Below, piece after piece: positions 1-64,000 of a stretch of DNA of 64,000 nucleotides (position 1 is its first letter; each line of letters opens with the position of its first letter). Where the stretch lies: assembly GCA_030523325.1 (NCBI GenBank), contig JAUNIS010000009.1, positions 1-64,000 on the forward strand, read 5' to 3'. The position numbers and the translations under genes are program-made. Origin of the DNA: Phascolarctobacterium sp. GTDB lineage: Bacteria; Bacillota; Negativicutes; Acidaminococcales; Acidaminococcaceae. The notes under the pieces were generated by a model. It was not told where the DNA came from, did no database searches, and saw nothing but the letters and a program-made list of their open reading frames with translations.

Positions 1-503
1 CTCAAGAAGCTATGAAAGAAGAAGCTACTCGTTGCAACATGTTCTATGTTAACGAACGTTGGTTGGGCGGTATGATGACTAACTTCAAAACCATCCAAAC
101 TCGTATTGCTCGTCTTCGTAAGCTGGAAGCTATGGAAGCTGACGGCACTTTTGATGTACTTCCTAAAAAAGAAGTTATCGGTTTAAAACATGAAATGGAA
201 AAACTTTCTAAATTCTTAGGCGGCATCAAAGACATGAAAAAACTTCCTGGTGCTCTCTTCATCATCGATCCTCGCAAAGAACACAATGCTGTTCTCGAAG
301 CACACAAACTGAACATTCCTATCGTTGCAACTGTTGACACCAACTGCGACCCTGACGAAATCGATTATGTAATCCCTGCAAATGACGATGCAATCCGTGC
401 AGTTAAGCTTTTAACCGCAAAGATTGCTGATGCTATTCTTGAAGGTCGTCAAGGCATGCAAGTTGAAGAAGCTCCTGCTCAAGAAGCTGCTGACGCTGAA
501 TAA
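1..503 (+). CDS. rpsB: 30S ribosomal protein S2, 3' part (cut by window edge)
   Basis: The frame is open from the left edge (codons in phase from base 3) and ends in TAA at 503, so about the first 80 residues lie outside the window. S2 sits on the back of the 30S subunit and is needed for late assembly and S1 docking. The family signature [18 protein letters not shown] is visible near the start of the fragment, followed by the conserved [12 protein letters not shown] and [20 protein letters not shown] segments. The protein ends in an acidic Ala/Glu-rich tail, which is common in this family. tsf follows 34 nt downstream, the standard rpsB-tsf pair, so the two are probably co-transcribed. Confidence 0.97.
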
Positions 504-537
504 TTTACCTGTTAGATAGATATTTGGAGGATTAAAA

Positions 538-1416
538 ATGGCTCAAATTACTGCTGCATTAGTTAAAGATCTCCGTGAACGTACCGGTGCTGGTATGATG
601 GACTGCAAAAAAGCTCTGAGCGCATGCGATGGCGATATGGATAAAGCAATTGACTTCCTGCGTGAAAAAGGCTTGGCTGCTGCTGCAAAAAAAGCTGGTC
701 GTATCGCTGCTGAAGGTGTTGTTGGTTCTTTCGTTTGCACTGAATGTGGTGCTGGTGCAATTGTAGAAGTTAACTGCGAAACTGACTTCGTTGCTAAGAC
801 TGATAATTTCAAAGCACTTGTTGCTTCCATCGCTAAACATATCGTAAAAACCAATCCTGCTGATGTTGATACTCTTCTCGCTTCCGAAATGGACGGCAAA
901 AAAGTATCCGATGTTGTAACCGAAGCAATTGCTAAAATCGGTGAAAAAATTACTGTTCGTCGTTTTGCTCGTTACGAAAACAAAGACGGTGTTGTTGCTG
1001 CTTACATTCATATGGGCGGTAAGATTGGCGTTCTTGTTAATATGAACGGCGGCTCTGCTGAACTCGGCAAAGATATCGCTATGCAAGTTGCTGCTGCTAA
1101 CCCCAGCTATTTGAACCGCACTCAAGTTCCTACTGCTGAACTTGAACATGAAAAAGAAGTTCTGGCTGAAAAAGCTAAAAACGAAGGCAAACCTGCTAAC
1201 ATCATCGAAAAAATGCTCATCGGTCAAGTTAATAAATACTACAAACAAGTATGCTTGGTTGACCAAGAATACGTTAAAGATGGCGAATTAACTGTTGGCA
1301 AGCTCTTAAAACAAAACAATGCTGATGTTGTTGCATTCACTCGTTTCCAAATGGGTGAAGGCCTTGAAAAACGTCAAGACGATTTCGCTGCTGAAGTAAT
1401 GGCTCAAATTAAATAA
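538..1416 (+). CDS. tsf: Elongation factor Ts
   Basis: EF-Ts is the nucleotide exchange factor that releases GDP from EF-Tu. The 292-residue length is normal for the long bacterial form. The N-terminal UBA-like part carries [13 protein letters not shown], followed by the core containing NCETDFVAK, the loop that inserts into the EF-Tu G domain, and a C-terminal dimerisation domain ending in ...[22 protein letters not shown]. The ATG is preceded by TTGGAGG at good spacing. In most Firmicutes tsf is followed by pyrH and frr; here it is followed by rplS, and pyrH-frr lie near 60 kb on the other strand, so this gene marks one edge of a rearrangement. Confidence 0.98.
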
Positions 1417-1440
1417 TTTAAGCTAAATAAATTTAACTGT

Positions 1441-1516
1441 ATTGTGCTTTGCACTTTTTAGTACGGACGGTCCGCTGTGAAGTTCGCACATGAACGTCTA
1501 TGAATCTTAGGAGGAA
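1441..1516 (+). promoter_or_regulatory. Probable L19 leader (autoregulatory mRNA element)
   Basis: The roughly 75 nt before rplS hold a compact set of short dyads: GTGC-TTT-GCAC at its start, the CGGACGGTCCG core around 1463-1473, and GTTC/GAAC near 1482-1495, then the TAGGAGG ribosome site. Position and core motif fit the Firmicutes ribosomal-protein L19 leader, in which L19 is thought to bind its own transcript. The identification rests on position and remembered consensus, not on a covariance-model search. Confidence 0.5.
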
Positions 1517-1519
1517 AAA

Positions 1520-1861
1520 ATGAACATTATTGAAGTATTAGAACAAGAACAACTTCGCAAAGACATTCCTGACTTCCAAGCAGGTGACACCGTAAAAGTA
1601 TATTGCAAAATTATCGAAGGTAACCGTGAACGTATCCAATTGTTTGAAGGCGTTGTAATCGCTCGTTCTGGCTCTGGCGTACGTGAAACCTTCACCGTTC
1701 GTCGTATTTCCTATGGCGTTGGCGTTGAAAGAATGTTCCCTGTACATAGCCCTCGTATCGACAAGATCGTTGTTGCTCGTCGTGGTATCGTTCGTCGCGC
1801 TAAACTCTACTATCTGCGTAACCTCACTGGTAAAGCAGCTCGTATTCGCGAACGCCGCTAA
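1520..1861 (+). CDS. rplS: 50S ribosomal protein L19
   Basis: 113-residue L19, the normal length, located at the 30S-50S interface. Recognised from [25 protein letters not shown], the [21 protein letters not shown] block and the basic C-terminus ending in [12 protein letters not shown] follows a strong TAGGAGG. A probable L19 leader precedes it and a clear intrinsic terminator follows, so it appears to be a monocistronic or end-of-operon gene. In many Firmicutes rplS is followed by lepB and rbgA, and that order is preserved here. Confidence 0.98.
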
Positions 1862-1883
1862 TCAACTTTTCTTGCAAAAAAAA

Positions 1884-1913
1884 GGGGATTGCTTTGAGCA
1901 ATCCCTTTTTCTT
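1884..1913 (+). terminator. Intrinsic terminator after rplS
   Basis: GGGGATTGCT pairs with AGCAATCCC across a TTG loop, and the 3' arm runs straight into a run of T. It lies 23 nt after the rplS stop. Confidence 0.9.
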
Positions 1914-1931
1914 TCTTAGAGCGAAAAATAA

Positions 1932-1960
1932 TTTACTAATTTGATTCTTTGTGATAGAAT
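1932..1960 (+). promoter_or_regulatory. Candidate sigma-A promoter for lepB-rbgA
   Basis: TTTACT (1932-1937), 17-nt spacer, TAGAAT (1955-1960), located between the rplS terminator and the lepB ribosome site. It is a moderate match to the consensus and the only good pair in this gap. Confidence 0.5.
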
Positions 1961-1995
1961 GTATAAGTAAAATTTCTACAGAAGGAGGCTCGAAA

Positions 1996-2574
1996 TTGAG
2001 TAAAAAACGTGAATCTTCCTGGCAAGATTCTGCGTCCGATTGGTTAGTATCCATCATCATCGCAGTTGCTCTTGCTTTTAGCATTCGTACTTTTTTAGTG
2101 GAGCCTTATATGGTATCCGGCAATTCAATGTATCCTTCTTTGCATAATCGTGAACGCCTCGTTGTTGATAAGCTCAGCTATTTCATTGGTGAGCCTGTCA
2201 AAGGTGAAATAGTTGTCTTCCGCTTTCCTAAGAACCAGGACCGTGATTTTATCAAACGTGTTATTGCTGTTGGTGGTGATACCATCGAGATGCGCAACGG
2301 CAGGGTTTTAGTAAACGGCAACGTTATGGAAGAAGACTATGTTTGGAAGGAAGATCCAAAAGGTAAAAACTTATCCGATTTCCGTAAAACAGTAGTTCCT
2401 AATGGTACCATTTTTGTATTAGGTGATAATCGTAACAATTCTGAGGACTCTCGTTTTAAAGACGTTGATTTCGTTCCTCTTAAATTGGTTAAGGGCCGTG
2501 CTCTATATTGCTTCTGGCCAACGGACCGTATGCGTAAGATTGTTCCTGATAACGGTACTGTTAAGAAACAATGA
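1996..2574 (+). CDS. lepB: Signal peptidase I
   Basis: Membrane-anchored serine protease that removes signal peptides from secreted preproteins. I place the start at TTG 1996 because GAAGGAGG lies directly upstream with ideal spacing; an in-frame ATG at 1951 has no ribosome site and would overlap the promoter. The 192-residue protein has one N-terminal membrane segment (about residues 15-35), then SGNSMYPSL with the catalytic Ser44, and RDFIKRVIAVGGD with the catalytic Lys87. The later GDNRNNSEDSR motif is also typical. The short Gram-positive-like architecture with one transmembrane anchor fits. Its stop overlaps the rbgA start (ATGA), so the two are translationally coupled. Confidence 0.95.
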   Translation: MSKKRESSWQDSASDWLVSIIIAVALAFSIRTFLVEPYMVSGNSMYPSLHNRERLVVDKLSYFIGEPVKGEIVVFRFPKNQDRDFIKRVIAVGGDTIEMRNGRVLVNGNVMEEDYVWKEDPKGKNLSDFRKTVVPNGTIFVLGDNRNNSEDSRFKDVDFVPLKLVKGRALYCFWPTDRMRKIVPDNGTVKKQ

Positions 2575-3431
2575 ATATAAAAGATTTCAAAATTCAATGG
2601 TTTCCCGGTCACATGACCAAGGCGAAGCGTATGATGGAAAGTCAGCTCAAGCTTGTCGATGTTGTTGTCGAGATGCTTGACGCACGCATTCCTCGTTCCA
2701 GCACTAATCCCATGCTTAAGGATTTACTTGGTGTTAAACCAAAAGTAATTGCCATTAATAAAACCGATATGGCAGATAGTTCCAAGACGGAGCTTTGGTT
2801 TAATAAGATTAAAAATTCTGGTCACCCTGTTTGCAAGGTGGATTGCTCCACTGGCAAGGGTGTAAAGCAAATGATTGCTGCTATTGAGCTTGCCGCTAAG
2901 CCAGTCAGTGATAAATGGATTAAAAAGGGTGTTAAAAACCGTCCCGTCAGAGTTATGATTGTTGGTATTCCCAATGTTGGTAAGTCAACACTCATTAATC
3001 GCCTTGTGGGCAAGAACAAGGTTGTAGCTGCGGATAAGCCCGGTGTTACACGTGGGCAACAGTGGATTACAATTGCAAAAGGTCTCGAGCTTCTGGATAC
3101 TCCAGGTGTGCTCTGGCCTAAATTTGAAGATCCATACGTTGGTTTTGCACTGGCCGCTACGGGAGCCATCAAGGAAGATATTTTCGATTGGGAACAAATG
3201 GTAGAGCTGTTAATAGCTTTTCTCATTGAAAAATATCCTTCTGATTTGCAAACTAAATACAACATTGACTTAGAGACAAGTGATAACGTCGGGGCAGTAT
3301 TGACGAAAATTGCCGTATCTCGCGGTTGCTTAAAAGCGGGCGGGCGTCTGGACATGGATAAGGTGTACCAGTTAGTTCTGCGTGATTTTCGTACAGGCCG
3401 TTTGGGACGTTTTACCTTGGATGAACCCTAA
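2571..3431 (+). CDS. rbgA: Ribosome biogenesis GTPase RbgA (YlqF)
   Basis: Circularly permuted GTPase that acts in late 50S assembly. The order of G motifs is permuted as expected: NKTD (residues 63-66, G4) comes first, then the P-loop GIPNVGKST (132-140, G1), then DTPGV (176-180, G3). The N-terminus IQWFPGHMTKAKRMM is the RbgA signature, and the C-terminal region forms the ANTAR-like RNA-binding part. 286 residues is the usual length. It overlaps lepB by 4 nt and is followed by a terminator, so lepB-rbgA is a two-gene unit. Confidence 0.96.
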   Translation: MNIKDFKIQWFPGHMTKAKRMMESQLKLVDVVVEMLDARIPRSSTNPMLKDLLGVKPKVIAINKTDMADSSKTELWFNKIKNSGHPVCKVDCSTGKGVKQMIAAIELAAKPVSDKWIKKGVKNRPVRVMIVGIPNVGKSTLINRLVGKNKVVAADKPGVTRGQQWITIAKGLELLDTPGVLWPKFEDPYVGFALAATGAIKEDIFDWEQMVELLIAFLIEKYPSDLQTKYNIDLETSDNVGAVLTKIAVSRGCLKAGGRLDMDKVYQLVLRDFRTGRLGRFTLDEP

Positions 3432-3440
3432 GCACTCAAG

Positions 3441-3467
3441 CCGCCTAAACGATTTGGGCGGTTTTTT
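3441..3467 (+). terminator. Intrinsic terminator after rbgA
   Basis: CCGCCTAAA pairs with TTTGGGCGG (one T-G wobble) around a CGA loop, followed by seven T. The rnhB ribosome site begins just after the T-run. Confidence 0.88.
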
Positions 3468-3485
3468 TGATTGAAAGGAGAAGTT

Positions 3486-4316
3486 ATGACTATTACAGAA
3501 GTTAAGAATATTCTTGCTAATAATCCTACAGAAGAGCAAATTGACATATTACGCTTGGATAAACGCGCTGGCGTCCAAAAGCTGCTTTGGGCATACGATA
3601 AGAAAATTCATCTGTTGAATGTAGAAAAAGAACGCTTCGAAAAAATGCTAGAATTTGAAAATAAATTTTACGATGAGGGAGCGCAATTTATTTGCGGTGT
3701 CGATGAAGCAGGACGTGGGCCTTTAGCTGGACCGCTTGTTATAGCTGCCGTCGTTCTACCCAAGGATTGTTTTATCAAGGGGCTGGATGATTCGAAAAAG
3801 TTAAGTGCCAAGAAACGCGATATGCTTTACGACGAAGTCATGAAGGTTGCACTAGATATTGAAGTTAATATTGTCAGCATTTCTAATATTGATGAGCTAA
3901 ATATTTACCATGCAACTCAACAAGGCATGGAACAGGTTATAAGTGCCCTTCAGAGGCGCGTAAATGTTGCTCTCATCGATGCAATGCCAGTTCACGTAAC
4001 AAATGTCAAGTCCGTGTCCATCGTTCATGGTGACGCTCTGAGCGCATCCATTGCGGCTGCCTCCATTATTGCTAAAGTAACGCGTGACCGCATTATGGAA
4101 CGTCTTGACACTGTTTACCCTGAATACGGTTATGCGCATCATAAAGGCTATGGGGCAGCCGCGCACATGGAAGCAATCAAAAAATTTGGCGCAACCCGTT
4201 GGCATCGCCGCAGCTATGAACCGCTTAAAAGCATGAACCTTGAGCCAGTTGCTAAAGAAAAAAATATTCTTTACGCACCTCAGAGAGAAAATTATGTCTA
4301 CGAAGTTTCAAAGTAA
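3486..4316 (+). CDS. rnhB: Ribonuclease HII
   Basis: Removes RNA from RNA-DNA hybrids and nicks at misincorporated ribonucleotides. The start is ATG 3486, preceded by AAAGGAG; an in-frame TTG at 3471 would contain that ribosome site and is unlikely. The 276-residue protein has an N-terminal extension (about 70 residues) before GVDEAGRG (catalytic Asp73, Glu74), then LDDSKKLSAKKR and the acidic GDALSASIAAASIIAKVTRD block that completes the active site. The last ten codons overlap the start of yraN by 23 nt, indicating coupling. Confidence 0.96.
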   Translation: MTITEVKNILANNPTEEQIDILRLDKRAGVQKLLWAYDKKIHLLNVEKERFEKMLEFENKFYDEGAQFICGVDEAGRGPLAGPLVIAAVVLPKDCFIKGLDDSKKLSAKKRDMLYDEVMKVALDIEVNIVSISNIDELNIYHATQQGMEQVISALQRRVNVALIDAMPVHVTNVKSVSIVHGDALSASIAAASIIAKVTRDRIMERLDTVYPEYGYAHHKGYGAAAHMEAIKKFGATRWHRRSYEPLKSMNLEPVAKEKNILYAPQRENYVYEVSK

Positions 4317-4665
4317 ATTAGGTGAGTTTGGGGAAATAATGTCCATACGCTACCTCAGAAAAAAGGGCTATAAAATATTAGCTAGAAATTTTCGCATGGG
4401 TAAGTATGGTGAAATAGATATTATTGCAGAAAAGGAGGGAGTACTCACTTTCATCGAGGTAAAGACTAGGACTAATAGATTATATGGTAGTCCTTGTGAA
4501 TCTGTAACTAGCGCAAAACAAAAAAAGATACGCAGGGTTGCAGAATATTACTTGATGATTACAGGTAAAATGAGCTGTATGCCGGTAATCGCTTTCGACG
4601 TAATAGAAATAATTTCAGATGGCGTTGTGGTTTTTGAACTGAATCATTTTCCACAATGCTTCTAA
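4294..4665 (+). CDS. yraN: YraN/UPF0102 family nuclease-like protein
   Basis: 123-residue member of the UPF0102 family, which has a restriction-endonuclease-like fold. Recognised from GEFGE at the N-terminus, the EIDIIA core and TFIEVKTRTN, the E-x-K pair typical of PD-(D/E)XK folds. I start it at ATG 4294, giving the usual family N-terminus; an upstream in-frame start at 4240 would only add residues read through rnhB. It lies between rnhB and comM, the common rnhB-yraN-comM order, which suggests a DNA-processing role, but the precise function is unknown in the family. Confidence 0.9.
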   Translation: MSTKFQSKLGEFGEIMSIRYLRKKGYKILARNFRMGKYGEIDIIAEKEGVLTFIEVKTRTNRLYGSPCESVTSAKQKKIRRVAEYYLMITGKMSCMPVIAFDVIEIISDGVVVFELNHFPQCF

Positions 4666-4684
4666 CGACAAGGAGCGATTAATT

Positions 4685-6205
4685 ATGTTTGCACAAGTTA
4701 TAGGTGAAACCACCTGCGGAATTGACGGCGTGAAAATAGTCGTAGAAGTTGATGTTACTAATGGTTTGCCGGGCTTTGATCTCGTTGGCCTCCCGCAAAT
4801 GTCTGTCAAGGAGAGTAAGGAACGGGTAAGAGCGGCCCTGCGAAATAGTGATTTGCCATTTCCCAGCACTCACATCGTAGTAAATCTTGCTCCAGCCGAT
4901 TTCAAAAAAGAAGGCTCGGGTCTTGACGTTGCCATTGCCATTGGTATTTTAACAAGCTCTAAGTTTATTAAACAAGAAAGCTTGGACGGAAAAATTTTTG
5001 TAGGTGAGCTGAGCCTTGACGGAAGCATCAAGAAAGTACCAGGTGTACTTTCTATGATTATTGAAGCAAAAAAATCTGGCTTTAAAGAGATTTACATTCC
5101 TTTTGACAATGCTAATGAAGGAAACCTATTGCACGACATCAGGGTTTTTGCTGTGAAGAATTTAAACGACCTTGTAAATCATTTATTAGGCGATAAGATG
5201 CTTAGACCCTTGAAGTCGGAAAACATTCTTCAGAACGCTCACAAAGACTATAGCATTGACTTTTCAGATGTCAAAGGTCAATTAGTTGCAAGACGTGCTT
5301 TGGAAATTGCTGCGGCTGGTGGTCATTCTATCTTAATGGTTGGTTCACCAGGTTGTGGTAAAACCATGTTAGCAAGAAGATTGGTGACAATTCTACCACC
5401 TATGACTGAGGCCGAGGCTTTAGAGGTTACGAAAATTTACAGCATCGTCGGTCTTTTACCTTCACGAGGTAAGTTAATGTTAGAGCGACCCTTCAGAAGT
5501 CCTCATCATTCTATTAGCGGTAGTGCTTTAATTGGTGGGGGACCTGTGCCGCGGCCAGGCGAGGTTACTCTTTCACACAATGGTGTTTTATTCTTAGACG
5601 AATTGCCTGAGTTTGAACGCTATACTCTCGAGATGCTGCGTCAGCCTCTTGAAGATGGGGAAGTAAATATTTCCAGGGTGCGTGCTAATATGAGTTTTCC
5701 TAGTAAATTTTTACTATGTGCAGCACAAAATCCCTGTCCCTGTGGTTACTTAGGCGATACCTTAAAGCATTGCACTTGTAAACCATCTCAAATTACACAG
5801 TACCAAAGAAAAATCTCCGGACCATTGCTAGATCGTTTTGACATGCAAATCAATTTGCAAAGAGTTGCCTTTAAAGAGCTGAAGGATATTGAACCCGGTG
5901 AGCCTTCAGAAGTAATTCGCGAGCGTGTTGTGAGCGCACGTGAAAAGCAAGTCGAAAGGCTTGAGCAATACGGATTGCATTGTAACGCGCAAATGACTCG
6001 TAGAGAGGTAGTAAAGTTTTGCCAACTTGATAACGAAGCTACGAAATTAATGGAGAGATATTTCGCAGTACTACAGCTTTCTGCTCGTAGCCACGACCGT
6101 ATTTTAAAGGTGGCTCGCACTATTGCAGATTTAGCTGGTGAAGAGTGCATTTCTTCCAAGCATCTTTCCGAAGCGATTCAGCTGAGAACTAGTATTAAAA
6201 GTTGA
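4685..6205 (+). CDS. comM: ComM/YifB family Mg-chelatase-like AAA+ ATPase
   Basis: 506-residue AAA+ ATPase. ComM homologues promote branch migration during natural transformation, but most family members are uncharacterised, so the role here is an inference. Domains: N-terminal LonC-like region (residues 1-170, with GLPGFDLVGLP and NLAPADFKKEGSGLD), Walker A GSPGCGKT (220-227), Walker B LFLDELPEF, then a C-terminal Mg-chelatase domain with a small Cys cluster (NPCPCGYLGD...HCTC), which is typical. It starts 19 nt after yraN behind GACAAGGAG. No terminator is obvious directly after it. Confidence 0.93.
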   Translation: MFAQVIGETTCGIDGVKIVVEVDVTNGLPGFDLVGLPQMSVKESKERVRAALRNSDLPFPSTHIVVNLAPADFKKEGSGLDVAIAIGILTSSKFIKQESLDGKIFVGELSLDGSIKKVPGVLSMIIEAKKSGFKEIYIPFDNANEGNLLHDIRVFAVKNLNDLVNHLLGDKMLRPLKSENILQNAHKDYSIDFSDVKGQLVARRALEIAAAGGHSILMVGSPGCGKTMLARRLVTILPPMTEAEALEVTKIYSIVGLLPSRGKLMLERPFRSPHHSISGSALIGGGPVPRPGEVTLSHNGVLFLDELPEFERYTLEMLRQPLEDGEVNISRVRANMSFPSKFLLCAAQNPCPCGYLGDTLKHCTCKPSQITQYQRKISGPLLDRFDMQINLQRVAFKELKDIEPGEPSEVIRERVVSAREKQVERLEQYGLHCNAQMTRREVVKFCQLDNEATKLMERYFAVLQLSARSHDRILKVARTIADLAGEECISSKHLSEAIQLRTSIKS

Positions 6206-6401
6206 GCAGTCTAATTTTTTTTACATATTTACTTTGGAATTGCGTAATAAATTACTCTAAAAATGAATTCTTAAGCAATAGCGCTAGAATTTATCCGAAT
6301 ATGAAAATCTAACCAAGAAAGACGATTTAAGGTACAATATGTTGCAGAAATGTAGTATCTTACTATGTTGTTGCTAATTATCGATTTTGAGGAGATTTAT
6401 C

Positions 6402-6731
6402 ATGGACGAAAACTTCGTATTGGATAGAATTCAAGAGTTATGTGACCGCAAGGGCCTTACTCATTACAAGTTGGCACTCAAAGCCGGTGTGCATCAATCA
6501 TCTCTTTCGACCTTGTTAAATCGCAAGAGTACTCCCAATGTTTTCACACTGGAAAAAATTTGTAGTGGCCTGGATATGACTATTGCGCAATTTTTTAGCC
6601 CTGACGGAGAATATATTAATCTTACCAAAGAGCAAAAAGAAATGGTTGACCTCTTTAGCAGTCTGCCTGAAATAGACAAAGAGCTTGTCATAGCTTATAT
6701 GCAAGGACTTATTGACAAAAGAAATCTATAA
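6402..6731 (+). CDS. XRE-family helix-turn-helix regulator
   Basis: 109-residue single-domain transcription factor. Residues 4-60 form a Cro/CI-type helix-turn-helix (LDRIQELCDRKGLTHYKLAL, then HQSSLSTLLNR for the recognition helix). The C-terminal 45 residues look helical and may serve dimerisation. The start is ATG 6402 behind GAGGAG; an in-frame TTG at 6387 would include the ribosome site. It stands alone between comM and a secreted-protein gene, with its own terminator, so its target cannot be read from context. Confidence 0.88.
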   Translation: MDENFVLDRIQELCDRKGLTHYKLALKAGVHQSSLSTLLNRKSTPNVFTLEKICSGLDMTIAQFFSPDGEYINLTKEQKEMVDLFSSLPEIDKELVIAYMQGLIDKRNL

Positions 6732-6735
6732 ATTT

Positions 6736-6765
6736 AAGTCGGTGGAGAAATTTCCACCGACTTTT
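6736..6765 (+). terminator. Intrinsic terminator after the XRE regulator
   Basis: AAGTCGGTGGA pairs with TCCACCGACTT across a short AT-rich loop and runs into TTTT. Confidence 0.88.
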
Positions 6766-6772
6766 CAATTAT

Positions 6773-6800
6773 TTGACATAATATTGTAGTATAATATTAT
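6773..6800 (+). promoter_or_regulatory. Candidate promoter of the secreted-protein gene
   Basis: TTGACA (6773-6778), 16-nt spacer, TATTAT (6795-6800), giving a leader of about 40 nt. A second TATAAT at 6790-6795 is too close to the -35 box. AATGATAATGA just downstream resembles a partial Fur box, but only weakly. Confidence 0.55.
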
Positions 6801-6845
6801 AAATGATAATGAAAAACTAAAAATTACTCATAAATAGGAGGATAC

Positions 6846-8249
6846 ATGATGAAAAAATCTCTCGTTTTATGTGCCCTTGCTCTGGGACTTTCTATCAATG
6901 CATTTGCCTACGAAAATGCTGCCGGTGGTTATAGCGTTAAAGAAGGTACGCCTATGTTTGTGTACGAGACGCAAGATACTTTTGCTTATAGTAATTATTC
7001 TGCTAAAAGCTTTGAAACCATTAAAGGTGAGAAGAATCTGCAAACCTATACTGCAATTAGATTTTTAACTAAAAAAGAGATGTCCGATGCAGTTGGCACC
7101 GATTTTTCTACTGACTATTTTACTAAAGAATTAGAAAAGCTTACGCAAAATAAAAATGAGGTAAATTTAAGCGAATTATCTAAATTAGCCGATTCCAAAA
7201 TTTATTTCAATAACGATAAAAATTTGCAAAAATTACTTTATGGTGAAGATTTTGACCAGGCTAAGCTTATTGCGGAAAATACGAAAATTAATGTGAAAAA
7301 AGTAGGAAAGGGTAAGTCCTTAGAATTTAGCAATTATTTTATTGCTGATGGCTCTAAAATGGGAATGAAAACAGCAGTATTTTCTGCTAATGATTGTGTT
7401 TATACCGTTATAACTCTGGGACTTGACGTAGACTACGATAGCTTTAACGCAGAAAATGCAGATGCAAAGACCAAGAAAAAGGTTCAAGCTAGCGATTTGA
7501 AATGCCTCAAGGAAGAAGATTTTGATGCGGATAAGGTTAAAAAATTAACTAGCGACCACACTAAAACCTTGAAGAGCTTTAAAACCTTTGCACCGGAAAC
7601 TAAACAACATGTCTTTGGCTATACGGATTCCGTTACGAAAAAATTCGTGAAATTGCCCCAAGAATGGTTCTATTTGAGCGGTAATTTTGTGGAAGATGCT
7701 GCCAAGGGCAATTTTACCTTTGCAGGTAATGGAGATGAGCTGGTTGATGGACTTTCCGCTGTAGAAGCTTATCGCGAGGAATATAGAAAGAAAAATAATA
7801 ATGCCAATCTCACAGACGCAGCTTACGAAGATTGCATGAAGCTCTTCCTGAAGAATTTTAACGGTGGCAAAGCATCCTTGAGCATGACTTTGAACGATTC
7901 TTCTTTTAAAGAAATGTTTGGTAAACCCTTGGAAACTAAACTTATGGTGGATCAAATTATTCGTGGCTCCTTGAAACGTGCCGACCAGTTCTGTGGTCCT
8001 AACGTAAAACTGAACGATTACGATTACAGCACATCCTTTACGGAAACAGAAGGTAAAATTGACATTAATACACTTGTAACCTTGTACAAAGCTTTCCTGT
8101 TCAGAGCCGATTTAAAGGGTGACTTTAATGCTAAGTCTAATGTTGGCAATATTACTTTTGATGCAAGAAAAATTAGTGCTAACAACGAAGGCATTTCTGT
8201 AGTTAGTGATCCAGCAAAAATTACCTTAAAGAATACCAATATTCAGTAA
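6846..8249 (+). CDS. Secreted protein of unknown function
   Basis: 467 residues, not recognised. The N-terminus MMKKSLVLCALALGLSINAFA is a standard Sec signal peptide with probable cleavage after AFA, so the product is likely periplasmic or outer-membrane associated. The mature part is lysine-rich and hydrophilic with no further membrane segment, no lipobox and no Cys cluster; two long regions (about residues 40-220 and 240-430) alternate beta-like segments and Lys/Asn-rich linkers. It starts at ATG 6846 behind TAGGAGG and has its own promoter and terminator. Nothing nearby hints at a partner. Its coding reality is well supported by the signal peptide, ribosome site and length. Confidence 0.85.
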   Translation: MMKKSLVLCALALGLSINAFAYENAAGGYSVKEGTPMFVYETQDTFAYSNYSAKSFETIKGEKNLQTYTAIRFLTKKEMSDAVGTDFSTDYFTKELEKLTQNKNEVNLSELSKLADSKIYFNNDKNLQKLLYGEDFDQAKLIAENTKINVKKVGKGKSLEFSNYFIADGSKMGMKTAVFSANDCVYTVITLGLDVDYDSFNAENADAKTKKKVQASDLKCLKEEDFDADKVKKLTSDHTKTLKSFKTFAPETKQHVFGYTDSVTKKFVKLPQEWFYLSGNFVEDAAKGNFTFAGNGDELVDGLSAVEAYREEYRKKNNNANLTDAAYEDCMKLFLKNFNGGKASLSMTLNDSSFKEMFGKPLETKLMVDQIIRGSLKRADQFCGPNVKLNDYDYSTSFTETEGKIDINTLVTLYKAFLFRADLKGDFNAKSNVGNITFDARKISANNEGISVVSDPAKITLKNTNIQ

Positions 8250-8288
8250 AATTTGCTAATTCTAATGATTTGTGTCCGATAATTTTTA

Positions 8289-8339
8289 AATAAGAACTGT
8301 AAAAGCATTTGAGAAGAGTGTTTTTACAGTTCTCTTATT
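8289..8339 (+). terminator. Long hairpin after the secreted-protein gene
   Basis: AATAAGAACTGTAAAA pairs with TTTTACAGTT-CT-CTTATT (two-base bulge). It is about 40 nt after the stop codon. The downstream tract is AT-rich but not a clean T-run, so termination is likely but not certain. Confidence 0.6.
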
Positions 8340-8385
8340 ATAATGATGAATTTAAACTTTGTAATAGATGAGATTTTAAAAAATT

Positions 8386-8686
8386 ATGACTAAAAAATTG
8401 ACCGACTTAACACTAAAGAATTTCTCTGAACCAAGGTTATACGATAAATGGCTACGCAGAAAAAGTTTATCACGTGCATTTAAGATTTGTCGGAGACAAT
8501 GACGAAATTTATTTTAAAGATTATTTGCATGCACATGTTGAAGTAGCCAAAGAATACGAAGCATTAAAAATTTCTTTAGCAGAAAAATTTAAGCAGGACC
8601 GGGACGGATATACAGCAGCTAAAGCCGAATTTGTACAAAAATATACGGAACTTGCTAAAAAAGAATTTGGCCTCAAATATTTATAA
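8386..8686 (+). pseudogene. grpB-family remnant (internal deletion and frameshift)
   Basis: An ATG at 8386 opens MTKKLTDLTLKNF, matching the usual GrpB-domain N-terminus (MxKxLxDLTLEEL). About 35 nt later homology jumps, in another frame, to the C-terminal part of the family: GYTINGYAEKVYHVHLRF, then YFKDYLHAHVEVAKEYEALK and HDRDGYTAAKAEF-like sequence ending in KEFGLKYL at 8686. Roughly 80-90 central residues of the expected 170-180 are missing and the two parts are out of phase by +1. GrpB-domain proteins are nucleotidyltransferase-fold proteins related to CoaE C-termini. A 70-residue open frame from GTG 8474 remains, but it lacks a ribosome site. Confidence 0.8.
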
Positions 8687-9093
8687 AAATTGGTCCAAGC
8701 AAATTATAAGGCCTTGGAAATTTCATCTGTCTAAAATAAATATTTTTTACCATAATGTATGTTATCGGACATAAAGTAATATTTTGAATTATTTCACCCA
8801 TAACGAAAAGAATCCGAGAACGAATTTGTTCTCGGAAGAAAAATTTTTTATCATTGATGCTTCTTCTGGTTGCAATAGAAGTCTTCATGAATGACTAATA
8901 TGATTAGTTTCATAGTAATTGGATTAAACGAATATATAAGAAAATAAAAGTGTTTTATGTTAGCAGGTATTTTTATTATTTATTGTTCGCTAATTCTTTA
9001 ACCAACGCTTTGGGCACATTAACATTGTTTGTTAATCGTTCGATTTTAACTTCATGAAAAAAATTTTTATTCTGACTTGCTTTGTTGAAAAAG
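8687..9093. other. 407-nt gap: one hairpin, no convincing gene
   Basis: The gap holds a strong hairpin at 8814-8835 (CCGAGAAC / GTTCTCGG) followed after a few bases by ATTTTTTT, a plausible terminator. TTATCGGACA at 8762-8771 is the exact inverse of TGTCCGATAA at 8273-8282 on the other side of the grpB remnant. On the minus strand, a 45-codon frame (9113 down to 8976) ends in VPKALVKELANNK and overlaps the end of the neighbouring gene; it has no ATG and no ribosome site, so I do not call it. Confidence 0.5.
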
Positions 9094-10353
9094 TTACTTT
9101 TCTGCGGTTGCAAGCATCAGCTTAATGCGATTTTCCTGGTTTACCCGTGATGCACTAGCATCAAAATCCAAAGGCATAATATTAGCATCCACCGCTATTT
9201 GTTTTATTTTGTTAACCATACCACGTCCTGCAATATGGTTTGGCAGGCAACCGAAAGGCTGAGCGCAGATAATATTCTTGTAGCCGCTCTGAGCGAGTTC
9301 AAGCATCTCTGCAGTAAGAAGCCAGCCCTCACCCATATTATTTCCGTAGCCAATGATTCCTTTAGCCATGGCTTTTGTTTCTGTATAAGTTGCAGGTGCT
9401 TTAAGTGGAGTTCCGTTAAGCGCATCGTGTAAAATTTTCTCTAGGTATTGCAGGTAGACGAAAGCAGTTTTGTTAGCCGCGTAGGTAAGCTTCTTACCAC
9501 CGTATAGCTTATAGTCGGTGATAAAAGTATCAACGCAATACATCAAAAAATTCATCAATCCGGGTAGCATGTATTCGCAGTTTTGTTTTTGCAAAAAAGC
9601 TTCTAGATTATTATTCCCCAGTGCTGAATATTTAATGTAAATTTCTCCGACGATGCCAACTTTAATTTTATCTGCGGCCTGAGTTGGCAAGGATGCAAAT
9701 TCTTGGGCAATTTTAGGCATGAGCTTTTTCATGGTGCTGAATGCTTGGGCCTTACCTTTCATAAAAATGTCGTCAAGCTTGGCGAGCCAGCTTTGAGCTA
9801 GCTGTTCTGCACTCCCCTGTGTCATCTCATATGGACGAATTTTATTAGTAAGATACATAAGCTCGTCACCATACACGCAGGCTGCAAGTAAGCGACGCAT
9901 CATGGAAATATTCATCTTAAAGCCAGACTGGTCCTCCATACCCATAACATTCATGCTAATTACCGGAATGTGCTCGAGGCCTGCCTTCTCCAAGGCTTTG
10001 CGCAAAAGATAAATATAGTTGGAGGCACGGCAGCCTCCTCCTGTTTGAGAAAGCATGAGTGCCGTATGCTCTAGATCATATTTGCCGCTTTCTAAGGCGT
10101 GGATAAGCTGTCCTATGGCAAGCAATGCTGGGTAACAAATATCATTATTAACATAGCGCAGGCCTGTTTCAATGACGTCTTGACTTGTGTCAGAGAGAAT
10201 TTCTGCGTGATAGCCAAGCCCGTTAAGAGCTGAACGCAAGAGAGAAAAATGTATGGGCAACATACCGGGAATGAGTACCGTGTGAGTTGCAATCATCTCT
10301 TTTGTAAAGACTGGAAAATTATATTTTTGTGCGTGAGAAACTGACTGAGACAT
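9094..10353 (-). CDS. 2-hydroxyacyl-CoA dehydratase D-like component (second half of a split activase-dehydratase protein)
   Basis: 419 residues related to the dehydratase component (HgdB/DUF2229-like) of BadF/HgdC systems. In many Clostridia this sequence is the C-terminal third of one ~1400-residue protein; here it is a separate gene 38 nt downstream of the 974-residue activase (together 1393 residues). Visible landmarks are the Rossmann-like start TVLIPGMLPIHFSLLRSAL, a NNDICYPALLAIGQL segment with a probable cluster-ligating Cys, and SQTGGGCRASNY with a second. A Cys-Glu rich region around CEYMLPGLMNF follows. It probably forms an ATP-driven low-potential electron-transfer system with its neighbour; the physiological substrate is not evident. 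Confidence 0.85.
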   Translation of the reverse strand: MSQSVSHAQKYNFPVFTKEMIATHTVLIPGMLPIHFSLLRSALNGLGYHAEILSDTSQDVIETGLRYVNNDICYPALLAIGQLIHALESGKYDLEHTALMLSQTGGGCRASNYIYLLRKALEKAGLEHIPVISMNVMGMEDQSGFKMNISMMRRLLAACVYGDELMYLTNKIRPYEMTQGSAEQLAQSWLAKLDDIFMKGKAQAFSTMKKLMPKIAQEFASLPTQAADKIKVGIVGEIYIKYSALGNNNLEAFLQKQNCEYMLPGLMNFLMYCVDTFITDYKLYGGKKLTYAANKTAFVYLQYLEKILHDALNGTPLKAPATYTETKAMAKGIIGYGNNMGEGWLLTAEMLELAQSGYKNIICAQPFGCLPNHIAGRGMVNKIKQIAVDANIMPLDFDASASRVNQENRIKLMLATAEK

Positions 10354-10391
10354 TATTTGAATACCTAAAAATACTTGAGATTGTATGTGAA

Positions 10392-13316
10392 TTAATCATC
10401 AATTAAATGAGCAGCGGAAAAAAGACTACGCAGGCGAATTTTAGCTGCACCTAAATTATCAATATCATCAATTTTGATTTGCGTATAAATTTTACCGTTC
10501 TCTTCTAAAATGCGACGACATTCATCAGCTGTAATTGCATCGCAGCCACAACCAAAGTTCACAAGCTGTACCATATGCATATCCTCGTTTTGCGCAACAT
10601 ATTTTGCAGCAGCGTACAGACGACTATGATAGGTCCATTGGTTTAAGACATGCAGGTCCGTATTGAGCTCTGTAGAAGAAATATGACTGCTAATGGCGTC
10701 CTCGCTAATGAGTGCAGCTCCGAGAGTCGTAATCAGACGGTCGATACTGTGATTAACCTTGGGGTCGATGTGATAAGGACGACCAGCAAGGACGATGATG
10801 GGCATCTTCTCCTTGCGAGCACCCTCGATAATCACTTGACCCTGCATTTTTACATGCTGTTGAAAATTATCATAAGCCTTAAAGGCAGCTTGGATTGCAG
10901 CATTAAGCTCGCGCTTGGTTAGATTAGGAAAATCTTTCTTGAACATTTTTAGAAGGTTTTCGGCTAATTTATTCTTGTGCAATAGACCAACATAATCGTG
11001 ATAAAAATGCACGTTGTCAAGCTCGGGGATATTTGTGTCCAAAACCTCTGGATAATAAGCTACAACGGGACAATTGTAACAATTTTCCGTATTGTGTTCA
11101 TCAATATTATAGGTCATGCAAGGATAGAAAATGTGTTCTATTTTTTGTTCTAGAAGATAAGCGATGTGACCATGCATGAGCTTGGCTGGGTAGCAAATTG
11201 TATCGCTGGGAATGGTCCCCTGCCCCCTTTGATAAATGCTTTTGTCTTCGATGGGGCTCGTGATGACTTTAAAACCTAAATGGTTCAAGAGTGCTTGCCA
11301 GAAAGGAAGCAATTCATACATATTGAGTCCCATGGGAATACCCATAACACCGCGAAGAGGCTGCTCAAGATTAGGCAGAGCTTTTAAAAGCTTGAGCTTG
11401 TAGCGGTAAAGATTAAGATCGTCCTTAGGAGCTGCGTGAGTCACAGGACGTTCGCAGCGGTTGCCGCTAATGAAAGGCTTATCACTAGAAAAAGTATTAA
11501 TCGTCAAATGACAATGGTTTTGACAGCCCTGACAGACGATGTTTTTAACTGTATGGTTAAAGCTAGTTAATTGCTCAGCATTAAGTAAGCTGGTGGGCTT
11601 TGGCTTTTCTTCGTAGCGTTTTTGTGCGTACAAGGCTGCCCCGTAGGCACCCATTAGCCCTGCAATATTGGGACGAATAACCTCCTTGCCCATCTCCTTT
11701 TCAAAGGCACGCAGCACGCAATCATTCAAGAAGGTGCCTCCTTGAACGACCATATGCTGACCAAGAGAATCTGGATTATTGGTGCGAATAACCTTGTAGA
11801 GAGCGTTTTTGACGATACTCATAGCAAGTCCTGCACTAATATTAGCGACGGAAGCACCATCCTTTTGGGCTTGCTTAACGCTACTATTCATGAAAACAGT
11901 GCAACGACTACCTAAATCCACAGGCTTATCAGCTGTCTCACCTAGCTTGGCAAATTCTTTTACATCGTATCCTAAAAGCTCGGCAAAGGTTTGCAAAAAG
12001 CTGCCACAACCACTTGAGCAGGCTTCGTTAAGAAAAATATTATCGATAGCTCCATTGTGAATCTTGAGGCATTTCATGTCTTGCCCACCGATATCGATAA
12101 TGAAATCTACCTGGGGCTGTAAATATTTAGCCGCAAAAAAATGCGCCATGGTCTCGACTATACCATAATCAACACCAAAACCGTGCTTGATAAGATCCTC
12201 TCCGTAGCCTGTAACCGCACTGGCGATAAGCTTGCATTCTGGATAATTTTTATAGAAATCTAATAAATATTTGCGAACAGCAATTACTGGGTTGCCGTGA
12301 TTACTTTCGTAAAAGGAGTCGACAAGCTCCCCTTCTTTGTTCATAACGGCGATTTTTATCGTCGTACTGCCGGAATCGATACCAATAAATGCTTCCTTAA
12401 CATTGTTCATGGAAGCAAGGGTAATATTATTTTGCTCGTGACGAGCTTGAAATTTAGCAAATTCTTCGGCATTTGTAAAAAGCGGCTCTAAATGGTTAAA
12501 GCCGTGCTTATGCTGACAAGTTGTTAAATTTTCTTTAAGACTAGTAAGGTTAATTATTTTATCTGCGCACAAGGCTGAGCCGATAGCAACGTAATAAAGG
12601 CTGTGTTCAGGACATGTGCCTTGAATATGGAGGATTTCGTCGAAGCTGGCACGCAGCTGACTCATAAAGGAAAGGGGTCCACCTAAATAAAGCACGTTGC
12701 CTTTAATGGGTCGACCTTTAGCAAGACCAGTGACGGCTTGACTTGCTACAGCATGGAAAATACTAGCAGCTAAATCTTCCTTGGCAGCGCCTTGGTTCAA
12801 TAAGGGTTGGATATCGCTTTTAGCGAAAACTCCGCAGCGACTTGCAATTGTATAACGCGTAGTTGTTTTGGCGGCTAGCTTGTCCATATCCTCGGTTTTG
12901 ACATTCAAAAGCGAAGCCATTTGGTCGATAAATGCGCCCGTACCTCCGGCACAGCAGTCGTTCATACGAGCGTCAAAATGACGGCCTAAAAACAGCATTT
13001 TTGCGTCCTCGCCTCCGAGCTCAATAATAACATCAGTTCTAGGCTCTAGCATTTCTGCGGCAATTTTTTCGGCGTAAACCTCTTGCACGAATTGTAAGTT
13101 GTAATCTTCGGCAATGCCAAGTGACGCGCTACCGCTTAAAGCAACGTACGCCTCCTTAAGATGAGGCAATTCATGCTCTAAATCTTCAATAAGCTGCTCT
13201 AAAACTTGTGTAATCTGACTAAAATGCCTTTGATATTTACTGGCGATGAGCTTGTTATTATCATCCAAAACTACAATTTTTATTGTTGTACTGCCAATAT
13301 CTAAACCAACTCGCAT
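10392..13316 (-). CDS. Double BadF/BadG-type activase ATPase with DUF2229 domain
   Basis: 974 residues with two successive ASKHA ATPase domains. The first has VGLDIGSTTIKIVVLDD at residues 2-18, ELGGEDAKML, CCAGGTGAFIDQMA and SRCGVFAKSDIQPLL; the second begins near residue 310 with FIGIDSGSTTIKIAVMN, then DIGGQDMKCLK, ACSSGCGSFLQTFA and GSRCTVFMNSSVKQAQ. The paired CxxGxGxF and RCxVF Cys are the ligands for a bridging [4Fe-4S] cluster in activases. A Cys-rich linker (CQGCQNHC) leads to a DUF2229-type domain with DTICYPAKLMHGHI and YNCPVVAYYPEV. Such proteins use ATP to push electrons uphill onto a dehydratase or double-cubane reductase. The start ATG follows GGAGGTACTC. Forms an operon with the next gene. 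Confidence 0.88.
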   Translation of the reverse strand: MRVGLDIGSTTIKIVVLDDNNKLIASKYQRHFSQITQVLEQLIEDLEHELPHLKEAYVALSGSASLGIAEDYNLQFVQEVYAEKIAAEMLEPRTDVIIELGGEDAKMLFLGRHFDARMNDCCAGGTGAFIDQMASLLNVKTEDMDKLAAKTTTRYTIASRCGVFAKSDIQPLLNQGAAKEDLAASIFHAVASQAVTGLAKGRPIKGNVLYLGGPLSFMSQLRASFDEILHIQGTCPEHSLYYVAIGSALCADKIINLTSLKENLTTCQHKHGFNHLEPLFTNAEEFAKFQARHEQNNITLASMNNVKEAFIGIDSGSTTIKIAVMNKEGELVDSFYESNHGNPVIAVRKYLLDFYKNYPECKLIASAVTGYGEDLIKHGFGVDYGIVETMAHFFAAKYLQPQVDFIIDIGGQDMKCLKIHNGAIDNIFLNEACSSGCGSFLQTFAELLGYDVKEFAKLGETADKPVDLGSRCTVFMNSSVKQAQKDGASVANISAGLAMSIVKNALYKVIRTNNPDSLGQHMVVQGGTFLNDCVLRAFEKEMGKEVIRPNIAGLMGAYGAALYAQKRYEEKPKPTSLLNAEQLTSFNHTVKNIVCQGCQNHCHLTINTFSSDKPFISGNRCERPVTHAAPKDDLNLYRYKLKLLKALPNLEQPLRGVMGIPMGLNMYELLPFWQALLNHLGFKVITSPIEDKSIYQRGQGTIPSDTICYPAKLMHGHIAYLLEQKIEHIFYPCMTYNIDEHNTENCYNCPVVAYYPEVLDTNIPELDNVHFYHDYVGLLHKNKLAENLLKMFKKDFPNLTKRELNAAIQAAFKAYDNFQQHVKMQGQVIIEGARKEKMPIIVLAGRPYHIDPKVNHSIDRLITTLGAALISEDAISSHISSTELNTDLHVLNQWTYHSRLYAAAKYVAQNEDMHMVQLVNFGCGCDAITADECRRILEENGKIYTQIKIDDIDNLGAAKIRLRSLFSAAHLIDD

Positions 13317-13334
13317 TGCGAGAGTACCTCCAAA

Positions 13335-13350
13335 TTAGGAATTATCCTAA
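13335..13350 (-). promoter_or_regulatory. Perfect 16-bp dyad upstream of the activase gene (candidate operator)
   Basis: TTAGGA, four bases, TCCTAA: a perfect inverted repeat lying between a TATAAT-like box (minus strand, plus-strand 13351-13356 region) and the GGAGGT ribosome site. Its place at the probable transcription start suggests repressor binding or a 5' hairpin. Confidence 0.4.
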
Positions 13351-13410
13351 CATTATATTTTAGCACAAATTAGGGAGTAAGTACATTGAGATTGAGGATA
13401 ACTAATTGAA

Positions 13411-13450
13411 AAAAAGCTGCTTTGTCACTTTTGTGACAGAGCAGCTTTTT
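13411..13450 (-). terminator. Intrinsic terminator after the autotransporter gene
   Basis: AAAAAGCTGCT-TTGTCAC pairs with GTGACAG-AGCAGCTTTTT across a four-base loop. It ends 3 nt from the autotransporter stop and has T/A tracts on both sides, so it can act in either direction. Confidence 0.85.
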
Positions 13451-13452
13451 GT

Positions 13453-16400
13453 TTAGAAGTTCCACTTAAATTGTAGTTTTGCGCCGATACCTCGTTGTTT
13501 ACCTACGGAGCCGAATCCATTGAGATCAATGTCGTAATGGTTTTTGGAGGTAAATAGATAACCGATTTCTCCGATACCGCTAGAGCCCTTGAGGGATGGT
13601 GCGTCGTTTACCCCTACACCATTTACAAGAGCATCTGCATCGCTATTGAATTCATATTGGTATGCAAGACCATAGTAGAACCTACCTTGATTTGTATACT
13701 TCTTGCTCATTCTTAGACCTACACGCAAGCGAGTGCTATCAATATCATCGAACTGGTAATTGGTGCCGTCGCTTAATTTTACATCGTCACCTTTTACGTG
13801 GGTATAGAATAGCTTGCCATAATATTCCAGGCTACGAGTATCGCTAACCTTGGTTACATAGCCCATGCCTAAGTGTGCAGCCATATAAGTGCTGTCACTG
13901 TCATAGCTTGCACGACTACCATTTGTAAAGGTACCCTTGTAGTCAATATCGTTACGACCAACACGGAATGAGCCTTCGTAATATACGCCACTATTATTGA
14001 CTTGCTTAGCCATAAAGCCGCCACCTACGTATTCGGTGTCGCCTTCACCATGTACGCCGTTATTAAGATAACTGTCGTAGCTGCCTTGGCCATATTCAAA
14101 TACAGGACCATAAGTTAAAGAGCCACTTGCGTTATTTTCCTTATAGCCAAGACCGAGGATTCCGTTCCAACCCTTGTTATCAATATGGGAGCCACTATTA
14201 TAACGCATCTTACTTGCACCAGCTAATGCGAAGATATGTGTATCACGTTCTGCCTTACCAAGAGTTTCTTGTTGCCCGTTAAGATTATCGCTATCAGCCG
14301 CGTCACTCATTGCGTCAAATCCTAAACCACTGAGCATATCAGAGCCTTGATTAATCATAGCTGCACTTGCCAGCATGGATTCAACTGGAGACTTAGCATC
14401 TTCTTTAGCTTGAGCTTTAGCACGAGCTACGTACTTACTGCCTTCTTGAGCCAAGGTGAAGTCGTAATCAACCAAATCACCGTAGAGAGTTCTTGTCCAA
14501 GTAACGCCATCAGTTATTAAATTATCTGCACTAATTAAAGTAATGACGTCATCGTTTCTGACTTCGTTCAGTTGAGCCACGTACATATTAACGTTTGAAC
14601 CGCTAATATTAGCTTCACCATTCACTGTTAAGAAAGTATAGCCGCTATTTAATGCGTAATCGCTAGGTACGTAGAAGTTGTAGTTTTGGTTATTGCCATT
14701 AGTCAAGCTACCAACGGTAAGACTTGCAGCGTTCATGCTGTCGTCATCATTCTTGCTACCAATATTCAAGGTGTTGCCACCTGCTGCACCCATATCGAGG
14801 TTACTAATATTGGCAGTAGAATTAATGTTCAGGGTATCATTCGTACCACCCAGAACCACGCTGCCAACTTTATCCGTGTTAATGTTCACGGTATTATTAG
14901 AAGCATTACCAGTCTTGCTAGAAGCAGAAGTAATTGTTCCCTCAACATTGGCATTAACATTGATAATATTATTTGTAGCTTCGCCGTTATCCGTGGAGCC
15001 ACCATAAACATTAACTTTGCCAAGAGCTGCGTTAATATTCACAGTATTATCACTTGCATTGCCTTTATCTGTAGCACCACCTACTAGATTTTCAGCACTT
15101 ACGGTCTCATTAATATTAACTGTGTTATTAGTTGCATTACCGTCGGAAGTGTTGCCACCAACTACATCGCTTGCCTTAACTCCTCCGTTGATAGTCACCT
15201 CGTTGCCTGTCGCATTGCCCTTGTCAGTAGTGCCGCCCGCAATATTTTCCAGCTTGTCACCAGTGAAGCCTGAGTTAATTGTAAGCTTACCATCTGTTGC
15301 ATCGTTAGAGCTTGCCATGACACCTGCGACGGTAGAGGCTTGAGTCGTAGTAGTTCCGCCATTTCCTAAGGTCAGGGAACCGTCACCTGTTTCACCCATC
15401 ACGGTCTTACCATCTGTTCCTATATAAGTACCGGTCAGGCTTAAGGATTCAATCTTAGCAACAATTGCTTGAGAATTATTGTCAACCTTGATATCGTAAA
15501 CTTCTACTGCCTTTTCGTTTTGCTCGGTAATAATTCCTGTCTGACCAAATTCAACCGTTTCGCCAGCAATTTGGATTTCTTTAGCTGGATTGGTATTGCC
15601 TTGAACGAGAGTCAAGCTTGTGCCTTCAGGTAATTCTTCAATAATGTTCAGACTATTTAAATTAACTGTTACATAGTTATACCAATCAATTTTATCTACA
15701 GTGATATCAAGAACAGGAGCTGCTGCACCCATAACAGCATTATCAATATTAATGGTATCGAAATTGCTAATACTATTAACTGTTCCAGACCAACCGTCGA
15801 TATGCAGGGTGTTCTCATTGTTTACGTTGGAGCCGATGAGGTCCACATTATTCAAGAGAGCGTCCTGAATGCCGCTTGTCCCGTCACCAGAATTTGCACC
15901 AAGGATGGTGACGGTGTTGCCGCTAGAAGAAGCCTCTTCGTCAACTACATAGCCGCCGTAAATTTTGGTGGTTTCGCCTTGTTTTTCAGGAGCTGCGCCG
16001 GTGGTGTAAAGGTCGGTGAAGGTGCCGGTAATAACAACATTGCCTTCATTTGCATTGCCTTCTTCAGCGAACTTACCAGCTACGATGCCAGCACCAGAGG
16101 TGGTGTACGGATCGGAACCAATTTGTAAGCTGCCGTCGCCAGTAGCACCAGTATGGGTCTTGCCTTCAGCATCGATATAAGTACCGGTCAGGGTATTTTC
16201 CAGAACTTTAGCACTAATCTTTACGCCTGCCTCGCTGGTGTCGGTAAGCTTTTCAACGCTTACGTTTACGCCAGTATCACCATAAGTATTACCAAGGAGG
16301 TCTTTAGAAATAGTGAAGGAGCCAACCTTTGCAGCGTCGCCGGTCAGGAGAACAACTTCCTCGCCAGATGCCAGAGTGGTGCTGGTGCTGTTTAATACAA

Positions 16401-19400
16401 CGTCAACATTGCTCAGGTCCGGAGTGCCGTTAATGTTGAGTACAGGTTTAGCAACGGTAGAATCAACAGTGTCGTCAAAGTTAATGGTCTTGAAGTTGCT
16501 AATGCTGTTGATGGTGCCGTTCCAACCGTTGATGACTAAAGTATTTTCATTGCTCACGGTCGCACCGGTTACGCCGCCTGCACCAATTAAATCTACGCTG
16601 CTCAAATTCGGGTCTTGCGTAATACTTGCATCGCCTGCTGCGCTGCCTTTAACAGTAATGGTATTGCCACTTGTACTAGCATTAGCACTATTCGTATAGC
16701 CGCCGTAAATTACCGTGGTTTTGTTATCCGCGGATGTATCTGTATCGGTAAAGTCGCCGGTGATAACTACCTTGCCGCCTATAACATTGTTGGCGTCGGA
16801 ATATGTACCTGCTACGATACTAGCGGTGGATTCGGTAACAGTATCACCCAAGGTCAAGATGCCCTCAGTACCGACCGTTATATCCTTATCAAGATAATTA
16901 CCGGTTAAAACGTTAGAACTGTATTCTGCATAGATACCGCCAGCTGTCTTAGCCATGTTGTAAGCAGTTAATGCACCGACTTCGATTGCCGTCTTGTCAC
17001 TGTTATAGCGACCTTCCTTGCCAAGCTCAGTAGAAGAATCACTAGCAACGCTGTAATCCGTTCCATTATAACTAATGTTTACTTGCTGAGCGGCAGCGGA
17101 GTTGCCGGAGACAAATTGATAGAGATTGCTATCGCCAAACGTAAAGTTAGCAACATTGACAGCAGTATTCGCAAGGTTGGTATCGCCCTTAGAGGAATCT
17201 AATGTAGCCTTATCATCATAGGTAGTGCTGTAAAGATTAATGGTGGAGAAATTCGCCACATTATAAACTGTATTATTTTTCCAGTTGGATTCAACGGCGT
17301 TTACATTACCGTCAACGTCTTTCGTTACAGCATAGCCAATATAAAGTACATTGCCAGAACATGTAGAACCATCACTGCCCCCGCGCAATGCTGCCTTAGT
17401 AATATCGGCTGAGCCGGACACGGCAACGATATTGTTTGTATTAGTACTGCCCTTGCCGCCTTGGACATAGACAAAATTACCCGTACTGGTAATAGTACCG
17501 CCAGTAATATTCACGAGGTTGTTAGATGTAGTACCGCCAGTTGCGTAGGCACCATGCACACCAGTAAAGTCATCGGCTTCGCCTGTAATAGTACCACCAG
17601 TAATATTTACGGTGTTATTGGTTGCAGTATAGCCTGTAGCATCAACGTAACCGCCGTAAATTGTCGCAGCTGTCGCTTCGCCGCCAAAATTGACAGTGTT
17701 ACTCATAGCTTTATATTGGGTACCCGAGTTTCCCGTAGCCTGACCACCGATAACACGACTGAGTGTGCCGCCGGTTACGTTAACAGTATTACCTGCTGCC
17801 GCATATATTGCATAACCACCACGCACGTAACCTGCGTTACCTGTAGCGGTACTTGTTACAGAACCAGCGCTAATATTTACGGTATTGCTGTTTGCAAAAA
17901 GACCACCGCCACCGTAAACATTTACCGCTACGGTTAGATTGGGATTGCTCAGATTAACCGTATTGCCAAAAGCCGCGTTATTAGAGACAGCATTAGCTGC
18001 TTGCAAAGTCGTGCCAATGCTTGAATCGGCCTCTTGGGTAAAGCCGCCGAATATTTCGCTAGCATTGACAGTGCCACCAGAAATAGTAACAGTGTTGAAA
18101 CTTGCTTCGTTAGTACCGCGCACGCCATTAGAAATAACTACGGGAGCATCAGCAAAGCCAACCGTACCAGCAGTAATTTCCACGGTATTGCTTGCTACCA
18201 GGCTGTTACTGCCTATTGCGTAACCACCAATAATATTCGTGCTGGCCACGGTCGTGAGATTGCCAGCGATAGTTATTTTGTTGGATTCAGCTGAGATGGG
18301 TGCATCTGACGTGCTTTTCGCATTAGAATAACCACCGTAGAGTGCTGCACCACTTGCCACGGTCAAACCACCTGCATCGATCTTAAAATCGCCACCACTA
18401 ACGTTTTGAGCTTCGGCGTACTTGCCCGTGATAAGGAGGGCTGTTTCACTCTTGCTAGTCGCATCATTACCGAGGATGAGCTTGCCTGCATCAGCTAGTC
18501 CTTTATAAGTTACGACGCCCTTGTCGACGAATTCGCCGGCTACAATAGTAGGATTAACCTCTACGTAAACGCCACCGTCCGTGCCTGCATTGTCATAGCA
18601 AAAAAGATTGCCTATATCTAGAGCATAATTATCCTCTGTTTTATCAGTTGCATAATTACGCACAGCAGCGCCTTTTATCCCCAGGTCACTTCCCCCGTTT
18701 TTAGACCCGTTCGTATCTTTTGTGAAATCGCTAATTCCTCCAGCAAGGAAACGAATGGAATAAACCTTAGTATTATTGCCAGCAATCAAGGTAAGCTTGC
18801 CGTCATCACCTAACATATCCGCGGTAAAATTATGAATATAAAGAGTAGTACTTCCGGACAGGTGACTTTGAACATTCGTATCCGCTAGTGTCACCACTGT
18901 ATCGGTCCCGTCAGGAATTTTTTCGTCAATAATTAATTTGCCGGTGCCATCATCCTTTGTAGTAGCAAGGTACATGTTGATGGTAGCAAACTTACCGTCT
19001 TCATTATTGGGGTTAATGGCAGCAAGGGTGCCGGTCCAAGCATTAAAATTGAGAGTGTTGCCAGATTGAACAGGTGCCTTACTATTGATTGAACCAGCAA
19101 CAAGGGTCACGCCACTCATATCGCCAGATGCACTGCTATTAACATTAATAGTGTTATTAACAAGATCAGTATATTGATCAGAATCTCTAGGCCCGACTAC
19201 TTCGCTATGAGCACCGTAAATACTCATGGTACCAGTAATAACGGTGTTAATATTAACAGTATTATTAGCCATTGTATCTGTAGTGCTAGTAGAATAAGCA
19301 CCGTAAACAGCTGTAACGTTTGGCGCGTTGGTTTTATTGATATCGTAGTTAATGTTCAGGATGCCGTAGTCCCCTGTTGAACTAGTACCATCCAACGTGT

Positions 19401-19572
19401 CAAAAGCCGTGATATATTTAGCAGTACTTTCTGAACTATTAGCATCCCAGGTCAGCACTTGCTCTGCGGCAAATGCGCTCGGTGCAGCAAGAACACTTGC
19501 TCCTAAAACTACGGAAGCAAGCACCGACTTCACTAAACGACTACTAACGTATGATTTCTTCGTGCTATTCAT
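13453..19572 (-). CDS. Giant type V autotransporter adhesin-like protein
   Basis: 2039 residues. A signal peptide (residues 1-35, cleavage after APSAFA) precedes a long Ser/Thr/Asn/Gly-rich passenger (about 36-1740) built of NTVNI-, IYGGY- and GNxVxI-type beta-helix repeats, then a C-terminal autotransporter barrel (about 1770-2039) that ends in the classic aromatic FKWNF. The passenger contains larger modules of about 240-250 residues, each opening with LTGTYI or LTGNYL. No proteolytic catalytic triad, RGD or Cys is evident, so an adhesin or surface-shielding role is inferred. An outer-membrane barrel in a genome otherwise Firmicute in content is a key sign of a diderm. It starts at ATG 19572 behind GGGGGA and is flanked by its own terminator; a second terminator-like hairpin lies in its leader. 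Confidence 0.92.
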   Translation of the reverse strand: MNSTKKSYVSSRLVKSVLASVVLGASVLAAPSAFAAEQVLTWDANSSESTAKYITAFDTLDGTSSTGDYGILNINYDINKTNAPNVTAVYGAYSTSTTDTMANNTVNINTVITGTMSIYGAHSEVVGPRDSDQYTDLVNNTINVNSSASGDMSGVTLVAGSINSKAPVQSGNTLNFNAWTGTLAAINPNNEDGKFATINMYLATTKDDGTGKLIIDEKIPDGTDTVVTLADTNVQSHLSGSTTLYIHNFTADMLGDDGKLTLIAGNNTKVYSIRFLAGGISDFTKDTNGSKNGGSDLGIKGAAVRNYATDKTEDNYALDIGNLFCYDNAGTDGGVYVEVNPTIVAGEFVDKGVVTYKGLADAGKLILGNDATSKSETALLITGKYAEAQNVSGGDFKIDAGGLTVASGAALYGGYSNAKSTSDAPISAESNKITIAGNLTTVASTNIIGGYAIGSNSLVASNTVEITAGTVGFADAPVVISNGVRGTNEASFNTVTISGGTVNASEIFGGFTQEADSSIGTTLQAANAVSNNAAFGNTVNLSNPNLTVAVNVYGGGGLFANSNTVNISAGSVTSTATGNAGYVRGGYAIYAAAGNTVNVTGGTLSRVIGGQATGNSGTQYKAMSNTVNFGGEATAATIYGGYVDATGYTATNNTVNITGGTITGEADDFTGVHGAYATGGTTSNNLVNITGGTITSTGNFVYVQGGKGSTNTNNIVAVSGSADITKAALRGGSDGSTCSGNVLYIGYAVTKDVDGNVNAVESNWKNNTVYNVANFSTINLYSTTYDDKATLDSSKGDTNLANTAVNVANFTFGDSNLYQFVSGNSAAAQQVNISYNGTDYSVASDSSTELGKEGRYNSDKTAIEVGALTAYNMAKTAGGIYAEYSSNVLTGNYLDKDITVGTEGILTLGDTVTESTASIVAGTYSDANNVIGGKVVITGDFTDTDTSADNKTTVIYGGYTNSANASTSGNTITVKGSAAGDASITQDPNLSSVDLIGAGGVTGATVSNENTLVINGWNGTINSISNFKTINFDDTVDSTVAKPVLNINGTPDLSNVDVVLNSTSTTLASGEEVVLLTGDAAKVGSFTISKDLLGNTYGDTGVNVSVEKLTDTSEAGVKISAKVLENTLTGTYIDAEGKTHTGATGDGSLQIGSDPYTTSGAGIVAGKFAEEGNANEGNVVITGTFTDLYTTGAAPEKQGETTKIYGGYVVDEEASSSGNTVTILGANSGDGTSGIQDALLNNVDLIGSNVNNENTLHIDGWSGTVNSISNFDTINIDNAVMGAAAPVLDITVDKIDWYNYVTVNLNSLNIIEELPEGTSLTLVQGNTNPAKEIQIAGETVEFGQTGIITEQNEKAVEVYDIKVDNNSQAIVAKIESLSLTGTYIGTDGKTVMGETGDGSLTLGNGGTTTTQASTVAGVMASSNDATDGKLTINSGFTGDKLENIAGGTTDKGNATGNEVTINGGVKASDVVGGNTSDGNATNNTVNINETVSAENLVGGATDKGNASDNTVNINAALGKVNVYGGSTDNGEATNNIINVNANVEGTITSASSKTGNASNNTVNINTDKVGSVVLGGTNDTLNINSTANISNLDMGAAGGNTLNIGSKNDDDSMNAASLTVGSLTNGNNQNYNFYVPSDYALNSGYTFLTVNGEANISGSNVNMYVAQLNEVRNDDVITLISADNLITDGVTWTRTLYGDLVDYDFTLAQEGSKYVARAKAQAKEDAKSPVESMLASAAMINQGSDMLSGLGFDAMSDAADSDNLNGQQETLGKAERDTHIFALAGASKMRYNSGSHIDNKGWNGILGLGYKENNASGSLTYGPVFEYGQGSYDSYLNNGVHGEGDTEYVGGGFMAKQVNNSGVYYEGSFRVGRNDIDYKGTFTNGSRASYDSDSTYMAAHLGMGYVTKVSDTRSLEYYGKLFYTHVKGDDVKLSDGTNYQFDDIDSTRLRVGLRMSKKYTNQGRFYYGLAYQYEFNSDADALVNGVGVNDAPSLKGSSGIGEIGYLFTSKNHYDIDLNGFGSVGKQRGIGAKLQFKWNF
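15290..16930 (-). repeat. Long imperfect modules inside the autotransporter passenger
   Basis: Three modules start (minus strand) at about 16912, 16194 and 15437, spaced about 717 and 757 nt. Each runs: LTG(T/N)Y(I/L), GxLxLG, a TxxASxVAG-type turn, VxITGxFTD, IYGGY, then NENTLxIxGWxGTxNSISNFxTINxD. The third copy is truncated and passes into short GGxTxxGNATxNxVxIN repeats (about 14870-15290). The copies have diverged in DNA, so they are old duplications and not recent slippage. Confidence 0.8.
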
Positions 19573-19598
19573 TATTATATTCCCCCTATTATAAATGC

Positions 19599-19877
19599 TT
19601 ATTGGTACAACAGGTTATCATGTAATAAAAAAGCAATGCTTAACAAACCTAACCAAAGGCCTCGCATTGCTTTGTAACCTATATGAAATTTGGGGCAAGC
19701 TGTTAGTATGTTCATAAGAAATTGGTATCTAACTTTTTTTGACAAGGCAGAACCAACTTTATCTGGAAGTACGTGAACATGAAATACTAAATTAAGGAAA
19801 GATGAACCTTTCAAAAAGGCATCTAGATAATTTGTATTTGCCACTTTGAAATAAAATTTCATTCCAACTGGGAACAT
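19599..19877 (-). CDS. Doubtful 92-codon open frame upstream of the autotransporter
   Basis: The frame opens with ATG 19877 preceded by AAGAAGG, encodes a 92-residue hydrophobic protein with no family I recognise, and ends 27 nt before the autotransporter start. The last 25 codons are read through a strong hairpin (19630-19673), which argues that the tail is not selected as protein. It may be a decayed gene or chance. The only support is the ribosome-site-like motif and two overlapping TATAAT boxes just upstream on the same strand. Confidence 0.2.
   Translation of the reverse strand: MFPVGMKFYFKVANTNYLDAFLKGSSFLNLVFHVHVLPDKVGSALSKKVRYQFLMNILTACPKFHIGYKAMRGLWLGLLSIAFLLHDNLLYQ
19628..19674 (-). 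terminator. Terminator-like hairpin in the leader of the autotransporter gene
   Basis: On the minus strand AAAGCAATGC pairs with GCATTGCTTT across a 24-nt loop and ends in six T, about 55 nt before the autotransporter ATG. It would stop transcripts coming from upstream, or attenuate the autotransporter mRNA. Confidence 0.6.
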
Positions 19878-20109
19878 AACAGCTACCTTCTTAAAATTAT
19901 AATTATAAGTAATAGTATTCGCTTAGATAAACCATATGAAAGCAAATAAATAATCACAGAATTCCAATTCATTTTTATCATACAAGAAGTAAATAGTCAA
20001 GGATTTATTAATGTAAATGAATATGTTTAATAAATATTGTTAAAGACTTATCAATTTTTATAAAACATAAATTGTAAAATGAAATTGAACAACTAAACAA
20101 AAAAATGAC

Positions 20110-20196
20110 CCATAATGGATTCTTTTTGGTAGAATAAAGTTACCACACAAAATACTACTGAAAGGAGGTCCATTATGGATCAGCTTAATTCTACCA
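20110..20196 (+). repeat. Two interleaved inverted repeats around an IS30-type transposase start
   Basis: Arm A CCATAATGGA (20110-20119) is the inverse of A' TCCATTATGG (20169-20178), and arm B TGGTAGAAT (20127-20135) the inverse of B' ATTCTACCA (20188-20196). The order A-B-A'-B' allows a pseudoknot, or competing hairpins, that would bury the AAAGGAGG ribosome site and the ATG at 20175. Confidence 0.6.
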
Positions 20197-20330
20197 CATA
20201 TACACCTGAAAGAAAACGGGGGCAACACTTAAAATTTGAGGACCGCTGCTCTATCAAGATATTCAATAAGCTCGGGTACTCTCTAAGAAAGATAGCAGAG
20301 AAGGATGAATTTAAATTTTGGTGTTTATGA
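20175..20330 (+). pseudogene. Truncated IS30-family transposase (N-terminal fragment)
   Basis: ATG 20175 follows AAAGGAGG and encodes 51 residues. The first 43 match the N-terminal helix-turn-helix region of IS30-type transposases: KRGQHLKFEDRCSIKIF followed by KLGYSLRKIAEK. The sequence then changes abruptly (DEFKFWCL, stop), so the remaining ~280 residues with the DDE catalytic domain are gone. The upstream control region with its inverted repeats is preserved. The right end of the element cannot be placed; the break is close to 20303. It sits in the gap between the autotransporter and lexA, consistent with a decayed insertion. Confidence 0.75.
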
Positions 20331-20347
20331 TTAAAATATTTAACTCA

Positions 20348-20425
20348 GAACGCCGTTTGTCGAAAATATTTTCGCTATAATTAAACAAGAACACTGTTTA
20401 CAAAATTGCGTTTATGCGTTATAAT
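20348..20425 (+). promoter_or_regulatory. lexA promoter with two LexA-like boxes
   Basis: A strong promoter TTTACA (20397-20402), 17 nt, TATAAT (20420-20425) precedes lexA. GAACACTGTTTA (20389-20400) overlaps its -35 box; a second copy GAACGCCGTTTG (20348-20359) lies 41 nt upstream, also followed by a TATAAT (20376-20381). Both read GAAC-N3-GTTT, an inverted AAC/GTT dyad close to Firmicutes SOS boxes (GAAC-N4-GTTC). The whole 41-nt unit looks tandemly duplicated. Between the boxes is a 14-bp perfect palindrome CGAAAATATTTTCG (20361-20374). Autorepression by LexA is the likely purpose. Confidence 0.65.
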
Positions 20426-20473
20426 TAATTCAGAATGTTCTATATTTTATTTTTTTTAAATAGGAGGTATATT

Positions 20474-21139
20474 ATGGGTCGTAGAAAAAAATTACCTGCC
20501 GATTTTGACGGCAACTGGACTGAAGAGATGTTAAGCGAGCGTCAACGTTCTATTTTAAAATATATTCGTGCGGTTCTTACCGAAAAGGGTTATCCTCCAT
20601 CCGTACGAGAAATCGGTCGAGCTTGCGGCTTATCTTCTAGCGCATCCGTACATAACCAACTCAAATTTTTAGAAAACACCGGCTTTATCTCAAGAGTAAG
20701 ACAAAGACCACGTGCTCTTGATCTTATTGGCTATAATGATGCGTGGCGCAACAAAGCAATGGTTCCTGTCCCTTTGGTTGGACGTGTAACTGCTGGCATT
20801 CCCATTCTCGCTGTTGAGAATATTGAAGAGACCTACCCTATCCCTAAGGATTTCATCGGCGTTGAAGAAGATGTTTTCATGCTGCGTGTATGTGGTGACT
20901 CTATGATTAACGCAGGCATTTTAGACGGGGACTATATTATTGCTCGTAAACAAAATTATGCAAATAATGGTGAGATCATTGTTGCTCTTATCGATAATGA
21001 AGAGACAACTGTTAAACGTTATTTCCGTGAGCTTAGACAAATTCGCCTGCAACCGGAAAATCCCAAGTACGAGCCCATCACTGGTACCGACAATATCAAA
21101 ATCATCGGTAAGGTTATCTCTGTAATTAGACTTTTATAA
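20474..21139 (+). CDS. lexA: LexA repressor
   Basis: SOS repressor. The start is ATG 20474 behind TAGGAGG; an in-frame ATG at 20435 lacks a ribosome site. The 221-residue protein has the winged helix-turn-helix (about residues 20-85, with YPPSVREIGRACGLSSSASVH), the self-cleavage site Ala107-Gly108 in VTAGIP, catalytic Ser143 in GDSM and Lys181 in TVKRYF. All residues needed for RecA-stimulated autoproteolysis are present. The N-terminal dozen residues are somewhat longer than in Bacillus. It is a single-gene unit with its own operator-promoter and terminator. Confidence 0.97.
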   Translation: MGRRKKLPADFDGNWTEEMLSERQRSILKYIRAVLTEKGYPPSVREIGRACGLSSSASVHNQLKFLENTGFISRVRQRPRALDLIGYNDAWRNKAMVPVPLVGRVTAGIPILAVENIEETYPIPKDFIGVEEDVFMLRVCGDSMINAGILDGDYIIARKQNYANNGEIIVALIDNEETTVKRYFRELRQIRLQPENPKYEPITGTDNIKIIGKVISVIRLL

Positions 21140-21208
21140 ATTTTACCTGCATCTTATCTAAAAAATTTACTTTGATTGCTCTTTTATTAAATTTATTATC
21201 TATTAATC

Positions 21209-21249
21209 AAAAGCTCTTAAACTTAGAATTCTTCGGTTTAAGAGCTTTT
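21209..21249 (+). terminator. Intrinsic terminator after lexA
   Basis: AAAAGCTCTTAAAC pairs with GTTTAAGAGCTTTT across a 13-nt loop; 70 nt after the lexA stop. Confidence 0.8.
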
Positions 21250-21572
21250 GTAGGATAATTAGATATGATTGTAAAAGAAGTTAAGATAACTTTGCTATAA
21301 CCTCATCCCAACGATATTGAAATGCCTAATCAACATTCTTCTAACATTTACACGACGCAATAATGACATCAAATTCTTCATTATTTCAACAGATATATTT
21401 TCGTTGATAAATTTTCATTACTTAAGGATATTTCTGTTTTTATCAGTGTATTATTGTTATGTAGTTTATGTGATTTGATGTGAAGCATTTGGAAGATTAT
21501 CAATGTTAATTCTAGGTTTAGTAGTATAAATTACAGGTTGAAGAATTATAACTTGGTGCGTGGGTTTTCGAT

Positions 21573-21601
21573 TTGACTTGTTTTCTTTATGATTATACAA
21601 G
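21573..21601 (+). promoter_or_regulatory. Candidate promoter of the SseB-macrodomain gene
   Basis: TTGACT (21573-21578), 17-nt spacer, TACAAG (21596-21601), giving a leader of about 80 nt. Confidence 0.45.
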
Positions 21602-21686
21602 ACATATTTAACTTTTCTTAAGTTTTTTGTATGTGTTGAAGTACTCTGTTTCATACTTTATTTTGATTGAAAAGGATTTGATTATT

Positions 21687-22694
21687 ATGATTAAGTTCGC
21701 TAACCCAGATATTATTGCTGCGGCAAGCAAGGATTATGCAACCAAACAAGATACTGAGTCTTTGACAAAGGTTTTGGAAGCGGTATCCACTATTCTTAAA
21801 GAAGAAGGAGAGGTTTTTATTCCCGTTCTTGTAGAACAAGATGGTTCCATGTCCTTGGAGACTTTGCTGAACGAGAAGCGTGAAACCTTTGTTCTTTGTT
21901 GTACAAGCCAATTCCAAGCGAGGGCTGCTGGTTATGAAACTACTATAAATCGCCGACTGAGCGATTACATTGATATGGTTATGCAGCTTGATGCTGCAGC
22001 AGGGATTTGCGTAAACCCTGGAGATGACTACCCTTTCACAATGCAAAAGCTCATGCTTCAAGCCTTGCTTGCTGAAAGTCAGAAAGCCCCCTACTCCAAC
22101 GGCATCAAACTTTTCAAGGGCGACATTACGACTATGGATGTCGATTGCATTGTTAATGCTGCCAATAACGAGCTACTTGGAGGAGGCGGCGTTGACGGAG
22201 CCATCCATCGTGCGGCTGGGCCAGATCTTTTGGCTGAATGCAAAATATTAATGGGTTGTCCTACGGGTCAAGCCAAGATTACCAACGGCTACAACTTGCC
22301 TGCTAAATTCGTAATTCATACTGTAGGTCCTGTTTATAACCTGAACAGCGAGGACCCTCGTCATATGCAGGAACGCAGTGAGCTTGGTTCTTGCTATCGC
22401 TCTTCCTTGGAAGTTGCTAAGCTGTACCACATTCATTCTATCGCCTTCCCTTGCATCTCTTGTGGGTCTTACGGCTATCCTATCGAGGAAGCGACGAAAA
22501 TTGCTTTCATCGAGGTTGTGCAATGGCTCAACGAAAATCCGAACTACGGTATGCAGGTGACCTTTGTGTGCTATGACGACGAGGCTATGGACGTTTACAA
22601 GAGCATTATCGATAATGCGCAGCACCCCGATCCAGATGCCCCTAACTTTATGAGCCTTCTCACCGGCCTCGGTAAGGACTTACCGAAACAATAA
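21687..22694 (+). CDS. SseB-domain / macrodomain fusion protein
   Basis: 335 residues from ATG 21687 (AAAAGGA upstream). Residues about 35-120 resemble the SseB N-terminal domain (FIPVLVEQDGSMSLETLL, then a TSQFQARAA segment); residues about 140-315 are a macrodomain with KLFKGDITTMDVDCIVNAAN, GGGGVDGAIHRAAG and HTVGPVY, the loops that bind ADP-ribose in MacroD-type deacetylases/hydrolases. The intact NAAN and GGGGVDGAIH motifs suggest an active hydrolase of O-acetyl-ADP-ribose or of ADP-ribosylated targets. The SseB part may supply target recognition; its role is unknown. It stands alone next to lexA but has its own promoter and terminator, so an SOS link is not shown. Confidence 0.88.
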   Translation: MIKFANPDIIAAASKDYATKQDTESLTKVLEAVSTILKEEGEVFIPVLVEQDGSMSLETLLNEKRETFVLCCTSQFQARAAGYETTINRRLSDYIDMVMQLDAAAGICVNPGDDYPFTMQKLMLQALLAESQKAPYSNGIKLFKGDITTMDVDCIVNAANNELLGGGGVDGAIHRAAGPDLLAECKILMGCPTGQAKITNGYNLPAKFVIHTVGPVYNLNSEDPRHMQERSELGSCYRSSLEVAKLYHIHSIAFPCISCGSYGYPIEEATKIAFIEVVQWLNENPNYGMQVTFVCYDDEAMDVYKSIIDNAQHPDPDAPNFMSLLTGLGKDLPKQ

Positions 22695-22721
22695 TTTGTG
22701 TTGCAAAACGAATCACTAAAA

Positions 22722-22772
22722 AAATGGACCAAGTGTTACTGATTGATACTTCAGTTTCACTGGGTCCTTGAG
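22722..22772. terminator. Bidirectional terminator between the macrodomain gene and the MNT gene
   Basis: GGACC-CAGTG and an inner ACTGA pair with TCAGT and CACTT-GGTCC, with a run of seven T on the minus strand and a T-rich tract on the plus strand. It separates two convergent genes and lies inside the stretch where the HEPN partner should continue. Confidence 0.8.
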
Positions 22773-22773
22773 T

Positions 22774-22821
22774 TGCTTTTTCAAACCTCACTGCAGAAAG
22801 TTCTTTAGCTTGCTCGTCCAT
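22774..22821 (-). pseudogene. Stub of a HEPN-domain gene
   Basis: On the minus strand an ATG at 22821 overlaps the last codons of the MNT gene, the usual MNT-HEPN coupling. It reads MDEQAKELSAVRFEKA, the expected start of a HEPN protein (typically MxExxKELxxYRLEKA). Homology stops after about 16 residues where a terminator hairpin begins. The ~100 residues with the RX4-6H active site are missing. Confidence 0.55.
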
Positions 22822-23149
22822 ATAGTTCAACACCTTCACTTTCTACATTTATATTATACAAAGAATAATACATTTTATCGTATTCTTCTTTTGAACTTAC
22901 TACAAGCGAAATAACTTCATCATAGTCTAAACTAACAGCATTGGAAATAGACCATAATTTTCTCTTAATTGCTCGTGTATCGGCCTCGTTGGTATTGAGT
23001 ATAACGAGAATATCAATATCTGATTCTGGCAGACTAGTGCCTTTAGCTTGAGAACCATATATAACTATTCTATCAACTTTATCTGTTGTTGTCAGTATCT
23101 TTTTTACAAGCACTTTTGTAAGATTATTCAACTTCTCTTTGTTGCACAT
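22805..23149 (-). CDS. MNT-type nucleotidyltransferase (orphan antitoxin)
   Basis: 114-residue minimal nucleotidyltransferase. The signature YGSQAKGTSLPESDIDILV occupies residues 31-49, with Gly32-Ser33 and metal-binding Asp44 and Asp46. In MNT-HEPN modules such proteins silence the HEPN toxin, in characterised cases by adenylylating it. Here the partner has been reduced to a 16-codon stub overlapping the 3' end. The intact motif means the enzyme could still be active, but without its normal target. ATG 23149 lies behind GGAGGGCAG. Flanked by terminators, it is a one-gene unit. Confidence 0.9.
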   Translation of the reverse strand: MCNKEKLNNLTKVLVKKILTTTDKVDRIVIYGSQAKGTSLPESDIDILVILNTNEADTRAIKRKLWSISNAVSLDYDEVISLVVSSKEEYDKMYYSLYNINVESEGVELYGRAS

Positions 23150-23285
23150 AATCTGCCCTCCTCTCTTAGACTAAAATCGACACACTTTATTACTAAATTT
23201 TAACATAAAAAATTTTCAAATTCAATGTAGAGCAGTGCTCTTTGCTTTATGCTTCATAGGTATTGTTTAAATATAATATAGGTAT

Positions 23286-23314
23286 TTGCTATTAAAAGAA
23301 GCTTTGCGTATAAT
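23286..23314 (+). promoter_or_regulatory. Promoter of the flavodoxin-like lipoprotein gene
   Basis: TTGCTA (23286-23291), 17-nt spacer, TATAAT (23309-23314), 40 nt before the ATG. Confidence 0.65.
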
Positions 23315-23353
23315 TAAACTAACTTAATTTATAAGTAAAGGGGAAATAAAACC

Positions 23354-23959
23354 ATGAAAAAAATCTTAAGTATTCTTGCTCTGAGCTTGGCTTTACTAAC
23401 AATGTTAATGATGAGTGGTTGTGCTTCTAACTCTAGCGATAAAAAGGCAGATTCTTCTTCTACCTCAGTAATGGCTACTGCTCACGCTCAAGAAAATAGC
23501 AAGGTTTTAGTTGCTTACTTCTCTTGGGGTGGAAATACTCGTAGACTGGCTCAAGAAGTTAAAAGAATCACAGGCGGTGACATTTTTGAAATTGCAACAG
23601 AACAACCCTATCCCACAAGCTATCACGCTTGCGTAAGCTACGCTAAAGAAGAACGCGCAAACAATATTCATCCTGCCTTAAAAAATCCTAAGGTTACTAA
23701 TTTACAAGACTATGACACAATTTTAATCGGCTTCCCAGTTTGGTGGTACGATGCCCCTATGGCAGTCTTCTCCTTCCTGGATGAAAACGATTTGTCTGGC
23801 AAAAACGTTGCCTTCTTCGCAACATCCGGTGGCACTCAACTGGAAACCTGCATGCCTCGCCTGCGTAAAGCTCTTCCGAACTCTCGCATTCTCGAAGGCA
23901 TCACCGCTAACGGCGTTGACATTTACCCCTGGTTAAACGGTCTCGGACTCGCAAAATAA
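23354..23959 (+). CDS. Flavodoxin-like lipoprotein
   Basis: 201 residues. The N-terminus is a lipoprotein signal peptide with lipobox MMSGC, so Cys23 should be lipidated. After a Ser/Asp/Lys linker comes a flavodoxin fold: VLVAYFSWGGNTRRLAQ holds the FMN phosphate loop, YDTILIGFPVWWYDAPM is the aromatic loop that packs on the flavin, and FFATSGGTQLE is the third FMN loop. It belongs to the flavodoxin_4-like group found outside the cytoplasm in anaerobes. An extracytoplasmic electron carrier or quinone/NADPH-type reductase is inferred; the donor is unknown. Expression is monocistronic with a clear promoter and terminator. Confidence 0.9.
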   Translation: MKKILSILALSLALLTMLMMSGCASNSSDKKADSSSTSVMATAHAQENSKVLVAYFSWGGNTRRLAQEVKRITGGDIFEIATEQPYPTSYHACVSYAKEERANNIHPALKNPKVTNLQDYDTILIGFPVWWYDAPMAVFSFLDENDLSGKNVAFFATSGGTQLETCMPRLRKALPNSRILEGITANGVDIYPWLNGLGLAK

Positions 23960-23963
23960 TAAG

Positions 23964-24002
23964 CAAAAACCCACAGCTTCACGAGAGCTGTGGGTTTTTG
24001 CT
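23964..24002 (+). terminator. Intrinsic terminator after the flavodoxin gene
   Basis: AAAAACCCACAGCT pairs with AGCTGTGGGTTTTT across a seven-base loop; the arm complementarity makes it work in both directions. Confidence 0.9.
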
Positions 24003-24022
24003 TTACCAAATCAATTTAATCG

Positions 24023-24087
24023 AAGGATTTTTGCGGAGCAAAAATCCTTCCTCAATTGCTCATTGCTCATTACTAATTGCTAATTGG
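24023..24087. repeat. Composite intergenic element, copy 1 (hairpin + 7-bp repeats)
   Basis: A hairpin with arms AAGGATTTTTGC and GCAAAAATCCTT and loop GGA (24023-24049) is followed, 5 nt after its GGATTTTTGC core arm, by CAATT and degenerate heptads of ATTGCTC/ATTGCTA type up to 24087. It ends 25 nt from the stop codon of the minus-strand M16C gene. Confidence 0.75.
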
Positions 24088-24111
24088 TTTATCGCCAACC
24101 AAAAGAGCTTT

Positions 24112-27033
24112 CTACGAACTAACGACTTGTTCGAATATCTCCTTGTTTCCCTCAATCACCTGCTTGCCTCCGACTACACAGATAGAGCCATTTGCCAGGG
24201 TATCGCGAATAATCGGTGCGAGAGCACGCAAGTCTTCGACTGTAACGTCAAGGATTTCACTGCGAGATTTTTGCTGCATTTCTTGGGTGATATCTTTAAT
24301 GTATGAGTTCACAAGGTCGTCTAGCTTCATGGTCGTCGTAAGCGGAGCATCCACAGAGCTCATGGTACCAATGATGTATTTGTTCAGCTCGCGCTCGGGG
24401 ATATCAACATTCTCAAGCCAATCTGCTAATTCTTTATAAGCGTCAACAGTTTTGCTAAGCTGAGGATCCCGATAAGAGGTAAGCACCATAAGACCATTCG
24501 TGTTAAATCTTGCTGAAGCTCCGTAGGCTCCTCCCTGAATGCGAATCTTCGTCCATAGGTATTCGTAGCTTAAAATCTTTTCAAGCACTCTCATAGCCCC
24601 ATGGTAGGCGTAACCAAGCTTGGCGAAATCGCCGCCCATAACGACGTATTGCACCTTACCTGGAGTCGTAATGCCCTCATCCTTGCCGGGAGCAGGTAAA
24701 AGCTCGGGCTCGTCCTTGCCTTCCACAAGAGGCAGTGCATTAAGATAAGCAAGCAATGCTTCCCGCACATTTTCCTTCGCAGTCTCGTCACAGGAATATG
24801 CCAAGGTAAATTTTCTCTTGGAGAAACAAATATGTAAAATTTCTTTGAGCTTTCCGATAATCTTCTCAGCCTCATCATCAAAGTTTTCTACAAGCTTTTT
24901 CAAGAGTGTGTAATAGCTGAAGTAATCCAACTCATTAACACGTGCTGCACGAGAATGATAGGAGTACAAACGGGCAACGGCAATATTTTGCCCACGGGAG
25001 AAAAAATTGTCATCCCAATCGCTCTTGATATCTTCTAGTAGCTCTTTAAGGCGAGCTTTATTGTCAAAAACTGTTTCGCTACCGATATTTTGTAAAAGCT
25101 CAAGCATTTTCGGTAAATTTTTCTCCAAGCATTTACCTTTAATTTTGAAATAAATCTTGTAAACATCAGCATCATCGACCTTAGAAGAAGCGGAGAGATT
25201 AAAGGATAAACCACCCGTGTATTTGATGCAATTAGTCGCAATATCTTGATAGCTATAGCACTTGGTATCGAATTTACCAAGAACATCCACGAACATGAAT
25301 GCATAGGGCAAAAGTTCAGCACTGATACCGGTGATATCAAAAAGCATACTAGCATAGACAATTTTATTTGTCTTAGCGTTCATATAAAGAACATTAGAGT
25401 CCCCTAGCCTGGTAATTTCTTTGTCAAGCTTGCGAATCTCGCGGCGAATGTCAGAGCGTTTTAAAACAGGAATGCTAGCGCGAGCTTCCTCGGAGTCAGG
25501 TTCTGCTTGCAAACGATGAAGTTCATTACACTCGAAGGCGTATCTCTCAAGCTCCTCTTTGGACATGCTTGCCTTAAGAGCTGCAAGTTTTTGCGACTCT
25601 TTTTGAGCTTCCTTCTCACCTTTAGTTGCGTCAGGAAGCATGCTGACGATAACCTTGTGGGTGTTATCTAAAAGGTACTGTTCGATGAGACTTTCGTAAT
25701 AATTGTTGTTTAATCCCTCGCGCAGAAATGCTAAATCCTTTTCGTAACGCAGGGATTTAAAGGGATCCCCATCATAGAGCCAAACACCAAAAATACCTAG
25801 GCTATACATCAATCCTTTAGGATAAGGGCCGAAATCGGATTCGCGCAGCTTGAATTCAAGGCTGTTTAAGGCTGCCTCAAGGAGATTTTTATCAAGACCA
25901 TTAACAGTGATATCTTGTAAAGTTTTATATACGGTGCTGATAAATTTATCTCTTTGGTCCATCTCGGATCCAGAAATTTTAATGCTAAAAATCGGTTGTA
26001 ATAAATCGGATGTAAAGCTACCAGAAACGCTTGTGCCTACGTGAGCATCTAAAAGTGCTCTACGCAAGGGTGATGACTCGGTGTCAAGCAGAACCCCTTC
26101 AATGATGCCTAAAGCTTCTGTGGTGAGGGGGTCCGTCGCTTTATTGCTGCAGACGATGGAAAGCTCGTGATATGTCTTGCCCCGCAAATCTTCTTCGGTA
26201 TCAACTGCATATGTTTCCACAACCTCTTGGGTTTTTAAAGATGGTGCTTGTACCTTCACTGTGAAATCAAGCGCATCTGTTCTCGTAAAGTTACTAAGGT
26301 ACTCGGAGTCGATATGTTCAAGAGTTGCATTGATATCCATATCGCCATAAAGAACAATGTAGGAATTCTCTGGGCTATAATAAGTCTTGTGGAAATTCAA
26401 AAACTTTTCTTGGGTAAGTGTAGGAATTGCTTCAGGATAACCGCCGGACTCATAGTGGTAGCAATTATCAGGGAAAAGCGTACGCAGTGCTGCGCGCTCG
26501 AGATAGGCATCGGGGGAAGAATATACGCCCTTCATCTCGTTATAAACAACACCATTGTAGGACAAGTCACCCTCGGGATTTTCAATTTCGTAATGCCAGC
26601 CCTCTTGACGCAGAGTGTAAGGATTTTGATAAATCAAAGGATAGAATACCGCATCAAGATACACGTCCATCAAATTATGGAAGTCCTTGTCGTTACAACT
26701 TGCCACAGGATAAACGGTTTTATCTGGATAGGTCATGGCATTGAGAAAGGTATTCATCGAACCTTTAACTAAATCAACAAATGGTTCCTTAAGATGATAT
26801 TTACGGCTACCACAAAGACTGGAATGCTCCAGAATATGAGGAATACCGCTATCATCTGCGGGCGGGGTTCTAAAGGCAATATTAAAAACCTTATTATCGT
26901 CGTCGTTGCCAAGATATAGTAGCTTAGCACCGCTTTTTTCATGCTCCATAATATAAGCATGGGACGCAATTTCGTCGATATATTCATAGCGTAAAACCTT
27001 AAAGCCATGATAAACTTCGTTTAAATTAAGCAT
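24112..27033 (-). CDS. M16C zinc peptidase (insulinase/presequence-protease-like)
   Basis: 973 residues, the normal size of the single-chain M16C family (Cym1/PreP type), in which two halves form a closed chamber that degrades short peptides. The inverted zinc motif HILEH occupies residues 66-70 (His66, catalytic Glu69, His70), and the downstream Glu-rich region around ENSYIVLYGDMD fits the third ligand zone. The C-terminal half contains the GGAYGASARF motif typical of M16C. No signal peptide, so it is cytoplasmic. ATG 27033 lies behind GAAGGAGG. It is transcribed alone and faces an unrelated ribbon-helix-helix gene across a divergent gap. Confidence 0.93.
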   Translation of the reverse strand: MLNLNEVYHGFKVLRYEYIDEIASHAYIMEHEKSGAKLLYLGNDDDNKVFNIAFRTPPADDSGIPHILEHSSLCGSRKYHLKEPFVDLVKGSMNTFLNAMTYPDKTVYPVASCNDKDFHNLMDVYLDAVFYPLIYQNPYTLRQEGWHYEIENPEGDLSYNGVVYNEMKGVYSSPDAYLERAALRTLFPDNCYHYESGGYPEAIPTLTQEKFLNFHKTYYSPENSYIVLYGDMDINATLEHIDSEYLSNFTRTDALDFTVKVQAPSLKTQEVVETYAVDTEEDLRGKTYHELSIVCSNKATDPLTTEALGIIEGVLLDTESSPLRRALLDAHVGTSVSGSFTSDLLQPIFSIKISGSEMDQRDKFISTVYKTLQDITVNGLDKNLLEAALNSLEFKLRESDFGPYPKGLMYSLGIFGVWLYDGDPFKSLRYEKDLAFLREGLNNNYYESLIEQYLLDNTHKVIVSMLPDATKGEKEAQKESQKLAALKASMSKEELERYAFECNELHRLQAEPDSEEARASIPVLKRSDIRREIRKLDKEITRLGDSNVLYMNAKTNKIVYASMLFDITGISAELLPYAFMFVDVLGKFDTKCYSYQDIATNCIKYTGGLSFNLSASSKVDDADVYKIYFKIKGKCLEKNLPKMLELLQNIGSETVFDNKARLKELLEDIKSDWDDNFFSRGQNIAVARLYSYHSRAARVNELDYFSYYTLLKKLVENFDDEAEKIIGKLKEILHICFSKRKFTLAYSCDETAKENVREALLAYLNALPLVEGKDEPELLPAPGKDEGITTPGKVQYVVMGGDFAKLGYAYHGAMRVLEKILSYEYLWTKIRIQGGAYGASARFNTNGLMVLTSYRDPQLSKTVDAYKELADWLENVDIPERELNKYIIGTMSSVDAPLTTTMKLDDLVNSYIKDITQEMQQKSRSEILDVTVEDLRALAPIIRDTLANGSICVVGGKQVIEGNKEIFEQVVSS

Positions 27034-27250
27034 TAGCTGCCTCCTTCGTTAGTTTTACTTTTCTAAAACTATTTACCTATAAATATAGTTTAACACACAA
27101 AAGTCAAAAAGACAAATTTTAAACCATTTTATCATACTAATTATACTCTTTTCCATAATTTTCTGACAGATGCATTTTAAAGTTTTTTCTTTTTCTTAGC
27201 TAATTTTACAAGAAAATGCGTCATTTTGACATCTATAATCATTGCATTTA

Positions 27251-27279
27251 TTGAAAAGGAACTCGTTTTGCATTATAAT
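27251..27279 (+). promoter_or_regulatory. Promoter of the ribbon-helix-helix gene
   Basis: TTGAAA (27251-27256), 17-nt spacer, TATAAT (27274-27279), near consensus, 37 nt before the ATG. Confidence 0.7.
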
Positions 27280-27316
27280 ATAAGAAGGATATAATTAACT
27301 CTTGGAGGAAATATAT

Positions 27317-27568
27317 ATGGAAGAAGCTCGTTTTACAATGCGTATTCATCCCATCATCATGAATAAGATGAAGCATATCGCGAAAAATAATGGACGTTCT
27401 TTAAATAAAGAAATCGAACAAATCTTAAAATGGGTCATCGAGGATTATGAAAGAAAATACGGTAAGGTTGTGCTCTCTCCAGAAGAAATGCCTGCCAAAG
27501 CTCATCCGGTAATTAATCCTTTGCCTGAAGAAAAAATGGATCCTTTATTCAAACCCGATTTAAAATAA
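27317..27568 (+). CDS. Arc-type ribbon-helix-helix DNA-binding protein
   Basis: 83 residues from ATG 27317 (TTGGAGG upstream). Residues 3-45 (ARFTMRIHPIIMNKMKHIAK, then NGRSLNKEIEQIL) form a ribbon-helix-helix of the Arc family, with the beta-strand residues that contact DNA at the start. The C-terminal 35 residues are Pro/Glu-rich and may be a binding tail. Such proteins are often antitoxins, but no toxin gene adjoins it: the next gene is on the opposite strand behind a terminator. A free-standing regulator is therefore more likely. Its strong promoter suggests steady expression. Confidence 0.82.
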   Translation: MEEARFTMRIHPIIMNKMKHIAKNNGRSLNKEIEQILKWVIEDYERKYGKVVLSPEEMPAKAHPVINPLPEEKMDPLFKPDLK

Positions 27569-27583
27569 AACTTTATAAATTAA

Positions 27584-27616
27584 AATACCTCGCAGTTTTT
27601 AAATCTGCGAGGTATT
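27584..27616 (+). terminator. Intrinsic terminator after the ribbon-helix-helix gene
   Basis: AATACCTCGCAG pairs with CTGCGAGGTATT across a nine-base loop and is followed by CTTTATT. Confidence 0.88.
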
Positions 27617-27645
27617 CTTTATTCCTATAAACTTTTTTCACACAT

Positions 27646-27765
27646 AATGCTTAGAGTGGGTCAGATGCGAGGACGCTTACAGGAGTCGTACTATAAGTAG
27701 TACGTCGACCGAGAAAAACTCGCAGAGTTTTGCTAAGGCAAAGCAGATGACATGCTATAAGCATT
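27646..27765. repeat. Structured intergenic element, copy 1 (120 bp)
   Basis: The ends AATGCTTA and TAAGCATT are perfectly complementary; continuing inwards, GAGTGGGTCA faces TGACATGCTA so that 16 of 18 positions pair, with G-A mismatches. Inside are GTACTA/TAGTAC and TTTTGC/GCAAAG hairpins and the shared motif GTCGACCGAGAAAAAC. The element closes 8 nt from the nfnB stop. A second copy with the same fold but a different closing helix is at 58986-59110. Confidence 0.75.
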
Positions 27766-27773
27766 TTCAAAAG

Positions 27774-29165
27774 TTAGTTATTCAAATATTCGTGGATTGC
27801 AGAGGCTGCTTTCTTACCCGCACCCATCGCACTGATTACAGTTGCCGCACCAGTAACGATGTCGCCGCCAGCAAATACGCCAGGGATGGAGGTTGCACCA
27901 ACTTCATCAGCAACAATATTGCCACGTTTATTAACTTCAAGTCCTGGAGTTGTTTGACGTATCAAAGGATTGGGACCTTGACCGATAGCCATGACAACCA
28001 TGTCAACATCAAGCACGTACTCGGAGCCAGGGATTTCTACAGGACTACGACGACCGGATGCATCCGCCTCGCCCAATTCCATCTTCACGCATTTGAGTCC
28101 GGTTACCCAGCCTTTATCGTTGCCTTCGATACCAACAGGATTGTTCAAGAGACGAAGCTCGATGCCTTCTTGTTTAGCATGCTCAATCTCTTCCTTACGA
28201 GCGGGCATTTCATCTTCGCCACGACGATAAACAATATAAACATGTTCTGCGCCGAGTCGCTTTGCTGTACGTGCTGCATCCATTGCAACATTGCCTGCAC
28301 CGACGATGGCCGCGGACTTACCTACGTAAACAGGAGTTGCAACCTCGGGGAACTTGTATGCCTTCATTAAGTTTACGCGAGTCAAGAATTCGTTAGCGCT
28401 ATATACACCGTTTAAGTTTTCCCCAGGGATACGCATGAAGTGCGGGAGACCTGCACCAGTGCCAACATAAACAGCGTCAAAGCCTTCTTCTTCCATGAGC
28501 TCTTTAATAGTAAAGGTGCGACCGATGACTGCATTAACTACAACATTTACACCCATAGCTTTTAAGTTAGAGATTTCGTGTTGTACGATTTCTTTAGGCA
28601 GACGGAATTGTGGAATACCATACATGAGTACGCCACCAGCTGCATGCAAAGCTTCATAAATAGTTACGTCATAACCAAGCTTGCAAAGATCACCTGCGCA
28701 GGTAAGTCCTGAAGGACCGGAGCCTACGATAGCAACCTTCTTGCCATTTTTCGGAGCAACATCCCCTGCTTGAGGTTTATCAAGATTATTTTCGCGAGCA
28801 TAGTCTGCTACAAAACGTTCAAGACGTCCGATAGCAACAGGTTCGCCCTTAATACCCAGCACGCATTTAGATTCGCATTGCTTTTCTTGAGGGCAAACAC
28901 GACCACAAACTGCGGACAAGGAATTTTTATTTTTTAAAGTTTTAATTGCTTCGGCAAAATTTTCTTCTACAACAGCATGAATAAATTTCGGGATTTCTAC
29001 ATTAACCGGGCAGCCAGTTACGCAACGAGGCTTGGGGCAGTTCAAGCAACGTTGTGCTTCGTCAAGAGCCAATTCACGAGTGTAACCCATTGCTACTTCT
29101 TCAAAGTTTTTGTTACGTACGTTAGCCGGTTGTTCCGGCATAGCATTTCTCATTCCTCCACGCAT
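27774..29165 (-). CDS. nfnB: NADPH-dependent oxidoreductase large subunit, GltA/NfnB type
   Basis: 463 residues from ATG 29165, chosen because GGAGGT lies 8 nt upstream. The N-terminal ferredoxin-like part has CLNCPKPRCVTGCP and CGRVCPQEKQCESKC, which hold two [4Fe-4S] clusters. An FAD-binding Rossmann motif (VAIVGSGPSGLTCAGDL) and an NADPH motif (AAIVGAGNVAMDAARTAKRL) follow. This family includes both the small subunit of glutamate synthase and NfnB. No glutamate synthase large subunit is nearby, while the adjacent upstream gene is the NfnA type subunit, with 16-nt overlap. The pair is best read as NfnAB, the electron-bifurcating transhydrogenase linking NADH, ferredoxin and NADPH. Confidence 0.9.
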   Translation of the reverse strand: MRGGMRNAMPEQPANVRNKNFEEVAMGYTRELALDEAQRCLNCPKPRCVTGCPVNVEIPKFIHAVVEENFAEAIKTLKNKNSLSAVCGRVCPQEKQCESKCVLGIKGEPVAIGRLERFVADYARENNLDKPQAGDVAPKNGKKVAIVGSGPSGLTCAGDLCKLGYDVTIYEALHAAGGVLMYGIPQFRLPKEIVQHEISNLKAMGVNVVVNAVIGRTFTIKELMEEEGFDAVYVGTGAGLPHFMRIPGENLNGVYSANEFLTRVNLMKAYKFPEVATPVYVGKSAAIVGAGNVAMDAARTAKRLGAEHVYIVYRRGEDEMPARKEEIEHAKQEGIELRLLNNPVGIEGNDKGWVTGLKCVKMELGEADASGRRSPVEIPGSEYVLDVDMVVMAIGQGPNPLIRQTTPGLEVNKRGNIVADEVGATSIPGVFAGGDIVTGAATVISAMGAGKKAASAIHEYLNN

Positions 29166-29992
29166 TTGCAATGACCTCCACAGCTATATTCCATAGATTC
29201 TTGGTTTTTGTACATTTGTTGGCGCATCATCAAATTACCCCAATCTACAAGATGTCCGTCAAATTCTGGACCATCTACGCAAGCAAATTTATTTTCGCCG
29301 CCAACCATAACACGGCAACCACCACACATACCAGTGCCATCAACCATAATAGTATTCAGGCTGGCAGTAGTTTTCGTGCCAAAGGGTTTGGTAGTCAAGG
29401 AAACAAATTTCATCATAATTACGGGGCCAATGGCAACAACCAAGTCAATCTTGTCGCCTTTTTCAAGCATTTCTTTTAAAGGCTCGGTTACGAGAGCTTT
29501 CCTACCTGCGGAGCCATTATCCGTGCAAACGATAAGCTCGTCGCAAACCTCGCGCATTTTATCTTCCCACATTACGAGGCTCTTATCACGAGCACCGATG
29601 ATGCCGATAACCTTGTTGCCAAGTGCTTTGTATTTGCGAGCAATAGGATAAACTGGTGCAACGCCTACACCACCACCAACCATGACAACAGTGCCAAAGT
29701 TTTCGGATTCAGAAGGTTGACCTAAAGGACCTGCGATATCAAGAATGTCATCGCCTTCATTATATTCGCCGCAAAGATTTTTTGTTGTGTTACCTACTGC
29801 TTGTACTACAAGAGTAATGGTACCATTGTCACGATCAAAATCGGCAATGGTTAAAGGAATGCGTTCGCTGTTTTCATCCGTTCTAATAATTACGAATTGA
29901 CCTGGCTCGCACTTGTGAGCTACAAGAGGAGCCTCAACGAGGAATTCGTAAATGACGTCGGATAGTTTAATTTTCTTAAGAATCTTAGACAT
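29150..29992 (-). CDS. nfnA: NfnA-type FAD/[2Fe-2S] subunit (sulfide dehydrogenase-like)
   Basis: 280 residues, ferredoxin-NADP reductase fold. FAD-binding segment (RIPLTIADFD), NAD-binding segment (VVMVGGGVGVAPVYPIARKYK) and a C-terminal [2Fe-2S] loop MCGGCRVMVGG followed by FACVDGPEFDGH. The Cys of the DGTGMCGGC motif and the later CVDGP Cys supply the ligands. It binds the NADH used by the NfnAB complex. ATG 29992 follows CAGGAG. Its stop lies inside the first codons of nfnB, so the two subunits are translationally coupled. Confidence 0.92.
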   Translation of the reverse strand: MSKILKKIKLSDVIYEFLVEAPLVAHKCEPGQFVIIRTDENSERIPLTIADFDRDNGTITLVVQAVGNTTKNLCGEYNEGDDILDIAGPLGQPSESENFGTVVMVGGGVGVAPVYPIARKYKALGNKVIGIIGARDKSLVMWEDKMREVCDELIVCTDNGSAGRKALVTEPLKEMLEKGDKIDLVVAIGPVIMMKFVSLTTKPFGTKTTASLNTIMVDGTGMCGGCRVMVGGENKFACVDGPEFDGHLVDWGNLMMRQQMYKNQESMEYSCGGHCKCVEE

Positions 29993-30088
29993 AATTTTTC
30001 TCCTGAAAGTTCGAATAAATTTATTTGTCTGCAGATTTTATCTCTACAGAGAGGAAAACAAGTTATGAGTTATGAATTAAAACTATTC

Positions 30089-30133
30089 GGCGTAAATCTG
30101 TCGTTTTAAAAATTAAACTGTAGATTTACTGCC
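30089..30133. repeat. Long imperfect hairpin upstream of nfnA
   Basis: GGC-GTAAATCT-GTCGTTT pairs with AAACTGT-AGATTTAC-(T)-GCC: about 17 pairs with one bulged T. The motif GTAAATCT/AGATTTAC recurs as GTAAATCTACG and GCAAATCTGC in the gap at 57868-58167. Directly before it, at 30062-30082, are three degenerate 7-bp units (GTTATGA GTTATGA ATTAAAA). Confidence 0.6.
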
Positions 30134-30146
30134 TAGTATAATCAAA

Positions 30147-30240
30147 GAATTTGCGAAGCAAATTCATCCACAATTGCTAATTGCTCTTTGCTAATTGCTA
30201 ATTTGATAATCATCCTTCACAACGTATTACGCATTACGAT
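30147..30240. repeat. Composite intergenic element, copy 2 (hairpin + 7-bp repeats)
   Basis: Hairpin GAATTTGC, loop GAA, GCAAATTC (30147-30165), spacer ATCCA, then CAATT and heptads of AATTGCT type to 30204. A second tract, ATTACGC ATTACG (30225-30238), runs into the mtaD gene so that it supplies the stop codon and last sense codon. Confidence 0.75.
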
Positions 30241-31514
30241 TTAGTTAGCGCTTTTGCGCAGCGTTCTGTTTCGAAATAAATGAGTTCTTCGTCAAAGTTC
30301 GTCAGCTTGCCTGCTTCGAGAACGACCTTGCCCGCAACGAGGACGGTGTCAGCATCGTTACTATTGGCAGCATAAACCATTTGGCTTAACTTGTTGTGAC
30401 GTGGGTACCAATAGGGCTTGTGCATATCCCAAAGCACAATATCGGCGATTTGACCCGCTTCGAGAAGTCCAAGATTTTCAAAGCCGAGCACCTTGGCACC
30501 ATCAACTGTTGCCATCTCCCAAGCTTTTTTAGCAGGAACAACAAGTGGATCAAAAGTTGTTGCTTTATGAAGCATAGCTGCGGCACGAGTTTCTTCTAAC
30601 ATGTCGAGATTATTATTAGAAGATGCACCATCAGTACCAAGACCAACAATGATACCCTTAGCCAGCATTTTTTCTACAGGAGCAATACCACTTGCTAGCT
30701 TTAGGTTGGATTGAGGATTATGAGCAACACGAGCTTTTTTGGTAGCCATAATTTCTAAATCGTGGTCGCTTAAATGTACGCTGTGAGCACTGATCATACC
30801 TAAATCAAGAAGACCAAGGGAATCGACCCATTCAATAGGAGTCATGCCGTGTTCTTGTTTGCAGGATTCAACCTCAAACTTAGTTTCGCATAAATGCATT
30901 TGCAACTCACAATTACGTTTACTTGCTTCTTCTTTAATTTGCAAAAGATATTCCTTAGTACAAGTATATGGTGCATGAGGACCATAGGTTACACGGATGA
31001 GTCCGTTTTCTGCGCCTTGCCAGTTATCAGCCAAAGCGTTGTTATCGCTCAAACGTTTTTGCACGAGAGAGTCGGGGCCAAGACCAACTAAACCACGGCA
31101 AAGATTTGCACGAATACCCAACTGACAGCAGGCTTTGGCAACATCTTCCATGAAGTCGTACATATCTGCGAAGCAAGTAGTACCACCTTTAAGCATTTCA
31201 GTAATGCCAAGCATAGCCCCCCAGTAAATGTCTTTGGCTTTCATCTTGGCTTCGATGGGCCAAATCATGTTGTTGAGCCAATCCATAAGAGCCATGTCAT
31301 CGGCATAGCTACGTAGTAAAGTCATGCTAACATGACCGTGGGTATTAACCATGCCAGCTGTAGCTAGCTTACCATTGCCGTCGATTGTTTTATCAGGAAC
31401 AAAGTCTTGAGGAACTTCTCCTACTGTAAGAATTTTCTCATCTTCAATACAGATATTCGTTAATTCATAAGCAGGAGTTTCAATGAGTTCAACGTTTTTG
31501 ATTAATGTTTTCAT
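30234..31514 (-). CDS. mtaD: 5'-methylthioadenosine / S-adenosylhomocysteine deaminase
   Basis: 426-residue amidohydrolase that converts the adenine of MTA or SAH to hypoxanthine, releasing ammonia. Metal and catalytic motifs are complete: NTHGHVSMTLLRSYADDMAL (first His pair), GPHAPYTC, MHLCETKFEVE (His and catalytic Glu), SAHSVHLSD and GTDGASSNNNLDM (catalytic Asp). This is the MtaD/SahD family rather than guanine or cytosine deaminase. It is the last gene of a tightly packed five-gene operon and overlaps the aldolase stop by one base. Its presence next to a phosphorylase carrying 6-oxopurine-type residues suggests an inosine route through methylthioinosine. Confidence 0.92.
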   Translation of the reverse strand: MKTLIKNVELIETPAYELTNICIEDEKILTVGEVPQDFVPDKTIDGNGKLATAGMVNTHGHVSMTLLRSYADDMALMDWLNNMIWPIEAKMKAKDIYWGAMLGITEMLKGGTTCFADMYDFMEDVAKACCQLGIRANLCRGLVGLGPDSLVQKRLSDNNALADNWQGAENGLIRVTYGPHAPYTCTKEYLLQIKEEASKRNCELQMHLCETKFEVESCKQEHGMTPIEWVDSLGLLDLGMISAHSVHLSDHDLEIMATKKARVAHNPQSNLKLASGIAPVEKMLAKGIIVGLGTDGASSNNNLDMLEETRAAAMLHKATTFDPLVVPAKKAWEMATVDGAKVLGFENLGLLEAGQIADIVLWDMHKPYWYPRHNKLSQMVYAANSNDADTVLVAGKVVLEAGKLTNFDEELIYFETERCAKALTKS

Positions 31515-32182
31515 TATTCATCCTCCAAACCTTGTTGACGTTTTGAATATTTATTGAGATAAAAATCTCGTAAATGCTTTTGTGCTTCTTCGTTAATCTC
31601 TACTGGTCTGCCCAGAGGACTGGCAAGAAGATAAATTTGCGCAGTCTTTTCAAGAATCTCTGCACACATAAAGGCTTCATCCATACTTTGCCCTACACAG
31701 ACAGCACCGTGATTTGCCCAAAGGCAGGCGTTACGATTCTTCAAGGCCTTAACTGTGTTTTCACCAAGCTCCTCGGAACCGCTCATGGCATATTTTGCAC
31801 AACGGACCTTGCCGCCTAAGATAGAAACCTGGTCATCCATAATTGCAGGAATATTTCTTTGCAAGGTAGCAATTGCACTTGAATATGGACTGTGAGTATG
31901 GACGATGGCCTGCACTTCAGGATATGCTTTGTAAATAGCAAGGTGCATGGGAAGCTCAGATGAAGGAATTCCCTTGCCCTGTGTTTCCCCTTCCATATTG
32001 CTAATGACAATCATATCCTTTGTCAATTTATTGTACATGGTTCCTGAGGGAGTGATGGCGATGTATTCATCATTAACTCTTGCAGAAATATTTCCCCAGG
32101 AGCCATTGGTCAATTTTTTTTCAAGCAAGGATTGAATGCCTTGCATAACAGCTTCTTGAGCTATAACAAATTCTTTTTTCAT
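31514..32182 (-). CDS. Class II aldolase, likely 5-methylthioribulose-1-phosphate aldolase (DHAP shunt)
   Basis: 222-residue zinc aldolase of the FucA/AraD family. The zinc ligands are visible: Glu76 in SSELPMH, His95 and His97 in HTHSPYSS, and His158 in ANHGAVCVG. The family acts on fuculose-, rhamnulose- or methylthioribulose-phosphate. Context decides: it lies between ahcY and mtaD in the same operon as mtnA and mtnP, the enzymes that make methylthioribulose-1-phosphate, and no mtnB, mtnW, mtnX or mtnD is present. I therefore infer the Ald2 role of the DHAP shunt, giving dihydroxyacetone phosphate and a methylthioaldehyde. MtnB-type dehydratase is a possible alternative because it shares the fold. 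One base separates it from ahcY. Confidence 0.82.
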   Translation of the reverse strand: MKKEFVIAQEAVMQGIQSLLEKKLTNGSWGNISARVNDEYIAITPSGTMYNKLTKDMIVISNMEGETQGKGIPSSELPMHLAIYKAYPEVQAIVHTHSPYSSAIATLQRNIPAIMDDQVSILGGKVRCAKYAMSGSEELGENTVKALKNRNACLWANHGAVCVGQSMDEAFMCAEILEKTAQIYLLASPLGRPVEINEEAQKHLRDFYLNKYSKRQQGLEDE

Positions 32183-32183
32183 A

Positions 32184-33428
32184 TTATTCAGCAGCTAGAT
32201 AAACTTTTTGTTCTTCGGTTAAGGTATCAACACCATAACCCATGGATTGCAGCTTTAATGCTGCAACATTTGTATTTAATTCGTCAGGCAGAACATAAAC
32301 CTTGTTTGCTAATTTGCCAGCGTTTTTCATGAGATATTCCATAGCTAAGCATTGCATTGCGAAGGAAAGGTCCATGATTTCGATTGGATGTCCATCGCCA
32401 CAAGCAAGATTTACAAGACGACCTTCTCCAAGTAGGTTCAGCTTACGACCATCCTCCAAGGTATAAGTCATAATGTTTTTACGAACCTCGTAGGGCTCTT
32501 TAACGGAAAGAGTTGTTAAATCGTTCTTATTAACCTCGCAATCGAAATGACCTGCATTACACATAATAGCACCATTTTTCATGTTTAGCATTGCTTCCTT
32601 GGTAATGACATCCTTGCAACCGGTTACGGTAATGAAAAGATCGCCCTCTTTTGCAGCCTCGACCATGGGCATAACACGGAAGCCATCAAATACAGCTTCA
32701 ACGCCTTTAATGGGATCTACCTCGGTAACGATAACATTGGCACCCATGCCTTTAGCACGCATGGCTACACCTTTGCCACACCAACCATAACCTGCTACAA
32801 CAACTGTGCGTCCAGCTATAGAAACATTGGTAGTACGAATAATGCCGTCAAGAGAGCTTTGACCAGTGCCATAACGATTGTCAAATAAATATTTGCAGTA
32901 AGCATCGTTGCAGGCAATCATAGGAAATTGCAAATGTCCAGCGTTTTCCAAAGCTTTTAAGCGATGAACACCGGTTGTAGTCTCTTCTGAGCCACCTAAA
33001 AGACGAGGGATGAGGTCCTGGCGTTCTTTTTGCAATAAATTGACAAGGTCACCGCCATCATCGATAATCAGGTCAGGTTCAATTGTTAAGGCTTCACGTA
33101 GATATGTATCGTATTCCTCTTGTGTGCATGCATGAGTTGCAAATACATTAACACCTGCATCAACAAGAGCAGCTGCAATCTCGTCTTGAGTGGAGAGTGG
33201 ATTAGAACCTGTGATAGCAACATTTGCCCCAGCGTTTTTTAGAACGAGAGCCATGTAAGCAGTCTTTGCTTCTAAGTGTATGGTAACAACCATATTTTTC
33301 CCAGCAAATGGTTTAGTCTTACTGTATCGTTCGTTAAGTGCGTTCAAGAGAGGCATGTATTCCTTGGCCCACTGAATGCGTTGATGACCCAAGGGCGCAA
33401 GTGCCAAATCTTTGATCATAGATTTCAT
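32184..33428 (-). CDS. ahcY: Adenosylhomocysteinase (possibly S-inosylhomocysteine hydrolase)
   Basis: 414 residues, the short form of the family (without the ~40-residue insertion of many bacterial and eukaryotic enzymes). The NAD-binding motif VVVAGYGWCGKGVAMRAKG and the following TEVDP are intact, as are the catalytic cleft segments (TTGVHRL, NDAYCKYLFDNRYGTGQS and the C-terminal LP..LN..VA pattern). It splits the thioether bond of the nucleoside into homocysteine and purine nucleoside. In the operon with a SAH deaminase the substrate could be S-inosylhomocysteine, as in Methanocaldococcus; that is an inference from context. ATG 33428 has AAGGAGG 11 nt upstream. Confidence 0.93.
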   Translation of the reverse strand: MKSMIKDLALAPLGHQRIQWAKEYMPLLNALNERYSKTKPFAGKNMVVTIHLEAKTAYMALVLKNAGANVAITGSNPLSTQDEIAAALVDAGVNVFATHACTQEEYDTYLREALTIEPDLIIDDGGDLVNLLQKERQDLIPRLLGGSEETTTGVHRLKALENAGHLQFPMIACNDAYCKYLFDNRYGTGQSSLDGIIRTTNVSIAGRTVVVAGYGWCGKGVAMRAKGMGANVIVTEVDPIKGVEAVFDGFRVMPMVEAAKEGDLFITVTGCKDVITKEAMLNMKNGAIMCNAGHFDCEVNKNDLTTLSVKEPYEVRKNIMTYTLEDGRKLNLLGEGRLVNLACGDGHPIEIMDLSFAMQCLAMEYLMKNAGKLANKVYVLPDELNTNVAALKLQSMGYGVDTLTEEQKVYLAAE

Positions 33429-33434
33429 GAAGCT

Positions 33435-34484
33435 TTATTCCTCCTTAGCAAGTTCTTGTAATTTTTTGATATTGTCAATATAAGGAGCTCGCACTACACC
33501 ATATTCAGTAATAATGCCAGCGATTAATTCGTGAGGAGTTACGTCAAAGGACGGGTTAAAGGTTAGGGCTTTAGTTGGAGCAGTAATTTCGGAGCGGAAT
33601 TTTTTTATTTCCTCGCCCTTTCTCTCTTCGATTGGGATCTCCTCGCCACTTGCAAGAGAAAAATCGAAGGTGCTTACGGGAGCAGCAATATAAAAAGGAA
33701 TGTTATGAGCACGAGCTGCTAGAGCAACACCATATGTTCCGATTTTATTTGCGGTATCACCGTTTGAGGCAATTCTATCTGCACCAACTACTACGCAGTT
33801 GATTCCCTTCTTTTTCATAGTCCAAGCAGCCATGCCATCCGTTATACAAGTTACGGGGATATCGTCCTCACATAACTCGTAAGCCGTGAGCCTAGCTCCT
33901 TGTAAAAGCGGTCTAGTCTCGTCGGAGTAAACCATTTTTAATTTACCACACTCTTTAGCAGCACGGATTACGCCAAGCGCTGTACCATAACCACATGTCG
34001 CAAGGGCGCCTGCGTTACAGTGAGTCAAGACAATTGCTTCGTCTGGTAAAATTTCTGCACCAAACTTACCCATGGCTTTATTTTTTTTGATATCTTCGTC
34101 GTAAATTTTGACGGCTAATTTTTCAAGCTCAGAAACAATTTCACGAGGGCGCATATCTTGTTCGTTAAGTTTCTTGGCTAAATTGAAAAGTTTATTGGCT
34201 GCCCACTCAAGATTTACGGCTGTGGGACGAGCAGTAATTAAATCGGCACGCATTTTGTCGAGGGCTCCCACGAAATCAGGACGGTTCGAGGCCTCCTTAC
34301 CAGCAAGTACCATGGCAAAGGCTGCAGCAGCTCCAATAGCCGGAGCTCCACGAACCTCTAAAATTTTTATAGCCACACGTACGCGACGATAATCTTCACA
34401 AGTTATAAATTCAGTTGTTAATGGCAGCTTCGTTTGATCTAAAAGAATGAGCTTACCATTCTCCCAACGCATGGTCTCAATCAT
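33435..34484 (-). CDS. mtnA: S-methyl-5-thioribose-1-phosphate isomerase
   Basis: 349 residues, eIF2B-related isomerase. Converts MTR-1-P into the ribulose isomer. Catalytic Cys lies in THCNAGALATCGYGTALG, catalytic Asp in GADRIASNGDTANKIGTY, and the N-terminal GAPAIGAAAAFAM loop is typical. The ATG at 34484 overlaps the mtnP stop by 4 nt. Its length and motifs are normal. Substrate from mtnP, product to the class II aldolase, all in one transcription unit. Confidence 0.95.
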   Translation of the reverse strand: MIETMRWENGKLILLDQTKLPLTTEFITCEDYRRVRVAIKILEVRGAPAIGAAAAFAMVLAGKEASNRPDFVGALDKMRADLITARPTAVNLEWAANKLFNLAKKLNEQDMRPREIVSELEKLAVKIYDEDIKKNKAMGKFGAEILPDEAIVLTHCNAGALATCGYGTALGVIRAAKECGKLKMVYSDETRPLLQGARLTAYELCEDDIPVTCITDGMAAWTMKKKGINCVVVGADRIASNGDTANKIGTYGVALAARAHNIPFYIAAPVSTFDFSLASGEEIPIEERKGEEIKKFRSEITAPTKALTFNPSFDVTPHELIAGIITEYGVVRAPYIDNIKKLQELAKEE

Positions 34485-35293
34485 TTCTTCATACCTTCCA
34501 GCTTAAAACCGCCAAATTCTTGCATGGTTGTTGCGCAAGTGCAAGAAGCTTTGGCATCTTCGTTATAGGCGATGAAACTAGAAATTAATTTTTCCATGTT
34601 TTTAATGCTTTTAGCCATAGCGTCAATTACTTCTTGATGGCTGAGCGGAGTCTTGGAGATACCTGCGCCCATATTTGTTACTATGGATACGGTGCTGTAA
34701 TGCATTTCTGCTTCGCGAGCGAGTACAGATTCGGGGCAATTAGTCATACCTACAACATCACCGCCCAGTCTTGCGAACATACGCACCTCAGCAGCAGATT
34801 CAAAGCGCGGACCTTCCGTGCAAACATAGGTTCCATGTGTATGGAAGGCTATATCAGTTTGCTTTAAGCAAGCAATAATTTTTTGACGAACCTTTTCACA
34901 ATAGGGATGTGTAAAATCTGCGTGGCCAACGGGAAGTCTTTCTCCATCAAAAAAAGTATTGATACGACTCTTGGTAAAATCTAAAAGGTCATTACAAACA
35001 ACAAAATGACCTGCAGTCATTTCTGGATTTAAGCTGCCCACTGCTGTAGTAGCTAAAATTTCTTCTGTCCCTAGGCTTTTGAGGGCCCAGATATTAGCGC
35101 GATAATTAATTTTATGAGGGGGAACACTATGACCAACGCCATGACGGGTGATAAATGCAACTTGATTACCATAGAGCATTCCTACATTTACGAGGGCTTG
35201 ACCATAGGGTGTATCAATAATTTTCTTTTCAAAGCCTGCAAGAGCTTCAGGATTATATACACCAGAACCACCGATAATAGCAATTTTACGCAT
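34481..35293 (-). CDS. mtnP: MTA/MTI phosphorylase (6-oxopurine-type residues)
   Basis: 270 residues in the MTAP/PNP family. Family features of MTAP are present: phosphate loop GGSGVY, RHGVGHSVPPHKINYRAN, and GTYVCTEGPRFES. The base-binding site differs from human MTAP (Ser178, Asp220): here Glu165 (GPRFE) and Asn207 (VTNMGAG) occupy the positions of Glu201 and Asn243 of human PNP, which bind 6-oxopurines. Together with an adenine deaminase gene in the operon this favours methylthioinosine (or inosine) as substrate. First gene of the operon; a TTGAAT-N18-TATAAT promoter lies upstream, ATG preceded by GGAGGAAAAAG. Confidence 0.9.
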   Translation of the reverse strand: MRKIAIIGGSGVYNPEALAGFEKKIIDTPYGQALVNVGMLYGNQVAFITRHGVGHSVPPHKINYRANIWALKSLGTEEILATTAVGSLNPEMTAGHFVVCNDLLDFTKSRINTFFDGERLPVGHADFTHPYCEKVRQKIIACLKQTDIAFHTHGTYVCTEGPRFESAAEVRMFARLGGDVVGMTNCPESVLAREAEMHYSTVSIVTNMGAGISKTPLSHQEVIDAMAKSIKNMEKLISSFIAYNEDAKASCTCATTMQEFGGFKLEGMKK

Positions 35294-35352
35294 ATCTTTT
35301 TCCTCCAGATCTTCGTATGTAAATGGAAATGAGTAAACATTTAATACATTTT

Positions 35353-35382
35353 ATTATACTATACATTGAGGTATAAATTCAA
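35353..35382 (-). promoter_or_regulatory. Promoter of the mtnP-mtnA-ahcY-aldolase-mtaD operon
   Basis: Minus strand: TTGAAT (35382-35377), 18-nt spacer, TATAAT (35358-35353), then about 50 nt to the mtnP ATG. No SAM or SAH riboswitch fold is apparent in the short leader. Confidence 0.55.
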
Positions 35383-35440
35383 TGCGAAATCAAGAATACA
35401 TAATGAATACATATTTCAAGCATAAATTAATTATAATGTA

Positions 35441-35466
35441 AAAGACGACCTAACAGATCGTCTTTT
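35441..35466 (-). terminator. Intrinsic terminator after the SPFH gene
   Basis: AAAGACGA pairs with TCGTCTTT across a ten-base loop, 11 nt after the stop on the minus strand. Confidence 0.75.
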
Positions 35467-35476
35467 CGTTAAAATA

Positions 35477-36436
35477 TTATTTATTTAATGCTTTATTTTC
35501 TGTCTTAGCAAAAAGCTCTGACAGCCCAACAATATTTTGTAATTCCATAGGAACTATCAGCTTGGTTGCTTTACCATCGGACATGGCTTCAAAGGATTGC
35601 AAGCCCTTAAGTGCTAATACTTTTTCGTCTACGCTTGCAGATTTCAATTGCTCAAGATATGTTTTTTCCGCTTCGGCCTGCAAAAGCTTTGCTTGCCTTT
35701 CAGCTTCAGCTTGCATAATTCTTGCTTGTTTTTCACCTTCAGCAGTTTTAACAAGAGCTTGCATTTCTGCTTCGGCACGTAGGAGAGTTTTTTCTTTTTC
35801 TGCTTCGGCTAAAAGGATGGCACTTTCCTTATCACCTTCGGCAACAAGAATTTTAGAACGTTTAATACCCTCGGCTTTAAGAATTTGCTCCCTCTTTTCA
35901 CGGTCAGCCTTAAGTTGTTTTTCCATGGCTTCACGAATTTCTTTGGGCGGTTCAATATCCTTGATTTCTACACGCGTAACCTTAATGCCCCAAGCGTCCG
36001 ATGCTTCGTCTACAACCTTACGCAATTGATCGTTAATTAAATCACGGGAAGTAAGTACCTCTTCGAGTTCGAGAGAGCCGACGACATTTCTCAAGGTGGT
36101 AGCTACCATATTATCCAAGCCCAGTAAAGGATTTTCGATACCATACGCGTAGAGCTTGGAATCGAAAATTCTAAAATATAATACAGCATCAATCATAACG
36201 CTAACATTATCTTTTGTAATTACAGCCTGAGGAGCAGAATCTAAAAGCTGTTCCTTGAGACTTGCCTTCACAACAACTCGATCAAGGACAGGAATTAAAA
36301 AATGTAGTCCGCTGTGCCATGTATCTTGATACTTGCCTAAGCGTTCAATAACATAGGTATAGGACTGGGGTACAACTCGGATGGTAGCTGATACAATTGC
36401 TACGATAAAGATGATAACAGCAAATAATAAACTCAT
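35477..36436 (-). CDS. SPFH/band-7 (stomatin/QmcA-like) membrane protein
   Basis: 319 residues. One N-terminal membrane anchor (about residues 1-22), the band-7 domain (SYTVIERLGKYQ-like start, TKDNVSVMIDAVLYFRI core, VTRVEIKDIEPP), then a long Ala/Glu/Lys-rich coiled coil (roughly 175-270) with AEAEKEK and AEAERQA heptads. Such proteins form large oligomeric cages on the membrane and often pair with NfeD proteins, but no nfeD gene adjoins it. It is coupled to a HAD phosphatase gene, overlapping its stop by 4 nt. Function in the cell is not established in this group; membrane microdomain or protease control is the usual proposal. Confidence 0.92.
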   Translation of the reverse strand: MSLLFAVIIFIVAIVSATIRVVPQSYTYVIERLGKYQDTWHSGLHFLIPVLDRVVVKASLKEQLLDSAPQAVITKDNVSVMIDAVLYFRIFDSKLYAYGIENPLLGLDNMVATTLRNVVGSLELEEVLTSRDLINDQLRKVVDEASDAWGIKVTRVEIKDIEPPKEIREAMEKQLKADREKREQILKAEGIKRSKILVAEGDKESAILLAEAEKEKTLLRAEAEMQALVKTAEGEKQARIMQAEAERQAKLLQAEAEKTYLEQLKSASVDEKVLALKGLQSFEAMSDGKATKLIVPMELQNIVGLSELFAKTENKALNK

Positions 36437-37101
36437 TTACTTACCTCCTCTATAAAATTATTTTTTATAATATCAACAAGCTCATCTAAACTATTTAGCC
36501 AGCCATCTGGTTCTCCTTCACCAACAAATCTCTTTTTATCAAGATCAGTATAATTTACTGCAAAGGTTTGCATACCTGCTCTTTTACCACTCATAATATC
36601 AAAAGGACTATCCCCTACGGCAATGCATTCATAAGCAAAAAGCCCCAATTTATTTGCTGCTATGCGCATAGGTTCTGGATCAGGCTTGCCGTTAATTACA
36701 TCGTCTGCACAGACCATCACATCAACATAATCTAAAAGACCCAAGCAAGATAATCCATGCTTTAACATAGGAGATTTTTTACTAGTAACGATACCGATGC
36801 GTATCCCCTGCTTTTTTAATTTATCAATGCCCTTGCGTACTCCCGGAAAAATTTTAATCATTTCGTCATGCAAACGATTATGCTCAGCACGGTAAATATT
36901 ACGCATCTCTGTAATCTTAGCTTCGTCATGAGTATACATATAAAAAGCATCGTGAATTACAAGACCGAATGTAGCAAGCATTTCTTCACGCGTTGTTTCT
37001 CTATGTAAGCAAGTCTTCACAGTATAAGCAAAGGCTGTGAGAATTATTTCTGTAGTATCAGCAATTGTTCCATCAAAATCAAAGAGAATTCCCTTAATCA
37101 T
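36433..37101 (-). CDS. HAD-superfamily phosphatase (Gph/PpaX-like)
   Basis: 222 residues. HAD motif I LFDFDGTIAD (nucleophile Asp at about 8), motif II VTSKK, motif III Lys in NGKPDPEPM, motif IV AVGDSPFDIMSGKRAGM. The alpha-helical cap after motif I is of the phosphoglycolate phosphatase/pyrophosphatase kind. Substrate is not determined; phosphoglycolate or PPi are the nearest characterised relatives. It is translated just ahead of the SPFH gene with a 4-nt overlap and 10 nt after the YkvI gene, so the three form a probable operon. Confidence 0.88.
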   Translation of the reverse strand: MIKGILFDFDGTIADTTEIILTAFAYTVKTCLHRETTREEMLATFGLVIHDAFYMYTHDEAKITEMRNIYRAEHNRLHDEMIKIFPGVRKGIDKLKKQGIRIGIVTSKKSPMLKHGLSCLGLLDYVDVMVCADDVINGKPDPEPMRIAANKLGLFAYECIAVGDSPFDIMSGKRAGMQTFAVNYTDLDKKRFVGEGEPDGWLNSLDELVDIIKNNFIEEVSK

Positions 37102-37111
37102 TTCTAACTCC

Positions 37112-38164
37112 TTAAAGCTTGAAGCCTTTATAGATTACAAGGCACATAAATAGAAAGCCTCCTACCCCATTAATGGGTGCGAGAATACCAAGTACCGTGC
37201 TAAAAGATAACGTGCTAAAGCACAGACAAACAGTAAGCATGCAAGCAGCAAGGATGCAGTTTTTCTTTCTATCATCCTGGTAAAATTGACTGCAGATACT
37301 CCACATATCCGCGCAGGACGAACCGAAGATAGCTATAGTCAGTAGTAAAGTAATAAAGATACTCAGCACAGGTGAAATGCTATTAGCTAAATAAATGTTT
37401 GGCACCTCGTAAGACGCAACAGCTTGCCCATTTAATAAAATAGATGTACTTGTCATACAAATTGTCAGCATCAAGCTTATGCAACCAAATAAGCAGCTCA
37501 AATTGACAACTTTTCTTGAAGAACAAAGCTTGCCTAACTCGGGGAAATAATAACCACCAGCGCAAAAGTTGGAGGAAGCATAAAGAACACCTGCGTACAG
37601 CCAATTGTAACCAATGATATGGGGACCAAGAGCAGCAATATCCTTGTCCAGATTTTGAAAATTGGCAAAGTCTCTTACCGTACAATAAATGCCAATAAAA
37701 ACAGCAAAGGCAATAACCATAGGTCCAAGCTTCGAGATAAAGCTAATCATATTGCGAAAGCCTCGCAAATAGACAAGCAATAGTCCCAAGGCAAAAACAA
37801 ATGATCCTAAAAATCTACTCAAATGATAGTGCTCGCCAAAAATTGTTCCTCCGGCACTGATGAGCATACTTAGATATAAGACGATGCTAATATTTACCAT
37901 AAAAAAGTAAAATTTGGCTAGTCTCTTACCGCAGTAAAACTCATAAGCTTTTAAGTTCTTTTGGTCCTTGTTAACAAATCCGTAAAGAATTAACGAGCGT
38001 GTTATTAATGTAAAAAGTATTAAATCGATGCAGATAACTAGATAGCTATTCCAGCCATAAGCCGAAAAGAAACGCAGGACCTCTTGCCCCGTGGCAAATC
38101 CCCCGCCCACTACCCAAGCGATGATGGCACCGGAAAACTTAAAAAGTTCGATGTAGTCGTTCAT
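37112..38164 (-). CDS. YkvI-like membrane transporter
   Basis: 350 residues, about ten hydrophobic membrane segments. The N-terminal IIAWVVGGGFATGQEVLRFFSAYGW is characteristic of the YkvI family, distant relatives of APC/branched-chain amino acid carriers with an unwound first helix (GGGFATGQE). The substrate is unknown. It lies upstream of the HAD and SPFH genes in the same direction; nothing in the context narrows its substrate. Weak ribosome site; ATG 38164. Confidence 0.85.
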   Translation of the reverse strand: MNDYIELFKFSGAIIAWVVGGGFATGQEVLRFFSAYGWNSYLVICIDLILFTLITRSLILYGFVNKDQKNLKAYEFYCGKRLAKFYFFMVNISIVLYLSMLISAGGTIFGEHYHLSRFLGSFVFALGLLLVYLRGFRNMISFISKLGPMVIAFAVFIGIYCTVRDFANFQNLDKDIAALGPHIIGYNWLYAGVLYASSNFCAGGYYFPELGKLCSSRKVVNLSCLFGCISLMLTICMTSTSILLNGQAVASYEVPNIYLANSISPVLSIFITLLLTIAIFGSSCADMWSICSQFYQDDRKKNCILAACMLTVCLCFSTLSFSTVLGILAPINGVGGFLFMCLVIYKGFKL

Positions 38165-38195
38165 GGTGAGTAAAAATATTTACAATATGAAATAA

Positions 38196-38221
38196 AAAAG
38201 TTAAGAGTTAAGAGTTAAAAA
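38196..38221. repeat. Three tandem 7-bp units of GTTAAGA type
   Basis: AAAAAA, then GTTAAGA GTTAAGA GTTAAAA, 20 nt from the stop codon of the minus-strand DUF3089 gene. Same repeat type as the arms of the 46338-46463 element. Confidence 0.7.
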
Positions 38222-38239
38222 TTCAGAAGTCAGCATTAA

Positions 38240-39235
38240 TCAAAGCATGGAACTAAGCTTGTGCTTCTTCAGGTACGATTCAGTTCGAACCTTCACGTTC
38301 GCTTTAAGGTTGCGGTAGAAGAATTGGTAGTCATAAACGTGGTAAATGCCTTCTTGTACGATGTGAGGTGGATAGTCTTCTTTTTTGATGTCAGGTACGA
38401 TTAAGCTGCCGCGTTTTTTATCAATGTAAGCGCCGGTAAGTTTGGGAATTTCCTTTTTAATGTTTCCTTTGTAATCCATAAAGCAAGCGCCGATATTTAA
38501 ATTTTTGTTGGCCGGCCTGGAGTTGTGTTTCCAATTGAGAGGATTAACTGCGTAGGTCCAAGTATTGGCAGGAATGATGATACTTTCTTTAATGCCCTCG
38601 CTCTCCGTGTTAAAAAGAATGATGCGTCCGTTATCCTTCTCGTTTCTAACAACTTTAAGTTGGGGATAAGCCTTCTTCTCTTCCTTAGTGATGCGCCAAC
38701 CTATGCAATAAGCAGCAACTAATTTTTCACGATATTTTTTGTCGCCGTAAAATTCCTTCATTAAGCGTAGTGTCATATCCGAGCCTTGGGAAAAACCTGC
38801 AAGTATAACAGGCCGACCTTGATTTATATTAGCCATATAATATTTAAAGGCATCACTTACGTCGGAATATGCAGAAAGCAAATATTTTTCTTGCTCTTCT
38901 AAGGATTTGCTATAAATTGTGAAAGCTGCTTGACGATAAAACGGAGAGAACATCCGACCCACGTCCTCGTAAATTCCCTTCTCCATATTGAGAGCGCCTA
39001 TGAATTTGTTTTTAATCTTTTCATCAGTAATATCTGCATTAAAATTCCCTGCTTGCCCCATATCAACTGTTGGGCAAACGATGAAAACATCAACAGGTTT
39101 ATCTTCACTCACACTAAAAAAAGCCCAATTATTTTTATTTGCATAATCAACCTTGTCGGCAAAAAATTCAGCAGCAAAACAATTAGCTGTAATTAACATA
39201 GACATGGCCAAGGCAGAGATCAATTTACATTGCAT
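38240..39235 (-). CDS. Secreted DUF3089 alpha/beta-hydrolase
   Basis: 331 residues with a signal peptide (cleavage after NCFAA). The mature protein contains the DUF3089 pattern: VDVFIVCPTVD near the start, RQAAFTIYS, and the nucleophile elbow AGFSQGSDM with Ser as probable catalytic residue. Homologues are annotated as lysophospholipase-like hydrolases; true substrates are mostly unknown. It probably works in the periplasm. It is flanked by plsY, a phospholipid synthesis gene, but on a separate transcript. ATG preceded by GGAGGAAATT. Confidence 0.85.
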   Translation of the reverse strand: MQCKLISALAMSMLITANCFAAEFFADKVDYANKNNWAFFSVSEDKPVDVFIVCPTVDMGQAGNFNADITDEKIKNKFIGALNMEKGIYEDVGRMFSPFYRQAAFTIYSKSLEEQEKYLLSAYSDVSDAFKYYMANINQGRPVILAGFSQGSDMTLRLMKEFYGDKKYREKLVAAYCIGWRITKEEKKAYPQLKVVRNEKDNGRIILFNTESEGIKESIIIPANTWTYAVNPLNWKHNSRPANKNLNIGACFMDYKGNIKKEIPKLTGAYIDKKRGSLIVPDIKKEDYPPHIVQEGIYHVYDYQFFYRNLKANVKVRTESYLKKHKLSSML

Positions 39236-39301
39236 AATTTCCTCCTAAGAAGATTTTTTTATTTATTATTGGTCCGTATAGATAAATAACGAATTTATTA
39301 G

Positions 39302-39331
39302 TAAAAAGCTCCCTAGCAAATGCAAGGGAGC
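39302..39331 (-). terminator. Intrinsic terminator after plsY
   Basis: Minus strand: GCTCCC, 12-nt loop, GGGAGC, TTTTTA. It lies 7 nt after the plsY stop. Confidence 0.85.
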
Positions 39332-39337
39332 AACGCA

Positions 39338-39970
39338 TTACTTTTTATTTTTTAAATCTTCGGCGTGACCTTCTTTAATTTTGTTTTCAGTTCCATTTAA
39401 AAGGCGTTCAATATTGGCTTTATGACGCAGGATGATGAAGCCGCCTCCAAATAGTGCAAGGTAAATATAAGGAGCTGGATAACCAAAATACCAGGTTAAA
39501 ATAGGTGCAAAAAAAGAAGCTACAATAGAACCAAGGCTTACATAACGAGTAGCCGCAATACAAGTAGCGGCTATAACAAAGCAGCACAGACTTGTTTTAG
39601 GCAAGAGATAGATCAAAAGTCCCATACCAGTTGCAGCCCCCTTGCCTCCTTTAAAACCAAGGAACAAGGAATAATTATGACCCAAAATTGCACCAATAGC
39701 CGCAGCTACGATAAGCAAATCAGAATTCATATACCATTTTAGTATGGCAACAACAATGATGCCCTTGAGCATGTCGGCTAACAACACCATAACTGCAGTC
39801 TTTGCCCCTACCGTACGATACACGTTAGTTGTGCCAATATTCTTGCTTCCATATTCACGAATGTCAATACCATACAATGCTTTGGTAATCCATAGGCCCG
39901 TCGGTATGGAACCGAAAACAAAGCCAACAATAAATCCTAACGCATAGTGAGTGATGCCTATGTTCTCCAT
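39338..39970 (-). CDS. plsY: Acyl-phosphate glycerol-3-phosphate acyltransferase
   Basis: 210 residues, five membrane segments. PlsY transfers the acyl group from acyl-phosphate to glycerol-3-phosphate, the first step of phospholipid synthesis. The three cytoplasmic motifs are present: FGSIPTGLWI followed by GSKNIGTTNVYRTVG (motif 1), GHNYSLFLGFKGGKGAATGMG (motif 2) and the C-terminal ILRHKANIERLLNGTENK (motif 3). It lies next to der, a frequent neighbour in Firmicutes. Terminator follows. Confidence 0.95.
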   Translation of the reverse strand: MENIGITHYALGFIVGFVFGSIPTGLWITKALYGIDIREYGSKNIGTTNVYRTVGAKTAVMVLLADMLKGIIVVAILKWYMNSDLLIVAAAIGAILGHNYSLFLGFKGGKGAATGMGLLIYLLPKTSLCCFVIAATCIAATRYVSLGSIVASFFAPILTWYFGYPAPYIYLALFGGGFIILRHKANIERLLNGTENKIKEGHAEDLKNKK

Positions 39971-40025
39971 GAATCTATTCCTCTAAAAATTAGTCGTTCT
40001 AAGTTAGTTTAATTACTAATTAAAT

Positions 40026-41351
40026 TTATTCTTCGTCTTGTTTTCCACGCACTATGATTTGTATTGGTGTTCCTTCAAAGCCGAAGGACTCACGCAATTT
40101 GTTCTCCATGTAGCGTTGATAAGAGAAGTGCATAATCTCGGGCTCGTTAACAAAGAAAACAAATGTAGGCGGTTTAATCTTAACTTGAGTAACATATTTA
40201 ATCTTCAGACGTATGCCTTTATCGGAAGGAGGCGGATTAATAGCTGTCGCATCCTCGATAACTTGATTCAAAATGCTGGTGGAAATACGCATAGCATTTT
40301 GTTCAGCAACATATTTGATGACTTCAGGCAGACGATGAATTCTTTGCTTAGTTAAAGCAGAAACGTAAACAACAGGTGCGTATTGCATGAAAACAAGTTC
40401 TTTGCGCAGCATCTCGGTATAACGAAGTGTGGAAGAGTTATCTTTTTCGTACAGGTCCCACTTGTTAACTACAAGAATGACACCCTTACCTGCTTCATGA
40501 GCATAGCCTGCAATTTTTTTATCTTGTTCGGTTACGCCTTCAACTGCATCAAAGACCATCAACACAACGTCGGAACGGTCCACAGCACGGAGAGAACGCA
40601 TAACAGAATATTTTTCGATAGGTTCGTCAATTTTCCCCTTACGACGCATGCCTGCGGTATCGATGAAGACAAATTTTTGACCTTCGCGAGTTACAGGTGT
40701 ATCGATAGCATCTCGAGTTGTGCCTGCTACATCGGATACGATGGAACGTTCTTGACCAATGAGTGCGTTAAAGATGGAAGACTTGCCAACATTCGGACGA
40801 CCGATGAGGGCTACTTTAATTTCGTCTTCTTCATCAGCACCAAGATTGCTTTGGTCCGGAAAATGTTTAACCACTTCGTCCAATAGGTCCCCGAGTCCTG
40901 TATGGTTGGAGGCGGATACGAAGCAAACGGTTTCAAAACCAAGGCCCCAGAATTCAGCGCCTTCCATTTCTTGTTTAGGCGAATCGGCTTTGTTTGCACA
41001 TACAATTACGGGCTTGCCAGATTTTAAGAGCATACGCCCTACTTCTTCGTCGTCCTTCATCATGCCTGCACGGCAATCAACTACGAAAACAATTACATCT
41101 GCTTCTTTAATAGCGATTTGTGCTTGATCGCGAATAGAAATTACGATTGCGTCATCTGTTTCGATTTCAATGCCACCTGTATCAACCATCATGAATTCGT
41201 GGTCAAGCCATTCGGCATTGGCATATAAACGGTCGCGGGTAACACCAGGCGTGTCTTCTACAATACTAATGCGAGAATTTGCAAAAATATTAAACAACGT
41301 AGATTTGCCAACGTTAGGACGACCTACGATTGCGACTATAGGCTTTGTCAT
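40026..41351 (-). CDS. der: GTPase Der (EngA), 50S assembly
   Basis: 441 residues from ATG 41351 (AAGGGGAG upstream). Two tandem GTPase domains, VAIVGRPNVGKST (residues 7-19) and VALIGRPNVGKSS (about 180), each with DTxG and NKxD motifs, then a C-terminal KH-like domain ending in GTPIQIIVRGKQDEE. An in-frame ATG at 41459 would add 36 residues, but those codons run through a repetitive intergenic element and have no ribosome site, so I reject them. Required for 50S subunit maturation. plsY is 55 nt downstream. Confidence 0.97.
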   Translation of the reverse strand: MTKPIVAIVGRPNVGKSTLFNIFANSRISIVEDTPGVTRDRLYANAEWLDHEFMMVDTGGIEIETDDAIVISIRDQAQIAIKEADVIVFVVDCRAGMMKDDEEVGRMLLKSGKPVIVCANKADSPKQEMEGAEFWGLGFETVCFVSASNHTGLGDLLDEVVKHFPDQSNLGADEEDEIKVALIGRPNVGKSSIFNALIGQERSIVSDVAGTTRDAIDTPVTREGQKFVFIDTAGMRRKGKIDEPIEKYSVMRSLRAVDRSDVVLMVFDAVEGVTEQDKKIAGYAHEAGKGVILVVNKWDLYEKDNSSTLRYTEMLRKELVFMQYAPVVYVSALTKQRIHRLPEVIKYVAEQNAMRISTSILNQVIEDATAINPPPSDKGIRLKIKYVTQVKIKPPTFVFFVNEPEIMHFSYQRYMENKLRESFGFEGTPIQIIVRGKQDEE

Positions 41352-41415
41352 TGTTACTCTCCCCTTGATAAGTTTGGTGTGGTATATATTTTTGAAGATT
41401 TTATTTAAATCGTAC

Positions 41416-41468
41416 GGATTTTGCTCCGCAAAATCCAACCTCAATTCCGAATTACGCATTCCGAATTA
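41416..41468. repeat. Composite intergenic element, copy 3 (hairpin + 7-bp repeats)
   Basis: Hairpin GGATTTTGC, loop TCC, GCAAAATCC (41416-41436), spacer AACCT, then CAATT and units AATTCCG AATTACGC ATTCCG AATTA to 41468. It ends 36 nt from the cobO stop codon, the same orientation as copies 1 and 2. Confidence 0.75.
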
Positions 41469-41503
41469 AAATATGCATTCAGAACTATGAACTTTTTCCA
41501 CTT

Positions 41504-42013
41504 CTAGTGGTCAAACCCGTTTCTTGAGGAAACTCCTTTGTGGAAATAATGTTTAACCTCATGCATATCAGTGACTAGGTCGGCAATTTTGATGAGCTCA
41601 TCCGGAGCTCCGCGACCCGTGGTAATAATCTCGAGGTCGTGCTTATGCTCCTTTAAAAAAGCAACAACTTCTTCTAAAGGCAGCATTTTCGTAATGAGGA
41701 CGATATTAATTTCGTCTAAAATGATAACGCCCGCTTCTTTATTTAAGATAGCTTCCTTAGCCTGTTCCCAGCCCTCGCGACACATTTTTAAATCGATGGG
41801 GTCAGGATTATGAAAGTTAACAAAAGCATCGCGTCCTACTTGACGAACATCAAGAAAATCTAAGGTTTTAGCGGCTCTTGCCTCGCCATATTCAGGGTCA
41901 TCCTTTAAAAAGGAAAACATAATTGTTTTATGGCCGTAGCCATAAGCTCGGACGGCTGCTCCTAGAGATGCAGTTGTTTTTCCTTTGCCTGTACCTGTAT
42001 AAACTTGAAGCAT
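41504..42013 (-). CDS. cobO: Cob(I)alamin/cobinamide adenosyltransferase, CobO/BtuR type
   Basis: 169 residues. P-loop TGTGKGKTTAS (residues 6-16), FLKDDPEYGEA and VIILDEINIVL (Walker B-like) match the CobO/CobA family, which transfers the adenosyl group from ATP to the corrin cobalt. No other cobalamin genes are near; it is placed between der and a DUF512 gene. It may serve salvage of imported corrinoids for B12-dependent enzymes such as methylmalonyl-CoA mutase, common in these anaerobes; this last is an inference. Confidence 0.93.
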   Translation of the reverse strand: MLQVYTGTGKGKTTASLGAAVRAYGYGHKTIMFSFLKDDPEYGEARAAKTLDFLDVRQVGRDAFVNFHNPDPIDLKMCREGWEQAKEAILNKEAGVIILDEINIVLITKMLPLEEVVAFLKEHKHDLEIITTGRGAPDELIKIADLVTDMHEVKHYFHKGVSSRNGFDH

Positions 42014-42021
42014 AATATTCC

Positions 42022-43308
42022 TTATCTTTCTACAAGCTGAGTAAGAAGCTCTCTGGCAGTTTCTGCTGTGCTGACCCTACCCTTGTAAGCATCTTTGAAT
42101 TCTTGGTAGCTTGAATCATCCAAGAAAAGCTTATCAGTATTCAAAACAATTGCCGGAAGAATTGCGTGCTTGTTTTCTGGCAAAGCTTTTAAAATATCCT
42201 GAGCAGTCAATAAACCAGTCACGTTGACTCTACCGCCGAAAAATTCATTCTTAACGCAAATGAAAGCGTGGTTGGAGCCAAATTTCTTATTGAATTTATC
42301 CATTAAAGGTGCAAGAACCTTGTATGCGCCTTCGCCTATGGGAATAACAGCATCTTCCTTAGGCTTGAAATTCTTCATAGTTTTTAAACATTCAGCCCAA
42401 TCATTCAAAAAGTTACGTGTAAGTCCGATGCCGTTTTCTAATTGAGGAAAACCATCGTACCAAGAGTTGGGTGGAAAAGCTTTCTCGGCTAGGAGATAAA
42501 ACTCATCCCCAAGATGAATGAAGGAGGTTCCTGTTTCCTTGCGGCATTTCTTTTGCCACTTAGTTGCCATATCCACAATGCTTGCTGCTTCATCTTTGGT
42601 GAAGCCACGCATAGGTGCAAGCTTTTCGCGATTTTTTGTAATGCCTACGGGTACGACCGCCATTGTTTGAACGCCTGGATAAAGCTCGTACAAATCATAA
42701 AAGCTTTTTTCTAAAATTTTACCATCGTTATAGCCTGGGCAGCAAACTATTTGACAGTGAATTTGAATGCCTGCGTCCACAAGACGATGAATGCGTTCCA
42801 TTAATTGACCTGCAAAACGATTATTCATCATCTTGCAGCGAACAACTGGGTCAGTGGCATGCACACTAACATAAAGCGGAGTTAAATGAGTATGGATGAT
42901 GCGATCAAAATCTTCATCCTTCATGTTTGTCAGCGTAACAAAATTACCATACAAAAAGCTCAGACGATAGTCGTCGTCGCGTACGTAAAGACCCTTACGC
43001 ATGCCAGGAATCATTTGATCCACAAAACAGAAGACGCATTTATTGTAGCATTCTTTTATTCTATCAAAGACTGCGGATTCAAACTCCAGGCCTAAATCCT
43101 CATCCGGTGCTTTTTCGATATGGATGCTGCGAGACTCACCTTTGGCATTTTCTATCTCTAAGTCTATTGTATAATCTGCAGCAGCAAAACTTAATTCGAT
43201 TATATCTTTAACAGGAGCGCCATTAATACTCAGCAGCTTTTCGCCTATTTTAATCTCAGCGGCTTCAGCAAGACTGCGGGGTTTGACGCCACTTATTAAA
43301 CCATACAT
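42022..43308 (-). CDS. DUF512 radical SAM protein with PDZ-like domain
   Basis: 428 residues from ATG 43308, which has GAGAGG upstream; an in-frame ATG 18 nt earlier lacks one. A PDZ-like N-terminus (GLISGVKPRSLAEAAEIKIGEKLLSINGAPV) leads to a radical-SAM cluster motif YNKCVFCFVDQM (CxxxCxxC type with the preceding Cys) and then DUF512. Members are widespread in Clostridia next to der, as here (with cobO in between), but no biochemical function is known to me. The pairing with der suggests a ribosome- or RNA-linked modification; this is speculation. Confidence 0.88.
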   Translation of the reverse strand: MYGLISGVKPRSLAEAAEIKIGEKLLSINGAPVKDIIELSFAAADYTIDLEIENAKGESRSIHIEKAPDEDLGLEFESAVFDRIKECYNKCVFCFVDQMIPGMRKGLYVRDDDYRLSFLYGNFVTLTNMKDEDFDRIIHTHLTPLYVSVHATDPVVRCKMMNNRFAGQLMERIHRLVDAGIQIHCQIVCCPGYNDGKILEKSFYDLYELYPGVQTMAVVPVGITKNREKLAPMRGFTKDEAASIVDMATKWQKKCRKETGTSFIHLGDEFYLLAEKAFPPNSWYDGFPQLENGIGLTRNFLNDWAECLKTMKNFKPKEDAVIPIGEGAYKVLAPLMDKFNKKFGSNHAFICVKNEFFGGRVNVTGLLTAQDILKALPENKHAILPAIVLNTDKLFLDDSSYQEFKDAYKGRVSTAETARELLTQLVER

Positions 43309-43407
43309 GTAAACTTTTCCTCTCATCCCTTATTGCATTTAAACGCAAAGATAGATGATAGTATTATATCATAATTTATAAAGCTTTGCCACCTTTATAT
43401 AAAGATT

Positions 43408-43439
43408 GCTCCTTTCAACCAATTTTGGATGAAAGGAGC
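43408..43439 (-). terminator. Hairpin after the 43.5 kb secreted-protein gene
   Basis: GCTCCTTTCA pairs with TGAAAGGAGC across a 12-nt loop. No clean T-run on the minus strand, so termination is probable but not certain. Confidence 0.55.
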
Positions 43440-43455
43440 ATATTTTTAATGTATT

Positions 43456-44139
43456 TTATTTTGTGGCAACTCCTTTATAATCGCCGAAGAAACTCTTTAA
43501 AATTCTTTCATAAAGATTACCTCGCTTGGTAATTTTTGCTCTTTCATCAATTCGAGACCAAACTACCTTGTCATTCTTAAGATCATAAACATCGAAACGG
43601 ACCTTTTCTACTGCAAAGGTTGCATGATAGCCAGGAGAATATTCTGTGCGATGTGTATAAACCGGTACAGTATGAACGTAACCATTTCTATCGTAATAAT
43701 GATAATAATTGACTTCTGGGACGGTATAGGTATAACCATCTACCCAACCTACTGCGGTTTTGTAATCGGCAAGCTTTGCAAAAATAACAATATCAAATTT
43801 ACTCTTCCATTCCTGAAGTTTTTTATCATTTGGAGAAAGAAGTTCGATGTCATCAGCTACTACTAATTCCCCGTCGTTTATGATATTTGTTTCATAGCTT
43901 ATAGTGAAACCTTTTTTCTGCATTGGTTTAGTAAATTTTATATCTAAAGATTTTTCAAAAATATCTTCGATTTTAAATTCGTTGATACCGTTTTTTACAT
44001 TAGTATTTATTGATGAGACTACCAAAATGTTTTTTGCCTGCGTAAAATCAAATTTCTTATCTACACGCTCTATCTTTTCTGCAAAACAATTAACCGCAAG
44101 CAACATCATCAAACAAAGCAAGGCCATTATTTTTTTCAT
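43456..44139 (-). CDS. Secreted protein of unknown function
   Basis: 227 residues. MKKIMALLCLMMLLAVNCFA is a signal peptide. The mature protein has a lipoprotein-free N-terminus, beta-rich segments (NILVVSSINTNV, DIVIFAKLADYKTAVGWV) and a Tyr/His-rich stretch (NYYHYYDRNGYVHTVPVYTH) before RFDVYDLKNDKVVWSRIDE. The last phrase resembles the end of DUF4136-like and other outer-membrane associated proteins (xxDxxxxxVVWxG), a weak likeness. Periplasmic location inferred. Single-gene unit between DUF512 and tkt. Confidence 0.8.
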   Translation of the reverse strand: MKKIMALLCLMMLLAVNCFAEKIERVDKKFDFTQAKNILVVSSINTNVKNGINEFKIEDIFEKSLDIKFTKPMQKKGFTISYETNIINDGELVVADDIELLSPNDKKLQEWKSKFDIVIFAKLADYKTAVGWVDGYTYTVPEVNYYHYYDRNGYVHTVPVYTHRTEYSPGYHATFAVEKVRFDVYDLKNDKVVWSRIDERAKITKRGNLYERILKSFFGDYKGVATK

Positions 44140-44232
44140 CAGCTATCCCACCTTTCATACTTTTTCATCATTTATACAGGGTTCCTTATTAATGATAAGT
44201 ATAATTAGTAAATAAGACAAAAATATGACAAA

Positions 44233-44256
44233 ACTCCCTGAAAAAATTCAGGGAGT
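44233..44256 (-). terminator. Intrinsic terminator after tkt
   Basis: ACTCCCTGAA pairs with TTCAGGGAGT across AAAA; 12 nt after the tkt stop; T-rich on the minus side. Confidence 0.85.
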
Positions 44257-44267
44257 AAATTATTTAA

Positions 44268-46250
44268 TTACAAAATTTCTTTAATTTTAGCAACAAGATT
44301 TTCTACGGTGAAGCCGTATTTTTCCATGAGCACGCCACCAGGTGCAGATGCACCAAATTTAGTGATGCCGAGCACTCTCTTCTCACAGCCAGTATAACGA
44401 GACCAACCATAAGGCACGCCAGCTTCTACAGCGAATTTAACTACGCCGCTAGGCAGTACGGATTCTTTATAAGCTTCGTCTTGAGCATCAAAGAGATCCC
44501 AGGAAGGCATGGATACAACGGATGCCTCTGTACCTTCAGCTTGAAGAACTGCTTGAGTCTTGAGAGCTAGCTCAACCTCGGAACCAGTTGCAATAATGAT
44601 AACTTTTGCTTCGCCTTGAGCCGGGCTAAGAACATAAGCACCTTTTGGTGCGCCAGCTTTAACAACATCCTTGTAAGCGTTCAAGGTTGTTAAGTTTTGA
44701 CGGCTTAAGAGTAAACAGGTCGGTTTAGTTTTATTTTCTACAGCAACCTTCCAAGCCACAGCAGTTTCTAAAGCATCAGCAGGACGAATTACGCAGGTGT
44801 TCGGTAAGAGACGAAGACCCATGGTTGTCTCGATAGGTTGATGTGTAGGTCCGTCTTCGCCAAGAGCAATGGAGTCGTGAGTAAGTACGAAAATAGATTG
44901 AATCCCCATCAGAGCCGCCATACGAATAGTCGGGCGCAGGAAATCGGCGAAAACTAGGAAGGTACCACCAAACGGAACGAAACCTCCATGCAAGGTCATA
45001 CCATTAAGAACAGCACCCATGGCATGTTCGCGTACGCCAAAATGAATATTACGTCCATCACGTTCTTCCTTGGAGAAATATGCTTCCTTCTTCATAACTG
45101 TTTTGTTAGAAGGACCAAGGTCAGCCGAACCACCTGTAAGAGCAGGAACCATTTGAGCAAGAGCATTGATTACATCGCCAGAGGCTGCACGAGTTGCAGT
45201 CTTTGCGTTATCCTTGAAGATAGCAAACAATTTATCAAGGTCAACAGAGACTTCACCAGCAATGCGAGCTTTAAGTTCAGCTGCAAGTTCAGGATAAGCC
45301 TCACTATAAGCTTCCATCTCTTTATCCCAGGCTTGTTCTTTAGCTGCGCAGTTAGGAAGCTTAGCATCGAAATGAGCTTTCACTTCTTCAGGAACGTAGA
45401 ACATTTCTTGAGTCCAACCTGCTTTTTCTTTAGCAGCCGCCAGAGCTTCTGCACCAAGAGGCTCGCCATGACAGGAAGCGCTATCTTGTTTAGGAGAACC
45501 AAAACCGATATGAGTGCGTACGATAATCAAAGAAGGATGTGCTTCGTCAGCTTTTGCTTCTGCAATGGCTTTTTCCATAGCGTCAATATCTTCAGAGTCA
45601 GCTACACGTAGAACTTGCCAACCATAAGCTTTAAAACGAGCTTCTACATCTTCACCGAAAGCAATATCAGTAGAACCTTCGATAGTAATTTTATTATCGT
45701 CATACAGATAGATAAGACGACCCAATCCGAGAGTTCCAGCTAAGGAAGCAGCTTCACAAGCAACACCTTCCATTTGGTCACCATCGGAAGTAAGACCATA
45801 AGTGAAATGGTCGATAACCTTGTGACCTGGCTTATTATATTTTGCCGCAAGCATTGCTTCGGCAATTGCAAAGCCAACACCCATAGCAAAGCCATGTCCT
45901 AAGGGACCAGTAGATACATCGACGCCAGGAGTCAGACCATATTCAGGATGACCTGCAGTCTTAGATCCCCATTGACGGAAATTTTTTAAATCATCAATGC
46001 TTAAATCATAGCCGGCTACATGAAGCATGGCATACATTAAAGCAGAACCATGACCAGGTGAAAGAATAAAACGATCGCGATTAAACCAAGCAGGATTAGC
46101 CGGATTGTAATTCATAAAACGGTCCCAGATGGCATACATCAAGGGAGCAGTACCCAGAGGGAAGCCTGGATGCCCGGATTTTGCTTTTTCAACTTGGTCA
46201 ACTGCTAAGAAACGCAGAGTATTAACGCAAGCTTGATCTAATTTTTGCAT
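44268..46250 (-). CDS. tkt: Transketolase
   Basis: 660 residues, normal full length. Thiamine-diphosphate enzyme exchanging two-carbon units in the pentose phosphate pathway. Landmarks: KSGHPGFPLGTAPL near the N-terminus, GHGSALMYAMLHVAGY, the ThDP motif GDQMEGVACEAASLAG, THIGFGSP, GGSADLGPSNKT, FGVREHAMGAVLNG, and THDSIALGEDGPTHQPIE. ATG 46250 lies behind AGGAGG. It is transcribed alone, with a terminator after it and a 126-bp inverted-repeat element upstream. Confidence 0.97.
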   Translation of the reverse strand: MQKLDQACVNTLRFLAVDQVEKAKSGHPGFPLGTAPLMYAIWDRFMNYNPANPAWFNRDRFILSPGHGSALMYAMLHVAGYDLSIDDLKNFRQWGSKTAGHPEYGLTPGVDVSTGPLGHGFAMGVGFAIAEAMLAAKYNKPGHKVIDHFTYGLTSDGDQMEGVACEAASLAGTLGLGRLIYLYDDNKITIEGSTDIAFGEDVEARFKAYGWQVLRVADSEDIDAMEKAIAEAKADEAHPSLIIVRTHIGFGSPKQDSASCHGEPLGAEALAAAKEKAGWTQEMFYVPEEVKAHFDAKLPNCAAKEQAWDKEMEAYSEAYPELAAELKARIAGEVSVDLDKLFAIFKDNAKTATRAASGDVINALAQMVPALTGGSADLGPSNKTVMKKEAYFSKEERDGRNIHFGVREHAMGAVLNGMTLHGGFVPFGGTFLVFADFLRPTIRMAALMGIQSIFVLTHDSIALGEDGPTHQPIETTMGLRLLPNTCVIRPADALETAVAWKVAVENKTKPTCLLLSRQNLTTLNAYKDVVKAGAPKGAYVLSPAQGEAKVIIIATGSEVELALKTQAVLQAEGTEASVVSMPSWDLFDAQDEAYKESVLPSGVVKFAVEAGVPYGWSRYTGCEKRVLGITKFGASAPGGVLMEKYGFTVENLVAKIKEIL

Positions 46251-46337
46251 TGGTAGTTCCTCCTATATGTTACAAAAACTTTATAAACAGTACACTAATA
46301 CCAATTATAACATATACAATTTAAATGTGCACGAAAA

Positions 46338-46463
46338 AAAGTTAAGAGTTAAAAAAACGCTGAACCTAAACAACCAGATAGTGAAGTTTAAGTTCAGCAT
46401 TAAGTTATAAAATTAAAACTTTCGAGTTCAGTCGTTGCCTCACAACTCATAACTCTTAACTTT
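46338..46463. repeat. 126-bp element with 14-bp perfect terminal inverted repeats
   Basis: AAAGTTAAGAGTTA (46338-46351) is the exact inverse of TAACTCTTAACTTT (46450-46463). Inside, GCTGAAC-CTAAAC (46359-46371 region) pairs with GTTTA-AGTTCAGC near 46386-46398. The right arm contains the stop codon of the exchanger gene (46462-46464). Confidence 0.75.
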
Positions 46464-47403
46464 AAATGATATACCACACGTAAGCACAATAGGCCGCTAA
46501 CATTCCCAGCCCGGCTAAGCGTTCAAGTTTTTTTGTAGGAAGCACGCAAAGCCAAAGAATGATGGCAGATGCGATGGTAAGATAACTGTCGAAAGTAAAT
46601 TCTTTGGCAAAGGGTACGTCGATTACAATCGCGGACAAACCAACAACGAAGAGAATGTTAAATAAGTTGGAACCAACAATGTTACCGATAGCAATATCAA
46701 CGTCTCCTTTGCGAGCTGCCGTCACTGAAGTAAACAGCTCGGGTAAGCTTGTACCAAGAGCTACAACAGTAAGACCAACTACACGGTCACTCATACCAAA
46801 AAATTTGGCAATCTTTTCGGCAGCAGCAACAGTGATATCTGAACCATAAACAACTACAGCCATACCAACAATGAGAAAGACAATTAGTTTGAGAAGATTT
46901 TGTTCTTCTTCTTGCTCTTCATCAGCTTGCTTTTCTTTGAGGGCCTTGATGATGCAATAAAGCATATAGCCAACAAAAATCGCAGCAAGAATGCAACCGT
47001 CGGTAAAGTTAATGTAGCCATCCTTGCCAAGCACAAATAATAAAATGCTGACACAAATCATGAAAGGCATTTCATATTTGACGGTAGAGATTTGTACAGG
47101 TAAAGGAAGGATAGCGGCTGCAAGACCAAGAATAACAAGGATATTCATGATATTTGAGCCTACTACATTTCCGATAGTAATATCAGCTACACCTTTTGAG
47201 GCTGCGCTAATACTTACAGCTGCTTCTGGAGCCGATGTACCCATGGCAACAATAGTGAGCCCAACAATTAACTGAGAAATGCCAAACTTTTTAGCAATAC
47301 CTGCAGCGCCTTCTACGAACCAATCGGCTCCATAACTAAGCATAGCAAAACCAAGCACCAAAAGTACGAATTGAGCATATATTGAATTAAAAAAAACCTC
47401 CAC
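46462..47403 (-). CDS. CaCA-family Ca2+/Na+ (H+) exchanger, YrbG-like
   Basis: 313 residues from GTG 47403, chosen because GGAGGAGGGG lies just upstream; an earlier in-frame ATG (47481) overlaps the polC end and has no ribosome site. Two homologous halves with ~10 membrane segments carry the alpha repeats: GTSAPEAAVSISAASKG...GNVVGSNIMNILVILG and GTSLPELFTSVTAARKG...GNIVGSNLFNILFVVG. A Glu/Gln-rich cytoplasmic loop (KEKQADEEQEEEQ) joins them. The ion is not determined; Ca2+ or Na+ efflux is usual. polC ends 80 nt upstream. Confidence 0.93.
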   Translation of the reverse strand: MEVFFNSIYAQFVLLVLGFAMLSYGADWFVEGAAGIAKKFGISQLIVGLTIVAMGTSAPEAAVSISAASKGVADITIGNVVGSNIMNILVILGLAAAILPLPVQISTVKYEMPFMICVSILLFVLGKDGYINFTDGCILAAIFVGYMLYCIIKALKEKQADEEQEEEQNLLKLIVFLIVGMAVVVYGSDITVAAAEKIAKFFGMSDRVVGLTVVALGTSLPELFTSVTAARKGDVDIAIGNIVGSNLFNILFVVGLSAIVIDVPFAKEFTFDSYLTIASAIILWLCVLPTKKLERLAGLGMLAAYCAYVWYII

Positions 47404-47482
47404 ACTTCCCCTCCTCCACCAATTAAATAATTTAAAGGAATGTGCATAAATTATATCATCAAGAAGTAAATTGTCAAACAAA

Positions 47483-50400
47483 CTAAAAGAGAGAAATTTG
47501 ATTGCTCTCGGGAAGTCCGTCTAGAATTCCGTTGCTCGCAAGGAGTTCTACGGATGATTTACCAACGCCGCAACGCATACGCATATCTTCTTGAGAGATA
47601 AAAGGATGTTCGGCATCTCTGTGATCCGCAATATTTTTGGCTGCAACTTCACCTAGTCCACCGAGACTTGCAAGCGGAGGCAAAAGTCCGTCTTCCGTTA
47701 CTAAAAATTTTATGGGATGGGATTTGTAGAGATCAATCTTGTGAAACTTGAATCCGCGTTCCATCATTTCATTAGCAAGCTCAAGGTAAGTGATCTGACT
47801 CTTTTCTGTTGCAGAAGCCTTCGTGCCTAGATTATACAGATTGCGAATGGTATTCTTGACGTATTGCAATCCTTTCGATACGGGTACGTAGTCGAAATCT
47901 TTAGCACGAACTGTAAAATAAGCAGCATAAAAATGTTTGGGATAATGCACCTTGCAATAAGCAATGCGATAAGCCATGAGCACATAAGCAACTGCGTGAG
48001 CCTTGGGGAATAAATAATTCAGTGTCTCACAGGACTTCATATAGTATTCAGGAATTCCAGCTGCGGTCATTGCCTCACGCATCTCAGGTTCCAAGCCTTT
48101 TTTCGCAGCCTTACCCTTACGGCAATACTCCATAGTTTTAAAAGCAAGCTTAGGTTGGACTCCTTTGGCAATTAAATAAGTCATAATATCATCACGGGTA
48201 GAAACAGTTTCTTTAACCGGAATACCTGCGCGAATTAAGTCTTGCGCATTGTTCAGCCATACATCCGTGCCATGGGAGTAACCGGATACACGCACAACCT
48301 CGGAAAAATTTTTTGGCTTTACATCTTCGATCATTTGACGAACAAATTTTGTCCCGCATTCAGGAATGCCAAAGGTACCTACGTTGGAATCGATTTGTTC
48401 GGGCGTAACACCAAGACTAGTTGTATCTTGGAAAATTTGCATGGTCTCAACATCGCCAACAGGAATATCTTTCGCACAGAAATTAGGATCTACGTCAAAT
48501 TGCATGTAATTCTCAAGCATTTTGAGGACCATAGGATCATCATGACCCAGAATATCGAGCTTAACGAGACGATCGTTAATGCTATGATAATCGTAGTGAG
48601 TCGTAATCGTCGGCTCTTCCCTATCATCTGCAGGACGATTCATAGGCGTAATATAATGGATATCCATATTACGTGGCACAACCATTATGCCGCCAGGATG
48701 CTGGCCGGTCGTACGTTTTACACCTTCAATACCTGGTACAAGTGCACCAAGAACAGCTCCGTTCACCGTCATATTGCGTTCTTCAAAATATTTACGCACA
48801 AAGCCCGCTGCAGTTTTAGCTGCAACAGTTGCAATGGTACCAGCACGACAAACGTTGTCGCGACCAAAAAGTTCTTCCGTATATTTGTGAGCAACTGACT
48901 GGTCTGACATAGCTAAAGGATCATCGGGGTCAATGCCGCCTGAGAAATTCAAGTCGATATCTGGAACCTTGTCTCCGTCAAACCCAAGGAATACGGCAAA
49001 TGGTATTTCGTGTCCGTCACGAAACATAGGCGTTCCACAATGAGGACAATTTTTCGGTGGTAGGTCAAAGCCTGAGTCCACCTCGTTATTCATAAAAAAT
49101 TCGCTATGACGACAATTCGTACAACGATAGTGCGGCTTTAAAGGATTAACTTCCGTGATATCAAGCATGGTTGCAACAAAGGACGAACCAACTGACCCAC
49201 GAGAACCAACAAGATAGCCTCTATCTATAGAATGTTTTACTAACTTATGAGCAATGTAATACAAAACGGCGAAGCCGTTACCAATGATGGATTTAAGTTC
49301 TAGTTTTAACCGGTCTTCGACGATTTGCGGCAAGGTATCTCCATACCAAGCATGAGCTTTGGCGTAACTCATATCATGCACGGCTTCCTCTGCACCAGGG
49401 ATAAACGGGGAATAAAGCTGGTCGCGGTCAGGTACTGGTACGAAGCGTTCAACCATATCGGCAACTTTATTCGTATTCGTTACGCAAACCTCGTAGGCAG
49501 CTTCCTCGCCTAAGTATTGGAATTCCTTGAGCATCTCTTCCGTTGTACGGTAATACAAGGGCGGCTGATTATCGGCGTCCTTGTAGTTTTGGCCTGCTTG
49601 CAAGATGGCACGATATTTTGCGTCCTCAGGATTAAGGAAATGCACGTCGCAGGTGCCTACAACTAATTTGCCAAGCTTTTTACCAAGCTCATAAATTTTC
49701 TTATTGTATTCGATTAATTGCTCAACCTTGTAGCCCTTCTCCCTCACGAGGAACATATTATTCTCGATGGGTTGGATTTCGAGATAGTCGTAGAAGGAGG
49801 CAATGCGCTCAATCTCTTCTTCGCTTGCCTTAGATAAAATAGCTCGATAGAGTTCACCTGCTTCACAGGCAGAGCCAAGGATTAAGCCTTCGCGATGTTC
49901 TTCGATAACCTCTCGTGGTAAAAGTGGTTTTCGAAAAAGATAACGCAAATGGCTAATAGAAACTAATTTATACAGATTACGCAGACCAGTTTCATTTTTT
50001 GCAAGAATAATAATGTGATAGCTTGCCCTCTTCGGAGCCTTAGCTTTTTTCGTCACGTCACCCGTCTCTTGCTCTAGAGAGTCATCCACGTTACGGTCCG
50101 CCATTAAATAACCTTCCATACCGTAGATAAGTTTTAAGTCGGACTTTTCATCCATAACCTCGTCAAAGCAAAAAGGAAAGGCTTGTACAACACCGTGGTC
50201 CGTAATTGCAAGAGCCTTGTGCCCCCACTTGATAGCTTGCTTAACTAAATCCTTCATGGGAGTCACTGCATCCATCTTACTCATCTTCGTATGACAGTGT
50301 AGTTCAACACGTTTAACTTCCGCATTATCCATTCGACTTGCATTGCCATCGAGCTTTTGAATACCTAAGGGTTGGAAGTTATATTCCTGGGTATATTTAT

Positions 50401-51238
50401 CAAAGGAAAGGTTACCCTGAATGCGCAGCTTCATGCCAACCTTCAGAGCATCCTTAAATTCTTTGGCTTCTTTTTTTAGGTCCACCTCAGTTTGAGGAGC
50501 TCCGCCATAGCTTGAGCGATTATTAAAAGGCTTAGAGAAAATTTTCTTAACAGTCAACCCACCTTCTCCATCAAACAAGCTGAAGGAAACGATGATACTG
50601 CCAGTTTTAGTTTCTTTCTCTACAAAAGCTTCCATAGAACCGTCGGGCAAATAAGTTTTAACTAATTTACCCTCAACAACAATATTATTTTCTTCTTCCG
50701 TAAGGGAAAGCAAAGGACGAGCCTTACCAGCTTTAACCCTGCGACCCCAAAGCATGGAGTCGTCTTTCTTTTCCCCGTATAGATTTTCCATTGCCTGCAT
50801 GTATTGCGGGTCCATCTCCGGTTCAAAATGAACTTCGGGCGGTTCTTCAGGCAGAGGAATTTCTTCGCAATAATCTACCGTAGCATATTCATCTGCGGCG
50901 GTTTCATCTGGCAAGGGAATGCCTGAGCAATCTGTAATTGTAAATTCAGGATCAGGAGTAGCTTGTTCTTGTTTCCTGCTGTTTGTATCACAAATAAGTT
51001 TAATTTCCTTTAAAGAAAAAGCGTCCTTTAAAGCGGACGCTACTTTCTTAGTTAATGCGGGAGGCAAGGATGCATTGCATTTATAATGCACTTCCCAAAT
51101 TGATGACGCATCATCCACACATATTTGTTCTACGTGGAAAAGTTTGCAAGCAATCTTTTCCATATTGGTAAGAGAAACAGAAGACAAAAATGCTAAAAAC
51201 TTTTCTTGATCCGGTTTAAAGCAATATTTTTTCTGCAT
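47483..51238 (-). CDS. polC: DNA polymerase III alpha, PolC type, without the exonuclease domain
   Basis: 1251 residues versus about 1430-1440 in typical PolC. Order: N-terminal domain with an acidic, Pro-rich linker (about 95-160), OB-fold (about 185-300), PHP domain starting HCHTKMSKMDAVTPM (314-), catalytic DNA polymerase with a Zn-binding CTNCRHSEFF/CPHCGTP pair and PDIDLNFSGG catalytic Asp residues, ending in a GVGKSSVELL helix-hairpin-helix. The 3'-5' exonuclease (FDVETTG-type motifs) that normally interrupts the PHP domain is absent: IYGMEGYLM (371-379) passes through a 27-residue charged linker straight to SYHIIILAKN (406-). The frame is unbroken, so this is a clean domain loss. Replicative polymerase of the leading strand. 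Confidence 0.95.
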   Translation of the reverse strand: MQKKYCFKPDQEKFLAFLSSVSLTNMEKIACKLFHVEQICVDDASSIWEVHYKCNASLPPALTKKVASALKDAFSLKEIKLICDTNSRKQEQATPDPEFTITDCSGIPLPDETAADEYATVDYCEEIPLPEEPPEVHFEPEMDPQYMQAMENLYGEKKDDSMLWGRRVKAGKARPLLSLTEEENNIVVEGKLVKTYLPDGSMEAFVEKETKTGSIIVSFSLFDGEGGLTVKKIFSKPFNNRSSYGGAPQTEVDLKKEAKEFKDALKVGMKLRIQGNLSFDKYTQEYNFQPLGIQKLDGNASRMDNAEVKRVELHCHTKMSKMDAVTPMKDLVKQAIKWGHKALAITDHGVVQAFPFCFDEVMDEKSDLKLIYGMEGYLMADRNVDDSLEQETGDVTKKAKAPKRASYHIIILAKNETGLRNLYKLVSISHLRYLFRKPLLPREVIEEHREGLILGSACEAGELYRAILSKASEEEIERIASFYDYLEIQPIENNMFLVREKGYKVEQLIEYNKKIYELGKKLGKLVVGTCDVHFLNPEDAKYRAILQAGQNYKDADNQPPLYYRTTEEMLKEFQYLGEEAAYEVCVTNTNKVADMVERFVPVPDRDQLYSPFIPGAEEAVHDMSYAKAHAWYGDTLPQIVEDRLKLELKSIIGNGFAVLYYIAHKLVKHSIDRGYLVGSRGSVGSSFVATMLDITEVNPLKPHYRCTNCRHSEFFMNNEVDSGFDLPPKNCPHCGTPMFRDGHEIPFAVFLGFDGDKVPDIDLNFSGGIDPDDPLAMSDQSVAHKYTEELFGRDNVCRAGTIATVAAKTAAGFVRKYFEERNMTVNGAVLGALVPGIEGVKRTTGQHPGGIMVVPRNMDIHYITPMNRPADDREEPTITTHYDYHSINDRLVKLDILGHDDPMVLKMLENYMQFDVDPNFCAKDIPVGDVETMQIFQDTTSLGVTPEQIDSNVGTFGIPECGTKFVRQMIEDVKPKNFSEVVRVSGYSHGTDVWLNNAQDLIRAGIPVKETVSTRDDIMTYLIAKGVQPKLAFKTMEYCRKGKAAKKGLEPEMREAMTAAGIPEYYMKSCETLNYLFPKAHAVAYVLMAYRIAYCKVHYPKHFYAAYFTVRAKDFDYVPVSKGLQYVKNTIRNLYNLGTKASATEKSQITYLELANEMMERGFKFHKIDLYKSHPIKFLVTEDGLLPPLASLGGLGEVAAKNIADHRDAEHPFISQEDMRMRCGVGKSSVELLASNGILDGLPESNQISLF

Positions 51239-51245
51239 GATTTTC

Positions 51246-51980
51246 TTAAAGGTCGTCTTCGGAACTGATAACGACGTCTAAATTATGGAGACCACGAATA
51301 ACTTCTTGAGCTTGCTTCTTGTCATTGACCTTGATGTAAATATCAAGCTGCAGGCGATCATTCTTTTTATCTTTTTTAACAGCAAGACTTTTAATGTTAA
51401 CGCCATTTTCTGTTAAGTAAGAAGACACATCAGAAATTGCTTCTGGTCTATTGATTACGTCAACCTTAATATATTGACGATCTACACGAGTTGTTGCTGC
51501 AAATTTTTTATCCCAATTTTGGAAAACCATTAAAGTAATCAATGTTAAAACAGTTGCACCAAAAGATATGATATACATGCCGGAACCAACTGCAAGTCCA
51601 ATGGCAGAGATAATCCACAGAGAAGCTGCGGTAGTAAGTCCTTTAACCGTCAAGCCTTCATGCATAATCGTACCAGCACCTAAGAAACCAATGCCAGATA
51701 CTACTTGAGCTGCAATACGTGCGCTATCACGACGAGTACCAAGGTCAGTGGACTCGGGAGATACACTGACGATGCCGTCAAACCCGTAGATAGAGACGAG
51801 CATGAACAAGGCAGAACCCATACAAACCAAGATATGAGTTCTAAAGCCTGCAGGCCTATCACCACTACCTCTTTCTAAACCGACAATGCCACCAAAGGAT
51901 GCCGCAAGAAAAAGTCTAAAGAGCATCATCAACTCATGATTTGAATTTATAACTGTCAGGAGATTATTATAAAACTCCAT
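51246..51980 (-). CDS. MgtC-family membrane protein
   Basis: 244 residues. N-terminal membrane part with FGGIVGLERGSGDRPAGFRTHILVC, GAGTIMHEGLTVKGLTTAASLWI and an ACT-like C-terminal domain (about residues 155-240: VDVINRPEAISDVSSYL...LQLDIYIKVNDKKQAQEVIR). MgtC proteins inhibit or regulate ATP synthase and help survival at low magnesium in pathogens; in Firmicutes the role is less clear. It sits between proS and polC in one transcript direction, 7 nt from polC. Confidence 0.9.
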   Translation of the reverse strand: MEFYNNLLTVINSNHELMMLFRLFLAASFGGIVGLERGSGDRPAGFRTHILVCMGSALFMLVSIYGFDGIVSVSPESTDLGTRRDSARIAAQVVSGIGFLGAGTIMHEGLTVKGLTTAASLWIISAIGLAVGSGMYIISFGATVLTLITLMVFQNWDKKFAATTRVDRQYIKVDVINRPEAISDVSSYLTENGVNIKSLAVKKDKKNDRLQLDIYIKVNDKKQAQEVIRGLHNLDVVISSEDDL

Positions 51981-51995
51981 GAGTCACCTCAAAAA

Positions 51996-53705
51996 TTAAA
52001 GATTTTTTAACATATCACAAATGGTTGTGATGTAGTCGGAATCCATAGGCAACATGGAAACCTCACCTGTCTTACGAGCTTTAACTTCAAGCTTGCCTTC
52101 TTTAATAGTCTTAGGCCCAACAACTATGCGCAAGGGATAACCGATTAAATCGGCGTCTTTAAACTTAACGCCAGGTCTCTCATTACGGTCATCAATAACT
52201 GCTTCTACTCCAGCCTTCTTAAGAGCTTCGTAAATTTCAAAAGATTTATCCCAAGACTCTTTGTCTTTAGCATTTACCGGAACAACTAATGCTTCGTAAG
52301 GAGCAATATTTACGGGCCAGATAATACCGTCTTTATCAAAGCTTTGTTCTACACAGGCAGCCATGGTACGACCAACACCAATACCATAGCAACCCATATA
52401 CATAGGTTGTTCCTTACCGTTTTCATCAAGGAAGGTTGCGTTCATTGCTGCAGAATATTTAGTAAAGAGCTTAAATACTTGACCAGCTTCAATACCGCGA
52501 GCCTTTTCCATTTTAGCACCGCAGTGAGGACAGGGATCGCCAACTTGAGCCAAACGAATATCCGCTACGTAGGTGGGTTTAAAGTCGCGAAGCGGATTAG
52601 CATTTACATAGTGATAGCCTTCTTTATTAGCACCACAGCAAATATTGTGCATTTTCATCACGCTTTGATCGATTACAATGGTAACCTTTTCGGGATCGAG
52701 ACCAATGGGACCCATGTATCCGCCAACAGTACCTGCTGCAGCCAAGAGACTCTCATCAGCCATTTCTACTTCGTTAACGCCAACTGTATTAGCAACTTTA
52801 ATTTCGTTAACCTCATGATCGCCACGCACAAAACAGAGAATGAGACCTTTTTCAGAACCAAAGGCAACAGCTTTCATGCTATGGTCCACGGGAGCATTTA
52901 AGAAAGAACAAACATCGTTAATAGTTTTACAGTTAGGAGTTGCAATCATTTCTAAAGTTTTTTCTTCTTCAGCAGGAGCTTCCACAACATTGAGTTCAGC
53001 CTTTTCAATATCGGCTGCATAATCACAAGCTGTGCAATAAGCAATTTCTGCTTCACCTGTATCGGCAAGCACCATGAATTCATGAGAACCATTACCTCCG
53101 ATAGCACCTGAATCGGCTTCAACAGGACGGAAGGTTAAACCACAACGAGTAAAAATGTTTGTATAAGCGTCGAACATATCTTTGTAGGATTTATCCAAGC
53201 CTTCGTTATCACGGTCAAAAGAATAAGCATCCTTCATGATAAAGTCACGGCTACGCATAAGACCAAAACGAGGACGACGTTCGTCACGGAATTTATCTTG
53301 AATTTGGTATAAGTTAAGAGGAAGCTGGCGATAAGATTTAACATCCATACGCACCATGCTGGTAACAAGCTCTTCGTGAGTCGGACCGAGGCAATATTCA
53401 TGACCGTGACGGTCCTTAACACGAATCATTTCTGCACCATAAACTCCCCAACGACCTGACTCTTGCCAGATCTCAGCAGGTTGCATGATGGGCATCATGA
53501 TTTCTTGAGCACCCTTGTTATCCATTTCTTCACGTATAATGTTTTCGATTTTTTTGATGACGCGCCAAGCCAAGGGTAAGTAGGTATACATACCGTTGGT
53601 AGATTTACGCATAAAACCAGCACGCAATAAAAGTTGATGACTAGGAATCTCTGCTTCAGCAGGAACCTCGCGCAGAGTAGGAGCATACATTTGAGATACT
53701 TTCAT
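51996..53705 (-). CDS. proS: Prolyl-tRNA synthetase (bacterial type with editing domain)
   Basis: 569 residues, normal for the ProS type with the INS editing insertion. Class II motifs: motif 1 region ...YTYLPLAWRVIKKIENIIREEM, motif 2 FRDERRPRFGLMRSRDFIMKDAYSFD, motif 3 GIGVGRTMAACVEQ. The insertion (about 230-380) carries a CDYAADIEKAE... and later CCGANKEGYHYVN, and the anticodon-binding domain follows. ATG 53705 overlaps the ispG stop by one base (TAATG), so proS is coupled to ispG. Confidence 0.97.
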   Translation of the reverse strand: MKVSQMYAPTLREVPAEAEIPSHQLLLRAGFMRKSTNGMYTYLPLAWRVIKKIENIIREEMDNKGAQEIMMPIMQPAEIWQESGRWGVYGAEMIRVKDRHGHEYCLGPTHEELVTSMVRMDVKSYRQLPLNLYQIQDKFRDERRPRFGLMRSRDFIMKDAYSFDRDNEGLDKSYKDMFDAYTNIFTRCGLTFRPVEADSGAIGGNGSHEFMVLADTGEAEIAYCTACDYAADIEKAELNVVEAPAEEEKTLEMIATPNCKTINDVCSFLNAPVDHSMKAVAFGSEKGLILCFVRGDHEVNEIKVANTVGVNEVEMADESLLAAAGTVGGYMGPIGLDPEKVTIVIDQSVMKMHNICCGANKEGYHYVNANPLRDFKPTYVADIRLAQVGDPCPHCGAKMEKARGIEAGQVFKLFTKYSAAMNATFLDENGKEQPMYMGCYGIGVGRTMAACVEQSFDKDGIIWPVNIAPYEALVVPVNAKDKESWDKSFEIYEALKKAGVEAVIDDRNERPGVKFKDADLIGYPLRIVVGPKTIKEGKLEVKARKTGEVSMLPMDSDYITTICDMLKNL

Positions 53706-54781
53706 TAGTGAGAAACCTTCCTCTCCAGTAAAATTTTATCAATTTCAACGAATAATTCGTCAACTATTTTATCTTCAGGGACCTTACGGAGAACCTCTCC
53801 CTTACGGAAGATAAGTCCCTCTCCTTTGCCACCTGCAATACCAACATCAGCCTCACGAGCTTCGCCAGGTCCATTAACAACACATCCCATAACAGCTACG
53901 ACGATTGGTTCTGTAATTTCGCTCAGACGTTTTTCAACCTCAAGGGCAAGCTTTTCTAAATTAATTTGCGTACGTCCACAAGTAGGACAAGAAATTAATG
54001 TGGGACCATATTCACGTAGTCCTAAGGATTTAAGAATATTATAAGCAACTTTGACTTCATTAACCGGGTCACCTGTTAAGGAAACGCGAATGGTATCTCC
54101 AATACCCTCGGCAAGGAGTGTGCCAATACCTACGGCAGATTTAATAATACCGCTGTTAATTGTTCCAGCTTCCGTAACACCTACATGCAAGGGATAATCG
54201 CATTGACTTGCCATAAGACGATACGCAGACAAGGTAGTCGGCACGTCGTGGCATTTCAAGGAAACTTTAATATTACGATAGTCCATGTCTTCTAAAATTT
54301 TAATATGTCGCCAAGCAGCCTCAACCATTGCCTCAGGAGTCGGGTGACCATATTTTTCTAGAAGATCTTTTGGCAAGGAACCTGCATTAACACCGATACG
54401 AATGGGGATATTTTTGGGTCTGGCTGCTTCTACAACCGCACGGACTCTGTCTTCCCCACCAATATTGCCTGGATTCAAACGCAATCCGTCGACACCAGCT
54501 TCAATTGCAGCTAAGGCAAGTCTGTAATCGAAGTGAATATCAGCAATGACTGGGATAGGACTTTCCTTGCAAATTCGTTTTAAACCTTCAGCCGCAGCCA
54601 TGTCGGGGACGGCACAACGAATAATATCGCAACCAGCTTTAGCAAGCTCACGAATTTGCGCGAGAGTCGCCTCAGCATCATGTGTCTTCGTATTAGTCAT
54701 AGATTGAACGGTAATCTTAGCATTACCGCCAATTTTTTGAGAGCCAAGTGTTAACTCCCTGGTTATTCTTCTCTTATACAT
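53705..54781 (-). CDS. ispG: 4-hydroxy-3-methylbut-2-enyl diphosphate synthase
   Basis: 358 residues. [4Fe-4S] enzyme of the MEP isoprenoid pathway. TIM-barrel with ALAAIEAGVDGLRLNPGNIGG, then the cluster-binding C-terminal domain with SCPTCGRTQ and MGCVVNGPGEA, whose Cys are the ligands. Its presence with dxr, uppS and cdsA puts most of the isoprenoid/lipid block in one cluster. The short bacterial form without the plant-type insertion is normal. Confidence 0.97.
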   Translation of the reverse strand: MYKRRITRELTLGSQKIGGNAKITVQSMTNTKTHDAEATLAQIRELAKAGCDIIRCAVPDMAAAEGLKRICKESPIPVIADIHFDYRLALAAIEAGVDGLRLNPGNIGGEDRVRAVVEAARPKNIPIRIGVNAGSLPKDLLEKYGHPTPEAMVEAAWRHIKILEDMDYRNIKVSLKCHDVPTTLSAYRLMASQCDYPLHVGVTEAGTINSGIIKSAVGIGTLLAEGIGDTIRVSLTGDPVNEVKVAYNILKSLGLREYGPTLISCPTCGRTQINLEKLALEVEKRLSEITEPIVVAVMGCVVNGPGEAREADVGIAGGKGEGLIFRKGEVLRKVPEDKIVDELFVEIDKILLERKVSH

Positions 54782-54789
54782 GGAACACC

Positions 54790-55812
54790 TCAGAAAAATC
54801 TAGTGACATCTTTAAATGTTGAAAAGATGGTAATGGCAAGAATTAAAACGATGCCTGCATATTGAACGCGATTCATCCAAATAGGACTCAAGGGTTTGCC
54901 TCTTAATGCTTCAACTATGAGCAGAAAGAAATGTCCTCCGTCAAGTGCGGGCAAGGGCAACAAATTAATTACGCCTAAGTTTATACTCATTAAAGCTACA
55001 AAGCTAAAGAGAGGCATGAGACCTTTTTCAGCCATTTGCCCAGCTACCTGAGCAACACCGATTGGTCCTGCTACATCGGCTGCTGCCTTACCAATAACAA
55101 TTTGTTTTAAAGCATCAAGCATGTATTCGATTACATAAACGGTGTATCTAATCGCCATAATGAAGGCTTGCACTGGTCCAACTGTTTCGTGAGTGGTACA
55201 GGGAATGATGCCGATGACAGCGCGCTTGCTTTCTTCGTTATACTTAGGAGTCATGACAAAGCTTTGTACCTTGCCTTCACGTTCAATTTTCAGTTGAACT
55301 TCTTTTTCACCATTGGCACGCAAAGTCTTTTGGATATCGCGCCAGGTTGTCATTTCCTTATCATTAATAGTAAGGACCTTGTCACCTGCCTTGAGTCCAG
55401 CTCTTTGTGCAGGTGAATATTCGACTATTTGTCCGAGCACAGGAATGTCTTGAACCTGTTCCTGACCTTCGAACATAAAAATGCCTGTAAATAAAGCAAT
55501 TGGCAAAAGAAAATTCATAAAAGCACCAGCAAGAATAACAGCCATACGCGAGAGAATGGGCTTATTGTTGAAGCCATCCTCACAGGGCTCGTCGTCTGGA
55601 TCCATGCCAGCAATTTTATTATACCCACCTAAGGGAATCAATCTAAGGGAATATTCCGTGTCCCCTTCTTTTGTTTGATATATGCAGGGACCGAAACCAA
55701 TGGCAAATTCTTCTACCTTCATGCCTGTCATTTTAGCTACAATAAAGTGACCGAATTCATGCACGGTAATAAGAACGCCAAAAACAAAAATAGCTGCTAA
55801 AATCGTTAGCAA
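54790..55812 (-). CDS. rseP: Site-2 protease RseP
   Basis: 340 residues from TTG 55812, which has CCGGAGGAT upstream; earlier in-frame ATG codons lie within dxr. Zinc metalloprotease of the inner membrane. HEFGH (about residues 17-21) is the zinc motif in the first membrane helix, a PDZ domain (about 110-200: GQIVEYSPAQRAGLKAGDKVLTING-like) follows, and the third motif NLLPLPALDGGHF is near the C-terminus. Substrates such as anti-sigma factors are not present here. 16-nt gap to dxr. Confidence 0.94.
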   Translation of the reverse strand: MLTILAAIFVFGVLITVHEFGHFIVAKMTGMKVEEFAIGFGPCIYQTKEGDTEYSLRLIPLGGYNKIAGMDPDDEPCEDGFNNKPILSRMAVILAGAFMNFLLPIALFTGIFMFEGQEQVQDIPVLGQIVEYSPAQRAGLKAGDKVLTINDKEMTTWRDIQKTLRANGEKEVQLKIEREGKVQSFVMTPKYNEESKRAVIGIIPCTTHETVGPVQAFIMAIRYTVYVIEYMLDALKQIVIGKAAADVAGPIGVAQVAGQMAEKGLMPLFSFVALMSINLGVINLLPLPALDGGHFFLLIVEALRGKPLSPIWMNRVQYAGIVLILAITIFSTFKDVTRFF

Positions 55813-55828
55813 AATCTTATCCTCCGGA

Positions 55829-56980
55829 TTACAGATTACGAATAATTTCTCTTGCCTGCTTACGAGCTTGAGCATCGCTTATCTCAATATCTTCTATGGA
55901 AGGCTTCAAGATATTGTTATGAGCTTGAGTAACCTTATTCGTAATATAGGGAATGTCTAAATATTTAATTTTGTCATCTAAGAAAGCATAAACTGCCTCC
56001 TCGTTCGCTGCGTTAAAGACGCAAGGTAACGTTCCTCCTGCCTTGCCACATTCTATGGCTATACCAAGGGAAGGAAATGCTTCCATATCAGGAGCTTCAA
56101 AGGTTAATGTACCATGACGAATTAAATCCAATTGATCAAAAGCAATAGGATAACGCTCAGGATAACTCAAGGCGTATTGGATGGGCAGACGCATATCTGG
56201 TTCCCCAAGCTGGGCTATAACGGAGCCATCACAAAATTCAACAAGACTATGCACGATGCTTTGAGGATGCACAACGACATCAATCTTTTCATAAGGCATG
56301 TTAAAGAGCCAATGTGCTTCGATAACTTCTAAACCTTTGTTAGCCAATGTAGATGAATCTACTGTAATTTTTTTGCCCATGGACCAATTAGGATGGTTCA
56401 AGCATTGAGCTAAAGTAACGGATTCTAAATCGCTACGTTTTTTACCGCGGAAGGGTCCACCACTTGCTGTAATTAAAAGGCGTTTTACTTCGTTTTCTCT
56501 TCCTCCTCGTAAAGATTGAAAGATTGCCGAGTGCTCACTATCAACCGGAGTCAGGCTTACACCTGCTTCTTTTACTGCACTCATAACGAGACTTCCACCT
56601 GCTACAAGAGTTTCTTTATTAGCAAGGGCAATATTTTTTCCGCTCTTAATTGCAGACATGGTAGGACGAAGTCCTGCGTAACCAACCATGGAAGCAAGGA
56701 CGGTGTCAATGCCAGAATAAGTTGCTGCTGCAAGGAGTCCTTCTTCCCCGGTTAAAATCTCCGTCTTACCTTGGTAACGTGTTGCTAAGCGTTTGGCTGC
56801 CTCGATGTCTGTTAGAACAACGAAGTCAGGCTCAACAAGTTTGATTTGCTCTTCCATGAGTTTATCAGATGAATGAGCAGCCAACACGCGAATTTTCATT
56901 TTGTCAGGGTTCGCCAGGGCAACATCAATTGTTTGACGACCGATGGAACCAGTTGAACCTAAAAGTGAAATATTTTTCAT
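55829..56980 (-). CDS. dxr: 1-deoxy-D-xylulose 5-phosphate reductoisomerase
   Basis: 383 residues, normal. Second step of the MEP pathway. NADPH motif ISLLGSTGSIGRQTIDV at the N-terminus, ALANKETLVAGG, PVDSEHSAIFQ (metal ligands Asp, Glu), TASGGPFRG and TVDSSTLANKGLEVIEA. All active-site residues visible. It is separated from cdsA by 5 nt. Confidence 0.97.
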   Translation of the reverse strand: MKNISLLGSTGSIGRQTIDVALANPDKMKIRVLAAHSSDKLMEEQIKLVEPDFVVLTDIEAAKRLATRYQGKTEILTGEEGLLAAATYSGIDTVLASMVGYAGLRPTMSAIKSGKNIALANKETLVAGGSLVMSAVKEAGVSLTPVDSEHSAIFQSLRGGRENEVKRLLITASGGPFRGKKRSDLESVTLAQCLNHPNWSMGKKITVDSSTLANKGLEVIEAHWLFNMPYEKIDVVVHPQSIVHSLVEFCDGSVIAQLGEPDMRLPIQYALSYPERYPIAFDQLDLIRHGTLTFEAPDMEAFPSLGIAIECGKAGGTLPCVFNAANEEAVYAFLDDKIKYLDIPYITNKVTQAHNNILKPSIEDIEISDAQARKQAREIIRNL

Positions 56981-56985
56981 AGTAA

Positions 56986-57867
56986 TTAACCTTGTAACAT
57001 CATTGGGATTACGCTTGAGATAAGCATTATGTAATAGAATACAGGAGCCGTAAAGAGTAAGCTGTCAAAACGATCAAGTACTCCCCCATGACCTGGGAAG
57101 AAATTGCCCGAATCTTTAATATCGAAGGAGCGTTTGATAATTGATTCGACTAAATCGCCGAGGGGAGCAAAAAAGCTTACAGCAAGAGCAAGAGTAACAG
57201 CTTGCCAAAGAGGAACGCCTAAATAAATAATCGTCAGCGCCAAGACTACGATGAAGCAGCCTACAAAACCTCCCACAGCACCTTCAAAGCTTTTTTTCGG
57301 GCTCACACTACAGAAAGGATTCTTACCAAAGGCAGAGCCAACGAAATAAGCAGCTGTATCACTCATCCATGTGCCTATTAAAGTAATCCATAAACAAATC
57401 TCACCGTATTCGAAAACTCTGAAGCCTAAATCGATATGGGGACCATAATCAAAGCTGCGTAAAATAATAACGTGGGAGAAAAGAATACCCGTATAAATGA
57501 AGCCCCACACAGACAGAGCAGTATTTGCAATCCATTTACCATCTTGAAAATGGCAGTGACGATACAAGCCCTCGAGTGCATTAAAGATGAAGAATAAAGC
57601 TGTGAACATTGTCGTAAGAGCTAGAGCAATTGCCGGCTCAATCTCAAAATGATAAACAAGACCTGCCACGCCCATAGTAAGAACAACGCCAAGGCCAGAG
57701 CTTAAATAATAAACGTGATAACCATTTTTCTCGGCCATGCGATGATATTCGAACCAACCGACACAAGCGAGCACAAACACGGCTGCCGAGAAAACCCAGC
57801 CGCCCTTCGTAATAATACCAATCGCCGCACAAATTCCTACGACACCGGTAATAATTCTTGTAAGCAT
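56986..57867 (-). CDS. cdsA: Phosphatidate cytidylyltransferase
   Basis: 293 residues, about eight membrane segments. Makes CDP-diacylglycerol from phosphatidic acid. The C-terminal signature is clear: PLGDLVESIIKRSFDIKDSG followed by PGHGGVLDRFDSLL, and SPKKSFEGAVGGFVG before it. Usual place between uppS and dxr, but here a 300-nt gap with hairpins separates it from uppS. Confidence 0.95.
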   Translation of the reverse strand: MLTRIITGVVGICAAIGIITKGGWVFSAAVFVLACVGWFEYHRMAEKNGYHVYYLSSGLGVVLTMGVAGLVYHFEIEPAIALALTTMFTALFFIFNALEGLYRHCHFQDGKWIANTALSVWGFIYTGILFSHVIILRSFDYGPHIDLGFRVFEYGEICLWITLIGTWMSDTAAYFVGSAFGKNPFCSVSPKKSFEGAVGGFVGCFIVVLALTIIYLGVPLWQAVTLALAVSFFAPLGDLVESIIKRSFDIKDSGNFFPGHGGVLDRFDSLLFTAPVFYYIMLISSVIPMMLQG

Positions 57868-58167
57868 AATTCTTAAATCCTTCTCAACGCTTTTAAGTAA
57901 ATTTTTATAAAATTATACGACTCAAGTAGAATCTGCAATATTCAGCTGAACTAACCAAGTTTTGTAAATCTATATAAGTTTGCAAAACTCGGTATAAATC
58001 ACCTGAACCAAATACTTCAAGACAAATCTACAATGCTTTGCGTAAATCTACGAATTAACGTATTAAACGCAAATCTGCAAACTTTTGCTATGCTTTAAGT
58101 GAAACTTTTGATACAGCAAATTCTCAGTCAATGTGTACTTGCTCTCAAAATTCTTACTCAATGCTAA
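57868..58167. other. 300-nt gap between uppS and cdsA with small palindromes
   Basis: No gene. AGTTTTGTAAA (57958-57968) pairs with TTTGCAAAACT (57979-57989), CGTA-AATC-TACG lies at 58041-58052, and GCAAA/TTTGC at 58069-58088. The words GTAAATCTACG and GCAAATCTGC recur here and at 30091-30130. Such a gap is unusual inside this normally tight operon, so a repeat insertion is likely. Confidence 0.5.
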
Positions 58168-58956
58168 TTATTTTGTAACTAGCCCGCCATAACGACGTTC
58201 ACGTCCTTGGTACGCAAGAATTGCCTCCACCAAATGGTCAGGGGTGAAATCAGGCCAATATGTTTTGGTAGTCCAAATCTCGGCGTAAGCTATTTGCCAA
58301 AGCAGGAAGTTAGAAATACGTAAATCTCCCCCAGGACGAATTAACAAATCTGGAGCAGGCAAACCTTGGGTATATAGATGTTCTTCAAAAACCTTATTAT
58401 TTATTGAACTTACGTCGAGCTTGCCTTCGTAAACCTCCTGAGCAATGCTTTGCACAGCATGAAGAATCTCGGCTTGACCTCCGTAATTAATAGCCAAATT
58501 TAAAATGATGCCCGTATTATTTTGAGTTTGGCGAATGGCATTGTCCATCTTCTCTTGTACGATTTGGGGCAAGCCAGCGCGAGAACCTAAGAATCTTACT
58601 TGCACGTTGTTGTCATTGAATTCTTGAATCTCAGAAGTGAGATAACGAGAAAGCAAATCCATAATGAAATTAACTTCAGTAATGGGGCGCTTCCAATTTT
58701 CCGTAGAAAAAGCGTAAGCAGAAATAACTTTAACGCCAAGATCGTTAGCCGCACGTACGATTTTTTTTAATGTTTCTGCTCCTCTTTGATGTCCATAGGT
58801 ACGAACCTTTCCTTGCGCCTTAGCCCAGCGACCATTGCCATCCATAATAATTGCAATATGCTTAGGAATATTGTTCATATCTAAATCTGAAGTATCGAAC
58901 TGTAACTTTTCTTGTTTAACTGGGGATTTCGTAGTTTGAAACAAACCTTTAAACAT
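58168..58956 (-). CDS. uppS: Undecaprenyl diphosphate synthase
   Basis: 262 residues from ATG 58956 (AGAGGATT upstream). Adds isopentenyl units to farnesyl diphosphate to make the cell-wall lipid carrier. IAIIMDGNGRWAKAQGK (catalytic Asp), YAFSTENWKRP, and RPGGDLRISNFLLWQIAYAE with the pyrophosphate-binding Arg. A basic N-terminal extension of ~25 residues precedes the domain. A 125-bp structured element lies just upstream. Confidence 0.96.
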   Translation of the reverse strand: MFKGLFQTTKSPVKQEKLQFDTSDLDMNNIPKHIAIIMDGNGRWAKAQGKVRTYGHQRGAETLKKIVRAANDLGVKVISAYAFSTENWKRPITEVNFIMDLLSRYLTSEIQEFNDNNVQVRFLGSRAGLPQIVQEKMDNAIRQTQNNTGIILNLAINYGGQAEILHAVQSIAQEVYEGKLDVSSINNKVFEEHLYTQGLPAPDLLIRPGGDLRISNFLLWQIAYAEIWTTKTYWPDFTPDHLVEAILAYQGRERRYGGLVTK

Positions 58957-58985
58957 CTGAATCCTCTTTATAATAAAATTATGCA

Positions 58986-59110
58986 AAACGTTCAGAGTAG
59001 GTTAAATGTTAGTAAGGATCCCGAAGGCATACTTTTTAGTACATCGAACGAGAAAAACCTGTAGGACAAATTTTTATGCTAACAAAACTTATGGCCTGCT
59101 ATGGACGTTT
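58986..59110. repeat. Structured intergenic element, copy 2 (125 bp)
   Basis: AAACGTTC-AGAGTAGG at the left pairs with CCTGCTAT-GGACGTTT at the right (14 of 16 positions, G-A mismatch at the same place as in copy 1). Inside, TAGTACATCGAACGAGAAAAAC matches TAGTACGTCGACCGAGAAAAAC of copy 1 in 19 of 22 positions. It lies between the ferredoxin stop and uppS start, so it is transcribed with them. Confidence 0.75.
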
Positions 59111-59203
59111 ATGAAAAATAAAATGCCACCTTTAAACAAATATAGGCAGACCCCTGTTTTTATTCGCAGAGGTCGCCTGATATTTGCTGAATAATATTTT
59201 AAA

Positions 59204-59374
59204 TTATTCGATAGCGCCTACAGGGCAGTTAGCAGCGCAGCAGCCACATTCTACGCATGCATCTTCACCAATTTGGCGTTTGCCTTCTTCAGCTTCAGAG
59301 ATAGCACCTACAGGGCAGTTAGCTTCGCAAGCACCGCAACCGATACAAACGTTTTTGTCAATTTTCAGAGCCAT
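59204..59374 (-). CDS. 2[4Fe-4S] ferredoxin, clostridial type
   Basis: 56 residues, ATG 59374 behind AAGGAGG. Two CxxCxxCxxxCP motifs: CIGCGACEANCP and CVECGCCAANCP, separated by a short loop. This is the small bacterial ferredoxin used as the general low-potential electron carrier in anaerobes, for example by NfnAB, IspG-type enzymes and pyruvate oxidoreductases. Its location inside the frr-uppS block is unusual; it may be transcribed with frr or from its own promoter. Being short, it could be missed by gene callers with a length cut-off. Confidence 0.95.
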   Translation of the reverse strand: MALKIDKNVCIGCGACEANCPVGAISEAEEGKRQIGEDACVECGCCAANCPVGAIE

Positions 59375-59395
59375 GATAAATTCCTCCTTGATTAA

Positions 59396-59599
59396 TTAAA
59401 TTCTATAAACGAATGTTAATAGAACTATTTTATTAGACAGCTCTTGCTGCCTTACTACATATTTGCGAGGATGAAATCCTGCAAATTTGTCGTCTGAATC
59501 ACGAGGCGGTAAGAGAGATTTTGTTTCACAGGTATACCCTGCTGCTTCTAACCTACTTATTGCCTCATCAAGCTTTAAAGCAAGTACGGAAGGAGCCAT
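59396..59599 (-). CDS. Small protein of unknown function (PASTA-like phrase)
   Basis: 67 residues; ATG 59599 overlaps the frr stop (TAATG), which argues for real translation. [24 protein letters not shown] resembles a PASTA-type helix and turn (AxxxLxxAGY), then a basic, Arg-rich tail with VLLTFVYRI at the end. No cysteines for metals beyond one, no membrane segment. Function unknown; it is placed between frr and the ferredoxin. Confidence 0.7.
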   Translation of the reverse strand: MAPSVLALKLDEAISRLEAAGYTCETKSLLPPRDSDDKFAGFHPRKYVVRQQELSNKIVLLTFVYRI

Positions 59600-60161
59600 T
59601 ATACTTCCATTACTTCTTTTTCTTTATTAGCGGTTACTGCATCAACATCCTTCATTATTGAGTCAGTAATTTTTTGGATTTTATCGGTAGCCTTCTTAAC
59701 CTCGTCTTCGGTTACTTCTTTAGCCTTTTCCATCTTTTTGATGTGGTCGTTTGCATCACGACGAAGATTGCGAACGATTACACGATATTCTTCTGCTTTT
59801 TTATGAACCACTTTAACTAATTCTTTACGGCGATCTTCAGTTAATTGAGGAAGATTCAAACGAATGACGATGCCGTCAGAATTCGGGTTAAGGCCCAGGT
59901 CGGACATTTGAATAGCCTTGCAAATAGCTTTGACCAAATTCTTTTCCCAAGGTTGGATTACAATCATACGAGGTTCGGGAACAGTTACGCTCGCTACTTG
60001 GTTAATAGGAGTGGGAGTTCCGTAATAATCAACGGTAATCTTATCCAAGAGAGCTGGTGTAGCACGGCCTGCGCGTAAGGAAGCCAATTCTACACGGAGA
60101 GCATCAACCGTCTTGTGCATCTTACCTTCCATAGTGGTCATGATTTCTTGAATGGTTGCCA

Positions 60162-60162
<1 letters not shown>
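59599..60162 (-). CDS. frr: Ribosome recycling factor
   Basis: 187 residues, normal. Splits post-termination ribosomes with EF-G. Three-helix bundle with [39 protein letters not shown], and [25 protein letters not shown] 60162 overlaps the pyrH stop (TAATG). The pair pyrH-frr is kept, but tsf-rpsB are not upstream. Confidence 0.98.
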
Positions 60163-60902
<740 letters not shown>

Positions 60903-61028
60903 CTAATTTTATATTTACATCTTGTTAATAGTTCAACGCAAAAGCGTAAAACCCTCTTTTACCTCAACGAATATTATAGCTCAAAGTACATACTAAACGC
61001 AAGATATTGTGGATTTTTTTATGAAAGA

Positions 61029-61058
61029 AAAAGTCCTCTAGCAAAAACTAGAGGATTT
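61029..61058 (-). terminator. Intrinsic terminator after the epimerase-like gene
   Basis: TCCTCTAG (61034-61041) pairs with CTAGAGGA (61048-61055). On the minus strand the hairpin is followed by CTTTTTC. Confidence 0.8.
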
Positions 61059-61131
61059 CTTCTTCGGACCAGAAGCATGGGGATGCATCTTCTAGCCTAT
61101 ATTTTTTATTTAGTTGTCCTAGGTAAATTAT

Positions 61132-61695
61132 TTATGCGCAAATCTCTTCGAAAATTTCTTTCGCATAAATGTCAGCCAAAGTATCTGCATCTTTTTTTTG
61201 GTCTAAAGGTTTAATGACGGTACAATTCATACCATACAATTTGTTATAAAGCTTGAAATAATTTTCTACGGTTAATTTAGAAGCATCGCAGAACGTCTTA
61301 GGAGAAACATCCTGCTGCGAACTATTTTCTTCAAGCTCGGCACAAGCCAAATAAATTATTATTTTCACGCCATACTTTTTGGAATTTTCTAAAATGTTTA
61401 AGGAGCCAAGAATATTGATAGCTGCATCTTCAATAGGATCGTCGAGAGATTCTTCTACGTCGCCATGTCCAGCTAAATGAATGACGATGTCAAACTTTTC
61501 TTCGTTGAATAAATCCTCAACTCGCCTATCGACAATATCCAAAGGAATAAAATTCATCCCAGCAGGAACATTCTCTTCGCTTCCTGTATCTAAATTATCT
61601 AAAACAACAACCTCAGTATCTTTTACGCCGGTTAATTCCTTTAACAGATGAGTTCCAACAAAACCAGCTCCACCAGTAACTAAAATTTTAGTCAT
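61132..61695 (-). CDS. Short, degenerate NAD-dependent epimerase-like protein
   Basis: 187 residues, against 310-330 for true UDP-sugar 4-epimerases. The N-terminal Rossmann motif TGGAGFVG and the LDNLDTG loop are good matches, and HLAGHGDVEESLDDP is typical. The catalytic YxxxK should follow; here it reads CDASK, with Cys in place of Tyr. The C-terminal substrate-binding half is missing. So it probably binds NAD(P) but does not catalyse the usual epimerisation; a binding or regulatory role, or ongoing decay, are possible. It lies downstream of the two-component system. Confidence 0.82.
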   Translation of the reverse strand: MTKILVTGGAGFVGTHLLKELTGVKDTEVVVLDNLDTGSEENVPAGMNFIPLDIVDRRVEDLFNEEKFDIVIHLAGHGDVEESLDDPIEDAAINILGSLNILENSKKYGVKIIIYLACAELEENSSQQDVSPKTFCDASKLTVENYFKLYNKLYGMNCTVIKPLDQKKDADTLADIYAKEIFEEICA

Positions 61696-61734
61696 AATTT
61701 GCCTCTTCTACTAACTTAAGTATATGAAACCATT

Positions 61735-61824
61735 TCAAGAAAACGTAGCTTCACTTAAGAGCATAATCACATAGAGTAAGAACATTGCCTCGAAAAACAT
61801 AAATAAACCAGAAATGCTTTTCAT
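61735..61824 (-). CDS. Possible 29-residue membrane peptide
   Basis: MKSISGLFMFFEAMFLLYVIMLLSEATFS: one hydrophobic segment of about 18 residues with short polar ends. ATG 61824 lies behind AGGGGGA, but six T separate them, and the same sequence forms the 3' arm and T-run of a hairpin. A TATAAT box lies on this strand 30 nt upstream. It sits between the sensor kinase and the epimerase-like gene, where small regulatory membrane peptides can occur. No homology known to me; may be chance. Confidence 0.35.
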   Translation of the reverse strand: MKSISGLFMFFEAMFLLYVIMLLSEATFS

Positions 61825-61893
61825 AAAAAATCCCCCTAAGCTTAACTTCATGATTATATTTTAAAGTGATAATCTGAATTTTAACTTAAGGGG
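61825..61893 (-). terminator. Terminator or leader hairpin after the sensor kinase gene
   Basis: Minus strand: CCCCTTAAGTTAA (61893-61881) faces TTAAGCTTAGGGG (61845-61833) with one bulge and a long AT-rich loop, then GATTTTTT and ATG. It can be the kinase terminator, or hide the AGGGGG ribosome site of the small peptide. Confidence 0.6.
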
Positions 61894-61916
61894 ATGTTTA
61901 TTTTTTTATAAATTTT

Positions 61917-63185
61917 TTAAAGTTTGACTCTCATGATTGTGCCCTTAGGTTTGTTGTCGAGCACAAAGATTTCACCGTTATGGAAGGTAATAATCGCATG
62001 AGCTAGAGATAGTCCTAAACCAAGTCCCCCTTGCTGACGACTACGCGCTTTATCAACACGGAAGGACCAATCAAAGATATGCTTCTTGTTTTCGTCACTA
62101 ATACCTTCTCCTTCATCGATGACGTCGATGACGATGTGAGTATTATGCTTATAAGCTTTTAATTGTACCGTTGTACCAGACGGTGAATATTTAAAGCTAT
62201 TATCAAGAAGAATAATCAAAAGATGCTCGAGTGCATTAGCATTACCCTGCGTAAACAAAGGTGAAGCGATATCAGTACTGAGCTCGAAGCCACGATCCTT
62301 GGCAACAAGAGAAAGTTTTTTGGCAACCTTTGTACAGAGCTCAGTAATGTCAACATCGGTAACTTCCATATTAATATTACCTGTATCACTACGCGCCAGG
62401 CTCATAAGATTTTCCGTAAGATTGGTCATACGTTGGTTTTCGCCATCAATCATCTCGAAGGTTTCTTCAGCGAATTCACTAAGCTTGGTGTCTTCGTCAT
62501 CACGGATAGCTTCCACAGCTAGTCTGGTCACGGCGAGGGGCGTGCGCATCTCGTGAGAAGCATCAGCCGTAAATTGCTGCAGCACTGAATACATCTCTCT
62601 AACAGGCTTGATATTTTTCCCGGCCAAAAAATAATTAATGAAAAATGCAAAAATTAGTAAAAAGAAAATCAATACTAATAAATTAAGAAAAATCTCCGTT
62701 GCGGTATGGTAATAAAAATGGATATCCTCAAACATGTACAGTTGACCAACTAATTTATCTCCATCTTTAACAGGACCAAGACATACAAGATAAGTCACAT
62801 GATTACCATTTTCATCCTGGGTACTAATAAACTTTGGTTTATCAAATTCCGTAGGCCAGAGAGCTTTCTCCCGTAAAAGTGCTTTTCCCTTAGGAGTTTC
62901 ACCCATTTGGTTAAGGATAACTGTTTCTCCCTTGCCGTCAAGAAAATAAGCCAGCATAGAGCCATCATTTATTGATGTTTCGTTGCAAGGAGGTTCTTTA
63001 GATGAGATCCATTCTTCAGCCTCGTGATAAATTGTTGCAACAAGTTCTTCTTTTTCATGGTCAATGATCTGCATCCAAATCAATGTATAAGAAGTAGCAA
63101 CAACGGTAATAATCAAGATGAAAGATATCAAGGTATTTATTAGTGTTAATTTCTTTTGTAATTTTGCAAAAGAACTACTCCACAT
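61917..63185 (-). CDS. Sensor histidine kinase
   Basis: 422 residues. Membrane segments at about 15-38 and 166-187 enclose a ~125-residue extracytoplasmic sensor domain with no recognised family. HisKA with phospho-acceptor His211 in DASHEMRTPLAVT, then the ATPase with N box (LLDNSFKYSPSG), G1 (DEGEGIS) and G2 (GGLGLGLSLA). There is no obvious HAMP between TM2 and HisKA. The ATG overlaps the response regulator by 11 nt. Signal unknown. Confidence 0.93.
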   Translation of the reverse strand: MWSSSFAKLQKKLTLINTLISFILIITVVATSYTLIWMQIIDHEKEELVATIYHEAEEWISSKEPPCNETSINDGSMLAYFLDGKGETVILNQMGETPKGKALLREKALWPTEFDKPKFISTQDENGNHVTYLVCLGPVKDGDKLVGQLYMFEDIHFYYHTATEIFLNLLVLIFFLLIFAFFINYFLAGKNIKPVREMYSVLQQFTADASHEMRTPLAVTRLAVEAIRDDEDTKLSEFAEETFEMIDGENQRMTNLTENLMSLARSDTGNINMEVTDVDITELCTKVAKKLSLVAKDRGFELSTDIASPLFTQGNANALEHLLIILLDNSFKYSPSGTTVQLKAYKHNTHIVIDVIDEGEGISDENKKHIFDWSFRVDKARSRQQGGLGLGLSLAHAIITFHNGEIFVLDNKPKGTIMRVKL

Positions 63186-63840
63186 AATAACCTACGCCTC
63201 TTACTGTCTTAATTATCTCTTCCCCGCTGAGCCCAGTAATTTTCTTTCTTAAAAGTCTGATGTGTACGTCAAGATTATTTTCCGTAACATCGTTCTCCAA
63301 ACCCCAGACCCTGTCAAGTAAAACATTTCTCGGGATAATTTGTCCCTTGTTAACAACAAGTAATTCCAAAATTTTAAATTCTCTTGGACGTAGCTCTACT
63401 CGCATGCCTCTATAAATTAAGGAATAAGTACTACTGTCTAAAATATATTCACCAAAAGATAACTGAGATGAAGCATATGTTCCATGTCTACGACATAAGG
63501 CATTTAATCTTGCCACAAGCTCAGCCATGTCGAAGGGCTTCACAAGATAATCGTCGGCCCCCATATTAAGCCCCATAACCTTGTCGGAAATAGTGTCTTT
63601 GGCAGTGAGCAGCAGGATCTTACCTTCATACTCCTCGTCACGCAGTCGCTTAGCTAAATCTACACCGGATAATTTAGGCATCATCCAGTCTAGAACCAGT
63701 ACGTCATAGCCATCGTTATACACTTGCTGGTAAGCTGCCTCACCATCTTCGGCCCATGTTACGTCGATATTTTGTTTTTTCAAAAGCATGGATAAAAGCC
63801 TGCCTAAGTTTTTGTCATCTTCAGCCAATAAAACCTTCAT
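63175..63840 (-). CDS. OmpR-family response regulator
   Basis: 221 residues. Receiver domain with acidic pair Glu7-Asp8-Asp9, phospho-acceptor Asp51 (LVLDWMMP), Thr79 and Lys101 (LVKPFD), then winged-helix DNA-binding domain (ELRPREFKILELLVVNKGQIIPRNVLLDRVWG). Partner of the kinase directly downstream with overlapping genes. A tandem TTCAG repeat 11 bp apart covers its own -35 region, suggesting autoregulation. Confidence 0.95.
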   Translation of the reverse strand: MKVLLAEDDKNLGRLLSMLLKKQNIDVTWAEDGEAAYQQVYNDGYDVLVLDWMMPKLSGVDLAKRLRDEEYEGKILLLTAKDTISDKVMGLNMGADDYLVKPFDMAELVARLNALCRRHGTYASSQLSFGEYILDSSTYSLIYRGMRVELRPREFKILELLVVNKGQIIPRNVLLDRVWGLENDVTENNLDVHIRLLRKKITGLSGEEIIKTVRGVGYYVE

Positions 63841-63864
63841 CGGTATCCTCCATCCTAATTATTC

Positions 63865-63904
63865 ATTATATTATAATATTATCATAAACTGAACTAAATC
63901 TGAA
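63865..63904 (-). promoter_or_regulatory. Promoter and tandem TTCAG repeats upstream of the response regulator
   Basis: Minus strand: TTCAG-N6-TTCAG (63904-63889, 11-bp period, typical of OmpR/PhoB-family sites), the second copy forming the -35 TTCAGT (63893-63888), 17-nt spacer, TATAAT (63870-63865). A related ATTCAGATTATC occurs at 61879-61868 upstream of the small-peptide frame. Confidence 0.5.
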
Positions 63905-64000
63905 TAATTAAGTTTATTTTTGATATAAATCAACTGCTTCGTCCTAAAACGTACGTATCATTGATACGACCCTTCACATACCAAGAGTAATCACTTTCTT

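Follow-up and report, generated by a model that had tools for sequence, protein, structure and literature searches.

The polC gene of the 64,000-nucleotide stretch of Phascolarctobacterium sp. DNA analysed here (the window) encodes a PolC that lacks the DnaQ-like exonuclease (Exo) domain while retaining every metal ligand of its PHP domain. Judging from the sequence, mismatched primer ends are probably removed by the trinuclear-metal site of this PHP domain, with DnaE assisting.

The polC locus and the site of the missing domain

The open reading frame on the minus strand starts with ATG, has no internal stop and encodes 1251 aa. Both NCBIfam PolC models scored over their cut-offs, i.e. 1361.6 bits for NF001688 (cut-off 873) and 1261.9 bits for TIGR01405 (cut-off 1043.45), which by these profiles makes the product a bona fide PolC. 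The features of the locus are as follows.

47483..51238, minus strand: polC, PolC-type DNA polymerase III alpha subunit without DnaQ-like Exo domain (NF001688, TIGR01405)
50102..50317, minus strand: first half of the PHP domain, approximately residues 308-379, with ligands H314, H316, D323, H348 and E375 (Pfam, alignment)
50024..50101, minus strand: short loop, approximately residues 380-405, at the Exo insertion site of other PolCs (ligand spacing, pLDDT)
49484..50023, minus strand: second half of the PHP domain, approximately residues 406-585, with ligands H408, C458, D531 and H533 (alignment)
47843..49381, minus strand: polymerase core, approximately residues 620-1132, with the catalytic-type acidic residues D760, D762 and D895 (Pfam DNA_pol3_alpha, finger)
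47504..47755, minus strand: helix-hairpin-helix region, residues 1162-1245 (Pfam HHH_6)
47486..47500, minus strand: C-terminal QISLF, a canonical beta-clamp-binding motif (sequence)
51246..56980, minus strand: mgtC-like gene, proS, ispG, rseP and dxr, upstream of polC (Pfam)

Pfam matched PHP, DNA_pol3_alpha, finger and HHH_6 domains, with PHP forming one uninterrupted match over residues 312-489. Upstream of it, an OB-type region is indicated by predicted strands and by co-alignment with the Geobacillus kaustophilus PolC structure 3f2b from residue 255, rather than by a dedicated OB model. The motif PDIDLNF and the Asp of LKLDILGH were invariant across 40 exo-less PolCs, and a QISLF-type tail was the commonest tail among exo-less and Exo-containing PolCs alike.

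Whether Exo is present, degenerate or missing, the relatives have proS upstream of polC; ispG, rseP and dxr lie farther upstream where the sequence extends that far. Since the proS-side neighbourhood is common to all three Exo states, the window gene is the orthologous polC and no paralogue. It is the usual, single-locus polC of a member of the Negativicutes, in its naturally exo-less form. The nearest of four named loci was the PolC of a Phascolarctobacterium MAG (Negativicutes, Acidaminococcales), with 74 % identity over residues 1-490; together with the genome groupings, this match places the window in the Negativicutes. Elsewhere in the window, a 2039-aa open reading frame (13453-19572, minus strand) gave zero Pfam matches at E 0.001.

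No RNase_T/Exonuclease domain was found by Pfam or NCBIfam anywhere in the full protein, and the Exo profile positions (approximately 180-367) were skipped in the alignment to the PolC family model. The spacing between ligands E375 and H408 is 32 residues. PolCs with Exo have 198-219 residues at this point (mode 213), and the remaining exo-less PolCs have 5-84, mostly 12-18. The insert is consequently about 181 residues shorter than the Exo-containing mode. The Enterococcus faecium PolC (9qpc) aligned in two pieces, 83-381 and 402-1251, and about 200 residues of its chain between these pieces found no counterpart, while 3f2b aligned as one piece. The Exo domain of G. kaustophilus PolC, described as an insertion in a loop that borders the route of the DNA towards the PHP site (PMC5636811), had been taken out before crystallisation of 3f2b (PMC12592400), and the natural exo-less PolC is therefore approximately the same construct as that of the crystallographers.

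An AlphaFold2 model of residues 255-1251, built from 40 aligned exo-less PolCs (mean pLDDT 88.5, pTM 0.80), had 3f2b as its top PDB match (TM 0.87-0.88). It shows confident strands on both sides of the loop, one of them at residues 369-379, with disorder only at residues 389-400 (pLDDT <50). The Exo domain is thus cleanly absent, and a loop of 32 residues, disordered in part, connects the two halves of PHP. The closest relatives, with 75-76 % identity over the modelled region, share this exo-less architecture. These results bear out the preliminary description, in which the protein was judged about 185 residues short, the missing part was taken to be the DnaQ-like Exo within PHP, and the strand peptides IYGMEGYLM (371-379) and SYHIIILAKN (from 406) were placed on either side of a short linker without frameshift.

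Distribution and repeated loss of the exonuclease domain

The loss is not peculiar to the Phascolarctobacterium sp. of the window, and proteins of this kind were published in 2013. Timinskas et al. (PMC3919608) found exo-less PolCs in Clostridia and Negativicutes, accounting for 6 % of PolCs, with one Thermotogae extra copy outside these classes; such forms are still classed as PolC in the literature (PMC3919608). In the family of the window genome (39 genomes), all resolved PolCs lack Exo, those of G020 and G024 being fragmented, and the same holds for every PolC among those listed for the class (252 genomes, 86 genera). PolC was present in all 252 class genomes, including ones as small as 1.3 Mb, and exceeded the model cut-off in 248.

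Beyond the class, 398 evenly sampled Bacillota genomes were used, 280 of which had a PolC over the cut-off and 118 none above it. Around 133 of the 280 carry Exo and two a degenerate Exo; the remainder are mostly exo-less (roughly half of the PolC-bearing genomes), and in a few the gene is cut by a contig end. Exo-less PolC is thus a known kind whose frequency and pattern are extended here, and our sample suggests that what was a surprising rarity in 2013 is a common natural form.

Three Negativicutes genomes (G072, G074 and G030) harbour two full-length polC-like genes each. Furthermore, within family f76 the PolCs of L172 and L173 on the one hand and of L149 and L212 on the other fall into two clades far apart, of which one carries Exo and lies near Lachnospiraceae-like PolC and the other is exo-less. 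Replacement of polC by horizontal transfer in this family is possible.

On a tree of 108 PolCs, estimated with the insert columns left out, the Exo state switches at least 11 times, corresponding to 16 losses under a loss-only model. Within the Exo-containing PolCs, Exo distances correlate strongly with polymerase distances (Mantel Spearman 0.725, against at most 0.251 in 999 permutations). This fits inheritance of Exo together with the polymerase rather than repeated import, and disfavours the idea that Exo was regained several times from unrelated sources. When the tree is rooted with DnaE, an exo-less clade branches first, on a topology with a very long outgroup branch and weak deep forks.

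One genus, g170, displays Exo loss in progress with PHP retained. In two of its species (L153 and L208, from G375 and G487) PolC still has an Exo of 198 residues, but none of the catalytic D-E, D and H-D motifs is left in it. In a third species (L151, from G346) Exo has been deleted down to a 39-residue loop; other genera of the same family (f48) have an intact Exo.

The PHP metal site and the source of proofreading

In the window PolC, the alignment places all nine PHP ligands (H314, H316, D323, H348, E375, H408, C458, D531 and H533, i.e. HHDHEHCDH), and the nine-ligand motif HHDHEH[C/H]DH is the criterion for an active PHP domain (PMC12926913). The set is complete in all 137 exo-less PolCs and in 53 of the 67 Exo-containing ones, including both with a degenerate Exo (Fisher p = 6e-8, uncorrected for relatedness). 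Because the PHP defects amount to only 2-3 inactivation events on the tree, this association is suggestive, not decisive, and its phylogenetically corrected strength is modest.

The commonest defect is Asn at the D531 position, found in 12 sampled Exo-containing PolCs. The equivalent mutation, D226N, inactivates Mycobacterium tuberculosis (Mtb) DnaE1, and G. kaustophilus PolC, in which one PHP ligand is mutated, has no PHP exonuclease activity (PMC5636811). Two further Exo-containing PolCs, L165 (f105; HHDHEPFDH) and L168 (f151; HHDHEHTDH), have non-Asn ligand changes, apparently PHP inactivations independent of the Bacillus-type Asn. A complete ligand set is necessary, not sufficient, for PHP exonuclease activity, and in Escherichia coli Pol III the PHP domain also plays a structural role (PMC3666897). 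Exo-less PHP domains showed no newly conserved residues outside the insert, and compensating residue changes in their PHP or polymerase parts were essentially absent, so that nothing further points to PHP having taken on a stronger role.

According to the reading that we consider probable, mismatched primer ends would be cut by the 3'-5' exonuclease of the PolC PHP trinuclear-metal site, as in the DnaE enzymes of M. tuberculosis and Thermus. The DnaE of the same cell, which has all nine PHP ligands in the window genome and in 10 relatives, would aid proofreading. The DnaQ-type Exo would then represent a redundant second proofreader, lost in many Bacillota lineages in which the PHP proofreader was retained. 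This predicts a PolC able to proofread by PHP alone. Evenly balanced, in our judgement, is the broader proposition that around half of the PolC-bearing Bacillota, including all examined Negativicutes, rely on PHP-only PolC proofreading, Exo being dispensable and lost repeatedly, always with PHP intact, with some near-complete genomes free of DnaQ. If so, genus g170 and the DnaQ-free Negativicutes would form a natural series on how a replicase swaps proofreaders. The exo-less form may also be relevant to PolC-targeting drugs, as the solved structures stem from Exo-containing enzymes.

Alternatively, DnaE1 could be the main accurate replicase, with PolC confined to a limited or special role in which fidelity is only weakly selected, an idea raised for bacteria with PolC and DnaE1 and partially supported there by exo-less PolCs (Timinskas et al., PMC3919608). 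The complete PHP site of DnaE in the window genome and the 118 of 398 Bacillota genomes without PolC above the cut-off would fit such a division of labour. It is nevertheless unlikely, considering that PolC is kept throughout the class even in the 1.3 Mb genomes, that the PHP and polymerase parts of exo-less PolCs are as conserved as those of Exo-containing ones and end in a clamp-binding tail, and that relaxed selection would be expected to have cost some PHP ligands.

That a stand-alone exonuclease of the DnaQ/epsilon-like type proofreads in trans is quite unlikely, even though the window genome offers a candidate. It encodes two RNase_T proteins, i.e. a KapD-like one and a 200-aa DEDDh protein on contig 43 (L001:1417-2019), whose top matches are PolC Exo domains (NF001688, 1.6e-48; PDB 2p1j, 3e-34) and to which similar genes are present in several relatives. 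However, an RNase_T match (PF00929) is missing from 6 of the 39 family genomes, several others having only a weak KapD-type match, and from 11 of the 215 class genomes that are at least 95 % complete, one of them (G180) being a single contig of 4.8 Mb. With TIGR00573, 10 of these 11 were likewise empty and G197 gave a sub-threshold match. Since ten Negativicutes genomes of at least 95 % completeness have no DnaQ-family match, a separate DnaQ is no general answer, and its absence from several near-complete genomes speaks against an obligatory replacement. In the RNase_T-free genomes, the PHP site was complete where examined, both in PolC (L007, L014, L029, L033, L034, L049 and L059) and in DnaE. 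The 200-aa protein itself does not exceed 39 % identity with any of the Exo domains sampled, which rejects a recently split-off PolC Exo, and no clamp-binding motif was seen in its C-terminal tail. The search for stand-alone nucleases covered the DnaQ family (PF00929, TIGR00573), and a non-canonical proofreader of another nuclease family may operate in the DnaQ-free genomes.

A polymerase without any proofreading, in a lineage that tolerates a mutator and leans on mismatch repair, would agree with the lack of a DnaQ Exo in PolC, but is highly improbable for a class-wide, long-kept state in which every exo-less PolC has preserved its nine PHP ligands. Of the three outcomes foreseen in the preliminary description, PHP-based proofreading is thus the one favoured by the complete ligands, whereas the separate exonuclease is present but not conserved and the mutator is argued against by the class-wide distribution. 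Finally, although the sequence comes from a draft assembly in 85 contigs, an assembly or sequencing deletion or a frameshift has a negligible probability and was ruled out by the open frame, the conserved junction and the identical architecture in all relatives from the family and the class, which are independent genomes and in some cases single contigs.

Comparison with known systems

The exo-less PolCs of Clostridia and Negativicutes (PMC3919608) have the same NTD/OB/PHP/Pol3/HhH arrangement as the window PolC, likewise without Exo insertion, occur in the same taxonomic range and also co-occur with a DnaE having an intact PHP site. The protein is therefore identical in kind; here, however, the form is far commoner than in the 2013 survey and an intermediate with a degenerate Exo is seen. 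What the present analysis adds is the frequency in the sample, the finding that the form arose repeatedly and that an intermediate can be seen, and the strict co-occurrence with an intact PHP.

Typical PolCs, such as those of Bacillus, Geobacillus and Enterococcus (3f2b, 9qpc), share around 50 % core identity, the fold, the gene neighbourhood and the clamp-binding tail with the window PolC. They differ by the DnaQ-like Exo of around 200 residues between the PHP strands and, in the sampled Bacillus-like PolCs, by Asn at one PHP ligand.

The same nine-ligand PHP site is found in M. tuberculosis DnaE1 and the Thermus DNA polymerase III alpha subunit, and the loop of Mtb DnaE1 at the Exo insertion point measures 29 residues (PMC5636811), compared with 32 between the ligands in the window PolC. 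Nonetheless, these enzymes are DnaE-type, with around 20 % identity over the whole model, and the PHP exonuclease that has been demonstrated experimentally in them is predicted for the window PolC.
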